Assembly (NCBI RefSeq): GCF_024300625.1
Contig: NZ_CP101322.1
Location: 881,992 to 945,991 of the forward strand
Length of the DNA stretch: 64,000 nt
Source of the DNA: Halovivax gelatinilyticus
GTDB lineage: Archaea > Halobacteriota > Halobacteria > Halobacteriales > Natrialbaceae
Direction of reading: 5' to 3'
In this document: positions 1 to 64,000 of the stretch, one piece after another
Layout of the letters: each line of letters begins with the position of its first letter
Numbering within the stretch: position 1 is the first letter of the stretch
Notes under the pieces: generated by a model
Databases searched by the model: none
Seen by the model: the letters and a program-made list of their open reading frames with translations, nothing else
What the model was told of the DNA's origin: nothing
Made by a program: the position numbers and the translations under genes

Positions 1-770
1 CGGAGCTCGAGGCCAGCTTTGACGCCGGGAGCGCCGTATGCACCGACCATTGCGCGGTTGAGCGGGGCGAGGTCGGCCTGGATGGAGGCCGCGGCGTGGA
101 CGTCGCCGTCGGCGTGACATCGTGCGAGTTCGACTGCCAGTTCGGGAACGACGTGCGCGAGTGCGAGGATCGCCCCGTCGACACCGACGTCGAGTCCCGA
201 GGCGGGGACGGCCCCGTTGCCAACCAGTACGTCGAACGACGCGTCGGCGGTGAGCCGAACCGCCCGCTGAAGGCGCGCGACGTTGCCCGAGGAGTCCTTT
301 ATCCCCGCGATGGCGTCGTGGTCGGCCAGCGTGGCGACCGTCTCCGGGTCGAGGACGACGTCGGTGTAGACGGGCACGCTGTAGAGATACAGCGGGATGG
401 GGCTCTCGTCGGCCAGATCGCGGTAGTAAGAGGCGAGCGTCGATTGGTCAGGGTCGTAGTACGATGGCGTGAGTACGAGCGCGGCATCTGCGCCCGCGGC
501 GTCGGCCGCCTCGGTTGCCGCGAGCGCCGGTTCGAACCCCTCGCGACCCGTCCCAGCCAGCACCGGGACGGTGGCCGCGTCGGCGACCGTTTCGACGACG
601 CGCCGGCGTTCGTTCGCCGAGAGCAGCGGCGCTTCACCGGTCGAGCCACAGGGAACGAGAAAGTCGACGCCGGTGGATTCGAGCCACGTTACGAGTGTTC
701 GCAGCCCAACGTGGTCGACGCGGTCGTCGCCGTCGAACGGCGTGACGATCGGGACGCCCATTCCGTTCAT
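1..770 (-). CDS. DapA/KDG-aldolase family lyase (3' end cut by window)
   Basis: At least 256 residues of a class I aldolase of the dihydrodipicolinate synthase superfamily; the C-terminus runs off the left edge. The N-terminus reads GVPIVTPFDG, followed by the family substrate motif GSTGEAP. The Schiff-base lysine sits in AGIKDSSGN (near 300-310). In haloarchaea this superfamily includes both lysine-pathway DapA and the 2-keto-3-deoxy(phospho)gluconate aldolase. The sequence alone does not decide between them, though the KDG kinase at 30.6 kb makes the sugar-acid role plausible. Start at 770 gives MNGMGVPI; an in-frame ATG at 761 is an equal alternative. Confidence 0.85.
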   Translation of the reverse strand, partial: MNGMGVPIVTPFDGDDRVDHVGLRTLVTWLESTGVDFLVPCGSTGEAPLLSANERRRVVETVADAATVPVLAGTGREGFEPALAATEAADAAGADAALVLTPSYYDPDQSTLASYYRDLADESPIPLYLYSVPVYTDVVLDPETVATLADHDAIAGIKDSSGNVARLQRAVRLTADASFDVLVGNGAVPASGLDVGVDGAILALAHVVPELAVELARCHADGDVHAAASIQADLAPLNRAMVGAYGAPGVKAGLEL

Positions 771-1045
771 GCGGGAGAGAGGGAGACGGCGGACAAAAAT
801 CCGCAGGGTAATTCGACGGCGAACCCGACCGATTTGACACGCACCGGGACCGCTGGCCGGGCTGAAATCGGTTCCGCCCAGTCCGTCGAAGCAGCGAGCG
901 TCGAGCGGTTGTCCCGTCGGTCGACCGATGCGGTCGTGAGGCCAGGGAGCCGGTCGACCAACACACGTAGTGGCGAGAGTCCAACACTCCTATCGATGTT
1001 GGAAGTGGGACTATCCCTTCGACTCCCATTGCTGGAGATAGCACA

Positions 1046-1348
1046 ATGACTGACACTGCATCGGATGTCACCGCGGTCTGTCGCGACGGGGAACTCACCA
1101 GTACGGTCGTCTCGGCGGTCGCCGAAGCGAAAGGCGTCGATCCGCTCGAACTGGAACCGCTTTACTCCTACGTAGACCCCGACGCGCTCAACCGCCTCTT
1201 CCGACCGTCAGATCGATCCACCTCGATCGAATTTCGGTTTCAGTTTGCCGACTGCGTGGTCGAGATCAGCGGCGACCGCGAGGTGACGGTGACACCGCCG
1301 GCCGCGGCGGACGAATCCAGATCGGCGGTCGTCTCGCACGCGGAGTGA
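1046..1348 (+). CDS. HalOD1 output-domain protein
   Basis: A 100-residue acidic protein matching the haloarchaeal HalOD1 output domain in shape: an N-terminal helix with VSAVAEAKGVDPLELEPLY, a DPDALNRLF turn, then beta strands ending in FQFADCVVEISGD. HalOD1 domains occur alone or at the end of two-component proteins and are thought to act as signalling outputs; the biochemical role is unknown. It faces the convergent PAS histidine kinase at 1501-3393, which may be a functional partner (inference only). Confidence 0.75.
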   Translation: MTDTASDVTAVCRDGELTSTVVSAVAEAKGVDPLELEPLYSYVDPDALNRLFRPSDRSTSIEFRFQFADCVVEISGDREVTVTPPAAADESRSAVVSHAE

Positions 1349-1500
1349 GTTCGATCCAGGTTCTTCGCCGGCCGATTTCGACGCGGTGACCGCACCCACC
1401 CTATCGGTAGACCGTCGATCTGCGGTGTGCTCGACAGCATTCCTCTCATCGACGAGACCGCAGTCTATCGCGCCGGTACGACCTCCGCGCTCGCCGTCAG

Positions 1501-3393
1501 CTACGATCGCTCGTCGACGGCGGGGAGCGTGACGTAAAACGTCGACCCCCCGCCGGGATCGGAGTCGACCCAGATTTCGCCGCCGTGACGCTCGACGATC
1601 CGGCGACAGAGCGCCAGACCGATCCCCGTCCCCTCGTGCTCTTCGAGCGTATGCAGTCGCTGAAAGAGTTCGAAGATGCGCGTCTGGTCGTCTGCGCCGA
1701 GACCGATCCCGTCGTCTTCGATCGAGACGAGACACTCCTCGCCCCGGTCTTCGGCTTCGATCCGAATCGTCGGCCGGTCCTCGCCGCTGTACTCGGCCGC
1801 GTTCTCGACGAGGTTTTGAAACAGCTGTCTGAGCTGCGTTCCGTCTCCCTCGACGTGGGGAAGCTCGTCGACGCGGACGTCGGCGTCGTCGAGTTGTAGC
1901 TGGAGGTCGGCGAGGACGTCGTCGACGACGGCGTTCAACTCGACGGGTTCGAGCGGCCTGCCCTGGGTCTCGATTCGCGAGTACGCCAGTAGCCCGTCGA
2001 TCATCTCGCGCATACGTCCGGCCCCGTCGACGGCGTACTCGATGAACTCCTGCGCCTCGTCGTCGAGGGCGTCCGCGTACCGGCGCTCGAGTAACGAGAG
2101 GTAGCTCGAGACCATGCGCAACGGCTCCTGGAGGTCGTGAGAGGCCGCGTAGGCGAACTGCTCGAGTCGCTCGTTCGACGCTTCGAGTTGCGCTTTCGCC
2201 TCCTCGAGGCGACGCTCGTGGGCCTTCCGTTCGGTGACGTCTCGAAAGTAGACGGAGACGCCGGTTTCGGAGGGGTATAGGTTGGCTTCGACCCAGCTGT
2301 CGATCCCCTCGACGTGGACTTCGAAGTGGGTCGGCTCCTGCGTCTCGAGGGCGTCGTGGAACGCCTCCCTGATCTCGGCCGATTCCGCCGCCTCCGGAAA
2401 GACCTTCCAGAGTTCTTCGCCGAGCAGTTGCGCTTCCGAGCGCTGGAGGATTTCACCGGCGCGCTCGTTGACGTGCGTGAAGCGAAAGGCCTCGTCGACG
2501 GCGAAAAAGGCGTCGGAGATGCGTCCGAATATCTCCTCGAGTTCGGATTCGAGCTCGCGCTGTCGGGATTTCAGCGGGGTGATGTCCTCGCCGGTCGTGA
2601 CGACGCGATCTACGTCCCCCTCGGCTTCGAGCGGCGCGGCGCTCACCCGGAGCCACCGGCGCTCGCCGTCGGGGAGTTCGACCTGAAGAACGTCGTCGTA
2701 GACGGCCTCTCCCGTCTCCAGCGCGCGGGCGAACGGGTGGTCTTCGAGCGAGAGTTCCTCGCCCGACTCGTCGAACACCGGTCGGTCGTCGGGCGAGTAC
2801 GTCGCCTCGTTCGCGATCTCCAGGATGTCCGCGAGCCGGTCGTTCATCCGCACGATTTCGCCGTCGGCGGTGAGCACCTGAATGCCGATGGGGCTGGTCT
2901 GGAAGATCTGTTCGACCAGCCGGCGCTCGCGTCCGAGTTCTCGCTCGCGCTCCGTGAGTCGTCGGGCGGTGCGCCTGTCGCTGGTGACGTCGCGGACGAT
3001 ACCGACCGTCCCCTCGAACGCGCCGTCTTCGAACAAAAGACTCGCGCGGAGTTCACAGTACAATTCGTCGTCATCGGCCGTTTCGACGGTGATTTCGAAG
3101 GTCTCGTCGATCGGCCGCTCGGCCGCGAGACGCAGCTCGATCGCCCGCTGGATTGCCTCGACGTCGGCGTCCGGGAGGATGATCGAGACGTGTTCGTCCA
3201 GGAGAGCCGACCGATCGTAGCCGGTCAACTCGCAGATGACGTCGTTGACCGCGACGAACCGCCCGTCGGCGTCTACCTGGTAGATCCCGTCGTCGACGGT
3301 GTTGACGAGCGTCCGATAGCGGGCGAGCGCGACGGACTCGTCGGCTGGCTCCCTCCAGAAGCCCGCATCCGCGTCACCCGATCGGTTAGTCAT
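1501..3393 (-). CDS. PAS-domain sensor histidine kinase
   Basis: A 630-residue cytoplasmic kinase without membrane segments. Three PAS domains occupy about residues 25-135, 155-270 and 285-400; the second and third carry PAC-type ends (VTTGEDITPLK, YFRDVTERK). A coiled linker leads to the HisKA box, with the phosphoacceptor H419 in ASHDLQEPLRM. The ATPase domain has an N box (NLVENAAEYS), a G1 box (DDGIGLG) and a G2 box (GTGIGLAL). It autophosphorylates and would pass phosphate to a separate receiver. The start overlaps the stop of the small membrane protein upstream (ATGA), so the two are co-transcribed. Confidence 0.92.
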   Translation of the reverse strand: MTNRSGDADAGFWREPADESVALARYRTLVNTVDDGIYQVDADGRFVAVNDVICELTGYDRSALLDEHVSIILPDADVEAIQRAIELRLAAERPIDETFEITVETADDDELYCELRASLLFEDGAFEGTVGIVRDVTSDRRTARRLTERERELGRERRLVEQIFQTSPIGIQVLTADGEIVRMNDRLADILEIANEATYSPDDRPVFDESGEELSLEDHPFARALETGEAVYDDVLQVELPDGERRWLRVSAAPLEAEGDVDRVVTTGEDITPLKSRQRELESELEEIFGRISDAFFAVDEAFRFTHVNERAGEILQRSEAQLLGEELWKVFPEAAESAEIREAFHDALETQEPTHFEVHVEGIDSWVEANLYPSETGVSVYFRDVTERKAHERRLEEAKAQLEASNERLEQFAYAASHDLQEPLRMVSSYLSLLERRYADALDDEAQEFIEYAVDGAGRMREMIDGLLAYSRIETQGRPLEPVELNAVVDDVLADLQLQLDDADVRVDELPHVEGDGTQLRQLFQNLVENAAEYSGEDRPTIRIEAEDRGEECLVSIEDDGIGLGADDQTRIFELFQRLHTLEEHEGTGIGLALCRRIVERHGGEIWVDSDPGGGSTFYVTLPAVDERS

Positions 3394-3680
3394 GTGTTAA
3401 CGTAGCACAGTAACGCAGTTAAATCTCCGGCCGGACGGCGGACGGTGAGGAACCGGCTACCGAACGGGCGTGTACGTGACGGTCCCGCTACCGCACCCCG
3501 CGTCTCGACCGCGAACACGAGCCGGTAGAACAGGTAAAACACGTAGCCAGCCACACCGACGATGGCGATCGGGAGGAGCAGTTGAGACGTGATCACCCCG
3601 ACGCCGATAGCGGCCAGCACGACGGCGAACAGAAGCAGTACCGAGTCAGGCAATTCGTACGTTACTGGAGGAGTCGACAT
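3390..3680 (-). CDS. Small membrane protein upstream of histidine kinase
   Basis: A 96-residue protein of unknown family. Residues about 12-50 form two adjacent hydrophobic segments (LLLFAVVLAAIGVGVITS and LPIAIVGVAGYVFYLFYRL), giving a helical hairpin. The C-terminal half is basic and probably cytoplasmic. Its stop overlaps the kinase start by four bases, so translational coupling is likely. It could anchor or modulate the soluble kinase, but nothing in the sequence proves this. Confidence 0.6.
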   Translation of the reverse strand: MSTPPVTYELPDSVLLLFAVVLAAIGVGVITSQLLLPIAIVGVAGYVFYLFYRLVFAVETRGAVAGPSRTRPFGSRFLTVRRPAGDLTALLCYVNT

Positions 3681-3789
3681 ATTTTGTCATACTCATCAGT
3701 ATACGAAGGTATTTCGTCGGGCGATGCCCTCGACCCGGCCTGCGGACTGGCACCAAAAAACGTATGACACGGGAGACGCGCCGCTTCAC

Positions 3790-4221
3790 ATGAACGTTCG
3801 GCGAGCGGTCGTCGGGGACTCCTGGAGGTCGGCCGGGCTCGGCGGCGCGCTGGTCCTGCTCGCCGTCGCCGCGAGCTTCGGGTACCTGTTTCTCATCGGG
3901 GCGATCGAGTCGTTCGTTCCGTCGGCGCTCGTCCTCGCCTCATTCGCCGTCCTCCCGGTCTTCGCGACCGGCGTCGTCGCCGTCTGCACCTACCGAGGCC
4001 AAGCGATCCTCTTCGGCTGGCTCGTCGGCGCCGCGGTCTTTTACGCTCCGTTTTTCGTCCTCGTCTACGACGCCGTCCGCAAGACCGGTCAGGGGACGCT
4101 CCTCGATCCGATCCTCGCGGGCACCGTCTGGAGCCTCGTCGCGTCGTTCGTCTTCTGTCTCGTCGGCGTGGTGATCGGCGGAGCCCTCAGACTGGTACCT
4201 CGCCGAACGCAGTGGATGTGA
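3790..4221 (+). CDS. Four-helix membrane protein (paralogue A)
   Basis: A 143-residue membrane protein with about four transmembrane segments. It carries the internal motif VCTYRGQAILFGWLVG, and an FVFCLVGVVIGG helix before a short basic tail. The same motifs, spacing and N-terminal style (RRAVVGD) recur in the protein at 4896-5336, so the two are paralogues with the HIT gene between them. No function can be assigned. The start chosen is the ATG at 3790, because the upstream part of the frame is proline-rich and not protein-like. Confidence 0.7.
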   Translation: MNVRRAVVGDSWRSAGLGGALVLLAVAASFGYLFLIGAIESFVPSALVLASFAVLPVFATGVVAVCTYRGQAILFGWLVGAAVFYAPFFVLVYDAVRKTGQGTLLDPILAGTVWSLVASFVFCLVGVVIGGALRLVPRRTQWM

Positions 4222-4278
4222 CGATCGCGAACGATCACGTTCGTGTTCGTCAGTGGGGCGGCTATCGACACCGCTCGA

Positions 4279-4701
4279 TCACAGTTCGTCCCTGATCGCG
4301 TCGGCGATCGAGGCTCGTTCCGACTCGTCGAGACCGTCTTCGAGCAGCGAGTGGTACTCGACGAGCGTGCCGTCGTCGTCGAACCGCGGGATGACGTGCC
4401 AGTGGACGTGAGCCACCTCCTGACCCGCTTCCGGCCCGTTGTTCAAGACGATCGTCGTCGCGTCGGCGCCGACCGCCCGCTCGATCGCCGGAACGAGTTC
4501 GTACAGCGTCGAAAGCAGGGCCGACGCCTCCTCGGGTGGCATCTCCTGCAGCCGCCGGTACGGCGAGTTCGGTACGACGAGCGTGTGTCCCGGCGCAACC
4601 GGGTTCGCATCCAGAAACGCGCTAGCCGTCCCGTCGGCGTAGATCGTCTCGCTCGGGAGGTCACCCGCGACGATCCGGGTGAAGACGGTCTCGTCGGTCA
4701 T
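4279..4701 (-). CDS. HIT family nucleotide hydrolase
   Basis: A 140-residue histidine-triad protein. The N-terminus (FTRIVAGDLP, then AFLDANPVAPGHTLVVP) is typical of the HINT/Fhit-like branch. The catalytic triad reads HVHWHVIP near residue 100. HIT enzymes hydrolyse AMP-linked or dinucleoside phosphate compounds through a covalent nucleotidyl-histidine. The ATG at 4701 is preferred, since residues encoded further upstream do not belong to the fold. It is encoded opposite to its two membrane-protein neighbours. Confidence 0.92.
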   Translation of the reverse strand: MTDETVFTRIVAGDLPSETIYADGTASAFLDANPVAPGHTLVVPNSPYRRLQEMPPEEASALLSTLYELVPAIERAVGADATTIVLNNGPEAGQEVAHVHWHVIPRFDDDGTLVEYHSLLEDGLDESERASIADAIRDEL

Positions 4702-4895
4702 GACACCGTCTCGGTGGGTGACCACCAAAACGTTTTCTCGGAGAGACTCGGACCGGTCGGCCGCGTCGGGCAATCGACGGACGTCTCCGCCCGGCGTTGG
4801 CGAGGACACCGCCGTCGGTCGAACCAGCCGACGGGATAGCGAACCAACATTCGCCGGGACCGATTCCTTATACGCGTTCGGTGAAGGGATAGCCC

Positions 4896-5336
4896 GTGAC
4901 ATATCGCCGAGCCCTCGTCGGCGACGACGACTTTCCGAGCGGCCTCGCCGTGGCGGTCGTTCTCCTGACGGTCGTCGGTAGCTTCGCCCACGTCATTTTC
5001 ACCGCCGTCGTCGAGTCACTCGCTCCGGCGACGATCGACGCGCTCCTCTTCGCCGCCCCCGCGGTCGTCGCGGTCGTCGCCGTGGCCGTCTGCACCTACA
5101 GGGGGCAGGGTATCCTCTTCGGCTGGCTCGTCGGCGTCGCGATGTTCTACGCCCCGTTTTACCTGCTCATCCGCGGCATGGCCGACGACAGCGGCGCCAG
5201 TTCGTTCGTCGAACCGCTCTTTGGCGCCCTCCTGTGGGGCTTCGTCTTCTCCTTCGCGTTCTGTCTCGCCGGGCTGATCGTCGGCGGAAGCCTTCGACTG
5301 ATCACCCGTAGTGCCGATCCGGAGTTCGAATCGTGA
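4896..5336 (+). CDS. Four-helix membrane protein (paralogue B)
   Basis: A 146-residue membrane protein starting at GTG 4896 (VTYRRALVGDD). It shares VCTYRGQGILFGWLVGVAMFYAPF and the FAFCLAGLIVGGSLRL helix with the 3790-4221 protein, and is clearly its paralogue. Four hydrophobic segments are visible. The family appears restricted to haloarchaea as far as can be judged from the sequence; function unknown. The pair probably arose by local duplication. Confidence 0.7.
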   Translation: MTYRRALVGDDDFPSGLAVAVVLLTVVGSFAHVIFTAVVESLAPATIDALLFAAPAVVAVVAVAVCTYRGQGILFGWLVGVAMFYAPFYLLIRGMADDSGASSFVEPLFGALLWGFVFSFAFCLAGLIVGGSLRLITRSADPEFES

Positions 5337-5352
5337 CGCGACCGACGGGATC

Positions 5353-6171
5353 TCAGGCGTCGTCGGTCCGAACCTTCGTCGTCGCCCGAACGAACTGGTA
5401 GGCGGTCGGCACGTCCGCCGCTTCGTGGACGACGGTCCGAGCGTCCTCGTCGCGTTCGACGCCAGGCCAGAGCGTCGCGATATCGGCGTACGACGCCCGC
5501 GCATACTCGACTTCGACGGTCAGCGGGAGTTCCACCGGAACCGGTGTGGACGGGTCCGTCGGTGGGTCAGCCGTGACGGCCGCCGCCGTTTCGCGAATCT
5601 CCTCGCGGACGGCGTCTGGGTGGCGACAGACGGCGCTCGACCAGCCCCGTCCCGTCTTCGTCGTCACGTACGCGGCCGACGGGAGTCGATCGGCGACCGT
5701 CTCGCCGAGTCGGTCGTCGCCCGTCACGAATCCGACGGGAATCGAACGGGCTGCGAGCAGGACGGCGTTGAGCTCGAACTCGCCGACAGACCGACCGTTC
5801 AGGCGGACGTCGGCGATCGAGCCGGTGAACGTGTGTTCGAGGAAGCCGCCGGTCCCCGGTCGGTCGTGATACCCCACGAGGAAGGCGAGGTCGGTTTCGG
5901 CGGTGGCCCCGTCGACCATGCCGAACGGACGCGGGCCACCCCGAAGAAGCGAGGCGCGCTCGTGGAGTTCGTCGGGCGGGATGGTTCGCTTATCGCCGTG
6001 AGAATCGGCGACGAGCACCGACGCGTCGGGCGCCGCCTCGAGGACGCCGCGTATCGCCGCGTTGACGTCGTCGACCATCGCGGATCGGGCCGCCGGCGTC
6101 GACTCGTCATCGCCCAGCCAGCCGCTCACCCCCTCGATATCGGCGCTTACGAAGACGGAGAGGTCGCTCAT
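5353..6171 (-). CDS. M55 D-aminopeptidase (DppA-like)
   Basis: A 272-residue zinc peptidase of family M55. The N-terminal FVSADIEGVSGW holds the first Asp and Glu zinc ligands. Further ligands fit the histidines of ADSHGD and VGYHDRP and the glutamate of VGEFELNA. DppA-type enzymes cleave D-Ala peptides or other small peptides and form rings of subunits. The ATG at 6171 begins directly at the conserved strand. Convergent with the membrane protein at 4896-5336, 16 bases apart. Confidence 0.9.
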   Translation of the reverse strand: MSDLSVFVSADIEGVSGWLGDDESTPAARSAMVDDVNAAIRGVLEAAPDASVLVADSHGDKRTIPPDELHERASLLRGGPRPFGMVDGATAETDLAFLVGYHDRPGTGGFLEHTFTGSIADVRLNGRSVGEFELNAVLLAARSIPVGFVTGDDRLGETVADRLPSAAYVTTKTGRGWSSAVCRHPDAVREEIRETAAAVTADPPTDPSTPVPVELPLTVEVEYARASYADIATLWPGVERDEDARTVVHEAADVPTAYQFVRATTKVRTDDA

Positions 6172-6268
6172 ACGTTCGGGTGCTCTCGGCCGGACGATCA
6201 TAATACCGAGGGCGAGCAAGTGTGAACCCACACGTGGTTATTTGGGCAACGACACCAATTGACAACCG

Positions 6269-7846
6269 ATGAATGCATCGACGGGATCGGTGTTCGACGA
6301 GACTCGGTTCTCGGCCGATCGGCTCGGGTCACTCGGCGGCGCGACCGGATCGACGGACGAACGTCTTCGGGTCCGAACGCCGATCACCGACGAGGAGATC
6401 GGGACGGTGGCGTCTTTCCAGCCCGACGACGTCGAGCGTGCCGTCGAGCGCGTCCGCGAACGCCAGCCGGCGTGGGAGGCGATGGGAATTCAAACCCGTG
6501 CGGAAATCGTCGACCGATTCGGCGACCTGGTGTCGAACCGACGAGCGCAATTGCTCGATCTCGTCCAGCTAGAGACGGGGAAAACGCGCCAGCACGCGCT
6601 CGAGGAGGTCCTCGACATCGTGCTAACGGCTTCGTACTATGGGGCGGCGGGGCCGAAACTATTCGGCGACGAACGACGACGGGGAGCGATTCCCGGAGCG
6701 AGCGACGCCGTCGTGACCTACGATCCGGTCGGCGTCGTGGGCGTGATCGCGCCGTGGAACTATCCGTTGACGCTCTCGATGACCGACGCGATTCCCGCGT
6801 TACTCGCGGGCAACGCCGTCGTCTGCAAACCCGACGAGCGGACGCCCTACACCGCGTTGGCGGTCGCGTCGTTGCTCGAGGAAGCCGGCGTACCCGACGG
6901 CCTCGTCCGGGTCGTCACCGGTGACGGATCGACCGTCGGTCCCTCCCTGATAGACGCCGTCGACTACGTCGCGTTCACCGGCGGGACCGAGACGGGTCGG
7001 ACGGTCGCCGAGCGAGCGGGCCGGAACCTGATCGGCTGCTCGCTCGAACTCGGCGGCAAGAACCCGCTGCTCGTGCTCGACGACGCGGACGTCGAAGTCG
7101 CCGCGCGCGGTGCGGTCAAGGGAGCGTTCACCAACGCCGGGCAACTCTGCCTCGCGCCGGAACGCGTGTACGTTCACGAGGATCGCTACGAGGCGTTTCT
7201 CGACGCGTTCGTCGGCGAAACGCGGGCGCTCACGCTCGGCTGTTCGTTCGAATACGGCCCGGACGTCGGGTCGCTGATCGACGGCGCACACGCTGAACGC
7301 GTCGGCACGTCCGTCGATGAGGCGAGAGATAGCGGCGCGTCCGTTCTCACCGGCGGACGACGCCGCCGGGACGTCGGACCGTTCGTCTACGAGCCGACGA
7401 TCGTGACCGACGTCGACGCCGATTGTCCGCTCGCGAGCGAGGAGACCTTCGGACCGGTCGTCTCCGTGAGTCCGGTTTCGAGCGTCGACGAAGCCGTCGA
7501 TCGGGCGAACGACTCGGCGTACGGGTTGAACGCGAGTGTCTGGACTGGCAACGTCGAACGAGGGCGCGAAATCGCCCGGCAGATCGACTGTGGCACCGTC
7601 TGTATCAACGATCCCTACACGGTCGGATGGGCCGCCGTCGACGCACCGATGGGCGGCGTCGGCGATTCCGGTCTGGGCCGTCGCCACGGACCCGAAGGAT
7701 TCGATCGATTCGTCGAGTCCAGAACGATCGCGACCGCCCGCTACGGCCCGCTCGAACCGCCGGCGAGTCTATCGAATCGCACGGCCGCCCGGTTGCTCGC
7801 GGTACTGACCGGCGTCCAACGACGGATCGTCAGGTGGCGGTCGTGA
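6269..7846 (+). CDS. NAD(P)-dependent aldehyde dehydrogenase
   Basis: A 525-residue enzyme of the aldehyde dehydrogenase superfamily, closest in style to succinate-semialdehyde dehydrogenases. The general base is E260 (LELGGKNP) and the catalytic cysteine C294 (FTNAGQLC). The NAD-site motif APWNYPL and the C-terminal SSVDEAVDRANDSAYGLNA are present. The natural aldehyde cannot be told. Its stop overlaps the start of the following SDR gene (GTGA), so an aldehyde/alcohol or acyl substrate may be shared between the two enzymes. Confidence 0.9.
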   Translation: MNASTGSVFDETRFSADRLGSLGGATGSTDERLRVRTPITDEEIGTVASFQPDDVERAVERVRERQPAWEAMGIQTRAEIVDRFGDLVSNRRAQLLDLVQLETGKTRQHALEEVLDIVLTASYYGAAGPKLFGDERRRGAIPGASDAVVTYDPVGVVGVIAPWNYPLTLSMTDAIPALLAGNAVVCKPDERTPYTALAVASLLEEAGVPDGLVRVVTGDGSTVGPSLIDAVDYVAFTGGTETGRTVAERAGRNLIGCSLELGGKNPLLVLDDADVEVAARGAVKGAFTNAGQLCLAPERVYVHEDRYEAFLDAFVGETRALTLGCSFEYGPDVGSLIDGAHAERVGTSVDEARDSGASVLTGGRRRRDVGPFVYEPTIVTDVDADCPLASEETFGPVVSVSPVSSVDEAVDRANDSAYGLNASVWTGNVERGREIARQIDCGTVCINDPYTVGWAAVDAPMGGVGDSGLGRRHGPEGFDRFVESRTIATARYGPLEPPASLSNRTAARLLAVLTGVQRRIVRWRS

Positions 7847-8934
7847 CCCGCCCGATCGTCCTGCTCACCGGGTTTCCGGGGTTTCTCGGGTCGGCGCTAC
7901 TCGAGCGACTCCTCGCCAGGGGTGACGGGCCCGTAGCCTGTCTGGTCCAGCCGGCCTACCGCGACGTCGCACGACGACGCGCCCGCAGAATCGAACGCAG
8001 GCTCGGGGTCGATGCGGACGACCGACAGATCCACCTCTACGAGGGTGACATCACGCGACCCGATCTCGGTCTCGGGACGAACCAGGCGGCACTCGAAGAC
8101 GTCACGGCGTGTTATCACCTCGCCGCGGTGTACGATCTCGGCGTCGAGCGCAGCCTCGCCGAAGCGGTCAACGTCCGCGGCACCGAACACGTTCTCGCCG
8201 TCGCCGATTCCCTCGACGTCGATCGGTTTCACTACGTCAGTACCTGTTACGTGAGCGGTCGATACGACGGCGTGTTCACCGAGTCACACCTCCGGGAAGA
8301 CCAGTCGTTCAACAACCACTACGAGGCGACGAAGTACCGCGCCGAAGTCGCGGTCCAGGACCGAATTGCTGATGGATTTCCGGCGACCGTCTATCGACCC
8401 GCGATCGTCGTCGGCGACAGTCGTACCGGCGAAACGGACAAATTCGACGGGCCGTACAACCTGCTTCGGTTGCTGTTCGCCCAGCCGCGTTGGCTCTCGG
8501 CGACGTTCACGCTTTCTGGGTCGAGCGGGGCCGAGTTGAACGTGGTGCCACGCGACTTCGTCGTCGACGCGATCGCCGCCCTCAGCGATCGCACCGACAC
8601 CGTCGGGGAGACCTACCAGCTCTGTGATCCCTCACCGCTTTCGGTACCGCAGTTCGTCGACGCGCTCGCCGACGCGACCGAACACCGAACCATCCGGCTC
8701 CCGACGACGCGTCGAATCGCGACGACGGCGCTCCGGGCGCTCGAACGGGCGTCGTTCGATATCGAGCCGGAGACGGTGGCGTACCTCGATCACCCGACGC
8801 GGTACGCGTGTCCGAAGACGACGCGTACCCTCGCCGAAGAAGGCCTCGAAGCGCCGGCGTTTCGGTCGTACGTCGATCAGATCGTCGCGTACGCTCGGGA
8901 CTCACTCACCACCGACGGGACGCAGGTGAACTGA
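7843..8934 (+). CDS. Extended SDR / male-sterility-type NAD-binding oxidoreductase
   Basis: A 363-residue Rossmann protein starting at GTG 7843, overlapping the dehydrogenase stop. The dinucleotide motif is TGFPGFLG near the N-terminus. The active-site YxxxK reads YEATKYRAE, with a serine in HYVSTCYVSG upstream. The fold resembles the NAD-binding domain of fatty acyl reductases and nucleoside-diphosphate-sugar epimerases; the GDIT and YHLAAVYDL segments fit the former. With the upstream aldehyde dehydrogenase it may interconvert acyl, aldehyde and alcohol groups (inference). The last 29 bases overlap the convergent gene. Confidence 0.85.
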   Translation: MTRPIVLLTGFPGFLGSALLERLLARGDGPVACLVQPAYRDVARRRARRIERRLGVDADDRQIHLYEGDITRPDLGLGTNQAALEDVTACYHLAAVYDLGVERSLAEAVNVRGTEHVLAVADSLDVDRFHYVSTCYVSGRYDGVFTESHLREDQSFNNHYEATKYRAEVAVQDRIADGFPATVYRPAIVVGDSRTGETDKFDGPYNLLRLLFAQPRWLSATFTLSGSSGAELNVVPRDFVVDAIAALSDRTDTVGETYQLCDPSPLSVPQFVDALADATEHRTIRLPTTRRIATTALRALERASFDIEPETVAYLDHPTRYACPKTTRTLAEEGLEAPAFRSYVDQIVAYARDSLTTDGTQVN

Positions 8935-10111
8935 ACGTAGATTCGACCCACAGTAGTCGTGTCGAGTGGTCGTCCCCGACGGTTCGACCGGCGACGGATT
9001 GGCGCGACGAATCGGATTCGCCGTCCGGATCGACCGACGTGACGGTCTCGTCACGATCGACCGCCTCGTCGGAGACGGTGAGCGAGAACGCCTCGCCGCC
9101 GTCGATCGAGACGTCATCGAAGCGATTGTCGGTGGATTCGTCTCGTGCGTAGATCGCCCACCGCCCGTTATCCTCGGCGGTGACGTCCTCGAAGCGGTTG
9201 TCGGGGGCCGCGTACAGCCAGATCGCGCTCGGATCGTCCATGATCGGATTGTCACCGACGGTCTTCGAGACCGAGACGTCGACGAGTTCGTTCGCACCAG
9301 CGTAGCCGAGGGCGACGCCCGCGAACGCGCTTCGATCCGCGTCGACGGCGTCGAGGCGGTTCTCGTCGGCGTGAAGCAGCGTGATTCCGGTGTTATCCGC
9401 GATCGACCTGACGGCGGAGAGTGCGTTTCGGTCCGAGCCCTCGAGGACGACGCCGTCACCTCGGTTGCGGCTCACGTCGACGTCGTCGACGCGGTTTTCG
9501 AACGAGTCGACCAGCGCGATCCCCCCGCGGCCGTTTCTGGCGGCGACGCAGGTGTCGACGGTACTGTCCGTCGTATCACTGAAGACGATTCCTTCGGCCT
9601 CGTTCGCCACGGCGGCCGCGTCCGCGACCGTCGAATCCGTCGCGCCGGAGACGGCGATGCCGTCGACGTTGTCTACGGCGGTGACGTTCTCGATCGAACA
9701 CCCCGCCGCGCCGTCGACGCCGACGCCGGTGTCCCAGGTCGAAACCGTCAGGTTACGGATCGTCGCGTTTCGAGCGGATTCACCGACGGCGACGCCAGTG
9801 CCGAACTTGCGGTCGCCTCTGGACGGAATCGTCATCCGGTGAAAGCGCTCTCTCGCGTCCGGATCCATCGTCAACTCGTGTCCCCAGCCGTCGACGACCA
9901 CGTCCGCGGCCCGAATCTCGATGCAATCGAACGTCGTGGCGACGACATCGTCGGAGAGCGCGTACCGACCCGGCTCCGTTATCTCGGCACAGTCGTGGAT
10001 CTCGGTGGCGTCGTCACGGTCGGTCGATGCGGCCGGGAACGCGCCCAATACGCCGGCGACGACCCCACCGGCTCGCAGCAGCGATCGTCGCGTCGGCCGT
10101 GTCTCGTCCAT
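8906..10111 (-). CDS. Tat-exported parallel beta-helix (NosD-like) protein
   Basis: A 401-residue secreted protein. The N-terminus TRRSLLRAGG with a following hydrophobic stretch is a Tat signal, exporting it folded. The rest consists of about ten repeats of roughly 22 residues, rich in Asn, Asp and Val (for example NATIRNLTVSTWDTG, NVDGIAVSGATDSTV), typical of right-handed beta-helix carbohydrate-binding or lyase proteins of the NosD/CASH type. Pectate-lyase-like catalytic residues were not identified, so polysaccharide binding is as likely as cleavage. It overlaps the SDR gene tail to tail. Confidence 0.8.
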   Translation of the reverse strand: MDETRPTRRSLLRAGGVVAGVLGAFPAASTDRDDATEIHDCAEITEPGRYALSDDVVATTFDCIEIRAADVVVDGWGHELTMDPDARERFHRMTIPSRGDRKFGTGVAVGESARNATIRNLTVSTWDTGVGVDGAAGCSIENVTAVDNVDGIAVSGATDSTVADAAAVANEAEGIVFSDTTDSTVDTCVAARNGRGGIALVDSFENRVDDVDVSRNRGDGVVLEGSDRNALSAVRSIADNTGITLLHADENRLDAVDADRSAFAGVALGYAGANELVDVSVSKTVGDNPIMDDPSAIWLYAAPDNRFEDVTAEDNGRWAIYARDESTDNRFDDVSIDGGEAFSLTVSDEAVDRDETVTSVDPDGESDSSRQSVAGRTVGDDHSTRLLWVESTFSSPASRRW

Positions 10112-10219
10112 CGGCGGTCACCACGCACCTTCACGTGATCGATTACCAAAGAGGGTCGCGTGGCACACGACATCGTCACGTCGCACTCGAAGCGTCCCAA
10201 CGAACCACTCACCGGTCGA

Positions 10220-10873
10220 TCACCGGCCGCCGGTTCCGAACTCGGCGTCGACCATCGTCGCCTGGCCGCGCCTGAGCAGGTCCGACGCGGTCGACGCCGC
10301 ACACCCCAGTTCGGCCGCGACGTCCGCCAGGCTCGCCTCGCGGGGAACGGCGTAGTAGCCGAGTTCCCACGCGGTTTTCATCGCCTCACGCTGCGTTTCG
10401 GTGAGCGGCGGTCCGGTGAGCTGGGGGATCGATCCGACCGAGAGTACGTCCATCTCTATGGCGTCCGGAATGGCCTCGCTCACCTCGCGGAAATCCTCGG
10501 ACGTCATCACGAGTGAGAGGATCATCCGCCGGTCGGATCGGTACTCGATCGGGTAGACGACGGCGATCCGGTCCCGTCCCAGCGCGTCGGCGAGCGCGCG
10601 GTTCGACGGGTCGAGGTCGTGTCGAATGTAGGTGTAACAGCCGCCGTCGTCGGCGGGGTAGACCTCGTATTCGTCGATCTCGACGTCGGACGCGAGCGCC
10701 TCCCGGTAGACCGTCTCGTCGCCGTCGACGTAGTTGATCGCCGTCTCCCGTCCGTCCTCGACGCTGATGTACAGCAGCAACTCCCGGTCGATCTCGGGCG
10801 TGCGACAGACGAGGTCGTGGATCGGGTGGATCGTCTCGGGCGTGTGGCGGATGGCGAGACGGACGGCGTTCAT
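10220..10873 (-). CDS. HTH-10 (Bat-like) transcriptional regulator
   Basis: A 217-residue regulator of the bacterio-opsin-activator type. The N-terminal two thirds form the mixed alpha/beta sensor region usual in this family. The C-terminus has the HTH-10 domain, beginning LTETQREAMKTAWELGYYAVPRE and running through the helix-turn-helix LADVAAELGCAASTASDLLRRG. The ATG at 10873 is favoured over an earlier in-frame start at 10897. The target genes are unknown; the adjacent exported beta-helix gene lies downstream on the same strand. Confidence 0.85.
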   Translation of the reverse strand: MNAVRLAIRHTPETIHPIHDLVCRTPEIDRELLLYISVEDGRETAINYVDGDETVYREALASDVEIDEYEVYPADDGGCYTYIRHDLDPSNRALADALGRDRIAVVYPIEYRSDRRMILSLVMTSEDFREVSEAIPDAIEMDVLSVGSIPQLTGPPLTETQREAMKTAWELGYYAVPREASLADVAAELGCAASTASDLLRRGQATMVDAEFGTGGR

Positions 10874-11058
10874 ACCGTCTGTGACCGGCGGGTCCACGTA
10901 AGCGTTCTCGCTCGCCGGTCCGCCGAAGTGTCCTGGTCAGTTCCGGTGACCCGCCCGTACGGCCGGCGACGAGGGTGGCCACTCGCCGTCCGGAGTGCGC
11001 TGACCTGTCGGCCCGAGTGACTGACCACCTATTTCCCGGCAGCCCTCGTCGTCCGTGT

Positions 11059-11583
11059 ATGGGAACGAAGCTCATTTCCTACGACGCGAACGTGCCGGGA
11101 ACGGCGGTCGGAGAGACGTTTCGGTGGCTCGCCGAACAGTTCGATCGAACCGAAGCGGTCGCGCTCGCTGACGACACCGAGACGGTCTCTCTCGGCCTGT
11201 CGGAATCGGTTCGTCTCGAACTCGAGGGTGAGCGTGACGGCGAGGGCGGCGTCGAACTCCGCGTCTCGGTCACCTGGCCGTCGGATGCCGTCGAACGGAG
11301 CGACGGCGACGGGTCCGACGAGTTCGCCGCGGCGCTTTCGTCGGCGGTGGATCGGAGCGACACGGCGGCACCCGAGCCGGCTGCGAGCCAGGCCACGTTC
11401 GAGCTGTACGAAGACCGGGCCGACGAGTGGCGGTGGCGACTCGTCCATCGAAACGGCAACATCATCGCCGACGGCGGCGAGGGTTATACGAGCAAACAGA
11501 ACGCCAGAAAGGGCATTCGGAGCGTGAAAGCGAACGCAGCTGGAGCCGAAGTGATCGAACTCCAGCGGGAAACAGACGAGTGA
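11059..11583 (+). CDS. Amphi-Trp-like plus DUF1508 (YegP-type) protein
   Basis: A 174-residue two-part protein. Residues 15-80 resemble the amphi-Trp domain: a helix with FRWLAEQFDRTEAVAL, then strands ending LRVSVTW. Residues 112-170 form a DUF1508/UPF0339 unit, with FELYEDRADEWRWRLVHRNGNII and TSKQNARKGIRSVK. DUF1508 proteins are small alpha/beta proteins of uncertain function. An acidic linker joins the parts. The ATG at 11059 lies where the protein-like sequence begins. Confidence 0.8.
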   Translation: MGTKLISYDANVPGTAVGETFRWLAEQFDRTEAVALADDTETVSLGLSESVRLELEGERDGEGGVELRVSVTWPSDAVERSDGDGSDEFAAALSSAVDRSDTAAPEPAASQATFELYEDRADEWRWRLVHRNGNIIADGGEGYTSKQNARKGIRSVKANAAGAEVIELQRETDE

Positions 11584-11600
11584 CGCCGAAGGAGTAGACG

Positions 11601-11695
11601 AACGTGCGGGCGACGGTGGAGACGCTAACGCAGGCGAGCGTGGGGCGACGTCGGAGACGGCGGGATAGTCGAACGGGCGGCCGACGGTGGAGACG
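11601..11695. repeat. Short imperfect direct repeat, 24 nt x 2
   Basis: Positions 11601-11624 and 11672-11695 match at 22 of 24 bases, and share the core cgacggtggagacg. They lie in the gap between the DUF1508 gene and the convergent zinc-ribbon gene. No promoter or coding role is apparent. Confidence 0.6.
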
Positions 11696-11810
11696 TCGAC
11701 TCGAACTCGGAACTACCATCTCGAGGTGATCGAGCGCAGGCGGGAACCCGGAGTAGACTGCCGCCGTCACCTCCGAGCGACCGAGTCGGTACCTATCGAT
11801 TCGATCGCCG

Positions 11811-12014
11811 TCACGCTCGACGCTCACCGATCACCTCGTCGCTCAATTCCAGCAATCCGATCGCGGCGAGACAGTCGAGACAGATGGTGCGCTCGACGTC
11901 ACGATACCGATGGCGGACGTCGCGTCGGTGGGTCACGGAGAGGCGGACGCGGCCGCCACGACGCGTATCGGTACAGCGATAGCACACAGGTCCGGCGGAC
12001 GGTCTGTCGGTCAT
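11811..12014 (-). CDS. Small zinc-ribbon-like protein
   Basis: A 67-residue acidic/basic mixed protein with two CxxC pairs, VCYRCTD near residue 10 and ICLDCLAA near residue 48. This spacing fits a single tetra-cysteine zinc site. Such micro-proteins are common in haloarchaea, and some affect motility or stress responses, but no specific family is assigned here. Start at ATG 12014, 5' of the first cysteine pair. Transcribed away from the structured region at 12136-12231. Confidence 0.6.
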   Translation of the reverse strand: MTDRPSAGPVCYRCTDTRRGGRVRLSVTHRRDVRHRYRDVERTICLDCLAAIGLLELSDEVIGERRA

Positions 12015-12135
12015 CCACGTACCCCCGGCTCCCCAATCGAAGATTCCAAACTCGGGCCGGACCGTAGCCGAAGCTGTCGATACCACAGGCGTGCGAGACC
12101 TTTTTGTCTCGGTGGTTTGTACGCAATCATGGCAA

Positions 12136-12231
12136 CCAAGCCGCTCCGCTTGGAAGCCACGTCTCGGGTGTCATCACCACCCGGGACATTCTCAGCGCAT
12201 GTCCCCGCGTCAGTTGTGGAGCGTGGCTTCC
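12136..12231. repeat. Nested inverted repeats in a 446-base gene-free stretch; possible structured RNA
   Basis: Three stems are visible. Perfect 10-bp arms at 12152-12161 (ggaagccacg) and 12222-12231 enclose a second stem, 12161-12170 with 12178-12187 (nine Watson-Crick pairs and one G-U, 7-base loop). A 6-bp hairpin lies at 12136-12141/12148-12153 and would compete with the outer stem. A TATA-like acgattatata follows at 12251-12261, and a small cggta/taccg hairpin lies near 12422-12438. No ORF in 12015-12460 looks coding. It could be a non-coding RNA, a terminator complex or a mobile-element relic. Confidence 0.45.
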
Positions 12232-12460
12232 GTTCGTACCGTACCAATCAACGATTATATAACTACCGGTGGCTGTAACGAGTGGCTGTTCGGGGATGGG
12301 TTGGTGAGAAATTTCTCGCTGTTGAGCGCGTTAATGGGTCTATCGAGGGGTACGATCGACGACGGCACAGAGGGATAATTGAGGACCTTCCGACAAACGG
12401 GGGATAGCGAGGGTAGTCGCGGCGGTAATGTTAATACCGACGTGACTAGAGCGTTTTCAC

Positions 12461-12919
12461 ATGAGCGATCAGTCGCTCACCACGGGCGTTCACCGATCGC
12501 TGTCGTCGATCGGTGATACACCGCTGGTGGTGGCCACACTCGTCGGTGCGATCGGACTCCTCGTCGGCCTTTCGCTCCCCTGGCTCCAGCCCGATCCGGC
12601 TCGCGAGACGATACGCCTCGTGTACATCCCCGGGATGGACGCGGGATTCGAAGTGGACGCAACGCTCGTGTTACTCCTGTTAGTCGCCGCCTCGGTGGCG
12701 GCGGGGCTACTGCGAGGGCGCTCACGACTCACTGGCGCCGCCCTGGTGCTCACAGGAGTGGCAACGATCGCGCTTCCGACGTACCTCCTGGTCGATATCT
12801 ACCTCGCATACGGAGGCGAGTTTATCCCCGATATCGGCAGTTTCGTGACGATCGCGAGCGGTCTCATCTTGCTCGTCACCGGCCTGATCGTACTCGGTAC
12901 GGGGCGATCTGATCGGTGA
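12461..12919 (+). CDS. Four-helix membrane protein, unknown
   Basis: A 152-residue integral membrane protein. Hydrophobic segments lie at about 24-42, 66-85, 92-112 and 128-146. The outside loop between helices 1 and 2 is polar, with RETIRLVYIPGMDAGFEVD. The short N-terminus is cytoplasmic-like and the C-terminus ends in GTGRSDR. No family recognised. Preceded by the AT-rich stretch 12420-12450 (gcggtaatgttaatacc), which probably holds its promoter. Confidence 0.65.
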   Translation: MSDQSLTTGVHRSLSSIGDTPLVVATLVGAIGLLVGLSLPWLQPDPARETIRLVYIPGMDAGFEVDATLVLLLLVAASVAAGLLRGRSRLTGAALVLTGVATIALPTYLLVDIYLAYGGEFIPDIGSFVTIASGLILLVTGLIVLGTGRSDR

Positions 12920-12938
12920 CGGCAGGCGGGTCGCCCTC

Positions 12939-13646
12939 TCACGCGAACGGCGAATCCTCGACCGTCTGGGCGCCGTAGCGTTCCCGGCGCGATTGGCGTT
13001 CGAGTTCCGCGTCGAGGTAGGACTCGAGCAGTTGCTGCTCGGCGGCCGTCTCGAAGGCGTAGAACGTGAAATTCGGATACATGCCGCCCAGATTCGTTCC
13101 GAAGTCGACGACGAGCCCGACGCGCGAGTCGTCCTCGACGGCGCGGTTACGATCTTCGAACGTCGACAGTTCGTCGCCGAGATCGTACTCGTCGGCGAAT
13201 TCGGGCGGACTCGCGTCGATCGAAAGGGAGTATCGATTCGGGTGGTACTGTTCGTCGAACGCGTCTCGGCCGTCGAGCGTGATCGTGTGCGCTTCGGGCA
13301 GTTGCCGGGGCCAGTCGTCGAGGTCAGTTCCGGGACCGCTGAACGTCTCGTCTACCGTTTCGCTGCCGCCGGGCAGAAATCCAAACGTCGGTCCAGTCGA
13401 ACCGACGATGGCTCGCGGCGATCGCGACGGCGGAACGTCCTCGTAGCGCTCGTCGAGGACGGTCTCGCCGTCGTGAGTGAGCGTCAGGTCGATCGTCCGC
13501 TCGTGTTCGAACGTGGAGTTGACCAGTCTGACGAACGCCAGCGGAAGGGCTCGATCGTCCTCGGAGAGACAGCCGGCGAGACCGCCGACGGCGGCGACCG
13601 GGACCGTCGCGAGCAAGCGACGGCGAGACGGGGTCGTGGCGGGCAT
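12939..13646 (-). CDS. Tat-exported lipoprotein, unknown family
   Basis: A 235-residue predicted lipoprotein. The Tat motif SRRRLLATV is followed by a hydrophobic stretch and the lipobox LAGC, so the mature protein would be lipid-anchored on the outer face of the membrane. The body is rich in beta strands, with RLVNSTFEHERTIDLTLTHDGETV, a pattern seen in haloarchaeal cell-surface proteins of immunoglobulin-like shape. No catalytic motif seen. The ATG at 13646 puts the twin arginines at residues 8-9; an earlier start at 13673 is possible. It is divergent from the sugar dehydrogenase at 13737, so the two may share a control region. Confidence 0.75.
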   Translation of the reverse strand: MPATTPSRRRLLATVPVAAVGGLAGCLSEDDRALPLAFVRLVNSTFEHERTIDLTLTHDGETVLDERYEDVPPSRSPRAIVGSTGPTFGFLPGGSETVDETFSGPGTDLDDWPRQLPEAHTITLDGRDAFDEQYHPNRYSLSIDASPPEFADEYDLGDELSTFEDRNRAVEDDSRVGLVVDFGTNLGGMYPNFTFYAFETAAEQQLLESYLDAELERQSRRERYGAQTVEDSPFA

Positions 13647-13702
13647 CGACACGAACACTCTCGTGTCAGCCAATAACGATTGGGGTGACGCCTACCCGGA
13701 CG

Positions 13703-13711
13703 AATTATTTT
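13703..13711 (+). promoter_or_regulatory. TATA element for the sugar dehydrogenase
   Basis: The AT-rich box aattatttt lies about 27-34 bases before the GTG at 13737. That is the spacing expected for a leaderless haloarchaeal transcript, and it supports this start over a TTG at 13710. Confidence 0.5.
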
Positions 13712-13736
13712 GGGCGTCGGCGTGGTACCTCGATCC

Positions 13737-14897
13737 GTGAACCGACGGACGCTGCTGGTCGCAGCCGGCGGTGCGCTCTCGACGGCCGTCGCCGGCTGTA
13801 CGAGTCGCTTCCAGGACGACGACCCGTTCGACGTCGAGGAACTCACCGACGCGGTGAGCCACCCGTGGGGACTCGCGTTCGTCCCGGAGACGGAACGACT
13901 GCTCGTCACGGAACTCGACGGCCGGCTCGTTCTCGTCGACCGCGAGGACGGCGCGGTCGAACCCGTCGACGGCACGCCCGCGGTCCACGCCGCCGGACAG
14001 GGCGGCCTGCTCGACGTCGCGCTCTCGCCAGACTTCGGGGACGACCCGTGGGTCTACCTGACCTACGCAGCCGCGAACGACGACGGCCAGTCGGCCACGC
14101 ACGTCGGACGCGGCCGGCTCGAATTCGGCGGCGAGGCGGAACTCGCCGAATTCGAGGCCCTGTTCGTCGTCGAGCCGTTCGTCGACTCGACGGCTCACTA
14201 CGGCTCGCGCGTCGGGTTCGGCCCGGACGGGGCGCTCTACGTGACGACCGGCGATCGCGGCTCGAAGGAATTCGGGCCGGACCACGTCTCGCAGGACGCA
14301 GAAAACGCGATCGGTGCGACACTCCGGCTCGAACCGGACGGCTCGATTCCCGAGGACAACCCGTTCGTCGACGAGCCCAACGTCGCGGACGCGATCTACA
14401 GCTACGGCCACCGAAACGTCCAGGGAATGGCCGTCCACCCCGAGACGGACGAGATCTGGCTGTCCGAACACGGCGAGGAGGACGGCGACGCCCTCCACGT
14501 GCTCGAGGCGGGCGAAAACTACGGCTGGCCGATCGCTCACACCGGCTGCGAGTACGGAACCGAGACCCCCGTCGGTGACGACCCGCACGAGCGCGACGAC
14601 GTGGTCGATCCGGTCTACGCCTGGGCGTGTACGAGCGGCGGCTTCCCGCCCGCCGGAATGACGTTCTACGACGACGAGGCGTTTCCCGACTGGCGCGGCG
14701 ACCTCTTCGTCGGCAATCTGGCGGGCGAGTACCTCGGTCGATTCGCGGTCGACGGAACCGACGTCGAAGAAGCCGACCCGCTGCTTTCGGACCGCGGGTG
14801 GCGCGTTCGAGACGTCGCGGTCGCCCCCGACACCGGATATCTTTACGTGCTCGTCGACGGAGCGGACGGCCCGGTCGTCCGTTTGAGTCCCGAGTAA
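13737..14897 (+). CDS. PQQ-type aldose sugar dehydrogenase-like lipoprotein
   Basis: A 386-residue exported protein of the soluble glucose/sorbosone dehydrogenase family, a six-bladed beta-propeller. An RR signal (NRRTLLVAAGG) and lipobox-like VAGC precede the domain. Typical family motifs are HPWGLAFVPE, LLVTELDGRL, GGLLDVALSPDF, RVGFGPDGALYVTTGDRG, SYGHRNVQGMA and LSEHGEEDGD. Such enzymes oxidise aldoses at the cell surface with pyrroloquinoline quinone, though haloarchaeal members are uncharacterised. Whether the host can make or import PQQ is not visible here. Confidence 0.85.
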   Translation: MNRRTLLVAAGGALSTAVAGCTSRFQDDDPFDVEELTDAVSHPWGLAFVPETERLLVTELDGRLVLVDREDGAVEPVDGTPAVHAAGQGGLLDVALSPDFGDDPWVYLTYAAANDDGQSATHVGRGRLEFGGEAELAEFEALFVVEPFVDSTAHYGSRVGFGPDGALYVTTGDRGSKEFGPDHVSQDAENAIGATLRLEPDGSIPEDNPFVDEPNVADAIYSYGHRNVQGMAVHPETDEIWLSEHGEEDGDALHVLEAGENYGWPIAHTGCEYGTETPVGDDPHERDDVVDPVYAWACTSGGFPPAGMTFYDDEAFPDWRGDLFVGNLAGEYLGRFAVDGTDVEEADPLLSDRGWRVRDVAVAPDTGYLYVLVDGADGPVVRLSPE

Positions 14898-15013
14898 CGA
14901 CGGGATCGCAACGCCCAGGTACGACGATACACTGTCCAATTTGCTCCTGGAATATCATCCTCATTGCTACCACCAGAAACTATGTATGGCGATTGCGACA
15001 ATCACGAACGTCG

Positions 15014-15292
15014 ATGGATCCGTTCACGCTTGGTCGGGCGCACGGGCGCAATCATCGTTCGTTTGTCCTCCTATTCGTGATTATTGTGAGCGCCATCATC
15101 TGGGCGACGCTGGTTCCGGGTGCCGCGCTTGTGATGGACGAGTACTGGGGAGTCGTGGTGTGGACATCCGTTTCCGTGATCGGCTGTTCCGGCTTCGGCT
15201 GTCAGTTCTGGTTTCTGCTCGTTCACCTCGTCTACGCACTACTCGTCGCCGTTGGGACGGTGGCAGTGGCCACCAGAATACATGATCGATGA
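15014..15292 (+). CDS. Small three-helix membrane protein
   Basis: A 92-residue hydrophobic protein with helices at about 17-40, 46-58 and 65-87. Two cysteines sit in SVIGCSGFGCQFWF between helices 2 and 3. No family recognised. The preceding 116 bases are less GC-rich than the surroundings and may carry its promoter. The gap 15293-15421 downstream shows no gene. Confidence 0.55.
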   Translation: MDPFTLGRAHGRNHRSFVLLFVIIVSAIIWATLVPGAALVMDEYWGVVVWTSVSVIGCSGFGCQFWFLLVHLVYALLVAVGTVAVATRIHDR

Positions 15293-15421
15293 GATCACTA
15301 GGAAACCAGATTCGGAGTACGCTCGTGCTCACCGCAGTAGACCACACACAGACCAATCCAGCCAGTATCTTCACGGTCGGCAGCCGCCGACGACGGTGTG
15401 AACGCCCACCTGCCGAACACC

Positions 15422-15868
15422 TCATCGGATCAACGTCACGCGGACCGGCGATCGAAACGCCACCACCTCGGTGACGCTCCCGAGCGCGATCTCGGAGTCG
15501 TCCGCCCGGCCGTGACTGCCCACTATCACGTGATCGACGTCGTTGTCTCGCACATAGTCGACGATGGCCCGGGCGGGTTCGTTGATCGCGACGGCGGTCG
15601 TCAGGTCGCGGTCGTGCTCGTCGGCGATCGCCCGCGCCTCGTCAAGAATCTCCTCCGCGTGCTCGTCGGCGCGATCGTACCACTCGCTTGAGCCGTGTGG
15701 CGGCTCTCTGGTAATCTCGACGTCCGACGCGTAGCCGTAGGCCGGATCGGTCGGATCGATGACGTGGAGGACGGTGATCTCGGCGTCCGGATGCTCCGTC
15801 AGCGCCACCTCGAGCGCCCGTTTCGAGAGCGGGGCCCCATCCATCGGAACGAGTAGGTTCGTGCTCAC
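15422..15868 (-). CDS. UspA-domain stress protein
   Basis: A 148-residue universal stress protein. The N-terminal strand is STNLLVPMDG, and the C-terminal ATP-binding signature reads GSHGRADDSEIALGSVTE, matching G-2x-G-9x-G-S/T. UspA proteins bind ATP or AMP and form dimers. The GTG at 15868 starts right at the first strand. No gene is seen in the 285 bases between this start and thiD. Confidence 0.9.
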   Translation of the reverse strand: MSTNLLVPMDGAPLSKRALEVALTEHPDAEITVLHVIDPTDPAYGYASDVEITREPPHGSSEWYDRADEHAEEILDEARAIADEHDRDLTTAVAINEPARAIVDYVRDNDVDHVIVGSHGRADDSEIALGSVTEVVAFRSPVRVTLIR

Positions 15869-16153
15869 CTCGAAACGTACGACTTCGACCGGTAAAGTAC
15901 GTCCATTCGCCGGCATCCGAGATAGTCACCTGAAACTGAAGAAGTATCGACCGACCCGCCACGTCGATCGCGCGGCGGTCAGTGTCACAATCCAGCGACC
16001 GGGACAGCGGTTCGCGCGGCTCGAGGCGACCCCATATTTCACCCGTGCGACGTTCGACCGTGACGACCCGGCGCCGTCAGCGCGCCCGCAACCGGGTATC
16101 GAGACGATCGTGCGTACACCACTGATTTGTACCACCAGATCATACGGACAACT

Positions 16154-17020
16154 ATGACCAGACCAACGCCAGTCAGCCCGCCGGTCGCCCTCTCGATCGC
16201 GGGCAGCGACTCCGGTGGCGGGGCCGGGATCCAGGCCGACCTGGGGTCGTTCGCCGCCCACGGCGTCTTCGGGACGACCGCGATCACCGCCGTCACCGCC
16301 CAGCACACGCGGGGAGTCGAATCGTCGTTCGTCCTGCCCACCGACGAGGTCGCCGCCCAGATCGACGCCGTCGTCTCCGACTTCGAGGTCGGCGCGGCCA
16401 AAACGGGGATGCTCGCGACGGCCGAACTCGTCTCGCTCGTCGCGGCGCGTGCGGCCGACGCGTCGTTCCCGCTGGTCGTCGATCCGGTGATGGTCGCAAC
16501 CTCGGGCGATCGGTTGCTCGACCGCGTTGCGGAGGAAGCGTACGAGGCCGTGATCGCCGAGGCCGCGGTCGTCACGCCGAACGCCGACGAAGCCGAGGTC
16601 CTGACCGGAATCGAGATCGGAGACGTCGACGCCGCCCGCGAGGCGGGCCGGACGCTGCTCGATATGGGCGCCGACGCGGCGCTCGTCAAGGGCGGACACG
16701 TCCCCGGTGAGACGGTCGTCGACGTCCTCGTCGTCGATCGCGACTCGCCGTACGCGGATGGCGAATCCGTCGACGGAGAACCGAGTGGGAGGGCGCTCGT
16801 CACGACGATCGAGCACCCGCGCGTCGAGACCGACGCGACCCACGGCTCGGGCTGTGCGCTCTCGGCCGCCATCGCCGCCCGTCTCGCCCGCGGCGAGTCG
16901 CTCACCGAAGCCGTCGAAGGGGCGACGGACTTCATCGCCCGCGCGATCTCCCGGCCATACGACGTCGGGCGGGGACCGGGCGCCGTGAATCCGTCCGCCG
17001 ACGTCGATCGGGGCGAATAG
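16154..17020 (+). CDS. thiD: Hydroxymethylpyrimidine (phosphate) kinase
   Basis: A 288-residue ThiD of the ribokinase-like fold. It phosphorylates HMP and HMP-phosphate in thiamine pyrophosphate synthesis. The N-terminus ALSIAGSDSGGGAGIQADL is the substrate site, followed by TAQHTRGV. VVDPVMVATSGDRLL and the C-terminal anion-hole motif THGSGCALSAAI are intact. It lacks the extra ThiN domain found in some archaeal ThiD proteins. An upstream ATG 16154 start is supported by the conserved N-terminal strand about ten residues in. Confidence 0.92.
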   Translation: MTRPTPVSPPVALSIAGSDSGGGAGIQADLGSFAAHGVFGTTAITAVTAQHTRGVESSFVLPTDEVAAQIDAVVSDFEVGAAKTGMLATAELVSLVAARAADASFPLVVDPVMVATSGDRLLDRVAEEAYEAVIAEAAVVTPNADEAEVLTGIEIGDVDAAREAGRTLLDMGADAALVKGGHVPGETVVDVLVVDRDSPYADGESVDGEPSGRALVTTIEHPRVETDATHGSGCALSAAIAARLARGESLTEAVEGATDFIARAISRPYDVGRGPGAVNPSADVDRGE

Positions 17021-17080
17021 CCGACACCACCCGTTCGAGTCCGTGCGAGCCTTTTTGCCGATTGCGACGTAGTCGACGGC

Positions 17081-17410
17081 ATGGTCGAGAGTCCGTTCGA
17101 CGTCGAGATTCGCGTCGGCGAGGTGACCGCCGCCGAGTCGTTCCCGGAGACGAACAAAGAGGCGATGACGAAGCTCTGGATCGACCTGGGTGACGAGGAA
17201 ATTCAGTCGGCTGCTCAGCTCGACTATCACTACGATCCCGACGACCTCGTCGGTCGACGCGTTCTCTGTGCGACGAACCTCGGGAGCGTTCGCATTGCCG
17301 GGTTCAAATCCGAGGCGCTAACCGTCGGCGTTCCGAGCGACGAGGGCTATCCCGTGCTGGTGTCCCCGGACGACGAAGTCGACGTCTCTCTGGGTGCGAT
17401 ATTGTACTGA
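17081..17410 (+). CDS. CsaA-like tRNA-binding domain protein
   Basis: A 109-residue OB-fold protein of the EMAP-II/CsaA type. The opening FDVEIRVGEVTAAESFPETNKEAMTKLWIDLG and the later RRVLCATNLGSVRIAGFKSEALTVG are characteristic. Stand-alone proteins of this kind form dimers and bind tRNA; a chaperone role was proposed for bacterial CsaA. The gene follows thiD on the same strand after 60 bases and may be expressed with it or alone. Confidence 0.85.
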   Translation: MVESPFDVEIRVGEVTAAESFPETNKEAMTKLWIDLGDEEIQSAAQLDYHYDPDDLVGRRVLCATNLGSVRIAGFKSEALTVGVPSDEGYPVLVSPDDEVDVSLGAILY

Positions 17411-17528
17411 CGACCGGAGTACGCCTGCGTAGGCGGCCGTCAGTCGAGGAGTCCGAGTTCGTATCCGTCAGCCGAACGGTCTAGCGACGGCCACCGATTT
17501 TATGACCGTTCCCAGCTATCGAAGCGTA

Positions 17529-19334
17529 ATGTCGACGCTCGTCACCGCGTACATGACGACGGTCTTTTTGGCCGTCCTCCTGAGCGTCGCGATTACGATT
17601 CTCGCCGTACGCAAGTGGGAAAATCCCGAATCTCGAGCGCTCGCAGCCCTAACAACCGGGATCGCACTCTGGACGGGTGGCGACTTCGTGAGTATGTTCG
17701 CCAGTTCCCGCGAGTGGACCATCCGCTGGTTGCAGGTCCACTGGCTGGGCGTCGTCATCGTTCCCGTCGCAGTGTTCGTCTTTATCCTCGTCTACACCGG
17801 CCGCGGTGAACGGCTCTCGCGCGGACGCGTGGCCGGCCTCTACGCCCTCCCCGCCGTGACGTACCTCCTCGTGCTGTCGAGTCCGGCCCACGACCTCATC
17901 TGGACGGCGATCGAGCCCACGAGCGCGTCGCCGGTCGGCTACGCGTTCACGAACGGTCCGGCGTTCTACGTCTACGCCCTGTACGCCTACGGGTTACTCG
18001 CGGTTGCGTCCGTCCTGCTCGGCGTCTTCATCCTCCGATCGAACGACCTCTACCGCGGACAGGCCTCCCTGCTCATGGTCGCCGCGCTCGCTCCCTGGGC
18101 GAGCAACCTCGGATACGTGTTCGGCGGACGGGTTCTAGACGTCACGTCGATCGGATTCGCCGTCACCGCGGTCGCACTTGGGGTGGCGCTCTACCGGTAT
18201 CGGCTGACCGACGTCATGCCCATCGCTCGAACCACCGTCGTCGAGCACATCAACGACGGCGTGATCGTTCTCGACCGTGAGGACCGTCTCGTCGACGTGA
18301 ATCGACGGGCCGCCCCGTATATCCGGACCGAACGGGGCGATTCCCCGCTAGGCCGTCGCGCGAGCGAGGTCCTCCCGGACCCGATGGTCGACCGGCTCAC
18401 GCAACACGCGGATCGATCCGAACCCGACGAGAGCAGCCCGGAACCATCGGTCGCGACCACCGGGTTAACGATCACGCGAGACGGGTCCCAGCGATACCTG
18501 ACCGTGGAGACGACGCCCCTCTCGAACGCCCGCCGTCGGATCGGTCGGCTCGTCATCATCCGCGACGTCACCGAGGAGCGCCGCTACGAGCGCGAACTCG
18601 AACGACAGAACGATCGGCTCGACCGCTTCGCGAGTCTCGTCAGCCACGACCTGCGGAATCCGCTCAACGTCGCCGACGGCTACGTCTCGATCCTCGACGA
18701 ACGGTGTGACGATCCCGCGCTCGAGGAGATCACCGTCTCGCTCGATCGGATGGAACAGATCATCGACGACGTCCTCACGCTGACCCGACACGGTACCGTC
18801 CTCACCGATCGAGAGCGGGTCGAACTGGCGACCGTCGTTCGATCCGCCTGGAACGGCGTCGACACCGCCGACGCGACGCTCGACGTGGAGACGGGCGACC
18901 ACGCGGTCTCGACCGACCCCTCGCGGCTCGTCCAGGCGTTCGAGAACCTCTTTCGCAACGCCGTGGAGCACGGCTCCACGAGCCCTCACTCACACGTTCG
19001 CGAGGAGACCGTCGAACACGGCGGCGCGGACGTGACGGTCACCGTCGGGACGATTACCGGCGACGATCGAGACGACTCCGTCGACGGGTTCTACGTCGCC
19101 GACGACGGTCCCGGCATCCCGGCCGCCGATCGCGAGAAGATCCTCGAATCGGGCTACTCGACCAGCCAGGATGGGACGGGTCTCGGCCTCGATATCGTCA
19201 CCCAGATCCTCGACGCGCACGGGTGGTCGCTCTCGGTCGACGAGAGCGATAGCGGCGGCGCCCGGTTCGAGATCCGCTACGCGGCGGATCGGGACGGAGA
19301 AACCGACCCGGCGGCCGAACCCTGCGAACTGTGA
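17529..19334 (+). CDS. 7TM-sensor histidine kinase with PAS domain
   Basis: A 601-residue membrane kinase. About seven hydrophobic helices fill residues 1-230, as in the histidine-kinase N-terminal 7TM family. A PAS domain follows at about 235-350 (DGVIVLDREDRLVDVNRRAAPYI). The HisKA box has H373 in LVSHDLRNPLNV. The ATPase has NLFRNAVEHG, DDGPGIP and GTGLGLDIV. The ATG at 17529 is preferred, because a TATA-like gatttta at 17494 would place transcription start between it and the ATG at 17502. An unusual insert follows the N box (see findings). Confidence 0.9.
   Translation: MSTLVTAYMTTVFLAVLLSVAITILAVRKWENPESRALAALTTGIALWTGGDFVSMFASSREWTIRWLQVHWLGVVIVPVAVFVFILVYTGRGERLSRGRVAGLYALPAVTYLLVLSSPAHDLIWTAIEPTSASPVGYAFTNGPAFYVYALYAYGLLAVASVLLGVFILRSNDLYRGQASLLMVAALAPWASNLGYVFGGRVLDVTSIGFAVTAVALGVALYRYRLTDVMPIARTTVVEHINDGVIVLDREDRLVDVNRRAAPYIRTERGDSPLGRRASEVLPDPMVDRLTQHADRSEPDESSPEPSVATTGLTITRDGSQRYLTVETTPLSNARRRIGRLVIIRDVTEERRYERELERQNDRLDRFASLVSHDLRNPLNVADGYVSILDERCDDPALEEITVSLDRMEQIIDDVLTLTRHGTVLTDRERVELATVVRSAWNGVDTADATLDVETGDHAVSTDPSRLVQAFENLFRNAVEHGSTSPHSHVREETVEHGGADVTVTVGTITGDDRDDSVDGFYVADDGPGIPAADREKILESGYSTSQDGTGLGLDIVTQILDAHGWSLSVDESDSGGARFEIRYAADRDGETDPAAEPCEL
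18961..19024 (+). repeat. Insert in the kinase ATP-binding domain, shared with the kinase at 33.2 kb
   Basis: Immediately after the N box the protein reads VEHG-STSPHSHVREET-VEHG: an extra loop bracketed by a repeated VEHG. The same insert, closely conserved at base level, is found on the other strand at about 33183-33245. The core contains ggctc-cac-gagcc, a short hairpin also kept in the second copy with a changed loop. Confidence 0.6.
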
Positions 19335-19496
19335 CGGGAGGCGAGCACGGTTTCCCGCTCGTCGAACCGTGACACTCGCGCTCACGTTACTCTGATGACC
19401 GCCCGTCCGTGTATCGAACGCCGGCAGCGAATTCGTCCGTGACTCGGGCACAATCCCGTGAAGTGTTATTAGGCACCGGGCACCACGGGTTGAACG

Positions 19497-20165
19497 ATGG
19501 CTACGGAGGCTTCCTTTACGGTACCGTCGAACGAGTTCCCGCTGGGGACCGTGTTCGAGCAACTGCCGAATGTGTCGGTCGAACTGGAGCGGATCATCCC
19601 CGCCCGAGACGTGGTGATCCCCTACTTCTGGGTTCGAGGGACCACAATCGACGACATCGAAGGCGCGTTCTCGGCGCATCCGGGCGTGGATCGAATACAG
19701 TTCGTCGACTCCGTCGAAGACGAGAATCTGTTGCGCGTCGAGTGGGCGTTGGATTACGACGACGTCTTGACCGCGCTGACGGAGACGAACATCGCGCTCA
19801 TCGAGGGCGTTGGAACGAACCAGCAGTGGACGTTCGAGATACGCGGTGACAGCCGGAGCGATATCGCCAGCTTTCAATCCCGGTGTCGGGACGTCGGCAT
19901 CCCGATCACGCTCACGGCGTTGCGCGCGCTCACGCCCGTCGAGACGGCGACCGAGGCGGCCCTCACCGACACCCAGCAAGAGGCGCTGGTGGTCGCCTAC
20001 GAGCGAGGCTACTTCGAATCGCCGCGCGAGACGACGATGGAAGCGATCGGCGACGAACTCGGCATCTCACAGCAAGCCGTCGCATCCAGACTCCGGCGCG
20101 GGATCAAGCATATCCTCGGAAACACGCTACCCACACTATCGGCCCCCTCTCGAGAGAGTGCTTAA
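19497..20165 (+). CDS. HTH-10 (Bat-like) transcriptional regulator
   Basis: A 222-residue regulator. Residues 1-150 form the Bat-associated sensor-like domain (LERIIPARDVVIPYFWVRG, then LLRVEWALDYDDVL). The C-terminal HTH-10 domain begins LTDTQQEALVVAYERGYFESPRETT and contains the helix-turn-helix MEAIGDELGISQQAVASRLRRG. It is followed after 59 bases by a small winged-helix gene, a pairing common in haloarchaea. Signals and targets are unknown. Confidence 0.88.
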   Translation: MATEASFTVPSNEFPLGTVFEQLPNVSVELERIIPARDVVIPYFWVRGTTIDDIEGAFSAHPGVDRIQFVDSVEDENLLRVEWALDYDDVLTALTETNIALIEGVGTNQQWTFEIRGDSRSDIASFQSRCRDVGIPITLTALRALTPVETATEAALTDTQQEALVVAYERGYFESPRETTMEAIGDELGISQQAVASRLRRGIKHILGNTLPTLSAPSRESA

Positions 20166-20224
20166 AACCGTTTTGTATACTAAAAAGTGGAAGTGATCCG
20201 GTTCGGTCTACTGAGTATAACGTG

Positions 20225-20584
20225 ATGAGCGAGGATCCCATCGCGTTCGACGCGGTGTGCGACCTGTGTAGAGATACCCGCCGACGGATTATTCTCGCCG
20301 TACTCGCCGAAGAACGGCGTTCGTTGACGATGGACGACCTCGAGAGAGCGATTCTCGCGTACAACCATCTCACGTCGGTTGCCGACGCGTCTTCGGAGGT
20401 ACTGACAGACATTCGGGTCTCTCTTTGCCACGCACACGTTCCGAAGCTAGAATCGGCGGGCGTCATCGAATACGATTCGGATCGACAACTCGTCGACCCG
20501 ACCGAACGGTTCGACCGGTTACAGCCCCACCTCGCTGCGATCCTCGATACCGATCCGAATCTCGACGAATCGATCGCGTTGTGA
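20225..20584 (+). CDS. Small winged-helix protein (DUF7344-like)
   Basis: A 119-residue protein with a single winged helix-turn-helix. FDAVCDLCRDTRRRIILAVLAEE forms the first helices, and SLCHAHVPKLESAGVIEYD the recognition helix and wing. This shape matches the haloarchaeal DUF7344 group that often accompanies Bat-like regulators. The gap before it has an AT-rich tttgtatactaaaa at about 20174, which probably acts as its promoter. Confidence 0.75.
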   Translation: MSEDPIAFDAVCDLCRDTRRRIILAVLAEERRSLTMDDLERAILAYNHLTSVADASSEVLTDIRVSLCHAHVPKLESAGVIEYDSDRQLVDPTERFDRLQPHLAAILDTDPNLDESIAL

Positions 20585-20737
20585 GTTCGGACGGGAGACC
20601 CCAAACTTGTAAACTGATACTCGAATAGGTGGTGGGAGCTAGCGGAGTATCTGAGTGCGACGCGACGCGTCCGCCTCGGAGGCTACGTCCACCCCGGAAT
20701 CCGCAGGGCTTTTGCGGTGGGCGACCACCCTTCGCGT

Positions 20738-23605
20738 ATGAGCGAGGCGACGGGAATCGTCGGGGAGTTTCTCTCGTTGAAAGCCGACGCCGACGCGGAC
20801 CTGCTCGCGATGCAGTGTGGAGACTTCTACGAGTTCTTCGGCGAGGACGCCGAGATCGTCGGCGAGGAGCTGGATCTCAAAGTCACCTCGAAGTCCTCGC
20901 AGGGACAGTCCTATCCGATGGCGGGCGTGCCGCTTTCCGATCTCACGCCGTACCTGACGAGCCTGGTCGAGCGGGGATACCGGGTCGCCGTCGCCGATCA
21001 GTACGAAACGGACTCGGGCCACGCCCGCGAGGTCGTCCGAATCGTGACGCCCGGAACGTTACTCGAGACGCGCGAAGCCGACGCCCAGTACCTGGCGGCG
21101 ATCGTCGCGGCCGACCGGAGCGTCGACTTAGGGTCGAGCGCCAGCGGCGCGCACGCCGACTGGTCGAGCGGGAGCGATTCGGGCGCGAACGAAGGCGAGG
21201 CGGCCTACGGCCTCGCGTTCGCCGACGTGACGACGGGGCAGTTTCTCGTCGCGAGCGCGGCCGACGTCGAGGCGGTCCTCACCGAGTGTTACCGGTTCGA
21301 TCCGGTCGAGGTCCTGCCCGGCCCTGGGGTCAGAAACGACGACGAGTTGCTGTCGGCGCTTCGCGAACGGACCCACGCGTCGCTTTCCCTGCACGACGCC
21401 GAGGCGTTCGCCCCGAAGCGGGCCGCCCACGCCGTCCGCGAGCAGTTCGGCGCGGAGACGGTCGACCGGCTCGACATTCCCGAACCGACGATCGCGGCCG
21501 CGGGGGCGATCCGCTCCTACGTCGAGGAGACCGGCGCGGGCGTGCTCGCCTCGATGACGCGGCTGCGAACCCACCGCGGCGACGATCACGTCACGCTGGA
21601 CGCGACCACCCAGCGAAACTTAGAACTCACCGAGACGATGCAGGGCGAGCGCGACGGCTCGCTGTTCGCCACGATCGATCACACGAGTTCGAGCGCCGGC
21701 GGTCGACTCCTCGCCGAGTGGCTCAAACGACCCAGCCGATCCCGCTCGACGCTCGAGCGACGCCAGGAGAGTGTGGCCGCACTGGCCTCGGCCGCGCTCG
21801 CGCGCGACGAGATCCGCGAGGTGATCGGCGAGACCGCGGACCTGGCCCGGCTGGCTAGTCGATCGACCCACGGCAGCGCCGACGCCCGCGACCTGCTCTC
21901 GGTCAGAGACACGCTTTCCGCCCTGCCCCGTCTCGCGGACGCGATCTCACAGGACGCGGAACTCGCGGCGTCCCCGCTCGCCGAGATCGTCGACGAGCCC
22001 GACCGGGAGGCGGCCGCCGCACTCGGTGAGTCCCTCGACGCCGCGCTGGCGGACGAGCCGCCGTCGACGGTCACCCAGGGCGAGCTGATCGAGCACGGAT
22101 ACGACGCGGAGCTCGACGAACTGATCGAGCGCCACGAGGAGATCAAGTCGTGGCTCGGCTCGCTCGCTGAGCGCGAGAGTCGCCAGCACGATCTCTCGCA
22201 CGTCAGCGTCGACCGCAACCGGACCGACGGCTACTACATCCAGGTCGGCCGGTCGGCGGCCGACGGCGTCCCCGACCACTACGAGGAGATCAAACAGCTC
22301 AAGAACTCGAAGCGGTTCACCACGCCCGAACTCGAGGAAAAGGAGCGCGAGGTGCTCAGACTCGAGGAGCGACGGAGCGATCTGGAGTACGAGCTGTTTT
22401 GTGAACTCAGAGACGAGGTCGCCTCGCGCGCCGAACTCCTCCAGGACGTCGGACGGACGCTCGCGACGATCGACGCGCTCTCGAGTCTGGCGACCCACGC
22501 CGCCGAGAACGGCTGGGTCAGACCCACGCTCACCGACGACGACGGGATCGATATCCGCGCCGGTCGCCACCCCGTCGTCGAGCAGACGACCGAGTTCGTC
22601 CCGAACGATGCCCGATTGGGTCGCGTTGGATCGCCGGGCGACGACGGGCGTGGCGGCGGGTTCGAACGCACGGGCGGTTCCGAACGCGCCGAGGGGGTCG
22701 AACGCGACAGCCGGCGCGCTGGCGACGACCCCCGGTTCGTGGTCGTCACCGGTCCCAACATGTCCGGAAAGTCGACGTACATGCGCCAGGTGGCCTGCAT
22801 CGTCCTGCTGGCGCAGGTCGGCAGTTTCGTCCCCGCCCGCGAGGCCGAAATCGGCCTCGTCGACGGCATATTTACTCGCGTCGGCGCGCTCGACGAACTC
22901 GCCCAGGGACGCTCGACGTTCATGGTCGAGATGAGCGAACTCTCGAACATCCTCCACGCGGCGACCGACGACTCGCTCGTGATCCTAGACGAGGTGGGCC
23001 GGGGGACCGCCACCTACGACGGCATCTCGATCGCCTGGGCGGCCACGGAGTACCTGCACAACGAGGTCGGCGCGAAGACGCTCTTTGCGACTCACTACCA
23101 CGAGCTGACGAGCCTCGCCGAGCACCTCCCGCGCGTGAGTAACGTCCACGTCGCGGCGGACGAGCGCGACGGCGACGTCACGTTCCTCCGGACGATCCGG
23201 AACGGCCCCACCGATCGCTCCTACGGTATCCACGTCGCCGACCTCGCCGGGGTGCCGGAACCCGTCGTCGACCGCGCCCGCGACGTCCTCGACCGGCTGC
23301 GCGAGGAGAAGGCGATCGAGGCGCGCGGGAGCGGGTCGGCCGAACCGGTACAGACCGTCTTCGACCTCGAGAGCGGATCGTTCCGGACCGGCGGAGGCGA
23401 GTCGGACGCGGCGAACGGCGAGCCCGCGACCGCCGACGGCGGAGTGACGAACGACGCCACGGCCGCCGACGGGTCCGTGGATCCGCTCGACCGCGAAACC
23501 GAGGCGGTTCTCGCGGAACTCGAATCGATCGACGTCAACGAGACGCCGCCGATCGAGCTGCTGGCGAAAGTAAAGGCGTGGCAAGAGCGGCTCGACGACC
23601 CATAA
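20738..23605 (+). CDS. mutS: DNA mismatch repair ATPase MutS
   Basis: A 955-residue MutS1-type mismatch sensor. The mismatch-reading motif appears as CGDFYEFFGEDA near residue 25 (Phe and Glu for base stacking and contact). The Walker A is TGPNMSGKSTYM near residue 672, Walker B LVILDEVGRGT, and the signature ATHYHEL. An extra Gly/Arg/Glu-rich stretch sits just before the Walker A strand (about residues 625-665) and looks disordered. A second acidic low-complexity stretch precedes the C-terminal helices. The ATG at 20738 opens the conserved domain. It forms a likely operon with mutL. Confidence 0.97.
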   Translation: MSEATGIVGEFLSLKADADADLLAMQCGDFYEFFGEDAEIVGEELDLKVTSKSSQGQSYPMAGVPLSDLTPYLTSLVERGYRVAVADQYETDSGHAREVVRIVTPGTLLETREADAQYLAAIVAADRSVDLGSSASGAHADWSSGSDSGANEGEAAYGLAFADVTTGQFLVASAADVEAVLTECYRFDPVEVLPGPGVRNDDELLSALRERTHASLSLHDAEAFAPKRAAHAVREQFGAETVDRLDIPEPTIAAAGAIRSYVEETGAGVLASMTRLRTHRGDDHVTLDATTQRNLELTETMQGERDGSLFATIDHTSSSAGGRLLAEWLKRPSRSRSTLERRQESVAALASAALARDEIREVIGETADLARLASRSTHGSADARDLLSVRDTLSALPRLADAISQDAELAASPLAEIVDEPDREAAAALGESLDAALADEPPSTVTQGELIEHGYDAELDELIERHEEIKSWLGSLAERESRQHDLSHVSVDRNRTDGYYIQVGRSAADGVPDHYEEIKQLKNSKRFTTPELEEKEREVLRLEERRSDLEYELFCELRDEVASRAELLQDVGRTLATIDALSSLATHAAENGWVRPTLTDDDGIDIRAGRHPVVEQTTEFVPNDARLGRVGSPGDDGRGGGFERTGGSERAEGVERDSRRAGDDPRFVVVTGPNMSGKSTYMRQVACIVLLAQVGSFVPAREAEIGLVDGIFTRVGALDELAQGRSTFMVEMSELSNILHAATDDSLVILDEVGRGTATYDGISIAWAATEYLHNEVGAKTLFATHYHELTSLAEHLPRVSNVHVAADERDGDVTFLRTIRNGPTDRSYGIHVADLAGVPEPVVDRARDVLDRLREEKAIEARGSGSAEPVQTVFDLESGSFRTGGGESDAANGEPATADGGVTNDATAADGSVDPLDRETEAVLAELESIDVNETPPIELLAKVKAWQERLDDP

Positions 23606-23709
23606 CGGGTCACGAGCGACGACCGGCCCGCAGGTGTTTTGGCTCCCGGGTTCCCAGAACGAGTACCGATGATCGACGCGATCGCCCGCGGCCGAACCGT
23701 GACGGAGGG

Positions 23710-25989
23710 ATGGCCGTGAGCGACGGAACCGAGCGCGCCGAGAAAGCCGGCCACGCTAGCGACGAGACCCACATTCACCAGCTCGACGCGGACACCGTCG
23801 CCCGCATCGCCGCCGGCGAGGTGGTCGAGCGGCCGGCGAGCGCGGTAAAGGAACTCGTCGAGAACAGTCTCGACGCCGATGCCTCGCGGATCGACGTCAC
23901 CGTAGAAGCCGGCGGAACGGAGTTGATCCGCGTCGCCGACGACGGCCGCGGAATGACCGAAACGGACCTCCGCGCCGCGGTTCGCCAGCACACGACGAGC
24001 AAAATCGCCGGCCTCGACGACCTCGAGTCAGGCGTCGCGACGCTCGGCTTCCGCGGCGAGGCGCTGCACACGATCGGGTCGGTCGCGCGGCTTCGCATCC
24101 GCTCGCGGCCGCGTGGCGAGACGCTGGAAGACCGGGCGGGAAGCCCAGACACCGGCACGGAACTCGCCTACGAAGGCGGCGAGGTGACGGGCGTCGACCC
24201 CGTCGGCTGCCCCGAGGGGACGACCGTCGAGGTGACGGACCTCTTTTACAACACGCCCGCCCGGCGAAAGTTCCTCAAGACGAAAGCCACCGAGTTCGCC
24301 CACGTCAATCGCGTCGTCACGCGGTACGCGCTCGCCAACCCGGACGTCGCCATCTCGCTCACCCACGACGGCCGGGAGGTGTTTTCAACGACCGGCCAGG
24401 ACGACCTGCAGGCGGCCGTCCTCGCGGTCTACGGCCGGGAGGTGGCCTCGGCGATGATCCCCGTCGACGTCTCGGGTGACGACCTCCCGCCGGGACCGGT
24501 CGAGTCCATCTCGGGGCTCGTCTCGCACCCGGAGACGAACCGCTCGACCCGGGAGTACCTCGCGACGTACGTCAACGGCCGAGCCGTCACCGCCGACGCG
24601 ATCCGCCAGGGGATCATGGGCGCCTACGGCACCCAGCTCGGCGGCGATCGCTACCCGTTCGTCGTCTGCTTTCTCGACGTGCCGGGCGACGCCGTCGACG
24701 TCAACGTCCACCCGCGAAAGCGCGAGGTCCGCTTCGACGACGCCGACGCGGTTCGCCGGCAGGTCGATTCGGCGATCGAATCCGCCTTGCTCGATCACGG
24801 CTTGCTTCGCTCGCGAGCCCCGCGCGGTCGATCGGCGCCCGACGAGGCCAGGGTCGAACCGGAGCCGACGGACGAGCGCGACTCACCACCCGCTAGTGAG
24901 AGCGGATCGGCGGCCGCTAACCCGCACGCTGACGAGACTCGCGCGGGGACGAAGTCGACGAACGCATCGACGAAGGCGTCGAACGACGCCGCGGACGTCC
25001 CGGATACCCAGCCGTCGAGGACCGACGAGACAACGGCGACCGCGTCTGAACGAACCGCAACGGCGCCCGACCCGAACGCGCGGCCGGTCCCCGCGGAATC
25101 GGACGACGAGACGGCGTCGGGCGCGGCGGTCGACGCCGATACGTCCGACCCCGACGCGTCCACCGACGAGACGGTCGACGCCGAGGGTGGTACGACCGAG
25201 TTCGAACCGAATCGGACGGGCCGGATCGACCCGAACGACGCGGAGACGTCCGGCGGCGCGACCGACCGTCCACAGCGCCCAGATACGGCCGGCTATCAGG
25301 TCGATCCCGACCGGAAGTTCGACGCCGCGACCGACCAGCGAACGCTCGGCGGCGAGGTCGCGACCGTCGACGACCGGTTCGAGACGCTCCCCCCGCTTCG
25401 CGTCCTCGGACAGCTCAGAGATACCTACCTGGTCTGTGAGACGCCCGACGGCCTGGCGCTGATCGACCAGCACGCGGCCGACGAGCGAGTCAACTACGAG
25501 CGCTTACAGCGGGCGGTCGCCGAGAATCCGTCGGCGCAGGCGCTTGCCGAACCCGTCTCGCTGGAGCTGACGGCCGTCGAGTCGGCGGCCTTCGCCGAGT
25601 GCGCCGAGGCGCTCACCGCGCTCGGATTTCACGCGACGCGCGTCGACGAGCGAACGATCGAAGTGTCGGCGGTTCCGGCCGTCCTCGACGAGACGCTCGA
25701 ACCGACCCAGCTCAGAGACGTCCTCGCGACCATCGTCGACGGCGACGCGGCCACGGGAGCCGAAACTGTCGACGAACTCGCAGACGAGTTCCTCGGCGAC
25801 CTGGCGTGTTATCCGTCGATTACGGGTAACACCTCGCTTCGCGAGGGATCGGTCGTCGACCTGCTGTCGGCGCTCGACGAGTGTCGCAATCCGTACGCCT
25901 GTCCGCACGGCAGACCCGTGATCGTCCAGTTCGACGAGCGCGAGATCGAAGATCGCTTCGAACGGGATTACCCGGGCCACGGTAATTAG
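23710..25989 (+). CDS. mutL: DNA mismatch repair protein MutL
   Basis: A 759-residue MutL. The GHKL ATPase domain opens with IAAGEVVERPASAVKELVENSLDA and DDGRGM, and continues with GFRGEAL. An acidic Ser/Thr/Asp-rich linker of about 200 residues follows. The C-terminal dimerisation domain carries the endonuclease motif DQHAADERVNYE, matching DQHA-x2-E-x4-E, and ACPHGRP; so this MutL probably nicks DNA itself. ATG 23710 and GTG 23716 are both possible starts, 105-111 bases after mutS. Confidence 0.97.
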   Translation: MAVSDGTERAEKAGHASDETHIHQLDADTVARIAAGEVVERPASAVKELVENSLDADASRIDVTVEAGGTELIRVADDGRGMTETDLRAAVRQHTTSKIAGLDDLESGVATLGFRGEALHTIGSVARLRIRSRPRGETLEDRAGSPDTGTELAYEGGEVTGVDPVGCPEGTTVEVTDLFYNTPARRKFLKTKATEFAHVNRVVTRYALANPDVAISLTHDGREVFSTTGQDDLQAAVLAVYGREVASAMIPVDVSGDDLPPGPVESISGLVSHPETNRSTREYLATYVNGRAVTADAIRQGIMGAYGTQLGGDRYPFVVCFLDVPGDAVDVNVHPRKREVRFDDADAVRRQVDSAIESALLDHGLLRSRAPRGRSAPDEARVEPEPTDERDSPPASESGSAAANPHADETRAGTKSTNASTKASNDAADVPDTQPSRTDETTATASERTATAPDPNARPVPAESDDETASGAAVDADTSDPDASTDETVDAEGGTTEFEPNRTGRIDPNDAETSGGATDRPQRPDTAGYQVDPDRKFDAATDQRTLGGEVATVDDRFETLPPLRVLGQLRDTYLVCETPDGLALIDQHAADERVNYERLQRAVAENPSAQALAEPVSLELTAVESAAFAECAEALTALGFHATRVDERTIEVSAVPAVLDETLEPTQLRDVLATIVDGDAATGAETVDELADEFLGDLACYPSITGNTSLREGSVVDLLSALDECRNPYACPHGRPVIVQFDEREIEDRFERDYPGHGN

Positions 25990-26071
25990 CTGATACGCCC
26001 GCCGTAACGATCTCATACGCTGACGTCTGGAGAAACGTTTAGTACAAATTCCGTCGGTAGCGGCGGACGAG

Positions 26072-27535
26072 ATGGCAGATTCCGCCACGAAGACCGCCCG
26101 CGCGGAGTGGGGAACCCGGTTCGGGTTCCTGATGGCGATGATGGGCGCCATGGTCGGCGCCGGGAACATCTGGCGCTTCCCGTACGTGATGGGGAACAAC
26201 GGCGGCGGCGCGTTCATCGTCGCGTTTCTGGTCTTACTCTTTCTGCTCGCCGTTCCGGGGTTGATGGCGGAGGTCGCGCTGGGGCGATACACGAACAAGG
26301 GCGTCATCGGCGCGTTTCGCGACGTCGTCGGCTCGGGCGGGCTGGTCGGGCTGGGCGTGATCGTCCTGCTCGTGAACATCGCGCTGATGTCGTACTACTC
26401 GCCCGTGATCGCGTGGACGCTGTACTACGCCGTCCACTCGCTGCTCTTTACGTTCACCGCAACCGGCTTCGAGGCCGAGGCGTTCATGACCGATCTGTTC
26501 GACAACGCCGCGCTGATGATCGCTCTCCACACGGTCGTGATGGGCTCGATCGCCGCCATCCTCATCCTCGGCATCCGTCGGGGCGTCGAACGGGTCGTCG
26601 TCTACGCGGTCCCCGCCCTCGTCCTCGCGTTGATCGTCATGATGATTCGGGGACTGACGCTCGACGGTGCCGGCGCGGGTGTCGCCTTCGCGTTCGACGT
26701 CGAGTGGGAGTACCTCACGTTCAGCAGCACCTGGATCGCCGCGCTCGGGCAGGCGCTGTTCTCGACCGGTCTCGGTTGGGGAATCGCCCTCACGGTCGGC
26801 AGCTACCTCAGGGAGTACGACGACGTGCCGCTCGGAGGCGGGGTGTTCACCGCGATCGGCGAGTCGAGTGTCGGCGTCCTCGCCGCGCTGGCGATTTTCC
26901 CGATCGTCTTCGCCGTCGGCGTCGAACCCGACGTCGGCGCCGGGCTCGCCTTCGTCTCGCTCGTCCAGGTGTTCCCCGAAATTCCGCTCGGCGGCGTCGT
27001 CGCCATCGTCTTCTTCGTCGGCTTCTTCCTCGCCGCGTTCACGTCCGGGCTGTTGATCACCGAAGTGAGCGTGACGACCCTCTCGGAGGAGACGCGGTTC
27101 GACCGGACCCAGACCGTCCTCGGCGTCTGCGGGCTGATCTGGCTGCTCGGTCTCCCGAGCGCCTACTCCGCGGACATCCTCGACTACCTCGACTTCGTCT
27201 TCGGCAACTGGGGACTTCCGCTTGCCACCATCGCCATCATCCTCGTCATCGGCTGGGTGCTCGGCCCGGAGCGCCTGCGCCTGCTCGCAGTCAACCGGAA
27301 CGCCGGCATCTACGTCGGCCGATGGTGGGACCCCGTCGTGAAGTACGTTATTCCCGCCGTGATGATCTTCATCGTCGCCTACTTCGCCTGGGAGGAACGG
27401 GGAACCCCCGAGATGATCGGTGGCATGGTCGTCCTCGTCTCGTTCCCGATCATCGGCTACCTGCTCATGTGGTACGTCGAGGGGCGAAACGGGGCCAAAC
27501 CTGAACCCGCGGTCGCCGGAGGTGAGGACGACTGA
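26072..27535 (+). CDS. Neurotransmitter:sodium symporter (NSS/SNF family)
   Basis: A 487-residue sodium-coupled transporter with about 12 helices. The N-terminal WGTRFGFLMAMMGAMVGAGNIWRFPYVMGNNGGGAF carries the unwound helix 1 and the Na/substrate site of LeuT-like proteins. The substrate is likely an amino acid. A TATA-like tttagtac lies about 30 bases upstream, at 26038-26045. The next gene starts within its stop codon and probably encodes an accessory subunit. Confidence 0.92.
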   Translation: MADSATKTARAEWGTRFGFLMAMMGAMVGAGNIWRFPYVMGNNGGGAFIVAFLVLLFLLAVPGLMAEVALGRYTNKGVIGAFRDVVGSGGLVGLGVIVLLVNIALMSYYSPVIAWTLYYAVHSLLFTFTATGFEAEAFMTDLFDNAALMIALHTVVMGSIAAILILGIRRGVERVVVYAVPALVLALIVMMIRGLTLDGAGAGVAFAFDVEWEYLTFSSTWIAALGQALFSTGLGWGIALTVGSYLREYDDVPLGGGVFTAIGESSVGVLAALAIFPIVFAVGVEPDVGAGLAFVSLVQVFPEIPLGGVVAIVFFVGFFLAAFTSGLLITEVSVTTLSEETRFDRTQTVLGVCGLIWLLGLPSAYSADILDYLDFVFGNWGLPLATIAIILVIGWVLGPERLRLLAVNRNAGIYVGRWWDPVVKYVIPAVMIFIVAYFAWEERGTPEMIGGMVVLVSFPIIGYLLMWYVEGRNGAKPEPAVAGGEDD

Positions 27536-27852
27536 TGGCGCTCACACCGTCGGTCCTCGGCACGCTCGCGTTCACCCTGCTCGCGTTCTGGGGCGTCGCC
27601 ATCTGGGCGCTCACTCGGACCTTGCGCCAGGAAGAGCACAAAGTCGAACTCCTGTCCGAGCAGGATCGGATCGACACCTACTCGCCCAGGGCGCTCGCCG
27701 ACCTTCGCGAGTGGATCGAGGAGAATCCGACCGACCCGCTCGTCGACGACGCGCGGGCGGCCCACAACGAGTGCGTCGAGACGCTCCGATCCGTCGACCG
27801 GTACTACTACGACTGGACCGACGGGGAGGTCGAACGCCTAGAGCGACTGTAA
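27535..27852 (+). CDS. Small single-TM partner of the NSS transporter
   Basis: A 105-residue protein overlapping the transporter stop (ATGA). One N-terminal helix (LGTLAFTLLAFWGVAIWALT) is followed by a charged, soluble tail with SPRALADLREWIEENP. The position recalls MetS, the small subunit that follows the NSS transporter MetP in actinobacteria, though this protein is longer and no sequence match is claimed. A role as transporter subunit is inferred from the coupling. Confidence 0.7.
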   Translation: MALTPSVLGTLAFTLLAFWGVAIWALTRTLRQEEHKVELLSEQDRIDTYSPRALADLREWIEENPTDPLVDDARAAHNECVETLRSVDRYYYDWTDGEVERLERL

Positions 27853-27883
27853 GCCACTCACGTCCACTCCGACCCGCTCGCAC

Positions 27884-29095
27884 TCAGATGTAATCGTCGG
27901 GCCGACCGTTACCGTCCGGAGTATCGTCGAACCGATCCAGCGAGAAGTACGAACGGTCGATCTCGACGCCGTCGAACGTCGGGTCCTCGCCGCAGACCAT
28001 TCCAGCGGTCAGTTTCCCGACGGCCGGGCCGTGTTTGAAGCCGTGACCAGAGAAGCCACAGCACCAGAAACAGCCCGCCGGCCCGGCGGCGTCGATCACG
28101 AAGTCGTGATCGGGCGTCGTCGAGTAGACGCCGCAGTACGAGCCCTTGATACCCGCGTCGGCGAGACCCGGCACGTGCTCGGCGAGCGTCTCGACGAGTT
28201 CGAGGACGGTCTCCTCGTCCGGTGAATCGTCGTACTCGTCAGGGTCGGTGGGTTCGTCGTGGCGGTGGGTCGCGACGAGGACGCCACCGCCGACGTCCGG
28301 CCGCACGTACCACTGCCCGCCGGGCAGGCTGGTCGTCGGCGTCAGATCGGGATACCGCTCGGCGTAGTCGGCGGGTGGATCGAGCAGCAGAATCTGCTCG
28401 CGCACCGGCTCGATCGGAACGTCGACGCCGACCGTCTCGGCCAGCTCGGGCGTCCACGGGCCGGCCGCCACGACGACCGACTCGCACGCGACGGTTCCGG
28501 CGTCCGTCCGAACGCCGGTCACCCGACCGGCGTCGGTCTCGATCGACTCGACGGCGACGCCGGTGTGGACGCTCGCTCCCCTGTCCGTCGCCCCGCGGGC
28601 GAACCCCTGGGCGACGTCCGAGCCGTCGGAGTAGGCGGCCGCGTCGTCGCTGACGGCGAAGTCGTACGCGGCCGCCCCGTCGTACATCGGGTATCGCTCT
28701 CGCAGTTGCGCACCGTCGTAGCGAGAGACCGGCAGATCGCGGTCGGACAGAACCTCGTAACCGGCCATCGCGTACGCACCGCCGGGCGTCCCCTCGTCGG
28801 CGAAGCGCACGAGCGGCGACTCTGCGTGCGCGATCGGCGCGCCGGTCTCCGCCTCGAACCGTCGGTAGAATTCGTGGCTCCAGCGAGCCAGGTCGGTGTA
28901 GATCGCCTCGTCCCCGTAGTGGTGGCGCAGGATGGCCGAGGAGTCGCCCGTCGAGCCGGCCGCGAGACGGTCGCGTTCGAAGAGGACGACGTCCTCGCCC
29001 GCTCGCGAGAGGAAGAACGCCGTCGCGGTCCCCATCACGCCGCCGCCGACGACGACTACGTCAGTCTCCGCCGGCAGGTCGTCACTCGCCGTCAC
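27884..29095 (-). CDS. FAD-dependent amine/amino-acid oxidoreductase (DAO family)
   Basis: A 403-residue flavoprotein of the DAO family, which includes sarcosine and glycine oxidases. The FAD-binding Rossmann motif is VVVVGGGVMGTATAFFLSR. Next come LAAGSTGDSSAILRHHYG near the flavin, and the C-terminal GFSGHGFKHGPAVGKLTAGM that closes over the isoalloxazine. It probably oxidises an N-methyl or primary amine. The GTG at 29095 starts 12 residues before the Rossmann strand. Convergent with the NSS operon, which could import its substrate (inference). Confidence 0.88.
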   Translation of the reverse strand: MTASDDLPAETDVVVVGGGVMGTATAFFLSRAGEDVVLFERDRLAAGSTGDSSAILRHHYGDEAIYTDLARWSHEFYRRFEAETGAPIAHAESPLVRFADEGTPGGAYAMAGYEVLSDRDLPVSRYDGAQLRERYPMYDGAAAYDFAVSDDAAAYSDGSDVAQGFARGATDRGASVHTGVAVESIETDAGRVTGVRTDAGTVACESVVVAAGPWTPELAETVGVDVPIEPVREQILLLDPPADYAERYPDLTPTTSLPGGQWYVRPDVGGGVLVATHRHDEPTDPDEYDDSPDEETVLELVETLAEHVPGLADAGIKGSYCGVYSTTPDHDFVIDAAGPAGCFWCCGFSGHGFKHGPAVGKLTAGMVCGEDPTFDGVEIDRSYFSLDRFDDTPDGNGRPDDYI

Positions 29096-29264
29096 GGGAC
29101 GCCACCGAGCGCGAACGCTCGCGGTCGACTGGACTCGACTCGCCTGGTACAGACCATATCGGGTAAACGAGCGCGACCACGATGAGGGTTCCCCAGCGTC
29201 GCCCGGTCGGCGAACCCGCCGGCCGATCCACACAGCAAAGCACCCCGCTCGCGTAGGGGCGGTC

Positions 29265-30413
29265 ATGCTCGAACTCGATGGCGAGGCGGCCGGCGGGCAA
29301 TTTCTCCGATCGGCGCTCTCGGTCGCCGCGGTCGAGAACCGGCCGGTCAGAATCGAGAACGTCCGCGGCGATCGGTCGCCGTCGGGGCTCAGACCACAGC
29401 ACCTTGCCGCGGTCGAGGCGCTCGCGACGATCTGCGACGCCGACGTCGAGGGCGCAGAACGCGACAGCGAGACGGTGACGTTCGATCCGACGCGCGAGGA
29501 GTCGGCCGGAATTTCCGGCGGGGAGTACGCGATCGACATCGAGACGGCCGGCAGCGTCACGCTCGTACTCGGCGCCATCCTCCCGCTTGCGACGCGACTC
29601 GCGGAGCCGATTCGACTCTCGATCACCGGCGGGACCGACGCCAAGTGGTCGCCGCCGCTCGCCTACCTCCAACGCGTCAAACTTCCGTTGTTGCGTCGGT
29701 TCGGATTGCAGGCGACCGTCGACGTGGATCGTCGGGGATTCTATCCCGCCGGCGGCGGCCGCGTGACGCTCACGATGGCTCCGTCGACGATCGCGCCGAT
29801 TCGACTCACCGAACGGGGACCGCTCAGAGGAATTCGATGTTACTCGGCCGAATCGGCGTCGCTGGCCGACCGCGACGTCGCCGCGCGGCAACTCGACGGA
29901 TTCGAAAACCGGCTCGAATCGGCGAGTGCACTCGATCACCTCCCGAGTTCGGGGACGAACGCTGAGGACCTCGCCGATCGGATGCTCGCAGAGCGAACCG
30001 TCACGACCGCGGTCACCGACAGCCCGGGATCGGCGATCGTCAGTCGGCTCGACTTCGAGCACGCCACCTGCGGAACCAGCGCGCTCGGCGAGCGCGGGAC
30101 GCCCGCCGAACGGGTCGGCGAACGAGCGGCGCAGGCGGCGATTTCCGTCCTCGAATCGAGCGCACCGGTCGACGATCACCTCGCCGATCAGCTGCTGATC
30201 TGGCTCGCGCTTGCCGGCGGGCGCGTTCGCATTCCTCGCGTCACCGACCACGTCGAGTCGAGTCTCTCGCTCCTGTCGGCGGTCGGCTACGCGATCGACG
30301 GACCGTCCGCGTCCGACGAGCGATCGACTGGCCGTCACTCGCGGGACGAATGGACGAGTGACAAACCGACGGGTGACGAGACGGTCGTCGTGAGCGCGCC
30401 AGGGACTCGTTGA
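29265..30413 (+). CDS. rtcA: RNA 3'-terminal phosphate cyclase
   Basis: A 382-residue RtcA. It converts RNA 3'-phosphates to 2',3'-cyclic phosphates using ATP, via an adenylated histidine. The N-terminal DGEAAGGQFLRSALS and GLRPQHLAAVEA motifs are typical. The YPAGGGRVTL motif and the catalytic histidine H305 in VDDHLADQLL are intact. The C-terminus extends about 45 charged residues beyond the fold. No RtcB or other RNA repair gene is next to it. ATG 29265 opens the conserved strand. Confidence 0.93.
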   Translation: MLELDGEAAGGQFLRSALSVAAVENRPVRIENVRGDRSPSGLRPQHLAAVEALATICDADVEGAERDSETVTFDPTREESAGISGGEYAIDIETAGSVTLVLGAILPLATRLAEPIRLSITGGTDAKWSPPLAYLQRVKLPLLRRFGLQATVDVDRRGFYPAGGGRVTLTMAPSTIAPIRLTERGPLRGIRCYSAESASLADRDVAARQLDGFENRLESASALDHLPSSGTNAEDLADRMLAERTVTTAVTDSPGSAIVSRLDFEHATCGTSALGERGTPAERVGERAAQAAISVLESSAPVDDHLADQLLIWLALAGGRVRIPRVTDHVESSLSLLSAVGYAIDGPSASDERSTGRHSRDEWTSDKPTGDETVVVSAPGTR

Positions 30414-30603
30414 GCCGATCGCACCGGCTAGCCGAGATCGCGAGCGGGCGGATAGGGTCCGTTGAAGGTGAGCAGGGAGCGCTATCCAACCGGAGGCCTC
30501 GCGTCGGACCGCCACCACTTATGACACGTCCTTCCGTGAGGTTGTCTATGATCGAGCCGACTGTTCACACGAGTACCGACCCCCACTCGAGACGGAGGCA
30601 CCG

Positions 30604-31560
30604 ATGAGCGATCTGGTCGCGTTCGGGGAAACGATGCTTCGACTGTCCCCGCCGGGCCACCAGCGGCTGGAATCGGCCTCGTCGCTCGAACTCCACGTCG
30701 GCGGTTCCGAGAGCAACGTCGCGGTCGCGGCGGATCGCCTCGGCGCCGTCGCGACCTGGATGTCGAAGCTGCCGCGAAACCCGCTGGGTCGTCGCATCGT
30801 CGGCGAGCTCCACCAGTGCGGTATCGAGACCGACGTCGCCTGGAGTCGAACCGGCCGCGTCGGCACTTACTACGTCGAAACTGCCGGCGAACCGCGTGGA
30901 TCGAACGTCGTCTACGACCGCGACTCGAGCGCGATTACGACCGCGACCCCCGAGGAACTCAATCTGGATCGGATCCGGGACGCCCGACTCTTTTTCACCT
31001 CGGGCATCACGCCGGCGCTCTCGCCGACGCTGCGCGAGACGACGATGAAACTGCTCCAGACCGCCCGGTCGGCCGGAACGACGACCGCGCTCGACTTGAA
31101 CTACCGGGAGAAACTCTGGTCGCCGAAAGAAGCCCAGGACGTACTGACGAACCTCTTTCCGGGCATCGACGTGCTGATAATCGCCGCGCGGGACGCGAAA
31201 GCCGTGCTCGGATTCGAGGGAGATCACCGCCAGCTCGCACACAAGCTCGGCTCGCAGTTCGACTTCACGACCGTCGTCGTCACCCGGGGCAGTCAGGGGG
31301 CACTCGCCTGGCACGACAGCGTCGTCCACGACCAGGACGCGTTCGAGACGGAGACGACCGAACCGATCGGAGCCGGCGACGCCTTCTCGGGGGCGTTTCT
31401 CGCCCGGCGACTCGCCGGCGACGACGTCCAGCGGGCGCTCGAATACGCCGCCGCGACCGCCGCACTCAAGCGAACGATTCCGGGCGACGTCGCGCGGGTG
31501 ACGATGGAGGAAGTCGAACGCGTCGTCGCCGAGAACGGAACGGGCGGTATCACGCGGTAA
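30604..31560 (+). CDS. PfkB-family sugar kinase, probably 2-keto-3-deoxygluconate kinase
   Basis: A 318-residue ribokinase-fold kinase. The opening VAFGETMLRLSPPG and GGSESNVAVAADRLG bind the sugar. LDLNYREKLW is the pattern seen in KDG kinases. The ATP site ends with PIGAGDAFSGAFLAR, with catalytic base D259. It resembles the haloarchaeal KdgK of the semi-phosphorylative Entner-Doudoroff pathway, which makes KDPG for an aldolase such as that at 1-770. The substrate assignment is inferred from similarity. Confidence 0.88.
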   Translation: MSDLVAFGETMLRLSPPGHQRLESASSLELHVGGSESNVAVAADRLGAVATWMSKLPRNPLGRRIVGELHQCGIETDVAWSRTGRVGTYYVETAGEPRGSNVVYDRDSSAITTATPEELNLDRIRDARLFFTSGITPALSPTLRETTMKLLQTARSAGTTTALDLNYREKLWSPKEAQDVLTNLFPGIDVLIIAARDAKAVLGFEGDHRQLAHKLGSQFDFTTVVVTRGSQGALAWHDSVVHDQDAFETETTEPIGAGDAFSGAFLARRLAGDDVQRALEYAAATAALKRTIPGDVARVTMEEVERVVAENGTGGITR

Positions 31561-31707
31561 GGCAGACAGGATCGACCGCAGATCTCGGCCTCCTCGTCGT
31601 CCACCGCACTCTCGGACGGCAACTGCGCCGTCCGGGTCGACGCAGACCGACGTTTTGATGGATTTGCCAGAAGGGGTTTTTCACTCCCCCAGGGACTCCC
31701 GAGTGCA

Positions 31708-32832
31708 ATGAGCAGAACAGTAGCCGCCGTAACCGCTGCCCTCCTGGTGACGAGCCTGTTCGCGCTGGCCGTCCCGGGTGGTGCGCTGTCGAGTCAGGCA
31801 TCGACCTCCAACGAAACCTACGCGGGCACCCACGTCGACTTCGGCGTCGAGGGTGACGCACTCGTCGACTTCGCCGTCGACAACGCGACGACGTTCAGCG
31901 ACGTGAGCGTCCAGTCCGAATCCGACGCCGGAGCTGGCGTCGGGCTCGGTGCGGTCGTCGACATCGACGGGGCCGCACTCTCGCTCTCCGCTCAGACGGA
32001 GACGAGCGCGACCGTCGTCGCCGACAGCGGTGCGGAGATCAACGCCCACGACACCGACCGCGGCCAGCTCGTCGTCAGCGCGGGCGGCGAGAGCCAGCTC
32101 GTCGAAGCGACGCTCGGAAGCGACGCGTCGGCCGAAGTCGACGGTGAAACCGTCGTCGTAACGAGCGGCGAGCGCGAGGGAGCGTTCCTCGTAGTCGGCG
32201 ACGGCGAGGTCACCGTCAACGACGAGGGAGACGTAGCCGCAGAACTCGCGGGCGACGCGGAACTGGTCTTCCGATCGTACGCCGAGGGCGAGCGCGACGA
32301 GGAGGCCATCGCCGAGGAGTCGTTGATCGCCGCGGGCGACGCGACGGTCGACCTCCACGTCGAACAGCGCGGCGACGAGGTCGTCTCCGAAGCCGTCACG
32401 TACGGACAGGAGACCTCGGCCGACGCTCGCGCCGAGGCCGAACAGCGCGTCGAACTGACGATCGATCGGACGGAAAGCGAGGGAACGATCGTCCTCACGA
32501 CCGTCTCCGAGGCGGCCGTCGGATCGATCGAGGACCTCGGCGTCGCCATCGACGGCGAAGCCGCCGTCGAGGCGAGTTCACAGTCGGATCTCGAAGCCGG
32601 TGCGGCCGGCGAGGAACCCCGGTACATGATCACCTCGCACAACGAGGCGGAGGGCGAGGCGACGGTCGCGATCGCCGTCGATCACTTCTCCGAGCGAACG
32701 GTGACGATGTCGAGCGATGAATCGACCGACGATTCGTCGGGCGTCGGCGTCGGTGACGACGCCCTCCCCGGGTTCGGCGCGCTCGGGGCGCTAATCGCCT
32801 CGCTCGCCGCCGTCATCGTGCGCCTCCGATAA
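31708..32832 (+). CDS. Secreted PGF-CTERM surface protein
   Basis: A 374-residue exported protein. A Sec signal (VAAVTAALLVTSLFALAVPGGALS) precedes a low-complexity, beta-rich body high in Ala, Glu, Val and Asp. The C-terminus DDALPGFGALGALIASLAAVIVRLR is a PGF-CTERM signal. In haloarchaea, archaeosortase ArtA removes this signal and attaches a lipid. The protein is therefore likely anchored to the outer membrane leaflet under the S-layer. Its body matches no known enzyme. A strong TATA-like tttttcac lies near 31675. Confidence 0.82.
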   Translation: MSRTVAAVTAALLVTSLFALAVPGGALSSQASTSNETYAGTHVDFGVEGDALVDFAVDNATTFSDVSVQSESDAGAGVGLGAVVDIDGAALSLSAQTETSATVVADSGAEINAHDTDRGQLVVSAGGESQLVEATLGSDASAEVDGETVVVTSGEREGAFLVVGDGEVTVNDEGDVAAELAGDAELVFRSYAEGERDEEAIAEESLIAAGDATVDLHVEQRGDEVVSEAVTYGQETSADARAEAEQRVELTIDRTESEGTIVLTTVSEAAVGSIEDLGVAIDGEAAVEASSQSDLEAGAAGEEPRYMITSHNEAEGEATVAIAVDHFSERTVTMSSDESTDDSSGVGVGDDALPGFGALGALIASLAAVIVRLR

Positions 32833-32894
32833 ACCGAATTCGTTTTTCCGCCGTCACTGGTCCGGCTCCGTCTCGCTTACCCGCTCGGTGGATC

Positions 32895-34829
32895 CTACAC
32901 CGCCGTCGATCGATCGACGAGTTCGACGTCGGAAAACTCGAAGCGAGCGCCGCCCGCCGACCCCTCCGTCACGCGAACCGACCAGCCGTGGGCCTCGGCG
33001 ATCCGATCGACGATCGCGAGTCCGTAGCCCGTTCCCCCGTTTCCGGAGACGCCCATCTCCATGATCGATTCCGCCGTTTCGTCCGGGATACCGACACCGT
33101 CGTCTTCGACGTAAAACCCGTCCTCGAACGTTCCGACGCGGATGGTGACCGACCGCTCGTGGCTATCGTCCGATCCCGTCGAACCGTGTTCGACGGCGTC
33201 CTCGCGAACTTGTGAGTGAGGGCTCGTTGAGCCGTGCTCAACGGCGTTCCGAAAGAGATTCTCGAAGACGTGCGCGAGCCTGTCGCCGTCGGCTCGAACG
33301 TGGGCATCGGCGGCGACCGTCAACCGAGCCGATTCGGTCGGAACCGTCCGCCAGCAGTCGGTCGCGACGGCCTCGAGCGAAAGAAACCGGCGCTCGTCGA
33401 TGAGTTCGCCATCGGCGGCGAGCGTCCGGGTGTCGTCGATGATCGTCGCCATCCGGTCTGTGGCCGCAATCGCGTCGTGGAGGTGGGACGACGAGCACTC
33501 TTCGTCTATGAGGTCGAGGCTGCCACGAACGACGTTCAACGGGTTTCGCAGGTCGTGTGAGAGGATCCGAGAGAGCTCGTCGAGGCGCTCGTTCTGCCGG
33601 TGGAGACGCCCCTCGCGTTCGATCCGGGAGAGCGCGCTCGCGGTGTGACTCGCGAGCAGTTCGCCGAGTTCGAGGTCCGTCTCGGTGAACGCGTTCGACT
33701 CCTCGTCGACGGCCTGAAAGACGCCGTGGTCGCCGATCGGAATGCTGATCGCCGAGCGGAACGGTCCTTGCGGGTCCGCCTCGGGGTAGTCCTCGACGTC
33801 GTCGATCACCATGGACTCGCCGGTCCGGTAGGTTTTTCCGGCGATTCCCTCGTCGATCGACATGGTCGTGACTTCGGCTTCGTGGATCTCCTCGGAGAGC
33901 GCCGCCTTGTGCAAGTAGCCGTCCGCTTCGAGGTCGATGATGCTGAGGTCGAAGTTGAGCAACTGCTCGCTCGCTTCGATGGCCCGCTCGCAGATGGCCT
34001 CGGTCGACTCGAGGGAATCGAGATCGACGGCGACCGCGTTGAGCGCCGCCAGCGCCCGTTCCCGTCGCTTTCGTTCGGTGATGTCCCGGGAGAATCCCAC
34101 GATCGCCTCGACGGAGCCGGTGACGTCGATGACGGGTTCGGCGTTGACCCAGACCCACCGGCTGAATCCGTCGGCCTCGTTGACCCGATACTCGATCGAG
34201 ACGGATTCGCCGGCCGAGAGACGTTTCATCGCTCGTTTCGTTTGTTCTCGATCGTCTGGATGTATCGCCGAGAGAAACAGCCGCGGTTCGGCGCGCAATG
34301 CGTCGGCGTCGATCCCGAAAATCGGTTCGACCGCGGCATTGACGAAGCGAACCTCCTCCCAGTCTGCGTCGAACATCCAGAGCACGTCGTTCGACTGATC
34401 GACGAGTTTCCGAAGCGGCCGATCCATCGACCGACCGGTTCGCGTTCGGTCGGCGAGCGCCGCGATTCGATCGGCCAGGTGCGAAAGTTGGTCGACGTCA
34501 CCTTTCCGAACGAACTCGAGGCGGTGCCAGTGGCGTGCGTCGATAGAAACGGCGCGAGGGTGCTCGCTCGAAAATAGTACGAACGGGTGTTCGAGCCCGC
34601 GATCACGGACCGAGCGAAGAAACGAGAGTCCGTCGGTCGCCGCCAGTTCGTAATCGCTGACGATGCAATCGATCGCTTGCGGTTCGGTTTCGAGTGCGTC
34701 GATCGCGTCGGCGACGCTCGTCGCCGAGACGACCTCGAACCGATCGGCGTCCCGTTCGAGATAGTTCGCAGTCAGGTCCAGAATCGAGTGATCGTCGTCG
34801 ACGTGTAGGACCCGATATGGCGACTGCAT
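32895..34829 (-). CDS. Receiver-PAS-GAF hybrid histidine kinase
   Basis: A 644-residue soluble kinase. An N-terminal receiver (RVLHVDDDHSILDL, phosphoacceptor D59 in CIVSDYEL) is followed by a PAS domain at about 125-250 ending GFSRDITERK, then a GAF domain at about 260-400. The HisKA box reads ILSHDLRNPLNVV. The ATPase motifs are NLFRNAVEHG, DDGVGIPD and GTGYGLAIV, the last slightly unusual. The receiver at the N-terminus suggests it is itself controlled by another kinase. ATG 34829 is preferred; a GTG lies six bases upstream. Confidence 0.9.
   Translation of the reverse strand: MQSPYRVLHVDDDHSILDLTANYLERDADRFEVVSATSVADAIDALETEPQAIDCIVSDYELAATDGLSFLRSVRDRGLEHPFVLFSSEHPRAVSIDARHWHRLEFVRKGDVDQLSHLADRIAALADRTRTGRSMDRPLRKLVDQSNDVLWMFDADWEEVRFVNAAVEPIFGIDADALRAEPRLFLSAIHPDDREQTKRAMKRLSAGESVSIEYRVNEADGFSRWVWVNAEPVIDVTGSVEAIVGFSRDITERKRRERALAALNAVAVDLDSLESTEAICERAIEASEQLLNFDLSIIDLEADGYLHKAALSEEIHEAEVTTMSIDEGIAGKTYRTGESMVIDDVEDYPEADPQGPFRSAISIPIGDHGVFQAVDEESNAFTETDLELGELLASHTASALSRIEREGRLHRQNERLDELSRILSHDLRNPLNVVRGSLDLIDEECSSSHLHDAIAATDRMATIIDDTRTLAADGELIDERRFLSLEAVATDCWRTVPTESARLTVAADAHVRADGDRLAHVFENLFRNAVEHGSTSPHSQVREDAVEHGSTGSDDSHERSVTIRVGTFEDGFYVEDDGVGIPDETAESIMEMGVSGNGGTGYGLAIVDRIAEAHGWSVRVTEGSAGGARFEFSDVELVDRSTAV
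33183..33245 (-). repeat. Second copy of the VEHG-bracketed kinase insert
   Basis: The coding strand repeats the insert of the 17.5-kb kinase nearly base for base: VEHG-STSPHSQVREDA-VEHG. The hairpin core is ggctc-aac-gagcc, with the loop changed but both stem arms kept. Confidence 0.6.
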
Positions 34830-34989
34830 GGCCACTCTGTAGTTACGACACCTGAATAACTATTTCGGGCGAGACGTTCGGCGAGAATCGGAATAATCTT
34901 CGATTAACCGGTTACGCAGCCGAGGTCTCAACCATCGAAGTCGGTCGATTCGACCCAAAGTCTATCGGCCGTGCGCAAAAAGTGGTAGC

Positions 34990-36474
34990 ATGACACACAT
35001 CGCGATCGTCGGCGCCTACGGAAGTGCTGGCGTGGCCGTCGCGGACGAACTCGTCGAACGAGCCCCCGACGCGATACGGCTCACGTTGATCGACGACGGC
35101 GACCCCGGTGGTGGATTGTGCATCCTTCGGGGCTGCATGCCCTCGAAGGACGTACTCTCCGCAGCCCAGCACCGATATCAGGTTCGCCACGACGACCGGC
35201 TCTCGGGGGCGCCGGCGGTCGATTCCGAACGCGTCGTCGCCAGAAAAGACGAGCACGTCGCGGGGTTCGCCACCCACCGACGAACGCACGTCCACGAACT
35301 CGCCGAACGCGAGAATGTGACGTTTCACCGCGCGACGGCGCGGTTCGTGGGCGACCGTGAGCTCCGAATCGACCCGACCGATCCGTCCACGCCGGAAGAG
35401 ACGATCGAGCCCGACTACGTCGTGATCGCGACCGGCTCGACCGTCGCGGTTCCCGACCTTCCGGGTATCGAGGACGTCCCGTTCGACACGAGCGCCGACG
35501 TCCTCGACGCCACCGAGTTCCCCGATTCGGGGATCGTGATGGGCTTCGGGTACGTCGGACTCGAACTCGCGCCGTACCTCGCCGAGACGGGCGTCGATCT
35601 CACCGTCATCGAACACGACGACCGGCCCCTGGACGAGTTTCCCGCCGCCTACGGCGAGACGCTGCTCGATCTCTACCGCGACGACTTCGGCATCGACGTC
35701 CTGACGAACGCGGTCGAACGCCGCCTCGAACGGACCGACGACGGCGGAGTCAGACTCGTCGTCGACCGTACCGACGAACGGACGGCCGTCGAAGCCGACG
35801 CACTCTACCTGTTTACGGGCCGACGGCCCGCCCTCGAGGGACTCGGTCTCGACGAGACCAGACTCGATCCGCCCGCGGACGACGACGCACCGTGGGTCGG
35901 ATCGACGTTACAAGCGCCGAACGACGAACGCGTGTTCGTGGTGGGCGACGCGAACGGGCGCGAGCCGATTCTCCACGTGGCAAAAGAACAGGGGTTCGCC
36001 GCCGCGCGCAACGTCCTCGCACACGCGAACGGTACGGACCTAGAGCGCTACGTCAACGTCCCCCACCACGTCATCTTCTCGGGACTCGGCGCCCATCCGT
36101 TCGCCCGCATCGGTCACACGCCGGCGACGGTCGCGAAGACGGAGATGGCTGCGATCGTGGTCACCCGCGAAGCCGCCGCGGACGGTGTATTCAAGACGAA
36201 AAATCACCCGGAGGGGCTGGCGACGCTGGTCGTCAACGCCGACGACGGGAGCGTCCTCGGCTACCAGGGGTTGCACCTCCACGCCGACGTGATGGCCAAG
36301 ACGATGCAACTCGCAGTCGAACTGAAACTCGACGTGCGCACCCTGCCTGACCGGGCCTACCACCCGACGACGCCCGAAATCCTCGACGGGTTGATTCGCG
36401 ACGCGACCGCCGAGCTCGCCCGACGAGAGGGCGACGTCGACCACGACGCGGAGTCAGCCGAAGGGACGCCGTGA
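34990..36474 (+). CDS. Pyridine nucleotide-disulfide oxidoreductase (dihydrolipoamide dehydrogenase-like)
   Basis: A 494-residue FAD enzyme. The N-terminal FAD motif is somewhat altered (IVGAYGSAGVAVADEL). The redox disulfide C44/C49 lies in GGLCILRGCMPSK. The central NAD(P) motif reads VMGFGYVGLELAPYLAE, and the second FAD strand VFVVGDANG. The dimerisation domain ends with HPTTPEIL, providing the His-Glu pair. It resembles Lpd and mercuric reductase relatives, but no lipoyl-complex genes are adjacent. The true electron acceptor is open. Confidence 0.85.
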   Translation: MTHIAIVGAYGSAGVAVADELVERAPDAIRLTLIDDGDPGGGLCILRGCMPSKDVLSAAQHRYQVRHDDRLSGAPAVDSERVVARKDEHVAGFATHRRTHVHELAERENVTFHRATARFVGDRELRIDPTDPSTPEETIEPDYVVIATGSTVAVPDLPGIEDVPFDTSADVLDATEFPDSGIVMGFGYVGLELAPYLAETGVDLTVIEHDDRPLDEFPAAYGETLLDLYRDDFGIDVLTNAVERRLERTDDGGVRLVVDRTDERTAVEADALYLFTGRRPALEGLGLDETRLDPPADDDAPWVGSTLQAPNDERVFVVGDANGREPILHVAKEQGFAAARNVLAHANGTDLERYVNVPHHVIFSGLGAHPFARIGHTPATVAKTEMAAIVVTREAAADGVFKTKNHPEGLATLVVNADDGSVLGYQGLHLHADVMAKTMQLAVELKLDVRTLPDRAYHPTTPEILDGLIRDATAELARREGDVDHDAESAEGTP

Positions 36475-36543
36475 GTCGGGCCCGGTAATGGTCGTCGAGG
36501 CTACCCACGAACGTTTTTGTCCGGTTCGAACCGAGTGGATCGT

Positions 36544-37068
36544 ATGAAATCGACCGTTCGCGAAGCCAACCCGGAGGACGCCGGCGCCGTCCGGGACGTC
36601 GCTCGCGAGAGCTGGCACGCCGCCTACGACGACCTGATCGGCGCCGAGTCGGTCGACCGGACGATCGATCGATGGTACGCGGTGGATTCGCTCGCCGAAT
36701 CGATCGCGGGCGCTGCAGAACGCGACGATGCGACGTTTCTCGTCAGCGAACGGACGGTCTCGACGAACGGAGACCGCGTCGTCGGGTTCGCGAACGCCGG
36801 TCCGCACCCCGAGCTGGAGGCGACGGCGAAGCTGTCTCGCATCTACGCGAGACCGTCGGTCTGGGGTGAGGGAGTCGGTCGTCGACTGCTCGACCGGCTG
36901 GAAGCGGATCTCACCGAGCACTTCGACCGGCTCTGGCTGGAAGTCGTCGCCGGAAACGAGGTCGGCATCTCGTTCTACGAGTCGACCGGCTTCGACCGAA
37001 TCGGCGAACAAGAGAGCGTCCTCGGCGACGACGTGGTGGAGTATCTGTACGAGAAGGCGTTGGAGTGA
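36544..37068 (+). CDS. GNAT family N-acetyltransferase
   Basis: A 174-residue acetyltransferase. STVREANPEDAGAVRDVARESW starts the fold, and the acetyl-CoA loop is VWGEGVGRRLLDRLE. The C-terminal strand LWLEVVAGNEVGISFYESTGFDRIGE is characteristic. The substrate cannot be told. The ATG at 36544 is supported by the conserved first strand. It borders the low-GC island, and its last bases adjoin the left flanking repeat. Confidence 0.9.
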   Translation: MKSTVREANPEDAGAVRDVARESWHAAYDDLIGAESVDRTIDRWYAVDSLAESIAGAAERDDATFLVSERTVSTNGDRVVGFANAGPHPELEATAKLSRIYARPSVWGEGVGRRLLDRLEADLTEHFDRLWLEVVAGNEVGISFYESTGFDRIGEQESVLGDDVVEYLYEKALE

Positions 37069-37080
37069 CGGTTCACGGTT

Positions 37081-37215
37081 TCCGAGGACGTCGCTCGCTA
37101 CGCTCTGTTCACGGCTTCGCCGTTCACGTTGTCCGAGGTCTCACTACGTTCGACCTCGCTCTCGCTAAGTCCTCGCAAGCCACTATCCCTCGATTGATCA
37201 CCTCCATCGGATCGA
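37081..37215. repeat. Left flank repeat: 85-nt direct repeat plus decayed rnr 3'-end copy
   Basis: Bases 37081-37166 match 39160-39244 at 85 positions with a single inserted base. Bases 37170-37215 then match the last codons of the rnr-like gene (39319-39364) at 39 of 46 positions, in the same order and orientation. Read on the minus strand the fragment still gives DPMEVINRGI, against DPMAVNNRGI in the real gene. It is thus a relic of the rnr end placed beside the GNAT gene. Confidence 0.8.
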
Positions 37216-37580
37216 CCCATAACTTTTTCCGCGGTACGGTTTCGGTCGCGCCGTGTGATCGACTAATCTTTAAGTCGGCCAATCTGCCAAGGTATTGACT
37301 CTACGGACTTGGAGTGAACCCTTTCGGCGACCATTACACTACCACTGATCGCGTTTTCCAGCCGATGTAGCAGAACTATCGATGCGGTCGTGATCATCCG
37401 GAACACCGTCAACCGGTTCCGCGAGCATTCGACCAGACGATTCGACTCGGTAAGTCAGGGGATGTCAAATAGCAATCCCAAATGGCTTGACAGCCACGTT
37501 GGATGATTGTTTTGAAGTTTGGAGACAACGACTGCGAGCTAGTCAGAACCGACAATTGAAACCAGAAAATAGAAGAGATC

Positions 37581-37808
37581 TTAACTCGAACCCCACCCGT
37601 TATTTCTATAATAAAGTATAAATGACACAATAGCGAAAGTTATTCCAAAAATTGTCCCATGTAAGATAGCTTCTTTATACGATCCACCGGTAGCGCCTGC
37701 ATATAATATAACTGCCAACAGTGGTACAATGATGTACAACATGAATAGTACCAGGGGGTGGTTATTCAGCCACGACTCTACCGATTTATATCGCCGATGA
37801 ATTTTCAT
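37581..37808 (-). CDS. Small two-helix membrane protein; candidate immunity protein
   Basis: A 75-residue basic membrane protein. Residues about 18-37 (PLVLFMLYIIVPLLAVILYA) and 47-66 (AILHGTIFGITFAIVSFILYY) form two helices, with both ends probably cytoplasmic. An AT-rich taatatt lies at 37820-37826, just upstream. No family recognised. Its place next to a Tat-exported cysteine-containing protein in the same foreign segment suggests a protective or accessory role, which is speculative. Confidence 0.6.
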   Translation of the reverse strand: MKIHRRYKSVESWLNNHPLVLFMLYIIVPLLAVILYAGATGGSYKEAILHGTIFGITFAIVSFILYYRNNGWGSS

Positions 37809-38090
37809 ATTCTTGACTGTAATATTCGAGGTGTGCCATTATACCGGGAAGGAGGTGTTGATCTGCAGTCACTGTGAATGTTGGTTGAGCTTATACTATT
37901 CATGTACACCCCGGATTCGGGTTATTATCGTAATTAACCCTATGATAACTCAAAGACATGACGATCCAAGCCAGGTCATTTTGCGAATAATTAGGGTGAA
38001 GAGACAATAGCCAGAACTTACCTCTCACCTCAATACTAAAAACCCTAAGTAAAGATTCGATGTTTTCATATTTTATAATTTTATTTGTGT

Positions 38091-38861
38091 TTATAATATA
38101 TCTTGCGCAGTGTGTCCCGGGGCGGTTACCTTTCGCATGAATACGTCAACTGGAATTTCATTCTCACCAATAAACGATCGGTCGACCACTCCTGCTCTAA
38201 TGACGGGGAAGCGAGTCCATGACTGGTGGTCGTCCCAAACCGCAAATGCAACACGACGCCCCTCCAGGTTCTCCTGTAGTAACCGCGCAAGTGTAGCGCA
38301 CGCCCCTCCGAACAGCATCCTTACGATCGTTCCCGCATACGGAATTACCGCGCATAGCGCTCCGCCCAACGCTGTCGCGCTGTAATTTTCGAGTCCATCA
38401 CCAAGCACAACACCAGCGCCTATTTGATAATGGCTAATATATGGAATTGAGCAACCTTCAAACCTCTCATTGAAAGTTACATACTCCTCAATTATAGAGT
38501 CCAGGTTGTTGATCTCCTTTACATCGATAGGTTCCAGTTTAAGGGGCTTATCATCAACGGCATAAGCCATTATTTCCTCATAAATTTCTTTGTTCTTGTC
38601 TTCTCGGACTATGGAGATCGATCGCTTCTCCTTATCATGGAGGTATAGAAGTGTTTCAGTATCGCTTTCAAGCTTTAAGTATTCTATGCCGGTTTCTTTA
38701 TCCACATAAATCGTTCGAAGGGAACATTCTTCCGAGTTTGATTCAGACGTTGATGCCTGTACAGGAGATCCAAGTACTCCAACACCAATTGGAACACCTG
38801 CGCTCGCTTTGAGGACTGTTCTCCGTGTACTTCCGTTCGTGTCGTAGTTTTCGCCAGACAT
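38091..38861 (-). CDS. Tat-exported protein with Gly/Ala/Cys-rich hydrophobic segment; halocin-like candidate
   Basis: A 256-residue protein. The Tat signal STRRTVLKASAG (R13, R14) is followed by a hydrophobic stretch and a likely cut after PVQA. The mature N-terminal half is charged and strand-like (TIYVDKETGIEYLKLE). Residues about 147-195 are hydrophobic and rich in Gly and Ala (IGAGVVLGDGLE, ALGGALCAVIPYAG, MLFGGACATLARLL). Cysteines lie at 46, 137, 170 and 188. The layout (Tat leader, hydrophilic region, hydrophobic cysteine-bearing region) is reminiscent of halocin precursors, but no direct match to one is claimed. ATG 38867 is an alternative start. Confidence 0.7.
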   Translation of the reverse strand: MSGENYDTNGSTRRTVLKASAGVPIGVGVLGSPVQASTSESNSEECSLRTIYVDKETGIEYLKLESDTETLLYLHDKEKRSISIVREDKNKEIYEEIMAYAVDDKPLKLEPIDVKEINNLDSIIEEYVTFNERFEGCSIPYISHYQIGAGVVLGDGLENYSATALGGALCAVIPYAGTIVRMLFGGACATLARLLQENLEGRRVAFAVWDDHQSWTRFPVIRAGVVDRSFIGENEIPVDVFMRKVTAPGHTAQDIL

Positions 38862-38879
38862 TATCATGGAGGTTGTTTT

Positions 38880-38891
38880 ATTATTATATAA
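38880..38891 (-). promoter_or_regulatory. TATA element of the Tat-exported island gene
   Basis: On the minus strand the box reads ttatataataa. It is centred about 25 bases before the ATG at 38861, the spacing of a leaderless archaeal promoter. Confidence 0.6.
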
Positions 38892-39119
38892 CTTTAACTA
38901 ATTTCTATTCAATATAATAGGTTCGGGCCGAGGGATGGACCATACGATTAAATTGGTTTTGAGTAAGATAACAAGCCAAGATCGATAGGTTTAAATACTT
39001 AGTCTCAATTAATTTATATTTATTATTACATCCCATGGTTGGCATATGATATGGTTGGAGTGTGGAATTGTTGCGGGTCTTGAATAGTGTTCGACGACCC
39101 TGCCTTCGGCCTCGCTCAG

Positions 39120-39311
39120 TCCTCGCTACTCACGGCTCTCGTCGGTCGCCGTTCGTCGTTCCGAGGACGTCGCTCGCTACGCTCTGTTCACGGCTTCGCC
39201 GTTCACGTTTCCGAGGTCTCACTACGTTCGACCTCGCTCTCGCTCAATCCTCGCTACTCACGGCTCCCGCTGGTCGCCGTTCGTCATTCCGAGGACGTCG
39301 CTCGCTACGCT
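39120..39311. repeat. Right flank repeats: 64-nt tandem units and the 85-nt direct repeat
   Basis: Bases 39120-39183 and 39248-39311 match at 60 of 64 positions with a period of 128 bases. The segment 39160-39244 is the partner of 37081-37166 at the left side of the island. The sequence ends four bases before the stop of the rnr-like gene. It lies between that gene and the AT-rich island; no ORF here looks real. Confidence 0.75.
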
Positions 39312-39314
39312 CGC

Positions 39315-40643
39315 TCAGTCCTCGCTAACCTCGATCCCCCGATTGTTCACCGCCATCGGATCGAGACCGACCTCCTGGAGGAACTGCTTGTACTCGCGTT
39401 CACACTGTTCTGCGTCCTTTTGCTTGTCGCTCGCGCGGTCGCAGAGTTCGATCAGGTTCTCGGGGACGTCGTTCTGGTAGACGATCCAGTGGTTGATCAG
39501 GTCAGAGAGGCGCCGAATGGGGCTGGTGAAATGGCCGTAGATCTCGAAGTTGAGCGCGTGGTGGCCGCCGAAGGGGTCGTTCATGTACTTCGCGCGGGGC
39601 ATCACCTTCATCACGGCCCACTGGATCTTATCGAGCTGGCGACCGGGTGCCTCCTCTAAGGTGGCGTTGACGGCCTTCCGGGGGTCGTCCCATTTGTCAC
39701 CGGGGATCGAGACACCGTCGAGTTCCTGAATCTCCTGTAGCGCCTTCGACCACTCGTCGGGCGTCGGCTGCGGGTGGACGCGGTACATCGCCTCGACGCC
39801 CCGATTCCACATCAGCTCGTGCGTGACGGCCTTGTTGGCCTTGAGCATGCACTCTTCGATGATGGTGTGGGCGCGATCGCGACTGGGATTCAGGACGAGC
39901 GAGCCGTCCTCCTTGCGCTGTTCGTGCATTCGGTTGGCGAGTTCGAAGACGAGCGAATTCTCCTCGTGCAACGGCGCCTCCGGGTCGTCGAGGCGCTTTT
40001 CCGCCTGCGCGTAGGTGAGCCGTTCGTCAGACTCGATGACGGACTTGTAGATGTCGATCGACTCGTAGCCGAGGTGTTCCTTATCGAGGTGCATCTCGAC
40101 GGTGTGGGCGAACCGTTCTTCGTTCGGGACGAGCGAGCAGACCGACTCCGCCAGGATCGGCGGCAGCATGTGGATGGTGTACGCCGGCAGGTAGACCGTG
40201 TTCGCCCGCTTTACGGCCTCGTCCCACATCGCCGAGCCGGGGTGGACGTAGTTGGTTACGTCCGCGATGTGCACCCAGAGGACGTACTCGTCCTCGCGCT
40301 CTTCGACGGAGATGGCGTCGTCGAAGTCCTGGGCGTCGATCGGATCCGTCGTCCACGTCGTCAGGTCCCGCAGGTCCTCGCGATCGTCGATCACGGCGTC
40401 GATGTCCGCCTGGACGTCGTCGGTCAGTTCCGCGGCCTCTTCGACGACGGCGTCGGGAAACGCGTCGCGAATGTCGAACTTCTCGAAGAGCTCCTCGCGT
40501 TTGTTCTCCAGGTGGCGAGCCAGATCCTCGTCGATCTCGACGGGACCCTGGCCCGCTGCCGTGCCGGCTTCGGCCTGTGCCTCGGCGGCGGAAGCCTCGT
40601 CGGCGACGGCCGACTCCTCGCCGGCTGCTGCGTCGTCGGTCAT
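39315..40643 (-). CDS. RNB-domain exoribonuclease (RNase R/II-like)
   Basis: A 442-residue 3'-5' exoribonuclease. After an Ala/Glu-rich acidic N-terminus, the RNB domain shows TTDPIDAQDFDDAISVE, whose aspartates bind the catalytic magnesium ions. It continues with LWVHIADVTNYV, YLPAYTIHMLPPILAE and the C-terminal NDPFGGHHALNFEIYGHFTSPIRRLSDLINHW. It lacks the cold-shock and S1 domains of bacterial RNase R, as usual for haloarchaeal members. ATG 40643 is chosen; a second copy of its last codons lies at 37170-37215. Confidence 0.92.
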   Translation of the reverse strand: MTDDAAAGEESAVADEASAAEAQAEAGTAAGQGPVEIDEDLARHLENKREELFEKFDIRDAFPDAVVEEAAELTDDVQADIDAVIDDREDLRDLTTWTTDPIDAQDFDDAISVEEREDEYVLWVHIADVTNYVHPGSAMWDEAVKRANTVYLPAYTIHMLPPILAESVCSLVPNEERFAHTVEMHLDKEHLGYESIDIYKSVIESDERLTYAQAEKRLDDPEAPLHEENSLVFELANRMHEQRKEDGSLVLNPSRDRAHTIIEECMLKANKAVTHELMWNRGVEAMYRVHPQPTPDEWSKALQEIQELDGVSIPGDKWDDPRKAVNATLEEAPGRQLDKIQWAVMKVMPRAKYMNDPFGGHHALNFEIYGHFTSPIRRLSDLINHWIVYQNDVPENLIELCDRASDKQKDAEQCEREYKQFLQEVGLDPMAVNNRGIEVSED

Positions 40644-40761
40644 GTGCGACTCTTGGAGCGACCGGGTGAAAGTCGTGTCGGACCCACCGACCGTCGGATC
40701 GATCCGAGCCCGCACCAGAGAAATCAAAACGTTTACACGCGCAAACAGCTAGCTACAGCCG

Positions 40762-41841
40762 ATGTCCGCCATCGAACTCAGCGGCGTCACCAAACGGTAC
40801 GGTGGCGTCACCGCCCTCCGCGACATCGATCTCACCGTCGAACACGGCGAAGTCTTCGGATTTTTGGGGCCCAACGGCGCCGGGAAGTCGACGACGATCG
40901 ACATCCTGCTACGCTATACCCACCCGACCGACGGTCGCGTCGAGGTGCTCGGTCACGACGTCGACGCCGATCCGGTCGCCGTTCGCGAACGGACCGGCAT
41001 CCTGCCCGAAGGGTTCGCCCCGTTCGAAACGATGACGGGGCGCCACCACGTCGAGTACGCGATCGAGGCGACCGGCGCGGACGACGACCCCGACGACCTC
41101 CTCGAACGCGTCGACGTCGCACACGCCGCCGACCGACCGGCGCGAAACTACTCGAAAGGGATGGCCCAGCGCCTGACGCTCGCGATGGCGCTCGTCGGCG
41201 ACCCCGACCTGCTGATCCTGGACGAACCCTCGACCGGCCTCGATCCCCACGGCGTCCGCCAGATGCGTCGAATCGTCCGCGAGGAGCGCGACCGCGGCGC
41301 GACGGTGTTCTTCTCGAGTCACATCTTAGAACAGGTCGAAGCCGTCGCCGACCGCGTCGCCATCCTGAACGAGGGGCGGTTGGTGACGGTCGACACCATC
41401 GACGGGTTGCGAGAGGCGGTCGGCACGGGGTCGGAACTTACGGTCGAACTCGCCGGCACGGACCCACGAGAACGGGCCGGGACGAGTGCACGCGAACGAG
41501 TCGGGGCAGGTCCATCGGAGACGAAGGTCGCAGCCGAGACGGAGGCCGCCGACGCTGACTCGGTCGCGGTGAGCGAACCGGAGAGCGGCGGACGGTCGGC
41601 ACGTGAGGGGACGACCCCGACCGACGTCGTCGAAACGATCGACGGGGTGTCCGGCGTCCGAACCGTCGACGGCCGTCTCGTCGTCTCCTGTCGACGCGAC
41701 GCGAAGCTCGACGTCCTCGACGACCTGCGCGCGGCCGGATTCGAGATCCGCGACTTTCAGACCGCCGAGACCTCGCTCGAGGAGCTGTTCGTCAGCTACA
41801 CCGACGGGACGCGGGTCGAAGCGACCGGGGGATCGCTATGA
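40762..41841 (+). CDS. ABC transporter ATP-binding protein (ABC-2 exporter)
   Basis: A 359-residue ATPase. Walker A is GPNGAGKSTT, the signature NYSKGMAQRL and Walker B LLILDEPSTGLD. An acidic insert at about residues 225-290 (rich in Glu, Ala, Arg) interrupts the C-terminal part before GVSGVRTVDGRLVV; this region senses nothing known. TATA-like gtttacac lies at 40731-40738. The start of the permease gene overlaps the stop (ATGA), so both form one exporter. Substrate unknown. Confidence 0.92.
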   Translation: MSAIELSGVTKRYGGVTALRDIDLTVEHGEVFGFLGPNGAGKSTTIDILLRYTHPTDGRVEVLGHDVDADPVAVRERTGILPEGFAPFETMTGRHHVEYAIEATGADDDPDDLLERVDVAHAADRPARNYSKGMAQRLTLAMALVGDPDLLILDEPSTGLDPHGVRQMRRIVREERDRGATVFFSSHILEQVEAVADRVAILNEGRLVTVDTIDGLREAVGTGSELTVELAGTDPRERAGTSARERVGAGPSETKVAAETEAADADSVAVSEPESGGRSAREGTTPTDVVETIDGVSGVRTVDGRLVVSCRRDAKLDVLDDLRAAGFEIRDFQTAETSLEELFVSYTDGTRVEATGGSL

Positions 41842-42650
41842 GCTGGCGACTGATCGCCCGCAAGGAAGTGGGAGATCTCTACCGAAACCGACAGTTACAC
41901 GGCAACCTCGCCGCGTTCGTCGTCCTCTTCGGTCTACTCGGGTACGTCCACGCTCGCTCGGCCGGCCGCGGACACGCGGAGCCGAACGAGTTGATCGGCG
42001 TCATCGGATTGTTGAGTTTGATCGTCGTTCCGGCGATCGGCCTCATGCTCTCCTACGAAACGATCGTCAAACGGCGACACAACGGCCAACTGGCCCTGCT
42101 ACTCGGATTTCCGCACCACCGTCGGGACGTCGTCCTCGGCGGCTACGTGGGACGGCTGCTCGTCGTCACGGCGCTGGTCGTCGCCGGGTTCTGGACCGCC
42201 GGGGTCGTCGCATTCTTCTTCGGGGCGTCGGTACCGGCGCAGGCGTACCTCACGTTCCTGGTCGCAACCGTCCTGCTCGCGCTCGCCTACGTGGCGATGG
42301 GAATCGCCCTCTCGGCCGGGTTTCGCTCACCGTCGTGGGCGTCGATCGCCGCCTTCGGGTGCTTTCTGCTGTTCGTGATGGCCTGGCGGTTCGTCCCCGC
42401 CGGGCTCGCCTACGTGCTAAACGGGCTCGAGTCGCCGACGTCGACGCCGTGGTGGGACGCCTACGTCGCGACGCTCTCGCCGAGCGTCGCCTACGAGGAG
42501 CTACTCGCCGCGTGGCTCCCGGCAGCGGCGGCGGGAACGGTGCCGGGCGGCAGCGGAACGGGCGCGACGTACGCCCTCGCCGTCTTCGTCGGCTGGGCCG
42601 TGCTCGTTCCGCTCGCGGGCTACGTCCTGTTCGACCGGACCGATCTCTAG
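41838..42650 (+). CDS. ABC-2 type transporter permease
   Basis: A 270-residue membrane protein with six hydrophobic helices. The N-terminal amphipathic helix WRLIARKEVGDLYRNRQLHGN is typical of ABC-2 permeases, and the motif YETIVKRRHNGQLALLLGFPHHRRDVVLGGYVGR matches the conserved cytoplasmic coupling helix. It partners the ATPase encoded immediately upstream. NosY-like and multidrug exporters share this shape; the cargo is not identified. Confidence 0.9.
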   Translation: MSWRLIARKEVGDLYRNRQLHGNLAAFVVLFGLLGYVHARSAGRGHAEPNELIGVIGLLSLIVVPAIGLMLSYETIVKRRHNGQLALLLGFPHHRRDVVLGGYVGRLLVVTALVVAGFWTAGVVAFFFGASVPAQAYLTFLVATVLLALAYVAMGIALSAGFRSPSWASIAAFGCFLLFVMAWRFVPAGLAYVLNGLESPTSTPWWDAYVATLSPSVAYEELLAAWLPAAAAGTVPGGSGTGATYALAVFVGWAVLVPLAGYVLFDRTDL

Positions 42651-42725
42651 GACGAATTCGATCGGCCCTCGTCGCGCGCACCCGAGAGCGGACGATTTAT
42701 GCGCCACGTACCCGTCCACGCAGGC

Positions 42726-43205
42726 ATGCAGGTCAAATCCCGACACCACCTCCGAAGCGACGACGTCTCGGCCGTCGAAACGGCCGTCGGAGAACGCCTG
42801 GGCGTCGATCTCGACGGTGACGCCTACGAACTCGTCGAGTTCGAAGAGTCCGACTGGGAGGTCGTCCTGGTCGACGGCGAACCGCTCGTGGCCTACTTCG
42901 ACGAGGAGCCGTTTCTCACCGTTCGCGGTGCGAACGCCACCGACCCCGACGACCGACTCGTCATCGTCGACGCCGGAGCCGTCTCGTTCGTCAGCGACGG
43001 GGCGGACGTGATGCGCCCGGGGATCGCCGACGTCCGCGGCGAGATCACAGCGGGCGACCTCGTCCTGATCGCCGAAGAGTCTCACGAGAAAGTACTCGCC
43101 GTCGGCCGATCGCGCGTCGACGGCGACGAGTTGCTCGGCGACGCCGGAAAGGTCGTCGACTCGCTTCACTTCGTCGGCGACGACCTCTACTCATTCAGCG
43201 GGTGA
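42726..43205 (+). CDS. PUA-domain RNA-binding protein
   Basis: A 159-residue protein of the MCT-1/Tma20-like group. An N-terminal domain (VKSRHHLRSDDVSAVETAVGERLG) precedes a PUA domain at about 75-150: VDAGAVSFVSDGADVMRPGIADV, then GDLVLIAEESHEKVLAVGRS. The family binds tRNA or ribosomal RNA, and in eukaryotes it acts in ribosome recycling. ATG 42726 is preferred over an earlier ATG nine codons upstream. Confidence 0.88.
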   Translation: MQVKSRHHLRSDDVSAVETAVGERLGVDLDGDAYELVEFEESDWEVVLVDGEPLVAYFDEEPFLTVRGANATDPDDRLVIVDAGAVSFVSDGADVMRPGIADVRGEITAGDLVLIAEESHEKVLAVGRSRVDGDELLGDAGKVVDSLHFVGDDLYSFSG

Positions 43206-43227
43206 ACCGGCCTCGTACGGGAACCGA

Positions 43228-43941
43228 TCACTCGTTCGTCTCGTCCATCGAATCCTCCTCGTAGGCGTCTTCGTACTTGTCGAGAAGCACCTCGTGGCCC
43301 TCGACGGCGCGCTCGTAGGTCGTCCGCAGGTCGACGATCGGTTCGTACGACGCGTCGACGCGGAGGTCGTTGTACGACGGATCGAACGCGTACTCGCGGG
43401 TGTCGGAGACGCGGAGGGCGGCGCTTTGAATTTCTAAGTCCTCGCGCTTGTCACCGCCTTCTTCCTGCCCGGCTTCGAGCGCGTCGACGAGTCGTTCGGC
43501 AAGCGGTCGATCCTCCTCGCGCTGGGATTCGTAGGTGTCCGCAACCGCGTCGATCACGGGTTCGCCCGTCAACAGGTTCCCCGCGACGGTGTAGCGGTCG
43601 CCTTCGCGGTGGCCGTACCAGGGGCGACACTCCTCGCCGGAGAAGGCGAAGGTCGCCTCGGCGTCGATGCCGTGGAGCTGGCGCTGGGGTGCGCCGTCGT
43701 CGGCGTTGAGCAACGCCTCGAGAGCGTCGTCGACCGCGAGACCGTCCTCGAGGTAGGCGATACCGTCCCGACCCAGGTCGACGTTGACCAGACTCTGGGT
43801 GGCGACGGCGCCGTGTTCGTTCACGAACGGACAAAGTGTCCCGACGGCCGGCAGTCGAGTCGTGACCGCGACGCCGAAGCGGTCGTGCGTCTCGCCGTCT
43901 TCGCCCTCGTAGGACTCGTGTACGCAGATGCTGAAGGTCAT
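43228..43941 (-). CDS. DUF1028 family Ntn-hydrolase-like protein
   Basis: A 237-residue protein. The N-terminus TFSICVHE leads to FGVAVTTRLPAVGTLCPFVNEHGAVATQSLVNVDLG, then GNLLTGEPVIDAVADTYES, all characteristic of DUF1028. The family has a proteasome-like fold and is often found with peptide or uptake genes, but its reaction is not established. The C-terminal 60 residues are acidic. Start at ATG 43941. Convergent with the PUA gene. Confidence 0.85.
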   Translation of the reverse strand: MTFSICVHESYEGEDGETHDRFGVAVTTRLPAVGTLCPFVNEHGAVATQSLVNVDLGRDGIAYLEDGLAVDDALEALLNADDGAPQRQLHGIDAEATFAFSGEECRPWYGHREGDRYTVAGNLLTGEPVIDAVADTYESQREEDRPLAERLVDALEAGQEEGGDKREDLEIQSAALRVSDTREYAFDPSYNDLRVDASYEPIVDLRTTYERAVEGHEVLLDKYEDAYEEDSMDETNE

Positions 43942-44039
43942 CGGCGACCGTTCGAACGGAGCGATCAAAAAACCGCGTGATGCGGTATCGGTTGACGGTG
44001 TCCGCGATCGACTCGAGACGAGCGCGCGGTGGCGGCGCG

Positions 44040-45581
44040 CTATCGCGATAGTTTTTCCCGCGCCGTGATGCCGGCGTGTCCGCCCGCGCCGACCGTGATC
44101 CCGACCATGTACAGCGAGGTGAGCGCGACCCCGAGCGAGGCGCTCTTGAGTCGCGAGTCGGTTTCGGCTTGTGCGTCCGAGAGCGACGCACAGACGTCGA
44201 CGATCCCGCGCGTCACCCGGCTGGTCGCGCTGTCGGGGTGGGCCGCGAGCGTGTCAGCGATCGGGGGGCTGATACGGTAGTAGAGGTCCACCAGCGCCCG
44301 ACCCATCGGCGTGGCCGACATCGAGTCGTCGCGGAATCGGCGGAGCGAGTCGAGCGTCTCGCCCTCGCCGGCGGTGGCGGTCGTGATGAAGCAGCCGCCA
44401 CCGCCGTCGTCGTTCTGACACTCGATCGTCCCGCTCGAACAGTCCTCCGGCGATTCAAGACCGAGCGCAGCGGCGACGTTGAGTCGCCCAGCACCCTGGT
44501 CTTCGTCACACCGACAGATGTCGTCCGCGGTGTCCATGAGTTGTTGCCGAGCTTCGGAATTCGAGTAGCCGTTCGCCATCAGGTGCGCCGCACCGCCCGA
44601 GACGTGCGGGCAGGCCATCGACGTTCCCGAGAGCGTATCGTAGCCGTTGTTGGTGTACGTCGAGTAAACGTCGACGCCGGGAGCCGCGAGATCCACCTCG
44701 GGCCCGGTCGACGAGAAGCTCGCGAGGTCGTCGTTCTCGTCGGTCGCGCTGACGGCGACCACCTCATCGTAGGCCGCCGGATAGCTGACGCAGTTCGAAC
44801 ACTCCCCGTCGTTCCCGGCCGCGGCGACGAGTAGCGTCCCCTGCTGATTGGCGTACTGACACGCGTCCTGTAGTTCCTGCGTGCCGGAGCCGCCGCCGAG
44901 TGAAAGCGATCCGACGTCGATTCCCTGGTCAGCCGTCCAGACGATCCCTTCCGCGACGTCCGAGAGACTGCCGCCACCCGTGCTGTCCAGAACCTTCACC
45001 GCGTACAGCTCGGAATCGAGCGAGACGCCGAGCACGCCGACGCCGTCGTCCGGCGCGACCGCGGTACCGGCACAGTGAGTGCCGTGACCGTTGTCGTCGC
45101 CGTATGGCTCGGGACAGTTCGAACAGGTGGTTCCGAACGCGGCACCGCCGTGAACGTCGAGCGCTTCGTGATCGACCTGCACGCCGGTGTCGATGATCGC
45201 GATGCTCGCGCCGGCGCCCGTTTCGCCGTTGGCGTGGGCGACGTCCGCCGAGACCTGCTCGATCCCGTACGGCGTCGTCTGTAACGCGTAGGCGGGCTGG
45301 TCTTTTTCTACGTATCGAACGTTCGGATTGTTCTCCAGCGCGCGTACCGCCGAGTCGGGAAACTGCCCGGCGACCGACTTCCCGATATCGCCGAAATCCA
45401 GCCGATGGCGTACCTCGGTCGCGTTGGCGGTCGCCACTCCGAAGTCGGCATCCGCCGTGAGTCCGATGATCGTTCGATCGATCGATTCGTCAGCCGTCGT
45501 TTTTCCCGCGAGTCCGACGGTCGCTGCCCCCGCGGCCGCACCGCGAAGGATGCGGCGTCGAGTGATGTTGGTTCGTGCCAT
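44040..45581 (-). CDS. Tat-exported subtilase with CFI-box C-terminal domain
   Basis: A 513-residue protease. It has a Tat signal (TRRRILRGAAAG), an inhibitor-like prodomain (VRYVEKDQPAYAL), then a peptidase S8 domain with the catalytic triad in IIDTGVQ (Asp), GHGTHCAG (His) and GTSMACPHVSG (Ser). After a Gly linker comes CFITTATAGEGETL with LRRFRDDSMSATPMGRALVDLYYRISPP, which fits the CFI-box-CTERM domain; its role is unknown. A TATA-like tttaatatt at 45706-45714 implies a leader of about 100 bases, or use of the ATG at 45692. Halolysins are related but lack this tail. Confidence 0.9.
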   Translation of the reverse strand: MARTNITRRRILRGAAAGAATVGLAGKTTADESIDRTIIGLTADADFGVATANATEVRHRLDFGDIGKSVAGQFPDSAVRALENNPNVRYVEKDQPAYALQTTPYGIEQVSADVAHANGETGAGASIAIIDTGVQVDHEALDVHGGAAFGTTCSNCPEPYGDDNGHGTHCAGTAVAPDDGVGVLGVSLDSELYAVKVLDSTGGGSLSDVAEGIVWTADQGIDVGSLSLGGGSGTQELQDACQYANQQGTLLVAAAGNDGECSNCVSYPAAYDEVVAVSATDENDDLASFSSTGPEVDLAAPGVDVYSTYTNNGYDTLSGTSMACPHVSGGAAHLMANGYSNSEARQQLMDTADDICRCDEDQGAGRLNVAAALGLESPEDCSSGTIECQNDDGGGGCFITTATAGEGETLDSLRRFRDDSMSATPMGRALVDLYYRISPPIADTLAAHPDSATSRVTRGIVDVCASLSDAQAETDSRLKSASLGVALTSLYMVGITVGAGGHAGITAREKLSR

Positions 45582-45856
45582 TGGTTGCCTCGCCGAATGG
45601 CAGTCCGCGACGCCGCGAACCGGTCGGAATCGACGACGTTCGCCACGCCATGACATACCACCCAGCAGCCACAGTCGATGGACATTGGCCATATTACTCT
45701 TTCTATTTAATATTCTATAGAGATAGTCATCAGATAGTCACATTCGATGAAATTGAATATTAACCCCCCTTATGATTATTAGAGGTAATTTCCTCCTGAG
45801 GTTCGACGCGATAATCGAGCGAGCGACGAAGTCCGCTCGAAACGGATTTTGGCCGT

Positions 45857-47389
<1,533 letters not shown>

Positions 47390-47655
47390 GGTAATTTAAC
47401 CCACGATGTGAGTCACCAGATCTAATAATAAAAGACTTCTGGACATTCAATTCGAAGGAAGGAAAATTATTGGTCGTTATGTTGGATCAGATCGAAATAT
47501 TTCGCAGAGACAATCGAATAATGTAAAATGGAATGCGTGACAGGAGGCCGGGGTCACGTGGTTACCGTCCGTTCGATCACCGATGGCGACGAAATCGCCG
47601 CCGAACGAGTGCGTCTGACGTAAGAACTATACTCACCGCGCCGGACTCTCCCTCC

Positions 47656-48012
47656 ATGGGCCTCATGAGCAAAATCCTCGGTGGAGGCGGCACGCGAACG
47701 GCCGAGGACTACGTAGAACTGGATCCTGACGCCGTTGCCGCCGAGACGGGCGAGGCGGCGATGTCCGTCCAGTTCGCCGAGATCGACGGACAGTCGGCGA
47801 CGATCGACATCAAAGACGCCGTCTACGACGGCGACATCGTCATCGCGGACATCACGCGACTGCGCACGAAGGATCGAACCGTCGAGCACGTCCTGGACGA
47901 ACTCCGACAGGTCGTCCACGAGGTCGGCGGCGACATCGTCCAGAAGGGCGACGACCAGATCATCGTCACCCCGACCGGCATCTCGATCAGCCGCGAAAAA
48001 CTCGGACGGTAG
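47656..48012 (+). CDS. sepF: Archaeal SepF cell-division protein
   Basis: A 118-residue SepF. The amphipathic N-terminus MGLMSKILGG anchors it to the membrane. The core is beta-alpha-beta: YVELDPDA, SVQFAEIDGQSATIDIKDAVYDGDIVIADI, and VEHVLDELRQVVHEVGGDIVQKGDDQIIVTPTGISIS. In haloarchaea SepF tethers the FtsZ ring at mid-cell. A TATA-like actatact lies about 30 bases upstream, at 47626-47633, suggesting a near-leaderless transcript. Confidence 0.93.
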   Translation: MGLMSKILGGGGTRTAEDYVELDPDAVAAETGEAAMSVQFAEIDGQSATIDIKDAVYDGDIVIADITRLRTKDRTVEHVLDELRQVVHEVGGDIVQKGDDQIIVTPTGISISREKLGR

Positions 48013-48055
48013 GTCTCTCTGTCACGCTCCGTCTTTTCATCCCCTCGCCGAGGAC

Positions 48056-48394
48056 TCAACCGGGACTGTACGCCGCCGAGTAGACGTTCAACAGGACGAT
48101 CCCGACGAGAACGAACGCCATCCCGACGATGCCGGTGAGATCGATCGCCTCGTCGAACGCCACGAGGCCGATCATCGCGACGCCGACGATGCCGAACGCA
48201 GACCAGGTGGCGTAGACGAGTCCGATCGGCAGGTCGCGGATCGCCAGACTGACGAAGTAAATCGAGACGGTGTACGCCCCGAGCGCGATCACACCCATCC
48301 GCGCGTTTCCGAACCCGTCCGACAATTTGAGTACCGACGTGCCGATCACCTCGGTCGCGATCGCCGCGCCGAGAAAGAGGTAGTCCTTCGTCAT
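48056..48394 (-). CDS. SMR family small multidrug/guanidinium exporter
   Basis: A 112-residue four-helix transporter. Helix 1 contains the essential glutamate in AIATEVIGTSVLK. IYFVSLAIRDLPIGLVYATWSAFGIVG follows, matching the EmrE/Gdx motif. SMR proteins work as antiparallel dimers, exchanging protons for cationic drugs or guanidinium. The ATG at 48394 matches the family N-terminus (TKDYLFLGAAI). Downstream of a TrmB regulator across a gap with no gene. Confidence 0.92.
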   Translation of the reverse strand: MTKDYLFLGAAIATEVIGTSVLKLSDGFGNARMGVIALGAYTVSIYFVSLAIRDLPIGLVYATWSAFGIVGVAMIGLVAFDEAIDLTGIVGMAFVLVGIVLLNVYSAAYSPG

Positions 48395-48489
48395 CGAGAA
48401 CGGCTTCGCCGATCGAGACGATAGGGATTCTCGAACGCCCGCCCCTTTCATATCAGTTTTCAATGAGGTTCCGCGACGTCCGTTCACAC

Positions 48490-49281
48490 TCACGCGCGTT
48501 CAACTGGCGACGCGCCCTCCCAGGCGGCGTCGAACCGATCGGCGAGATCCGAGACGACGGTCGGATCTCTGGTGATCGCGATGGCGAACCGCGCGGACGG
48601 CTCGAACGGGTCCGGCAGGTCGACGTAGCACTCGACGTCGTCGACCACGTCGAAGGTCAGGCGATAGTTCGGTCCGACCCGAATCTCCACGCCCGGGGCC
48701 GCTTCGCGAATGGACGAGAGCGCATCGTCCGGGAGACCGCTGTATACGGCGTCTGCGATCAACACGCGGACGTCGACGCCGTCGTCGATTCGCGCCGCCG
48801 GAGTGAGTTCGTCGACGTATGCTTCGAAATCCGCCTCGTCGTAGGGCGGGCCGACGAGGAGGCGAAAACACGCTTCGGCCGCCCGCGCTTGCTCCTCCCA
48901 GAGGGCGACGGCCTCCTCGCTGCCGAGGTCCGTCGTCCAGACGTTCGCGTCGATCGGCGGAACCGGCGCGAGCTGTGAGCGGACGGTACCTGCGATCTCC
49001 TCGTACGCCGCCTCACGGCGGTCGAGGTCTCGCTTTCGCGCCCGGAGCAGTCGATCGACCGCGTCGTCCGGGTCGACGGGAACGTAGATCGTCGGCTCCT
49101 CGCCGGGCCGGGTGGTCACCAGCTCGCGCGTCTCCAGTCCGTTCAGCACGTCGTAGATCCGGCCGGTCGGGATGCCAGCCCGCTCTGCGATCGTACTCGC
49201 CGACGCCGATCCGAGCGAGAGGAGTCCGCGGTAGGCTCGCTCCTCGTAACTCGAGAGACCGAGGGCGGTGAGGTCGCTCAT
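48490..49281 (-). CDS. TrmB family transcriptional regulator
   Basis: A 263-residue regulator. The N-terminal winged helix reads LTALGLSSYEERAYRGLL and IAERAGIPTGRIYDVLNGLETRELV, followed by a coiled region and an effector domain of about 150 residues. TrmB proteins respond to sugars or other metabolites and repress or activate transport and metabolism genes. ATG 49281 is chosen as the first residue of the fold. The closest possible target is the SMR pump downstream on the same strand; this is speculative. Confidence 0.88.
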   Translation of the reverse strand: MSDLTALGLSSYEERAYRGLLSLGSASASTIAERAGIPTGRIYDVLNGLETRELVTTRPGEEPTIYVPVDPDDAVDRLLRARKRDLDRREAAYEEIAGTVRSQLAPVPPIDANVWTTDLGSEEAVALWEEQARAAEACFRLLVGPPYDEADFEAYVDELTPAARIDDGVDVRVLIADAVYSGLPDDALSSIREAAPGVEIRVGPNYRLTFDVVDDVECYVDLPDPFEPSARFAIAITRDPTVVSDLADRFDAAWEGASPVERA

Positions 49282-49478
49282 GATCCAGCCGACTCGCCGA
49301 ATCGAGTAAACGGTAGCGGGTCGCAATCGGTCCAACGGTTGCGACCTGGCCAGCGCGACCTCGTCTCCAGAACGCGAAAAATAGTTCGTGACTATCTGCA
49401 CGCCCGTCAGAAACCATATTAGTTAGGGATCTCCCCCATAGGATAACTTAAGTGAGGTGGCGAGAGTCTCGTAGGTAG

Positions 49479-50621
49479 ATGGATCCCGCGGACTTCGCCG
49501 ACGGCCCCGGTCGGATCGACGACTACGACGGGCTACCCTGTCACCGACCGGCCAGCCTGCCGCCGGACATAGCGCTCACGGAGGACCTGCTGGCCGTTTA
49601 CGGCGACGCCCAGTACGCCCTGGGTCGGCTGGCGACGCTCGAACGCCACCTCGAAAATCCCACCCTGCTGATCGCCCCGTTCGTCCACCGCGAGGCGGCG
49701 ATGAGTTCGCAGGTCGAGGGGACGAACGTGACGATTTCGGACATCTACGCCCACCAGGTCGGGGCCTCGCCGAAACGCGCCGCCGCGGAGCTGGCCGACG
49801 TTCGAGAGGCGTACAACTACGTCGACGCCGTCACCCACGGCTTCGAGCAACTCGACGCGGGCCGGTCGATCGACGTCGAGCTGATCTGTACCCTCCACGA
49901 GAAATTGCTCGGCGGCGTCCGCGGTGAGGAGGACCGCCCCGGCGAGTTGCGCGACGTCCCCGTCTACATCGGCTCGCCCGACGACGGGCCCGACGGCGCT
50001 TCCTTCGTCCCCGCGAGCCCGGATTACGTCGAACTGCTGCTCGAACAGTGTCTCTCGTACCTGCGCCGGGGCGAGTATCCGCCCCTGATCGACACCGCCC
50101 TCGTCCACTACCAGTTCGAGGCGATCCACCCGTTTCGCGACGGCAACGGCCGCCTCGGTCGCCTGCTCATCATGCTCCAGCTCTACGACGCCGGCCTGCT
50201 CCCGGGGCCGTACCTCTATCTCAGCGCGTACTTCAAGCGCCACGGCCTCGCCTACCGCGAGAAACTCCTCGCGGTGAGCACCGACGGCGCCTACGAGGAG
50301 TGGATCGTCTACGTCTTGGACGCCATCGCCGAGCAAGCGATCGACGCCTACGACTGCGGGGTCGCGCTCACCGACCTGCGCGACGAGTACCGCTCGCGGT
50401 TTCCCAGCTTCCCGACCGCGCGCGAACTGGTCGACTACGTCTTCGAGCAACCGTACCTCACGGGGCCGCGCGCGGTCGAGGCGACGGGTCGGTCGAAGCC
50501 CTCCGTCTACGACGCGATCGAGGCGCTCGAAGCCGAAGGCATCGTCCGCGAGACGACCGGTCAGCAGCGAAACAAGGTCTACGAGGCGCCAGAGGTGCTG
50601 GCCGTGCTCGATTCGGGGTGA
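49479..50621 (+). CDS. Fic family AMP-transferase with N-terminal inhibitory motif and wHTH
   Basis: A 380-residue Fic protein. Residues about 70-90 hold the inhibitory helix SSQVEGTN, matching (S/T)xxxE(G/N), so it belongs to the N-terminally inhibited class. The active site is HPFRDGNGRLGR near residue 216, complete with the catalytic His. A C-terminal winged helix (SKPSVYDAIEALEAEGIVRE) is fused. Fic enzymes attach AMP to hydroxyl side chains of proteins. No partner antitoxin gene is adjacent, in line with built-in inhibition. TATA-like ataacttaag lies at 49442-49451. Confidence 0.9.
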   Translation: MDPADFADGPGRIDDYDGLPCHRPASLPPDIALTEDLLAVYGDAQYALGRLATLERHLENPTLLIAPFVHREAAMSSQVEGTNVTISDIYAHQVGASPKRAAAELADVREAYNYVDAVTHGFEQLDAGRSIDVELICTLHEKLLGGVRGEEDRPGELRDVPVYIGSPDDGPDGASFVPASPDYVELLLEQCLSYLRRGEYPPLIDTALVHYQFEAIHPFRDGNGRLGRLLIMLQLYDAGLLPGPYLYLSAYFKRHGLAYREKLLAVSTDGAYEEWIVYVLDAIAEQAIDAYDCGVALTDLRDEYRSRFPSFPTARELVDYVFEQPYLTGPRAVEATGRSKPSVYDAIEALEAEGIVRETTGQQRNKVYEAPEVLAVLDSG

Positions 50622-50864
50622 AGACGAAACGCCGCGGGGCGCGACCGGTGGACTGACCACAGAACCTGAATCGAGTGCCTTAGTTAGCCCGAAGATTATT
50701 GAGCTTACTTATCCAGTGGGTCTGAATCCGTTAGTGCACTTCGCACGGCAATCGACACGCCGACCGGTTCGGCGAAAGCCGATCCACAGCGGCTCGAATC
50801 CGTCGTCCGAAGGACGACATCCAATCGAACAACGACTTAATAGCCGGCCACCAACGTGGCGCCG

Positions 50865-51401
50865 ATGGTCGGACTCGAACGCGGAACGGTCGAACTCGTC
50901 TCTCACCGTGAGTCGTGGACGCGCGAGTTCGAGGCCGAAGCCACGCGGTTGCGTGCCATCGTTGATAATCGGCTGTGCGAGATCGAGCACGTCGGTTCCA
51001 CGGCCGTCGAGGGACTCGCCGCAAAACCGATCGTCGACATGGTCGGCGTGGTCGACTCGCTCGACCTCGCGAACGCGCTAATCCCGGCGCTCGAAGCCGA
51101 GGGCTACACCCACCGCCCGAACGACGAGGTCGACGATCGCGTCTTTCTCGCCAAGGGGCCGGAGACCGACCGGACGCACTACCTCTCGCTCACCACCCGC
51201 GACAGTGACACCCACCGCGAGCTGACTGCGTTCAGAGACCACCTTCGCGAGAACTCGGACGTCGCCGCCACCTACGAGTCGGTAAAACGCGACCTCGCCG
51301 CCCGCTATCCGGACGACCGGGCCGCCTACACCCGCGAGAAGTCGGCATTCGTCGAGTCAGTCACCGAGCGGGCGCTGCTCAGCGAGGAACCTACGGACTG
51401 A
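50865..51401 (+). CDS. GrpB/UPF0157 nucleotidyltransferase-like protein
   Basis: A 178-residue protein of the GrpB family. The nucleotidyltransferase-like motif reads EIEHVGSTAVEGLAAKPIVDMVGVV, followed by AKGPETDRTHYLSL and AFRDHLRENSDVAATYESVKRDLA. Substrate unknown. TATA-like acttaatag at 50835-50843 lies about 25-30 bases before the start, allowing either GTG 50856 or ATG 50865. It is flanked on both sides by the TTAGTTAG motif noted in findings. Confidence 0.85.
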   Translation: MVGLERGTVELVSHRESWTREFEAEATRLRAIVDNRLCEIEHVGSTAVEGLAAKPIVDMVGVVDSLDLANALIPALEAEGYTHRPNDEVDDRVFLAKGPETDRTHYLSLTTRDSDTHRELTAFRDHLRENSDVAATYESVKRDLAARYPDDRAAYTREKSAFVESVTERALLSEEPTD

Positions 51402-51674
51402 CTACTCGCCGGTAAGACCGCCACTTAGTTAGTCCAAAATTGTCTTCTATAACCACAGTGCAGTCAGCAACACTCGTAGGGAGACCTGTCTCCGGCGTCT
51501 CGAACCACCGATCACCGCCGACTCCGTGGTCGCGGTGAGAAGGTGCTAGCCGTTCGTCGCTCGAACTCGACGAACGATACGACGAGTGGCGGCAACCGTG
51601 CTCTCGACAGAAGATATATCAACCACATAGAAAATATATCAGCGCCTTCGACGAACTGGGTCCGTGTGAATACG

Positions 51675-52424
51675 ATGGACGAAGACGACGCATCGAGATC
51701 GATCACGACCACGGGGTACGACACGCTAGCCGAGCGAGGCGATGCCATCGAGACGAGCCCGTGGGGCGACAGCGCCTACCAGCGCCACTACGTCTGGCCC
51801 GGCGTCGAACCGCTGCTCCCCGACCTCTCGGGGACGCGAGTACTCGACGCCGGGTGCGGGATCGGCGAATACGTGGGACGGTTTCTCGACCGTGACGCAG
51901 ACGTCGTCGGCGTCGACGCGAGCACCGGGGCCGTCGAAACCGCTCGAGAGCGCCACGGCGACCGGGTGAGGTTCCACCAAGCGGATCTCACCGAACCGCT
52001 CGAATTCGCATCCGATGACGCGTTCGACCTCGTGTTCTGTAATCTCGTACTCGACCACGTCGCAGACTGGCGACCAACATTCGCGCAGTTCCGCCGACTC
52101 CTCGACCCCGACGGGACGCTCGTGTTCACGACGATCCATCCGACGCGTCGCTACCGGCGTCATCGCGAGGAACTCTCCAGCTACCACGAGATCGACTCGT
52201 ACGTGCTGGAGTGGGGAGAGACGGACGCCCGCGTCGTCCAATATCACCGACCGATCCAGGAGATCGTCGACTCGCTCTCGGAAACCGGCTTCCACGTAGA
52301 GGAGTTCAGAGAGATCACGCCCCAAGAGCGCTACGAATCTCGCGATCCCGACCGCTACGAGACGGCTGTGCACGAACCCGACACGCTGTGCGTGCGAACG
52401 AGGCCGACCGATACCGACAGCTAG
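51675..52424 (+). CDS. Class I SAM-dependent methyltransferase
   Basis: A 249-residue methyltransferase. The SAM loop is VLDAGCGIGEYVGRFLD, motif II VVGVDASTGAVETA, and motif IV LVFCNLVLDHVADW. The C-terminal half has strands around FTTIHPTRRYRRH. UbiE/MenG-like small-molecule methyltransferases share this arrangement, but the acceptor is unclear. ATG 51675 opens the fold. The preceding 273 bases (51402-51674) are AT-rich and hold no convincing gene. Confidence 0.88.
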   Translation: MDEDDASRSITTTGYDTLAERGDAIETSPWGDSAYQRHYVWPGVEPLLPDLSGTRVLDAGCGIGEYVGRFLDRDADVVGVDASTGAVETARERHGDRVRFHQADLTEPLEFASDDAFDLVFCNLVLDHVADWRPTFAQFRRLLDPDGTLVFTTIHPTRRYRRHREELSSYHEIDSYVLEWGETDARVVQYHRPIQEIVDSLSETGFHVEEFREITPQERYESRDPDRYETAVHEPDTLCVRTRPTDTDS

Positions 52425-52613
52425 TAACCCGTCGCGAGCGCAGAACGTGGGTCTCTCGTCGGCCGACGGCTTACTATCGAGGCGTGAACGGCACAATAAG
52501 TTAGCTAATTCGGCTTTAGACTAACTAGATGCTGGCCGCGAGCGACTCTCAGTAAGGCAAAAACCGACCCCGTCATACACAATCGGGCAGCCGGGTCGTC
52601 CATGAACGAGTAT

Positions 52614-52727
52614 ACGGCGCGCAATGCGCGCCGTTTCACCGCGAGCGCGGTGCGCTCGCGGCTTTTTTCATCGACGTTTTTTACGGGGGTTGAGGCCGCC
52701 TTCGGCGGCCGACGCCCCGAGAAAAAA
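52614..52727. terminator. Cluster of three hairpins between convergent genes
   Basis: Three GC-rich hairpins lie in the 308-base gap 52425-52732. They are 52614-52622/52626-52634 (9 bp, loop aat), 52639-52648/52652-52661 (10 bp, loop ggt) followed by cTTTTTT at 52662-52668, and 52694-52700/52704-52710 (7 bp, loop ttc). On the minus strand a U-tract (52721-52726 complement) follows the EF-2 stop. The arrangement fits termination from both sides. Confidence 0.65.
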
Positions 52728-52732
52728 GGTCG

Positions 52733-54919
52733 TTAGAAGTAATCGATGCTCGGGGGCAGTTCGAGCTTCATGCCCTTGCGTTCGCGGATCTCCATGATTT
52801 TCTCGCGCTGGAGCGAGTCGGCCATGAACTCGAAGCCGGCGTTTTCGGTGTTCCAGGCGGCGCGGCCTTCGGTCGCAGAGCGAATGTCGCTGGAGAAGCC
52901 GATCATCTCGTCGACGGGGGCGATGCCCTCGACGACCATGAGGTCGCCTTCCTGGTACATGTCGTCGACGCGGCCGCGTCGACCCTGAATCTCGCCGGAT
53001 GCCGCACCCATGTGGTCGTTCGGGACGTCGATGCGGACGTCCTGCATGGGTTCTTTCATGGCGATGTGGGCGTCGATCAGCGACTTGTGGACGGCTTCGC
53101 GCGTCGCCGGGATGACCTGTGCGGGTCCGCGGTGGATGGTGTCCTCGTGGAGCTTCGCGTCGTGGAGGCGGATGAGGGTGCCCTGAACGGGTTCGTTCGC
53201 GAGCGGACCGTTGTCGAGTGACTCCTCGAGTCCCTCGATGAACAGCTCCATCGTCTCGTTCAAGTGCTGGATACCCTTCGTCTCGTCGAGCAGGATGTTC
53301 GCGCCGTGGATGTGTTCGACGTTCTGCGAGTCGTCTTTGTCCATGCCGGCGTCCTGGAGCGCCTCGCGGCGTTCGAGTTCGGGCATGTCCATCGACGCCT
53401 CGCCGAGTTTGAGCGTCTCGACGAGTTCGTCCGAGAGGGGTTCGGCGGAGATGTAGAATCGGTTGTGGCGGTTGGGCGAGATACCCTCGACCGTGTCACT
53501 ACCGCGCTGGACGGCCTCGCGGTAGACGACGATCGGCTCACCGGTGTTGACCGGGATGCCCTGGTTGGCTTCGATGCGCTGGGTGATGACCTCGAGGTGG
53601 AGTTCACCCTGCCCGGAGATGAGGTGCTCGCCGGTGTCCTCGTTGATCTCGATCTGGATCGTCGGGTCCTCTTTCGAGACCTGACGAAGCGTCTCGATGA
53701 GCTTCGGGAGGTCGTCCATCGTCTGGGCCTCGACGCTCTTCGTGATGACGGGTTCGGAGATGTGTTCGATGGACTCGAACGGCGTCATCTCGACGTCGGA
53801 GACGGTCGAGCCGGCGATGGCGTCGCGAAGGCCGGTGACGGCGGCGATGTTGCCGGCCGGAACGCGGTCGACTTCCTCGCGCTCGCCGCCCATGTAGATG
53901 CCGACGCTCTGGACGCGGTTCTTGCCCGCGACGCCGGAGACGTAGAGCTCCTGGCCCTTTTCGAGCGTCCCCGAGAAGACCCGGCCGCTGGCGACTTCGC
54001 CCGCGTGAGGGTCCATCGCGATGTCGGTGACCATGAGGACGACGTCGCCGTCCTCGTCGACGAGTCGCATGGATTCTGCGAGATCGGACTCGTCGTCGCC
54101 GCGCCAGATGCGCGGGACACGCATCGGCTGGGCGGCGACCGGGTTCGGGAAGTGCTCACAGACCATGTCGAGGACGACGTCCGAAAGCGGCGTGCGCTCG
54201 TGGAGCTCCTGGCGCTTGTCGGCGCGTTCGAGTTCCATGATGTCGCCGAAGTCCATCCCGGTTCGCTGCATCGACGGCATCGAGACGCCCCACTTGTAGA
54301 GTGCAGAGCCGAAACCGACGGTCCCGTCCTCGACGGAGACGCTCCAGTCGTCGATGTCGTCCATCTCTTCGGTCATCCCGCGGATGAGTTCGTTCACGTC
54401 GTGGATGACCGAGAGCAGACGTTGTTGCATCTCCTCGGGTCCTTCCTGCAGTTCGGAGATGAGTCGGTCGACCTTGTTGATGAACAGGGTCGGTTTGACG
54501 CCCTCGCGAAGCGCCTGACGGAGGACCGTCTCGGTCTGGGGCATCGCGCCTTCGACGGCGTCGACGACGACGAGTGCCCCGTCGACGGCGCGCATCGCGC
54601 GGGTGACGTCGCCACCGAAGTCGACGTGGCCCGGCGTGTCGATGAGGTTGATGAGGTGGTTGGTCCCCTCGTACTCGTGAGTCATCGAGACGTTCGCCGC
54701 GTCGATGGTGATTCCGCGTTCCTGTTCGTCCTCTTCGGTGTCCATCGCGAGTTGCTCGCCGGCGGTCTCGTCAGAGATCATGCCCGCACCCGCGAGGAGG
54801 TTGTCCGAGAGTGTCGTTTTACCGTGGTCGACGTGCGCGGCGATGGCGATGTTCCGGATGTTCTCCGGCTCGTCCATCAGCCGTTCGCACTCCTGTACGA
54901 TCTTCTTGCGTCGGCCCAT
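52733..54919 (-). CDS. fusA: Elongation factor 2
   Basis: A 728-residue archaeal EF-2, the translocation GTPase of the ribosome. The GTP-binding motifs [17 protein letters not shown] and INKVDR are intact, with switch I around [10 protein letters not shown]. The diphthamide histidine is H596 in HRGPAQVIP, target of diphthamide synthesis and ADP-ribosylation. Start at ATG 54919 ([15 protein letters not shown]) matches the family. Divergent from the FNT gene, with 172 bases between that must hold both promoters. Confidence 0.97.
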
Positions 54920-55091
54920 ATACAACCTCGTACCGGTAGCGGGGTCAAAAGGGTGCTGTTTCGCATCTGGCGTTTCGTATCGCCAGATGCGAAGCTCGTC
55001 ACGAGTGAAACGAAGACACGCACGCAAAGTGGATCGGCCGACCGGCGGATCCGTCGGGTGGATTTATTTCAGTTCGGCGACCAGCCAGCGC

Positions 55092-56054
55092 ATGGCAGAC
55101 GAGACGGAAGAGCGAATCAGAACCCTGCTAGAGCGATCCGAAAGCGGGGCACCGGCCGTCGGTGCGACCGTACGGGATCGCTTCGCGACGAACGAGATCT
55201 ACCAGCGCGTCGTCGCGTACGGCGATTACGAGTTCTCGACGGGGCCGCGCGAACTCGTGTTCAGCGGGATCGCCGGCGGGTTGGCGATCGCGATCACGTT
55301 CTTGCTGTACGTCGAACTGTACGGCCAGTTCGGCCCCGAAAGCATCGTGAGTTATCTCCTGTATCCGCTCGGATTCATGTACATCATCCTCGGCGGCTAC
55401 CAGCTCTACACCGAGAACACGCTCCCGCCGGTCGCGCTGGTTCTGGAACGACTCGCGAGTATCCCGTCGCTGCTCGGCGTGTTCGGGCTCGTCCTGTTCG
55501 GAAACCTCGCCGGCGCGGGGCTGGGAGCGGTGATGCTGTACTACGGCGACGTGTTCACACACCCCGAGGCGGCGATCGTCATCGGCGAAGCCGGGATGGA
55601 GACGGCCTGGCACGCGCTCTTTTTCAAGGCGGTGTTCGCCGGGTTGATCGTCGCCGGCGTCGTCTGGATGGACTTCGCGGCGGGAGATACGATCTCGCGG
55701 CTCGTCATCATCTACCTGGCCTTCCTGGCGATTCCCGTCGCCGGTCTCTATCACGTCGTCGTCTCCGCGACCGAACTGATGGTCCTCGTCATGGCCACGG
55801 ACGCCTCACTCCTTACCGGCATCTACGGGTTCGTCCTCCCCGTCCTGCTCGGGAACACGCTCGGCGGCATCTTGCTGGTGACGGTCGTCAACTTCTTCCA
55901 GACGACCGAACGACGACTCGACGCGATCAGAAACCCGGACTGCGAGGACCCACTCACCGCCTCGGAGTGGTTGTTCGGCCGCTTCGTCGGTCGCGGCTAC
56001 GTCGAACCGTTCGTCGAGGCGCCATCGGACGACGACGACGATCGTTCGGCGTAA
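55092..56054 (+). CDS. Formate/nitrite transporter (FNT) family channel
   Basis: A 320-residue membrane protein with six main helices. The family motifs are FGNLAGAGLGAVML (helix 3) and LLGNTLGGILLVTVVNFFQTTERR (helix 6). WHALFFKAVFAGLIVAGVVWM fits helix 4. FNT proteins form pentamers and pass formate, nitrite or related weak acids. An N-terminal cytoplasmic tail of about 50 residues and an acidic C-terminal tail are present. The start is ATG 55092. Confidence 0.85.
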   Translation: MADETEERIRTLLERSESGAPAVGATVRDRFATNEIYQRVVAYGDYEFSTGPRELVFSGIAGGLAIAITFLLYVELYGQFGPESIVSYLLYPLGFMYIILGGYQLYTENTLPPVALVLERLASIPSLLGVFGLVLFGNLAGAGLGAVMLYYGDVFTHPEAAIVIGEAGMETAWHALFFKAVFAGLIVAGVVWMDFAAGDTISRLVIIYLAFLAIPVAGLYHVVVSATELMVLVMATDASLLTGIYGFVLPVLLGNTLGGILLVTVVNFFQTTERRLDAIRNPDCEDPLTASEWLFGRFVGRGYVEPFVEAPSDDDDDRSA

Positions 56055-56140
56055 GGCAGATCGGTATGTCGCCGATTGGCCGTCGCACGACCTGAATCGG
56101 CACAACGCTCATATTCGTGCTGACCCTGTGGAGTGTACCC

Positions 56141-56890
56141 ATGGAACTGCGCGTACGAGGAACGGGACCGGCCTCGCCGTTTCTCAGCGCCCGCGACCTG
56201 TTCGAAACCGAGTGCGACCTGGATCGGCCGGTCGAGGTCCATCTCCGGGCCGATCCCGACGAGCGGACCTGGGCCGGTCACGACGACGACCGCCACGTCC
56301 TCAACATCTCGCGTCAGGCAGCCTCCTCCGCGATGGCTCGGGAGCTCGCGATCCACGAATTCGCCCACATGGCTCGATACGAGGAGGCCCACCCCTCGCA
56401 CGTCCAGTCGACCGCCGAAGTGCTCTCGCTCGCCCTCGCCGGTCGGCAGGTCGAGCGTCGCCGGCTCGCTCACTGCTACCAGATCGTAAACCACGTCAAG
56501 GACATCTACGCCGACGACATCACGCTCTCGGTCGGGCCCGGCGAGAAGCTGCTCTCGTACCTCGAATCGAGCCTGGCGGCCGCCGTTGCCGACCGGCCGA
56601 ATCCCGCCTGGATGGGGTCGCGGTGGTCGGCGAACGCCGATCCGGAGATGACGGCCGTCAACGCCGCGTTCGCGCTCGCGCTCGCCGAACGGCACGACCT
56701 CGTCGAACCCGATCACCGCCTCTACGACCTCGCTCACGCGGCGGAAATGGACGCGACGAGCGTCGACGTCGCCGCTTACAGCGACCGGTTTCGTGAACTC
56801 TCACACGATCCCGACCCGAGTTCGTATCGGCGCCAGCTGGTCGAGACGACCCGGTCGTACGCTAGCGGGGAGATACCTACTGCGGAGTGA
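56141..56890 (+). CDS. HExxH-type metallopeptidase-like protein (DUF5781-like), intact copy
   Basis: A 249-residue soluble haloarchaeal protein. The zinc-peptidase-like helix reads LAIHEFAHMARYE (HExxH) near residue 75. The later part has VNHVKDIYADDITLSVGPGEKLL and HRLYDLAHAAEMDA. It resembles the DUF5781 group; a protease activity is possible but unproven. A 5'-truncated second copy lies at 61877-62337. The last residues differ between the copies (SGEIPTAE here, EGTRLAAD there). ATG 56141 is the start. Confidence 0.85.
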   Translation: MELRVRGTGPASPFLSARDLFETECDLDRPVEVHLRADPDERTWAGHDDDRHVLNISRQAASSAMARELAIHEFAHMARYEEAHPSHVQSTAEVLSLALAGRQVERRRLAHCYQIVNHVKDIYADDITLSVGPGEKLLSYLESSLAAAVADRPNPAWMGSRWSANADPEMTAVNAAFALALAERHDLVEPDHRLYDLAHAAEMDATSVDVAAYSDRFRELSHDPDPSSYRRQLVETTRSYASGEIPTAE

Positions 56891-56892
56891 TC

Positions 56893-57795
56893 TCACAGGT
56901 CCTCACGACGGTACCTACTGATCGAAATTGGGACCAAGACGATCCAACAGGCCAGGATGATAACCGCGCCCGGATCGGTCAAATAGGTCGGAGCCTCGGC
57001 GACGAGGATTTCCGTCCCGAGCGCCCGAGGGTTGGCGGTACTGCCAATTCGTCCCGTCTCGATAGCGTATTCGATACGGGGGACCGCGAGAAGCTGGTCG
57101 TGAGATCGAGTGACCAGTAGCTGGTAGGGTTGGACGGGCGACGCGGACCGAACAGGCAGGGGAACGTCGCGATCGGTGCCGACTACCGACGCGATCAAGA
57201 ACGGCCCCAGCGAGAACGCGATGGCTCGCAGTCGCGTCGAGACGACCGCCGACACCGAGACGGCAAGCGTAGTCAGTACGGTCACGAACAGGAGCGTCGC
57301 GAGCACGAACGTCGCGTAGGAACCGGCCTCGATCGTCCCGAATCGGAATCCCGCGACGACTGCGCCGGTGACCAGCCCGCTCAGGACGACGACCATGGCT
57401 GACGCCAGCCGGATTAACAGCGTTCCGACAACGACATTCGACCGCGAGACGGGGAGTGACTGCAGGGTCCGAATCGTTCCCGTCTGCTTCCCACCGGCGA
57501 TCGTACCGGCACCGCAGCCTACCGCGACGAACGAGCACAACACCGGAGTCAAGCGACTGAGATCGTAGACGACGACTGTCGTCGGTTCCGGGACACCACC
57601 GCCCGGGTCGATCACAACGAAATGTCCTGGCGTCTCCCCTGTCACCTGCGGATCCATCGTCCAGAGACGTACGGCGATCAAAATCGAAAGAAGGACAGCA
57701 CCGATTACTACGGCGCGTGATTGCCACAACGTTCGTGCGTCCCGCCGCGCGACGACCGCCGTCATCCGCATCCATCGACGCAGGTCCACGCTCAC
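56893..57795 (-). CDS. ABC-2 permease, second of two
   Basis: A 300-residue membrane protein with about six helices. Residues around 90-125 carry GAGTIAGGKQTGTIRTLQSLPVSRSNVVVG, the coupling motif seen also in the 58.7-kb permease, so the two are paralogues. It starts at GTG 57795, overlapping the ATPase stop (GTGA). With the ATPase it likely forms an exporter with two different membrane subunits, as in lantibiotic-immunity LanFEG systems. It ends two bases from the stop of the HExxH gene. Confidence 0.88.
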   Translation of the reverse strand: MSVDLRRWMRMTAVVARRDARTLWQSRAVVIGAVLLSILIAVRLWTMDPQVTGETPGHFVVIDPGGGVPEPTTVVVYDLSRLTPVLCSFVAVGCGAGTIAGGKQTGTIRTLQSLPVSRSNVVVGTLLIRLASAMVVVLSGLVTGAVVAGFRFGTIEAGSYATFVLATLLFVTVLTTLAVSVSAVVSTRLRAIAFSLGPFLIASVVGTDRDVPLPVRSASPVQPYQLLVTRSHDQLLAVPRIEYAIETGRIGSTANPRALGTEILVAEAPTYLTDPGAVIILACWIVLVPISISRYRREDL

Positions 57796-58718
57796 ACCTC
57801 GTCAGTGTACGCATTGAACACGCGTTCGAGTGACCGGCCGTCGGTCTCGAACGAATCGACTGTTGCACCCAATCTGTCGACCGTGGACAGTACGCGTGCA
57901 CTCACCGACTCGCTTTCACAGACGACGACGAGGTCGCCGTTTTCGAGGGAGACGTCACGAACGCCGTCGATGCCGTCTATCTGGTCGCGAACCGCAGACG
58001 GATCGCCGTCGATTCGAACCCGGGCGCGGAGGACGATCTCGCCATCGACGGCGTCACGGAGTTTCTGAACGTCGTCTTCGACGACGAGTCGACCATTGTC
58101 TATGATGGCGATCCGATCGCAAACCACCTCGACCTGTGAGAGAACGTGACTCGAGAAGAAGACGGTCGCCCCCCGTGCGTTCTCCTCGCGAACGACCTGT
58201 CGGAGCATTGGCACCCCGTTCGGATCGAGTCCGGCTGTCGGTTCGTCGAGAATCAACAGATCGGGTTCTCCGATGAGGGCCATCGCCAGGCCGAGTCGCT
58301 GGGACATCCCTCTTGAATAGTCGCCCGCTTTTTGATCGATCGCATCGAGAAGACCGACGCGTTCGAGAACAGCTTCCGGATCGATCTCGACCTCCTTCGT
58401 CGACGCCGCGAATGCAACGTGTTCGCGAGCAGTCAGTGTCGCGAATGGAGTGAATCTATCCAATAGTACCCCCGTTCGCCGTCTGATCTCGACGGGTGAG
58501 GACTGAGTATCGTATCCGAGTACCCGCCCGGAGCCACTCGTCGGATGAACGAGGTCCACCAGGATATCGATCGTCGTCGACTTTCCAGCACCGTTGGGGC
58601 CGAGAAAGCCGTAGACGGATCCCGCGGGAACCACCATGTCGAGCCCCTCGACGGCGGTGACGGTTCCGAACTGTTTGGTGAGGGATTCAGTTTCGATCGC
58701 TGGGGACGTATTTGTCAT
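57792..58718 (-). CDS. ABC transporter ATP-binding protein
   Basis: A 308-residue ATPase. Walker A is GPNGAGKSTT, the signature YSRGMSQRL, and Walker B LLILDEPTAGLD, followed by FFSSHVLSQVEVV. The C-terminal 90 residues form the small regulatory domain common in ABC-2 type exporters (AVRDQIDGIDGVRDVSLENGDLVV). The gene lies between two permease genes on the same strand. Six bases separate it from the upstream permease, showing tight coupling. Confidence 0.93.
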   Translation of the reverse strand: MTNTSPAIETESLTKQFGTVTAVEGLDMVVPAGSVYGFLGPNGAGKSTTIDILVDLVHPTSGSGRVLGYDTQSSPVEIRRRTGVLLDRFTPFATLTAREHVAFAASTKEVEIDPEAVLERVGLLDAIDQKAGDYSRGMSQRLGLAMALIGEPDLLILDEPTAGLDPNGVPMLRQVVREENARGATVFFSSHVLSQVEVVCDRIAIIDNGRLVVEDDVQKLRDAVDGEIVLRARVRIDGDPSAVRDQIDGIDGVRDVSLENGDLVVVCESESVSARVLSTVDRLGATVDSFETDGRSLERVFNAYTDEV

Positions 58719-58723
58719 GATTG

Positions 58724-59596
58724 TCAGTTGGTGATGTCGCTTCGTTCGTATCGGTACAGTCCGATGGCGAGGGGGAGGACGATCCAGGCGGTCTGAGAGA
58801 GGAGGGCCGCGCTGGTCGACGCAAACAACGGGAGTTCGTCGACGGAGAAGGTAAGACCCGTACGTTCACCGCCGTGTTCGACCTGAAACGCCGTATACAC
58901 GCGGTCATCAAGACCCGCTACCAGCGTATCGAAAATCGGACCTGGACCGAGAAGCGTCAGCCGAGGCGAAACCATCGATAGCGGAATGGAAGCCAATAGC
59001 AGGCCGATTACGGCAACCAACGCAGCACCGAAGACGACGCTGCGCCGACGCCGAAGCGTCGACAGCGAGACCCCCACGGCAGTGTACCCGGCCAGATGGG
59101 CGACGAAGATACTGACGAAGCCGATCCCTCTCGTGAGCGATGGGGAGAGACCGATCCGGTAGGCCTGGGCGAGCGTGAGACCGAACACCACAACGACTAC
59201 GACCGCGACGATTGTCACCCGGGCGAAGACGGAACCGATGAAGACTGTCCGTCGATCGAACGGCAGCGACTGAACCGTACGGAGTGTCCCGTCCTCGCGT
59301 GCGCCGACGATCGTCCCGGCACCGAGAAATGTCGCAAAGCACGCAAGAACGAGCATCAGAAGTGATGACAGGGCGACGGTGGGATAGAGGATGTCGTGGT
59401 TAATCGATTGGAGGTAAAAATGACCGGTGGTTCCGACGTTACGTCCTCGAGCGATGTTAGTGACTCGAAGAATATTGAATAAATAGACCACACATAGAAA
59501 TGTCATGATAGCTACTGTTGCCACCGTCCGTCTTGACCGATAGTGGCGCCGTAATTCGAACCAGTACACGGAATTAACCGCTTGCAATTTTCTCAT
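58724..59596 (-). CDS. ABC-2 permease, first of two
   Basis: A 290-residue membrane protein with about six helices, starting at ATG 59596. The N-terminal amphipathic part NSVYWFELRRHYRSRRTVATVA and the motif GAGTIVGAREDGTLRTVQSLPFDRRTVFIGS match its sister permease at 56893-57795. It is separated from the exported-protein gene upstream by 48 bases. Lower GC than the surroundings, in line with foreign origin. Confidence 0.88.
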   Translation of the reverse strand: MRKLQAVNSVYWFELRRHYRSRRTVATVAIMTFLCVVYLFNILRVTNIARGRNVGTTGHFYLQSINHDILYPTVALSSLLMLVLACFATFLGAGTIVGAREDGTLRTVQSLPFDRRTVFIGSVFARVTIVAVVVVVVFGLTLAQAYRIGLSPSLTRGIGFVSIFVAHLAGYTAVGVSLSTLRRRRSVVFGAALVAVIGLLLASIPLSMVSPRLTLLGPGPIFDTLVAGLDDRVYTAFQVEHGGERTGLTFSVDELPLFASTSAALLSQTAWIVLPLAIGLYRYERSDITN

Positions 59597-59644
59597 GGCA
59601 TGAACTGCGTATGAAGTTCTGTCATCCAACCTGTGTCATCGTAC

Positions 59645-60457
59645 TCAGATGCTGTCGACACCAGTGTCACTTCTGGGGTCAACGAATATATAGGTCCATG
59701 CGCCATAATTATTGACGTTTATCCCATAGGAACCACCTGCAATCAGGTCGTACGTGTGATCCGAATAGACCGTCCCAATCTGAAAGTCCTCGTTGAAGAA
59801 GAAAGCTTCACCGGTGATATGACTGTTGCTGTGTCCGTGATCAGTTGAATCGACATGCCATTCCGTGAAGCAGGCCGAATCGCCACCTTCGGCCAACAGC
59901 GTGGAGTTTTCGAAGTAGGGCGTAAACCCCGGCCCAGAGAATTGTCGATCAATCGGTATTTCCGACTCAGCAAGCGTTCCACAGGCGAGGGAATTTGTCT
60001 CGGCCCAGGCTTTCAAATTCCACTGGTTCACCGGTGTGGGACCATCCGCACCTCCGTAGTCCTGAGCCGTCCTAGTTCGTGGTTCGACAGTCACTGTTAC
60101 CCGATCGACTTCGGCCGGATCGACGGATAGCTGTCGCTTGTCCGCCTGTTCGGCCACGGAATCCGGCAACTCGATTTGTAGGGAAGCTCCCACTTGACCA
60201 ATTTCCTCTATCACCGCCAGATCGTACGTGTACTGATGAGTGACTGCTCCCCAATCGCCTACCTTTTTCACGTCGATTGACGCTGACTTCAGTCCGGGGA
60301 TGCCGCCAACCTCCGCATCAAACGTCCACGTTTTCTTCTCCTGAGCCGCGGCCGCCCCGATACTGGTCACGCCGATTAGCACTCCAGTACACCCTCCTGT
60401 GCGACGGAGAAATGATCGCCGGTCGACTCCAGACTGTTTCGAGTTGTCACCCCCCAT
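59645..60457 (-). CDS. Tat-exported protein of unknown family, first gene of an ABC operon
   Basis: A 270-residue protein. The Tat motif VDRRSFLRRTGG (R13, R14) is followed by GVLIGVTSIGAAAA, with cleavage near residue 38. The mature part is beta-rich and polar, with two cysteines (LACG, SACF) that could pair. It has repeated aromatic and Gly/Asn-rich strands near the end (GGSYGINVNNYGAWTYIF). No family recognised. A TATA-like AT run at 60481-60496 sits about 28 bases before the ATG. Its position at the head of a dedicated exporter operon suggests a secreted effector or binding protein. Confidence 0.75.
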   Translation of the reverse strand: MGGDNSKQSGVDRRSFLRRTGGCTGVLIGVTSIGAAAAQEKKTWTFDAEVGGIPGLKSASIDVKKVGDWGAVTHQYTYDLAVIEEIGQVGASLQIELPDSVAEQADKRQLSVDPAEVDRVTVTVEPRTRTAQDYGGADGPTPVNQWNLKAWAETNSLACGTLAESEIPIDRQFSGPGFTPYFENSTLLAEGGDSACFTEWHVDSTDHGHSNSHITGEAFFFNEDFQIGTVYSDHTYDLIAGGSYGINVNNYGAWTYIFVDPRSDTGVDSI

Positions 60458-60480
60458 GACAGTAAGATAAGGATTGGTAT

Positions 60481-60496
60481 TGAATATAATGATATT
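60481..60496 (-). promoter_or_regulatory. Promoter of the exported-protein/ABC operon
   Basis: The AT-rich stretch aatatcattatattca on the minus strand is centred about 30 bases before the ATG at 60457. This fits a TATA box for a nearly leaderless mRNA. Confidence 0.55.
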
Positions 60497-60552
60497 CACT
60501 GTCATACGACAGGCTCCATCGTGTGCCACCCTCTGTCGGCCACAGGCGACGC

Positions 60553-61335
60553 TTAGTCCGTTCGAACGTCGCTCGGATCGACTGGAACGGCGTCGGTCCG
60601 GTGGTTTTCGTAGAACTCCCATCCCCACTCCCGGAACTCATCGTGGGAATTGATGATGAGGCCGTGTACCGTTCCGTACTCGTCGTAGATCAATACGAAC
60701 GTTCGATCGTCGGCACGGACGATCCCAATCGGTTCCATCGGCCGGTCGTACGCGTACAGCGAGTGGCAACACGCGGACGAAGGTTCGACCAGATTCGAGG
60801 ACTGAATTCCTTCGAGCCCACTTGGTCCGACGACGACTTCGATTTCGTCCTCTCGCTCGAGGACCGTCTCGTGAGCAGCGACCAGCGACCGTGTCACACT
60901 CGGCACGACCGTGTTCACCACAGTCGCTGACCGGATCGCATCGATTATTTTGTCGAGCGGTCCGACTGGAACACTCGGTCGTCGAATAACCGTCTCGGAC
61001 TGCTCCAGCACATCCGACGGAATTCCGAGACTGCCCTCGGGAAGATAGTCGAGTAGAGAGAGCAGATTCTGGATCCGCTCAGCGCGCTCTAGGTACTCTG
61101 TGAGATCGGCGACGAATCCGTCCGCAAGGGAAACGACGTGATAGTGATCATCCGACTGCCGGATCCACCCCTCCGACTCGAGGCGGTGTAGGTTTCGACG
61201 CACCGTCCGCCGCGTTGCATCGACCCCGATTTCGAGTTGCGAGACAGTGTGTGGCGATTGGCCAAGTTGTGTGAGGAGATGCACTCGAACGGAGGAGCCA
61301 ACGACTGTCCCAAGAGCATTGTCCTTTCTGGACAT
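60553..61335 (-). CDS. FilR1-type winged-helix transcriptional regulator
   Basis: A 260-residue regulator. The N-terminal winged helix reads SSVRVHLLTQLGQ and VDATRRTVRRNLHRLESEGWI. The following 170 residues match the shape of the FilR1/methanogenesis-regulator middle domain (VVNTVVPSVTRSLV, IEVVVGPSGL, GIVRADDRTFVLIYDEYGTVHGLI). It lies upstream of the exported protein and exporter on the same strand, with 95 bases between, and probably controls them. Confidence 0.85.
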   Translation of the reverse strand: MSRKDNALGTVVGSSVRVHLLTQLGQSPHTVSQLEIGVDATRRTVRRNLHRLESEGWIRQSDDHYHVVSLADGFVADLTEYLERAERIQNLLSLLDYLPEGSLGIPSDVLEQSETVIRRPSVPVGPLDKIIDAIRSATVVNTVVPSVTRSLVAAHETVLEREDEIEVVVGPSGLEGIQSSNLVEPSSACCHSLYAYDRPMEPIGIVRADDRTFVLIYDEYGTVHGLIINSHDEFREWGWEFYENHRTDAVPVDPSDVRTD

Positions 61336-61393
61336 TTCCCATAGCTACATTCCCAATTGGTGTAAATCTATCTGTTTTATTAATTCGCTTTCA

Positions 61394-61624
61394 TTATAGC
61401 AGTTGTCCAAACAGCGGCAACTTTTTCTCGAACGCGTGTTCCAACCGACCGTCTCGATCCGAATTCGAAAACGAGCCCGCTCCCGCCGACGACGAAATTG
61501 GCCAGTGGAATTCTTCGGGCTCTACCACCACGTCGTGGACCTCGTGTGGGTGCTCCTCTTCTCGCTGTTTTACGTACACGGAATCTTCGCCGGCGACATC
61601 GAAGACTAGTTCGTCGTCGAAATT
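61394..61624 (-). pseudogene. Decayed gene fragment, unknown family
   Basis: An open stretch of about 75 codons begins with FDDELVFDVAGEDSVYVKQ and ends HAFEKKLPLFGQLL. Its acidic composition is that of a haloarchaeal protein, yet it has no start codon of its own and is out of frame with the fragment upstream. It may be the tail of a lost gene. Confidence 0.35.
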
Positions 61625-61766
61625 CTGAAACGAGGAGGCCCTCAGGAGTAATCTGGACGGCATCGAACAGCAGCAACAGGATCGCTCGCGCGGACGCCAT
61701 CGACGCCTGCTGGCGCAGGATAGAGATAACCAGCCGCTCAAAGAACGCGTCGGCCGAATCGAGCAA
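61620..61766 (-). pseudogene. Fragment of a DNA-3-methyladenine glycosylase-like (HhH-GPD) gene
   Basis: About 49 codons read LLLDSADAFFERLVISIL, then RQQASMASARAI and DAVQITPEGLL. This resembles the conserved start of the HhH-GPD fold in AlkA-type glycosylases, where the QQ(V/I)S helix is invariant. The rest of the gene is missing. The recognition is from memory of the family pattern, so it stays tentative. Confidence 0.45.
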
Positions 61767-61876
61767 AAGCCGAATTCCATACGAACAAATGACGAAAAAC
61801 CGAACGAAAACCATTACCGTGCAGCACCCGCCACGCGCTCTTTTCTTCTTTCTGGCCGACTGCGTACGTGTCGACG

Positions 61877-62337
61877 TCGCCCTCGCCGGTCGGCAGGTCG
61901 AGCGTCGCCGGCTCGCTCACTGCTATCAGATCGTCAACCACGTCAAGGACATCTACGCCGACGACATCACGCTCTCGGTCGGTCCCGGCGAGAAGCTGCT
62001 CTCGTACCTCGAGTCGAGCCTGGCGGCTGCCGTTGCCGACCGACCGGATCCCGGTTGGACGGGCCCGCGGTGGTCGGCGAACGCCGATCCGGAAATGACG
62101 GCCGTCAACGCCGCGTTCGCGCTCGCACTCGCAGAACGTCACGATCTCGTCGAACCCGATCACCGCCTCTACGACCTCGCTCACGCGGCTGAGATGGACG
62201 CGACAGGCGTCGACGTCGCCGCCTACAGCGAGCGGTTTCGCGAACTTTCACACGATCCCGATCCGAGTTCGTATCGGCGCCAGCTGGTCGAGACGACCCG
62301 GTCGTACGCCGAAGGAACGCGGCTGGCGGCCGATTGA
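61877..62337 (+). pseudogene. 5'-truncated second copy of the HExxH-type gene
   Basis: From 61877 the sequence follows 56430 onward of the intact gene almost base for base over about 435 bases (ALAGRQVERRRL through ETTRSYA). Only scattered changes occur (DPGWTGPRW here, NPAWMGSRW there). The first 97 codons, including the HExxH helix, are absent. The last eight codons differ (EGTRLAAD). No start or promoter belongs to it, so it is probably non-functional. Confidence 0.85.
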
Positions 62338-62358
62338 CCGGTATTCCGGGGAGATTAG

Positions 62359-63612
62359 CTACGATTCCGCGGACGCCGGCGAACCGCGCGACGTCACCAC
62401 CACCGGCCGTCGACGGGCGGCGATGACGAACGCGACGAGCAGGAAGGAGAGTCCGAGCAGCGCCACGGTCGACAGCGGTGACGTCGTATCGGCGACGAAC
62501 CCCGCGACCGGTTTGAGCGGCGCGCGAACGAGCGCGAAGCTCATCGACGTCGCGCTCAACACGGTTGCCCGGTTGGCTCCGCCGACGAGATCGTTGACGT
62601 ACTGCGCGACGAGCGGCTTCGACAGCGCGTACGCGCCCTTCATCAGGACGAACACGGGGATCGCGAGGAGGGCGAACATCCGCGGCGTCACGAGCGCCAC
62701 AGCGACGACGACCGGAATCCAGACCAGAGCGGTTCGAAGGCCAAACCACCGGCGGACCGATCCCGCTCGGTCGCTGGCGATGGCCCCGACGACCGCAAAC
62801 GTCGCGTACAGCACGCCGAGCAACGCCGGCTCCGGTACGTCCCTGCCAGCGACGGTCACCGACTCGAGTAGGTCGGCGAGCACGGCTTCGGTAATCGGCT
62901 GGATGTAGGTGTCCGTCGCCTGAACGACCGCGAAGAAGCAGGCGACGAAACAGACGAAGAGCCGCAACTCGCGCGAGAACAGCACCGATCCGGTGATCGA
63001 CACCGTCGTTCGAACGCCGGGTCGCGCGTCGGGATCGCCGTCACGATACCGCGCGTTCTGAGGCATCGACGCCACTACCACGATCCCGAGCGCGTGCAGC
63101 GCGGCCGACGCGAGAAACGGATAGACCGGATCTACGACGTACAGGAACCCGCCGACGATCATCGTCGTCGCAGAGGTCCACTCGTAGACGGCTCCGCCGC
63201 GTCCGCGGACCCGGGCGAACTCAACTTCTCGGAGCGACTCGCGAAGGGTTTCGTACAGCCAGGCGTCGGCAGTTCCCGAGTGAAACGCCATCGAGATCGA
63301 CCAGAGCCCGTATAGGACGACGAAGTGCGCGAAGGTCTCAGCTACCACGAACCCCAGAAGTGAGACCGTCATCGCGACCAGTCCGATTAGTAGGGCGTTT
63401 CGCCGGCCGATGCGGTCGGCCACGTACCCCGACGGGATTTCGAAGACCACGACGAGGACGGCCGATACGGCGCTCAATAGCCCGATCTCGGTGTACGAGA
63501 GGTCGTTCGCGAGCAGGAACAGCGTGAAGATCGGCCAGATGAACCCGACCGAGTCGGTGGCCATGAAACCGTAGTATCTCAGGATCGTCGCGTCGGTTCG
63601 GCGGTCCGTCAC
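62359..63612 (-). CDS. MFS transporter
   Basis: A 417-residue membrane protein with 12 hydrophobic helices. The signature loop between helices 2 and 3 reads GYVADRIGRRNALL. The N-terminus TDATILRYYGFMATDSVGFIWPIFTLFL enters helix 1. MFS members of this type often export drugs, but the substrate is unknown. GTG 63612 is preferred; further upstream codons are not membrane-like. It converges with the truncated gene copy, 21 bases away. Confidence 0.9.
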   Translation of the reverse strand: MTDRRTDATILRYYGFMATDSVGFIWPIFTLFLLANDLSYTEIGLLSAVSAVLVVVFEIPSGYVADRIGRRNALLIGLVAMTVSLLGFVVAETFAHFVVLYGLWSISMAFHSGTADAWLYETLRESLREVEFARVRGRGGAVYEWTSATTMIVGGFLYVVDPVYPFLASAALHALGIVVVASMPQNARYRDGDPDARPGVRTTVSITGSVLFSRELRLFVCFVACFFAVVQATDTYIQPITEAVLADLLESVTVAGRDVPEPALLGVLYATFAVVGAIASDRAGSVRRWFGLRTALVWIPVVVAVALVTPRMFALLAIPVFVLMKGAYALSKPLVAQYVNDLVGGANRATVLSATSMSFALVRAPLKPVAGFVADTTSPLSTVALLGLSFLLVAFVIAARRRPVVVTSRGSPASAES

Positions 63613-63802
63613 GGGTACTGATCGAGATTCCCGTCCAGCAGGACATAGTCGCTCCCTGAGACGAGCTTTTGTTACAATAAATTCATTTCCCGGTCGGTGG
63701 CCACCGAGCGAAGCGTCCCGACACGTACCGCCCCGAGACGACCGGTGCGCGACGCGGCCGGCGATCCACACCGCTAAGACCGCGGCGGCCGACGCTCCGG
63801 AC

Positions 63803-64000
63803 GTGACCGACCTCGGAAAGATCGATCGGCCGTTCTTCGAGCGCACCATCGCGTCGAACCTCGGCGCCGACCGTGCGGACGTCCCGCTCGGCCCGACTCA
63901 CGGCGTGGACTTCGGCGTCGTCGACGTCGGCGGTCGGGCGCTCGTGACCGCGACCGACCCGCTCTCTATCTTGCCCGATCTGGGCTACGAGCGAGCGGCC
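63803..64000 (+). CDS. AIR synthase/HypE-related protein, 5' part
   Basis: The first 66 codons of a gene cut by the right window edge, starting at GTG 63803. IDRPFFERTIASNLGADRADVPLGPTHG followed by VDVGGRALVTATDPLSILPDLGYE matches the start of haloarchaeal AIR synthase-related proteins (PurM/HypE/ThiL superfamily), in which this region binds ATP. The full function cannot be judged from the part seen. Confidence 0.8.
   Translation, partial: MTDLGKIDRPFFERTIASNLGADRADVPLGPTHGVDFGVVDVGGRALVTATDPLSILPDLGYERAA

Follow-up and report, generated by a model that had tools for sequence, protein, structure and literature searches.

Elements integrated into the 3′ ends of protein-coding genes are known from Thaumarchaeota (PMC6563490), and for Vibrio T6SS loci it has been proposed that effector–immunity modules are inserted via homology-facilitated illegitimate recombination (PMC5361080). 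For Haloquadratum, a published account describes deletion-coupled insertions and repeat-bounded indels (PMC3119063). The locus analyzed here is the interval between a GNAT acetyltransferase gene and rnr in a 64,000-nucleotide stretch of Halovivax gelatinilyticus DNA (hereafter, the window). As in the Thaumarchaeota elements (PMC6563490), the direct repeats are made of a gene end, a replacement end appears to be element-borne, and no tRNA is involved; however, those elements belong to mobile-element classes such as proviruses and casposons, whereas the haloarchaeal locus holds a two-gene cassette without a visible recombinase, and kindred cassettes are also found at 5′ gene ends. Since targets of this type have already been described in Thaumarchaeota (PMC6563490), an attachment site in rnr would not in itself be a new type of integration target, contrary to the suggestion made in a preliminary description of the window. 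Like the Vibrio modules (PMC5361080), the putative conflict module lies beside a homologous anchor and has left a displaced remnant behind, but in Vibrio the old immunity gene is displaced, while here it is the end of an unrelated neighboring gene. The Haloquadratum inserts are, in the accessible part of that account, likewise haloarchaeal strain-specific DNA at fixed spots, with a mechanism that is not established, but they are associated with short repeats of 4–20 bp and coupled deletions, whereas the window has duplicated gene ends (PMC3119063). Finally, the halocin C8 precursor (NCBIfam model NF040679) is also a haloarchaeal exported antagonist; the window protein gave no match to this model, one of nine members of its family reached E 0.059, and the candidate immunity function is encoded here by a separate membrane gene.

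Structure of the GNAT–rnr locus

In the window, both the insertion and the duplication of a gene end are real; their parts are arranged as follows.

36544..37068, plus strand: GNAT acetyltransferase gene, left flank, convergent with rnr (Pfam Acetyltransf_1, E 8e-14); adjoins rnr in many relatives
about 37080..37166, no strand: left copy of the dispersed intergenic repeat R, 97% identical to 39159–39244
37161..37215, minus strand: displaced, decayed rnr 3′-end fragment of about 15 codons, stop lost (85% to 39310–39364; codon comparison)
37216..39105, no strand: low-GC cassette DNA between the repeats (GC 40–46% over 37250–39000; Tat gene missing in four congeners)
37581..37808, minus strand: 75-aa protein with two predicted transmembrane (TM) segments, candidate immunity protein (open reading frame; linkage of small TM genes to the Tat family in 27/40 members)
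38091..38867, minus strand: 258-aa protein with twin-arginine motif (Tat gene), candidate exported antagonist (open reading frame, family alignment, structure model)
39106..39314, no strand: right copy of R including a 79-nt tandem duplication (alignment; dispersed family)
39315..40727, minus strand: rnr, intact, encoding an exoribonuclease with an RNB domain, its tail shortened and joined to R (Pfam RNB, E 1.6e-86; tail comparison); coordinates are those of the longest open reading frame, and the true start may be internal

Pairwise alignment revealed that positions 37080–37130 and 39159–39209 are identical (51/51), that the left copy has one extra base after 37130, and that 37132–37166 then matches 39210–39244, which bears out the 85-nt repeat with one inserted base reported in the preliminary description. 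Further inward, 37161–37215 matches 39310–39364 at 85%, and within it the 46-nt rnr part agrees at 39 of 46 positions, in the same order and orientation, as had been noticed for a copy of the last rnr codons. The whole duplication (37080–37215 vs 39159–39364) thus comprises the DNA 3′ of rnr, i.e., repeat R, and the last 15 rnr codons, and its pieces are collinear, the left copy being equal to the right one minus about 70 bp. The missing stretch is bounded by CTCGCTCAATCCTCGCTA and CTCGCTCAGTCCTCGCTA, two motifs of R that resemble each other, and recombination of such motifs could account for its loss. The right side also carries a 79-nt tandem repeat (39106–39184 and 39234–39312, 91%) that was absent from the preliminary description. 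The inner limit of homology is sharp (37215/39364), and the outer one begins about 11 nt past the GNAT stop codon. A search of the own genome with the left copy as query returned the two right-hand pieces with E values of 2.7e-39 and 1.1e-11, so the duplication is no chance match. The DNA between the repeats is AT-rich, as noted earlier, with a GC content of 40–46% over 37250–39000 vs about 65% in the chromosome.

Neither a tRNA nor an Rfam RNA was found at the locus, and such a target was therefore rejected. A transposon with target-site duplication was also dismissed, since no inverted repeat flanking the cassette was found at the locus and the two proteins encoded between the repeats had no match to transposase families, nor to those of recombinases.

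Repeat R belongs to a palindrome-rich intergenic family that folds somewhat better than shuffled sequences (z −1.8 to −2.7). In searches with a score threshold, it gave 11 matches in its own genome (including the two copies at this locus) and 8–11 matches per genome in the four congeners; distant copies are 68–96% identical. Being dispersed in this way, R by itself is not a specific attachment site; what makes the duplication specific is the fragment of the rnr end, which adjoins R and is collinear with it. In another genus, a sequence similar to R lies directly 3′ of rnr (L017).

Compared with the intact rnr end, the left piece has two synonymous and five nonsynonymous codon changes, has lost its stop codon, and is altered at residues that are constant in relatives; judged from its codons, it is a decayed, non-functional fragment. 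The intact gene itself has a short tail, GIEVSED followed by the stop codon, most relatives having GIEVVDxxxAEKTL or similar, and R stands in place of the usual last codons. As the R–rnr junction is common to both copies, the replacement of the rnr tail by R preceded the duplication. Furthermore, the copies have diverged unequally (3/94 differences in R vs 8/47 in the rnr piece, p 0.007), so it is likely that gene conversion occurred or that several events were involved; conversion among R copies may be one reason for the inequality.

The cargo genes and their family

Two plausible genes, both on the minus strand, lie between the repeats, and no curated family matched either of their products (258 aa and 75 aa). 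The 258-aa protein contains, by reading, a twin-arginine motif (STRRTVLK) that is common to most members of its family, and Tat-signal models match it only below their cut-offs. Members of the family occur across Halobacteriales: a first profile (E 1e-3) detected it in 56 of 392 genomes of the order, its weak matches often covering the signal region only, and a deeper profile (E 1e-8) in 17/125, 10/146, and 6/28 genomes of three families. In 27 of 40 members, the Tat gene is followed downstream (3′) by a small same-strand gene whose product has two or more predicted TM segments; among control genes from these loci, this holds for 2 of 156. The small partners align poorly among family members. 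The own genome harbors a paralogous second Tat/TM pair at about 724 kb (L138:4818-5710, G000:C1), in a low-GC patch adjoining what reads as an IS6-like transposase fragment.

The structure model of the 258-aa protein (mean pLDDT 71.5, residues 1–44 unreliable) has an N-terminal strand-and-helix part, after which long strands surround a pair of hydrophobic helices at 164–200. Neither Foldseek (E above 0.3) nor VIA (best Z 3.8) gave a convincing fold match in the PDB, though a fold may have been missed; sequence searches returned no relative of the window protein with a solved structure, and a defence library nothing significant. A viral origin and plasmid carriage were considered and rejected, as the window protein had no relatives in IMG/VR or phage records and no match in PLSDB.

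The interval in relatives and the same scar at other loci

GNAT and rnr are convergent neighbors in many Natrialbaceae-like genomes, assigned to the same family by the kinship labels of the search tool, and in ten related loci of other genera the gap between them measures 47–252 bp. In all four congeners (L041, L042, L043, and L044), the interval spans 2.5–5.4 kb and holds other cargo; the Tat gene is absent from these congeners, and neither DNA shared with the window interval nor duplicated rnr or GNAT ends were found in the four intervals. The genes beside GNAT in the congeners read as toxin–antitoxin-like pairs with a PIN-type protein. Taken together, the other cargo in four congeners and the short gap in ten loci indicate that GNAT–rnr is a variable spot. 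Moreover, in G024, from another genus, the same interval contains cargo of another kind, bordered by a duplicate of the GNAT 3′ end (112-nt match, 85%; L050:5673-7458), which implies that the spot has been used repeatedly and that the scar is not bound to one cargo.

Direct repeats were found to flank 9 of 53 loci with cassettes of the Tat family, compared with 6 of 211 spots chosen at random (Fisher p 5e-4). The control spots were partly taken from those very loci, which account for several of the control matches, and the 53 loci include some weak family matches. The strict class, in which a gene end is duplicated, comprises 6 of the 53 loci, the window included (p 0.017), with repeat identities of 78–97% across cases, and most family members show no duplicated gene end. 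Besides rnr, the following gene ends are involved.

L100: ABC permease, 3′ end; 95 nt, last 32 codons
L101: 843-aa open reading frame, near the 3′ end; 104 nt
L184: 94-aa gene, 3′ end; 49 nt, last 15 codons up to the stop codon
L102: usp, 5′ end; 108 nt
L103: 479-aa gene, first codons; 45 nt

For the gene at L184, 19 of 19 congener loci have its body and the DNA downstream of it together without the cassette, the 49-nt piece itself being unmatched in one of them, and these empty sites show insertion directly for one family member. The neighbors of L103 vary between species, so comparison of its site gave no clear empty locus. Among the related insertions, no shared core or boundary motif rose above shuffled sequences.

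Direct repeats at L113, L126, and L182 (a short contig) were not counted as gene-end cases. At L113 (3725-10103), the C-terminal part of a second Tat gene recurs as a fragment beyond the first cassette, on its opposite side. At L126 (1678-7491), two copies of a MATE-type gene (66% amino acid identity) enclose a Tat cassette, and this whole-gene duplication may be a scar of the same type in a longer form. A further Tat cassette (L181:4821-7562) has a 50-nt inverted repeat around it and lies beside an open reading frame that reads as tyrosine-recombinase-like.

The earlier proposal that foreign-looking DNA was inserted at the rnr end is supported by the GNAT–rnr adjacency in relatives, the base composition, the decayed rnr fragment, and the kindred cassettes that bear such a scar elsewhere, among them the one with empty sites. 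The preliminary description had expected an empty site to support insertion, and had held that insertion would be contradicted by a dispersed repeat or by the same AT-rich segment and repeats at this locus in all relatives. Empty sites are present in 19/19 congener loci for L184, and at rnr the comparison yielded only GNAT–rnr adjacency in other genera, all four congeners having other cargo; the 85-nt part did prove to be a dispersed repeat, but the AT-rich segment is missing at this locus in relatives.

Routes of insertion and their meaning

The explanation we lean towards, and consider somewhat probable, is that a two-gene, putative antagonist/immunity cassette was inserted at the convergent GNAT/rnr spot by recombination anchored on the rnr end. 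The incoming DNA would have carried its own rnr end with the adjoining R repeat; recombination anchored on the rnr end would have let the carried copy complete rnr, and the resident rnr end with its R would have remained beside GNAT, where the cassette severs them from rnr and they decay. A single recombination with gene-end-bearing DNA would leave the gene intact on one side and, on the other, a displaced end with its original downstream DNA; this recombination would have proceeded by homology instead of a dedicated integrase. The rnr end might, alternatively, serve as an attachment site in a non-autonomous, site-specific integration, in which a tyrosine recombinase acts in trans on a circular cassette whose gene-end copy restores the gene. 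This would agree with (i) the duplicated segments being short in 6/6 cases (about 45–108 nt of gene sequence) with the gene restored, a length that favors an att-like segment, (ii) some segments ending at a stop or start codon, (iii) the documented archaeal att sites in protein-coding 3′ ends (PMC6563490), and (iv) the recombinase-like frame next to one family cassette (L181). However, the cassette has no integrase, six different genes are targeted, at both 3′ and 5′ ends, no core or boundary motif is common to them, and the repeats are 78–97% identical. With no integrase in the cassette, diverse targets, insertion at either gene end, and no motif in common, homology is favored, and we consider homology-anchored insertion more likely than att-like integration, which we regard as unlikely; on the same grounds, the true attachment site envisaged in the preliminary description was not borne out. 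The cassette could also have entered between GNAT and R–rnr without any duplication, a later tandem duplication or R–R recombination having placed a copy of R and the rnr end beside GNAT. R is dispersed, its copies are more alike than the rnr pieces, and the right side contains a tandem duplication and the left copy a deletion, all of which suits such a local rearrangement; still, it requires at least two events and leaves the gene-end duplications at other genes without R unexplained, and we find it decidedly improbable.

On sequence grounds, the 258-aa and 75-aa proteins are most likely candidates for a halocin-like antagonist and its immunity protein, a reading suggested by export, the linkage to small TM proteins, patchiness, and the variability of the partner. 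Another exported/membrane pair, e.g., one acting at the surface or in signaling, is quite possible, if not favored: no match to a toxin fold or family was found, but patchy spread, low GC, a hypervariable partner, and location in variable spots fit conflict genes.

The more interesting part of the finding is the exported/membrane family together with its recurrent scar, and neither the Tat/TM family nor the gene-end scar was found in the openly accessible literature searched. It is unlikely, yet conceivable, that haloarchaea move a large, undescribed family of integrase-free Tat-antagonist/membrane-immunity cassettes into the ends of protein-coding genes, with the carried copy restoring the gene, so that gene ends would be attachment sites of a new, non-autonomous kind. 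The decayed duplicate of a neighboring gene end is a readable scar that records how a cassette entered that used no tRNA site and has no visible integrase, and the claims on this scar and on the function of the gene pair are both within reach of ordinary haloarchaeal genetics. Few antagonists are known from haloarchaea, and the finding draws attention to a pair of genes, one for an exported and one for a membrane protein, that is widespread in this group and uncharacterised.
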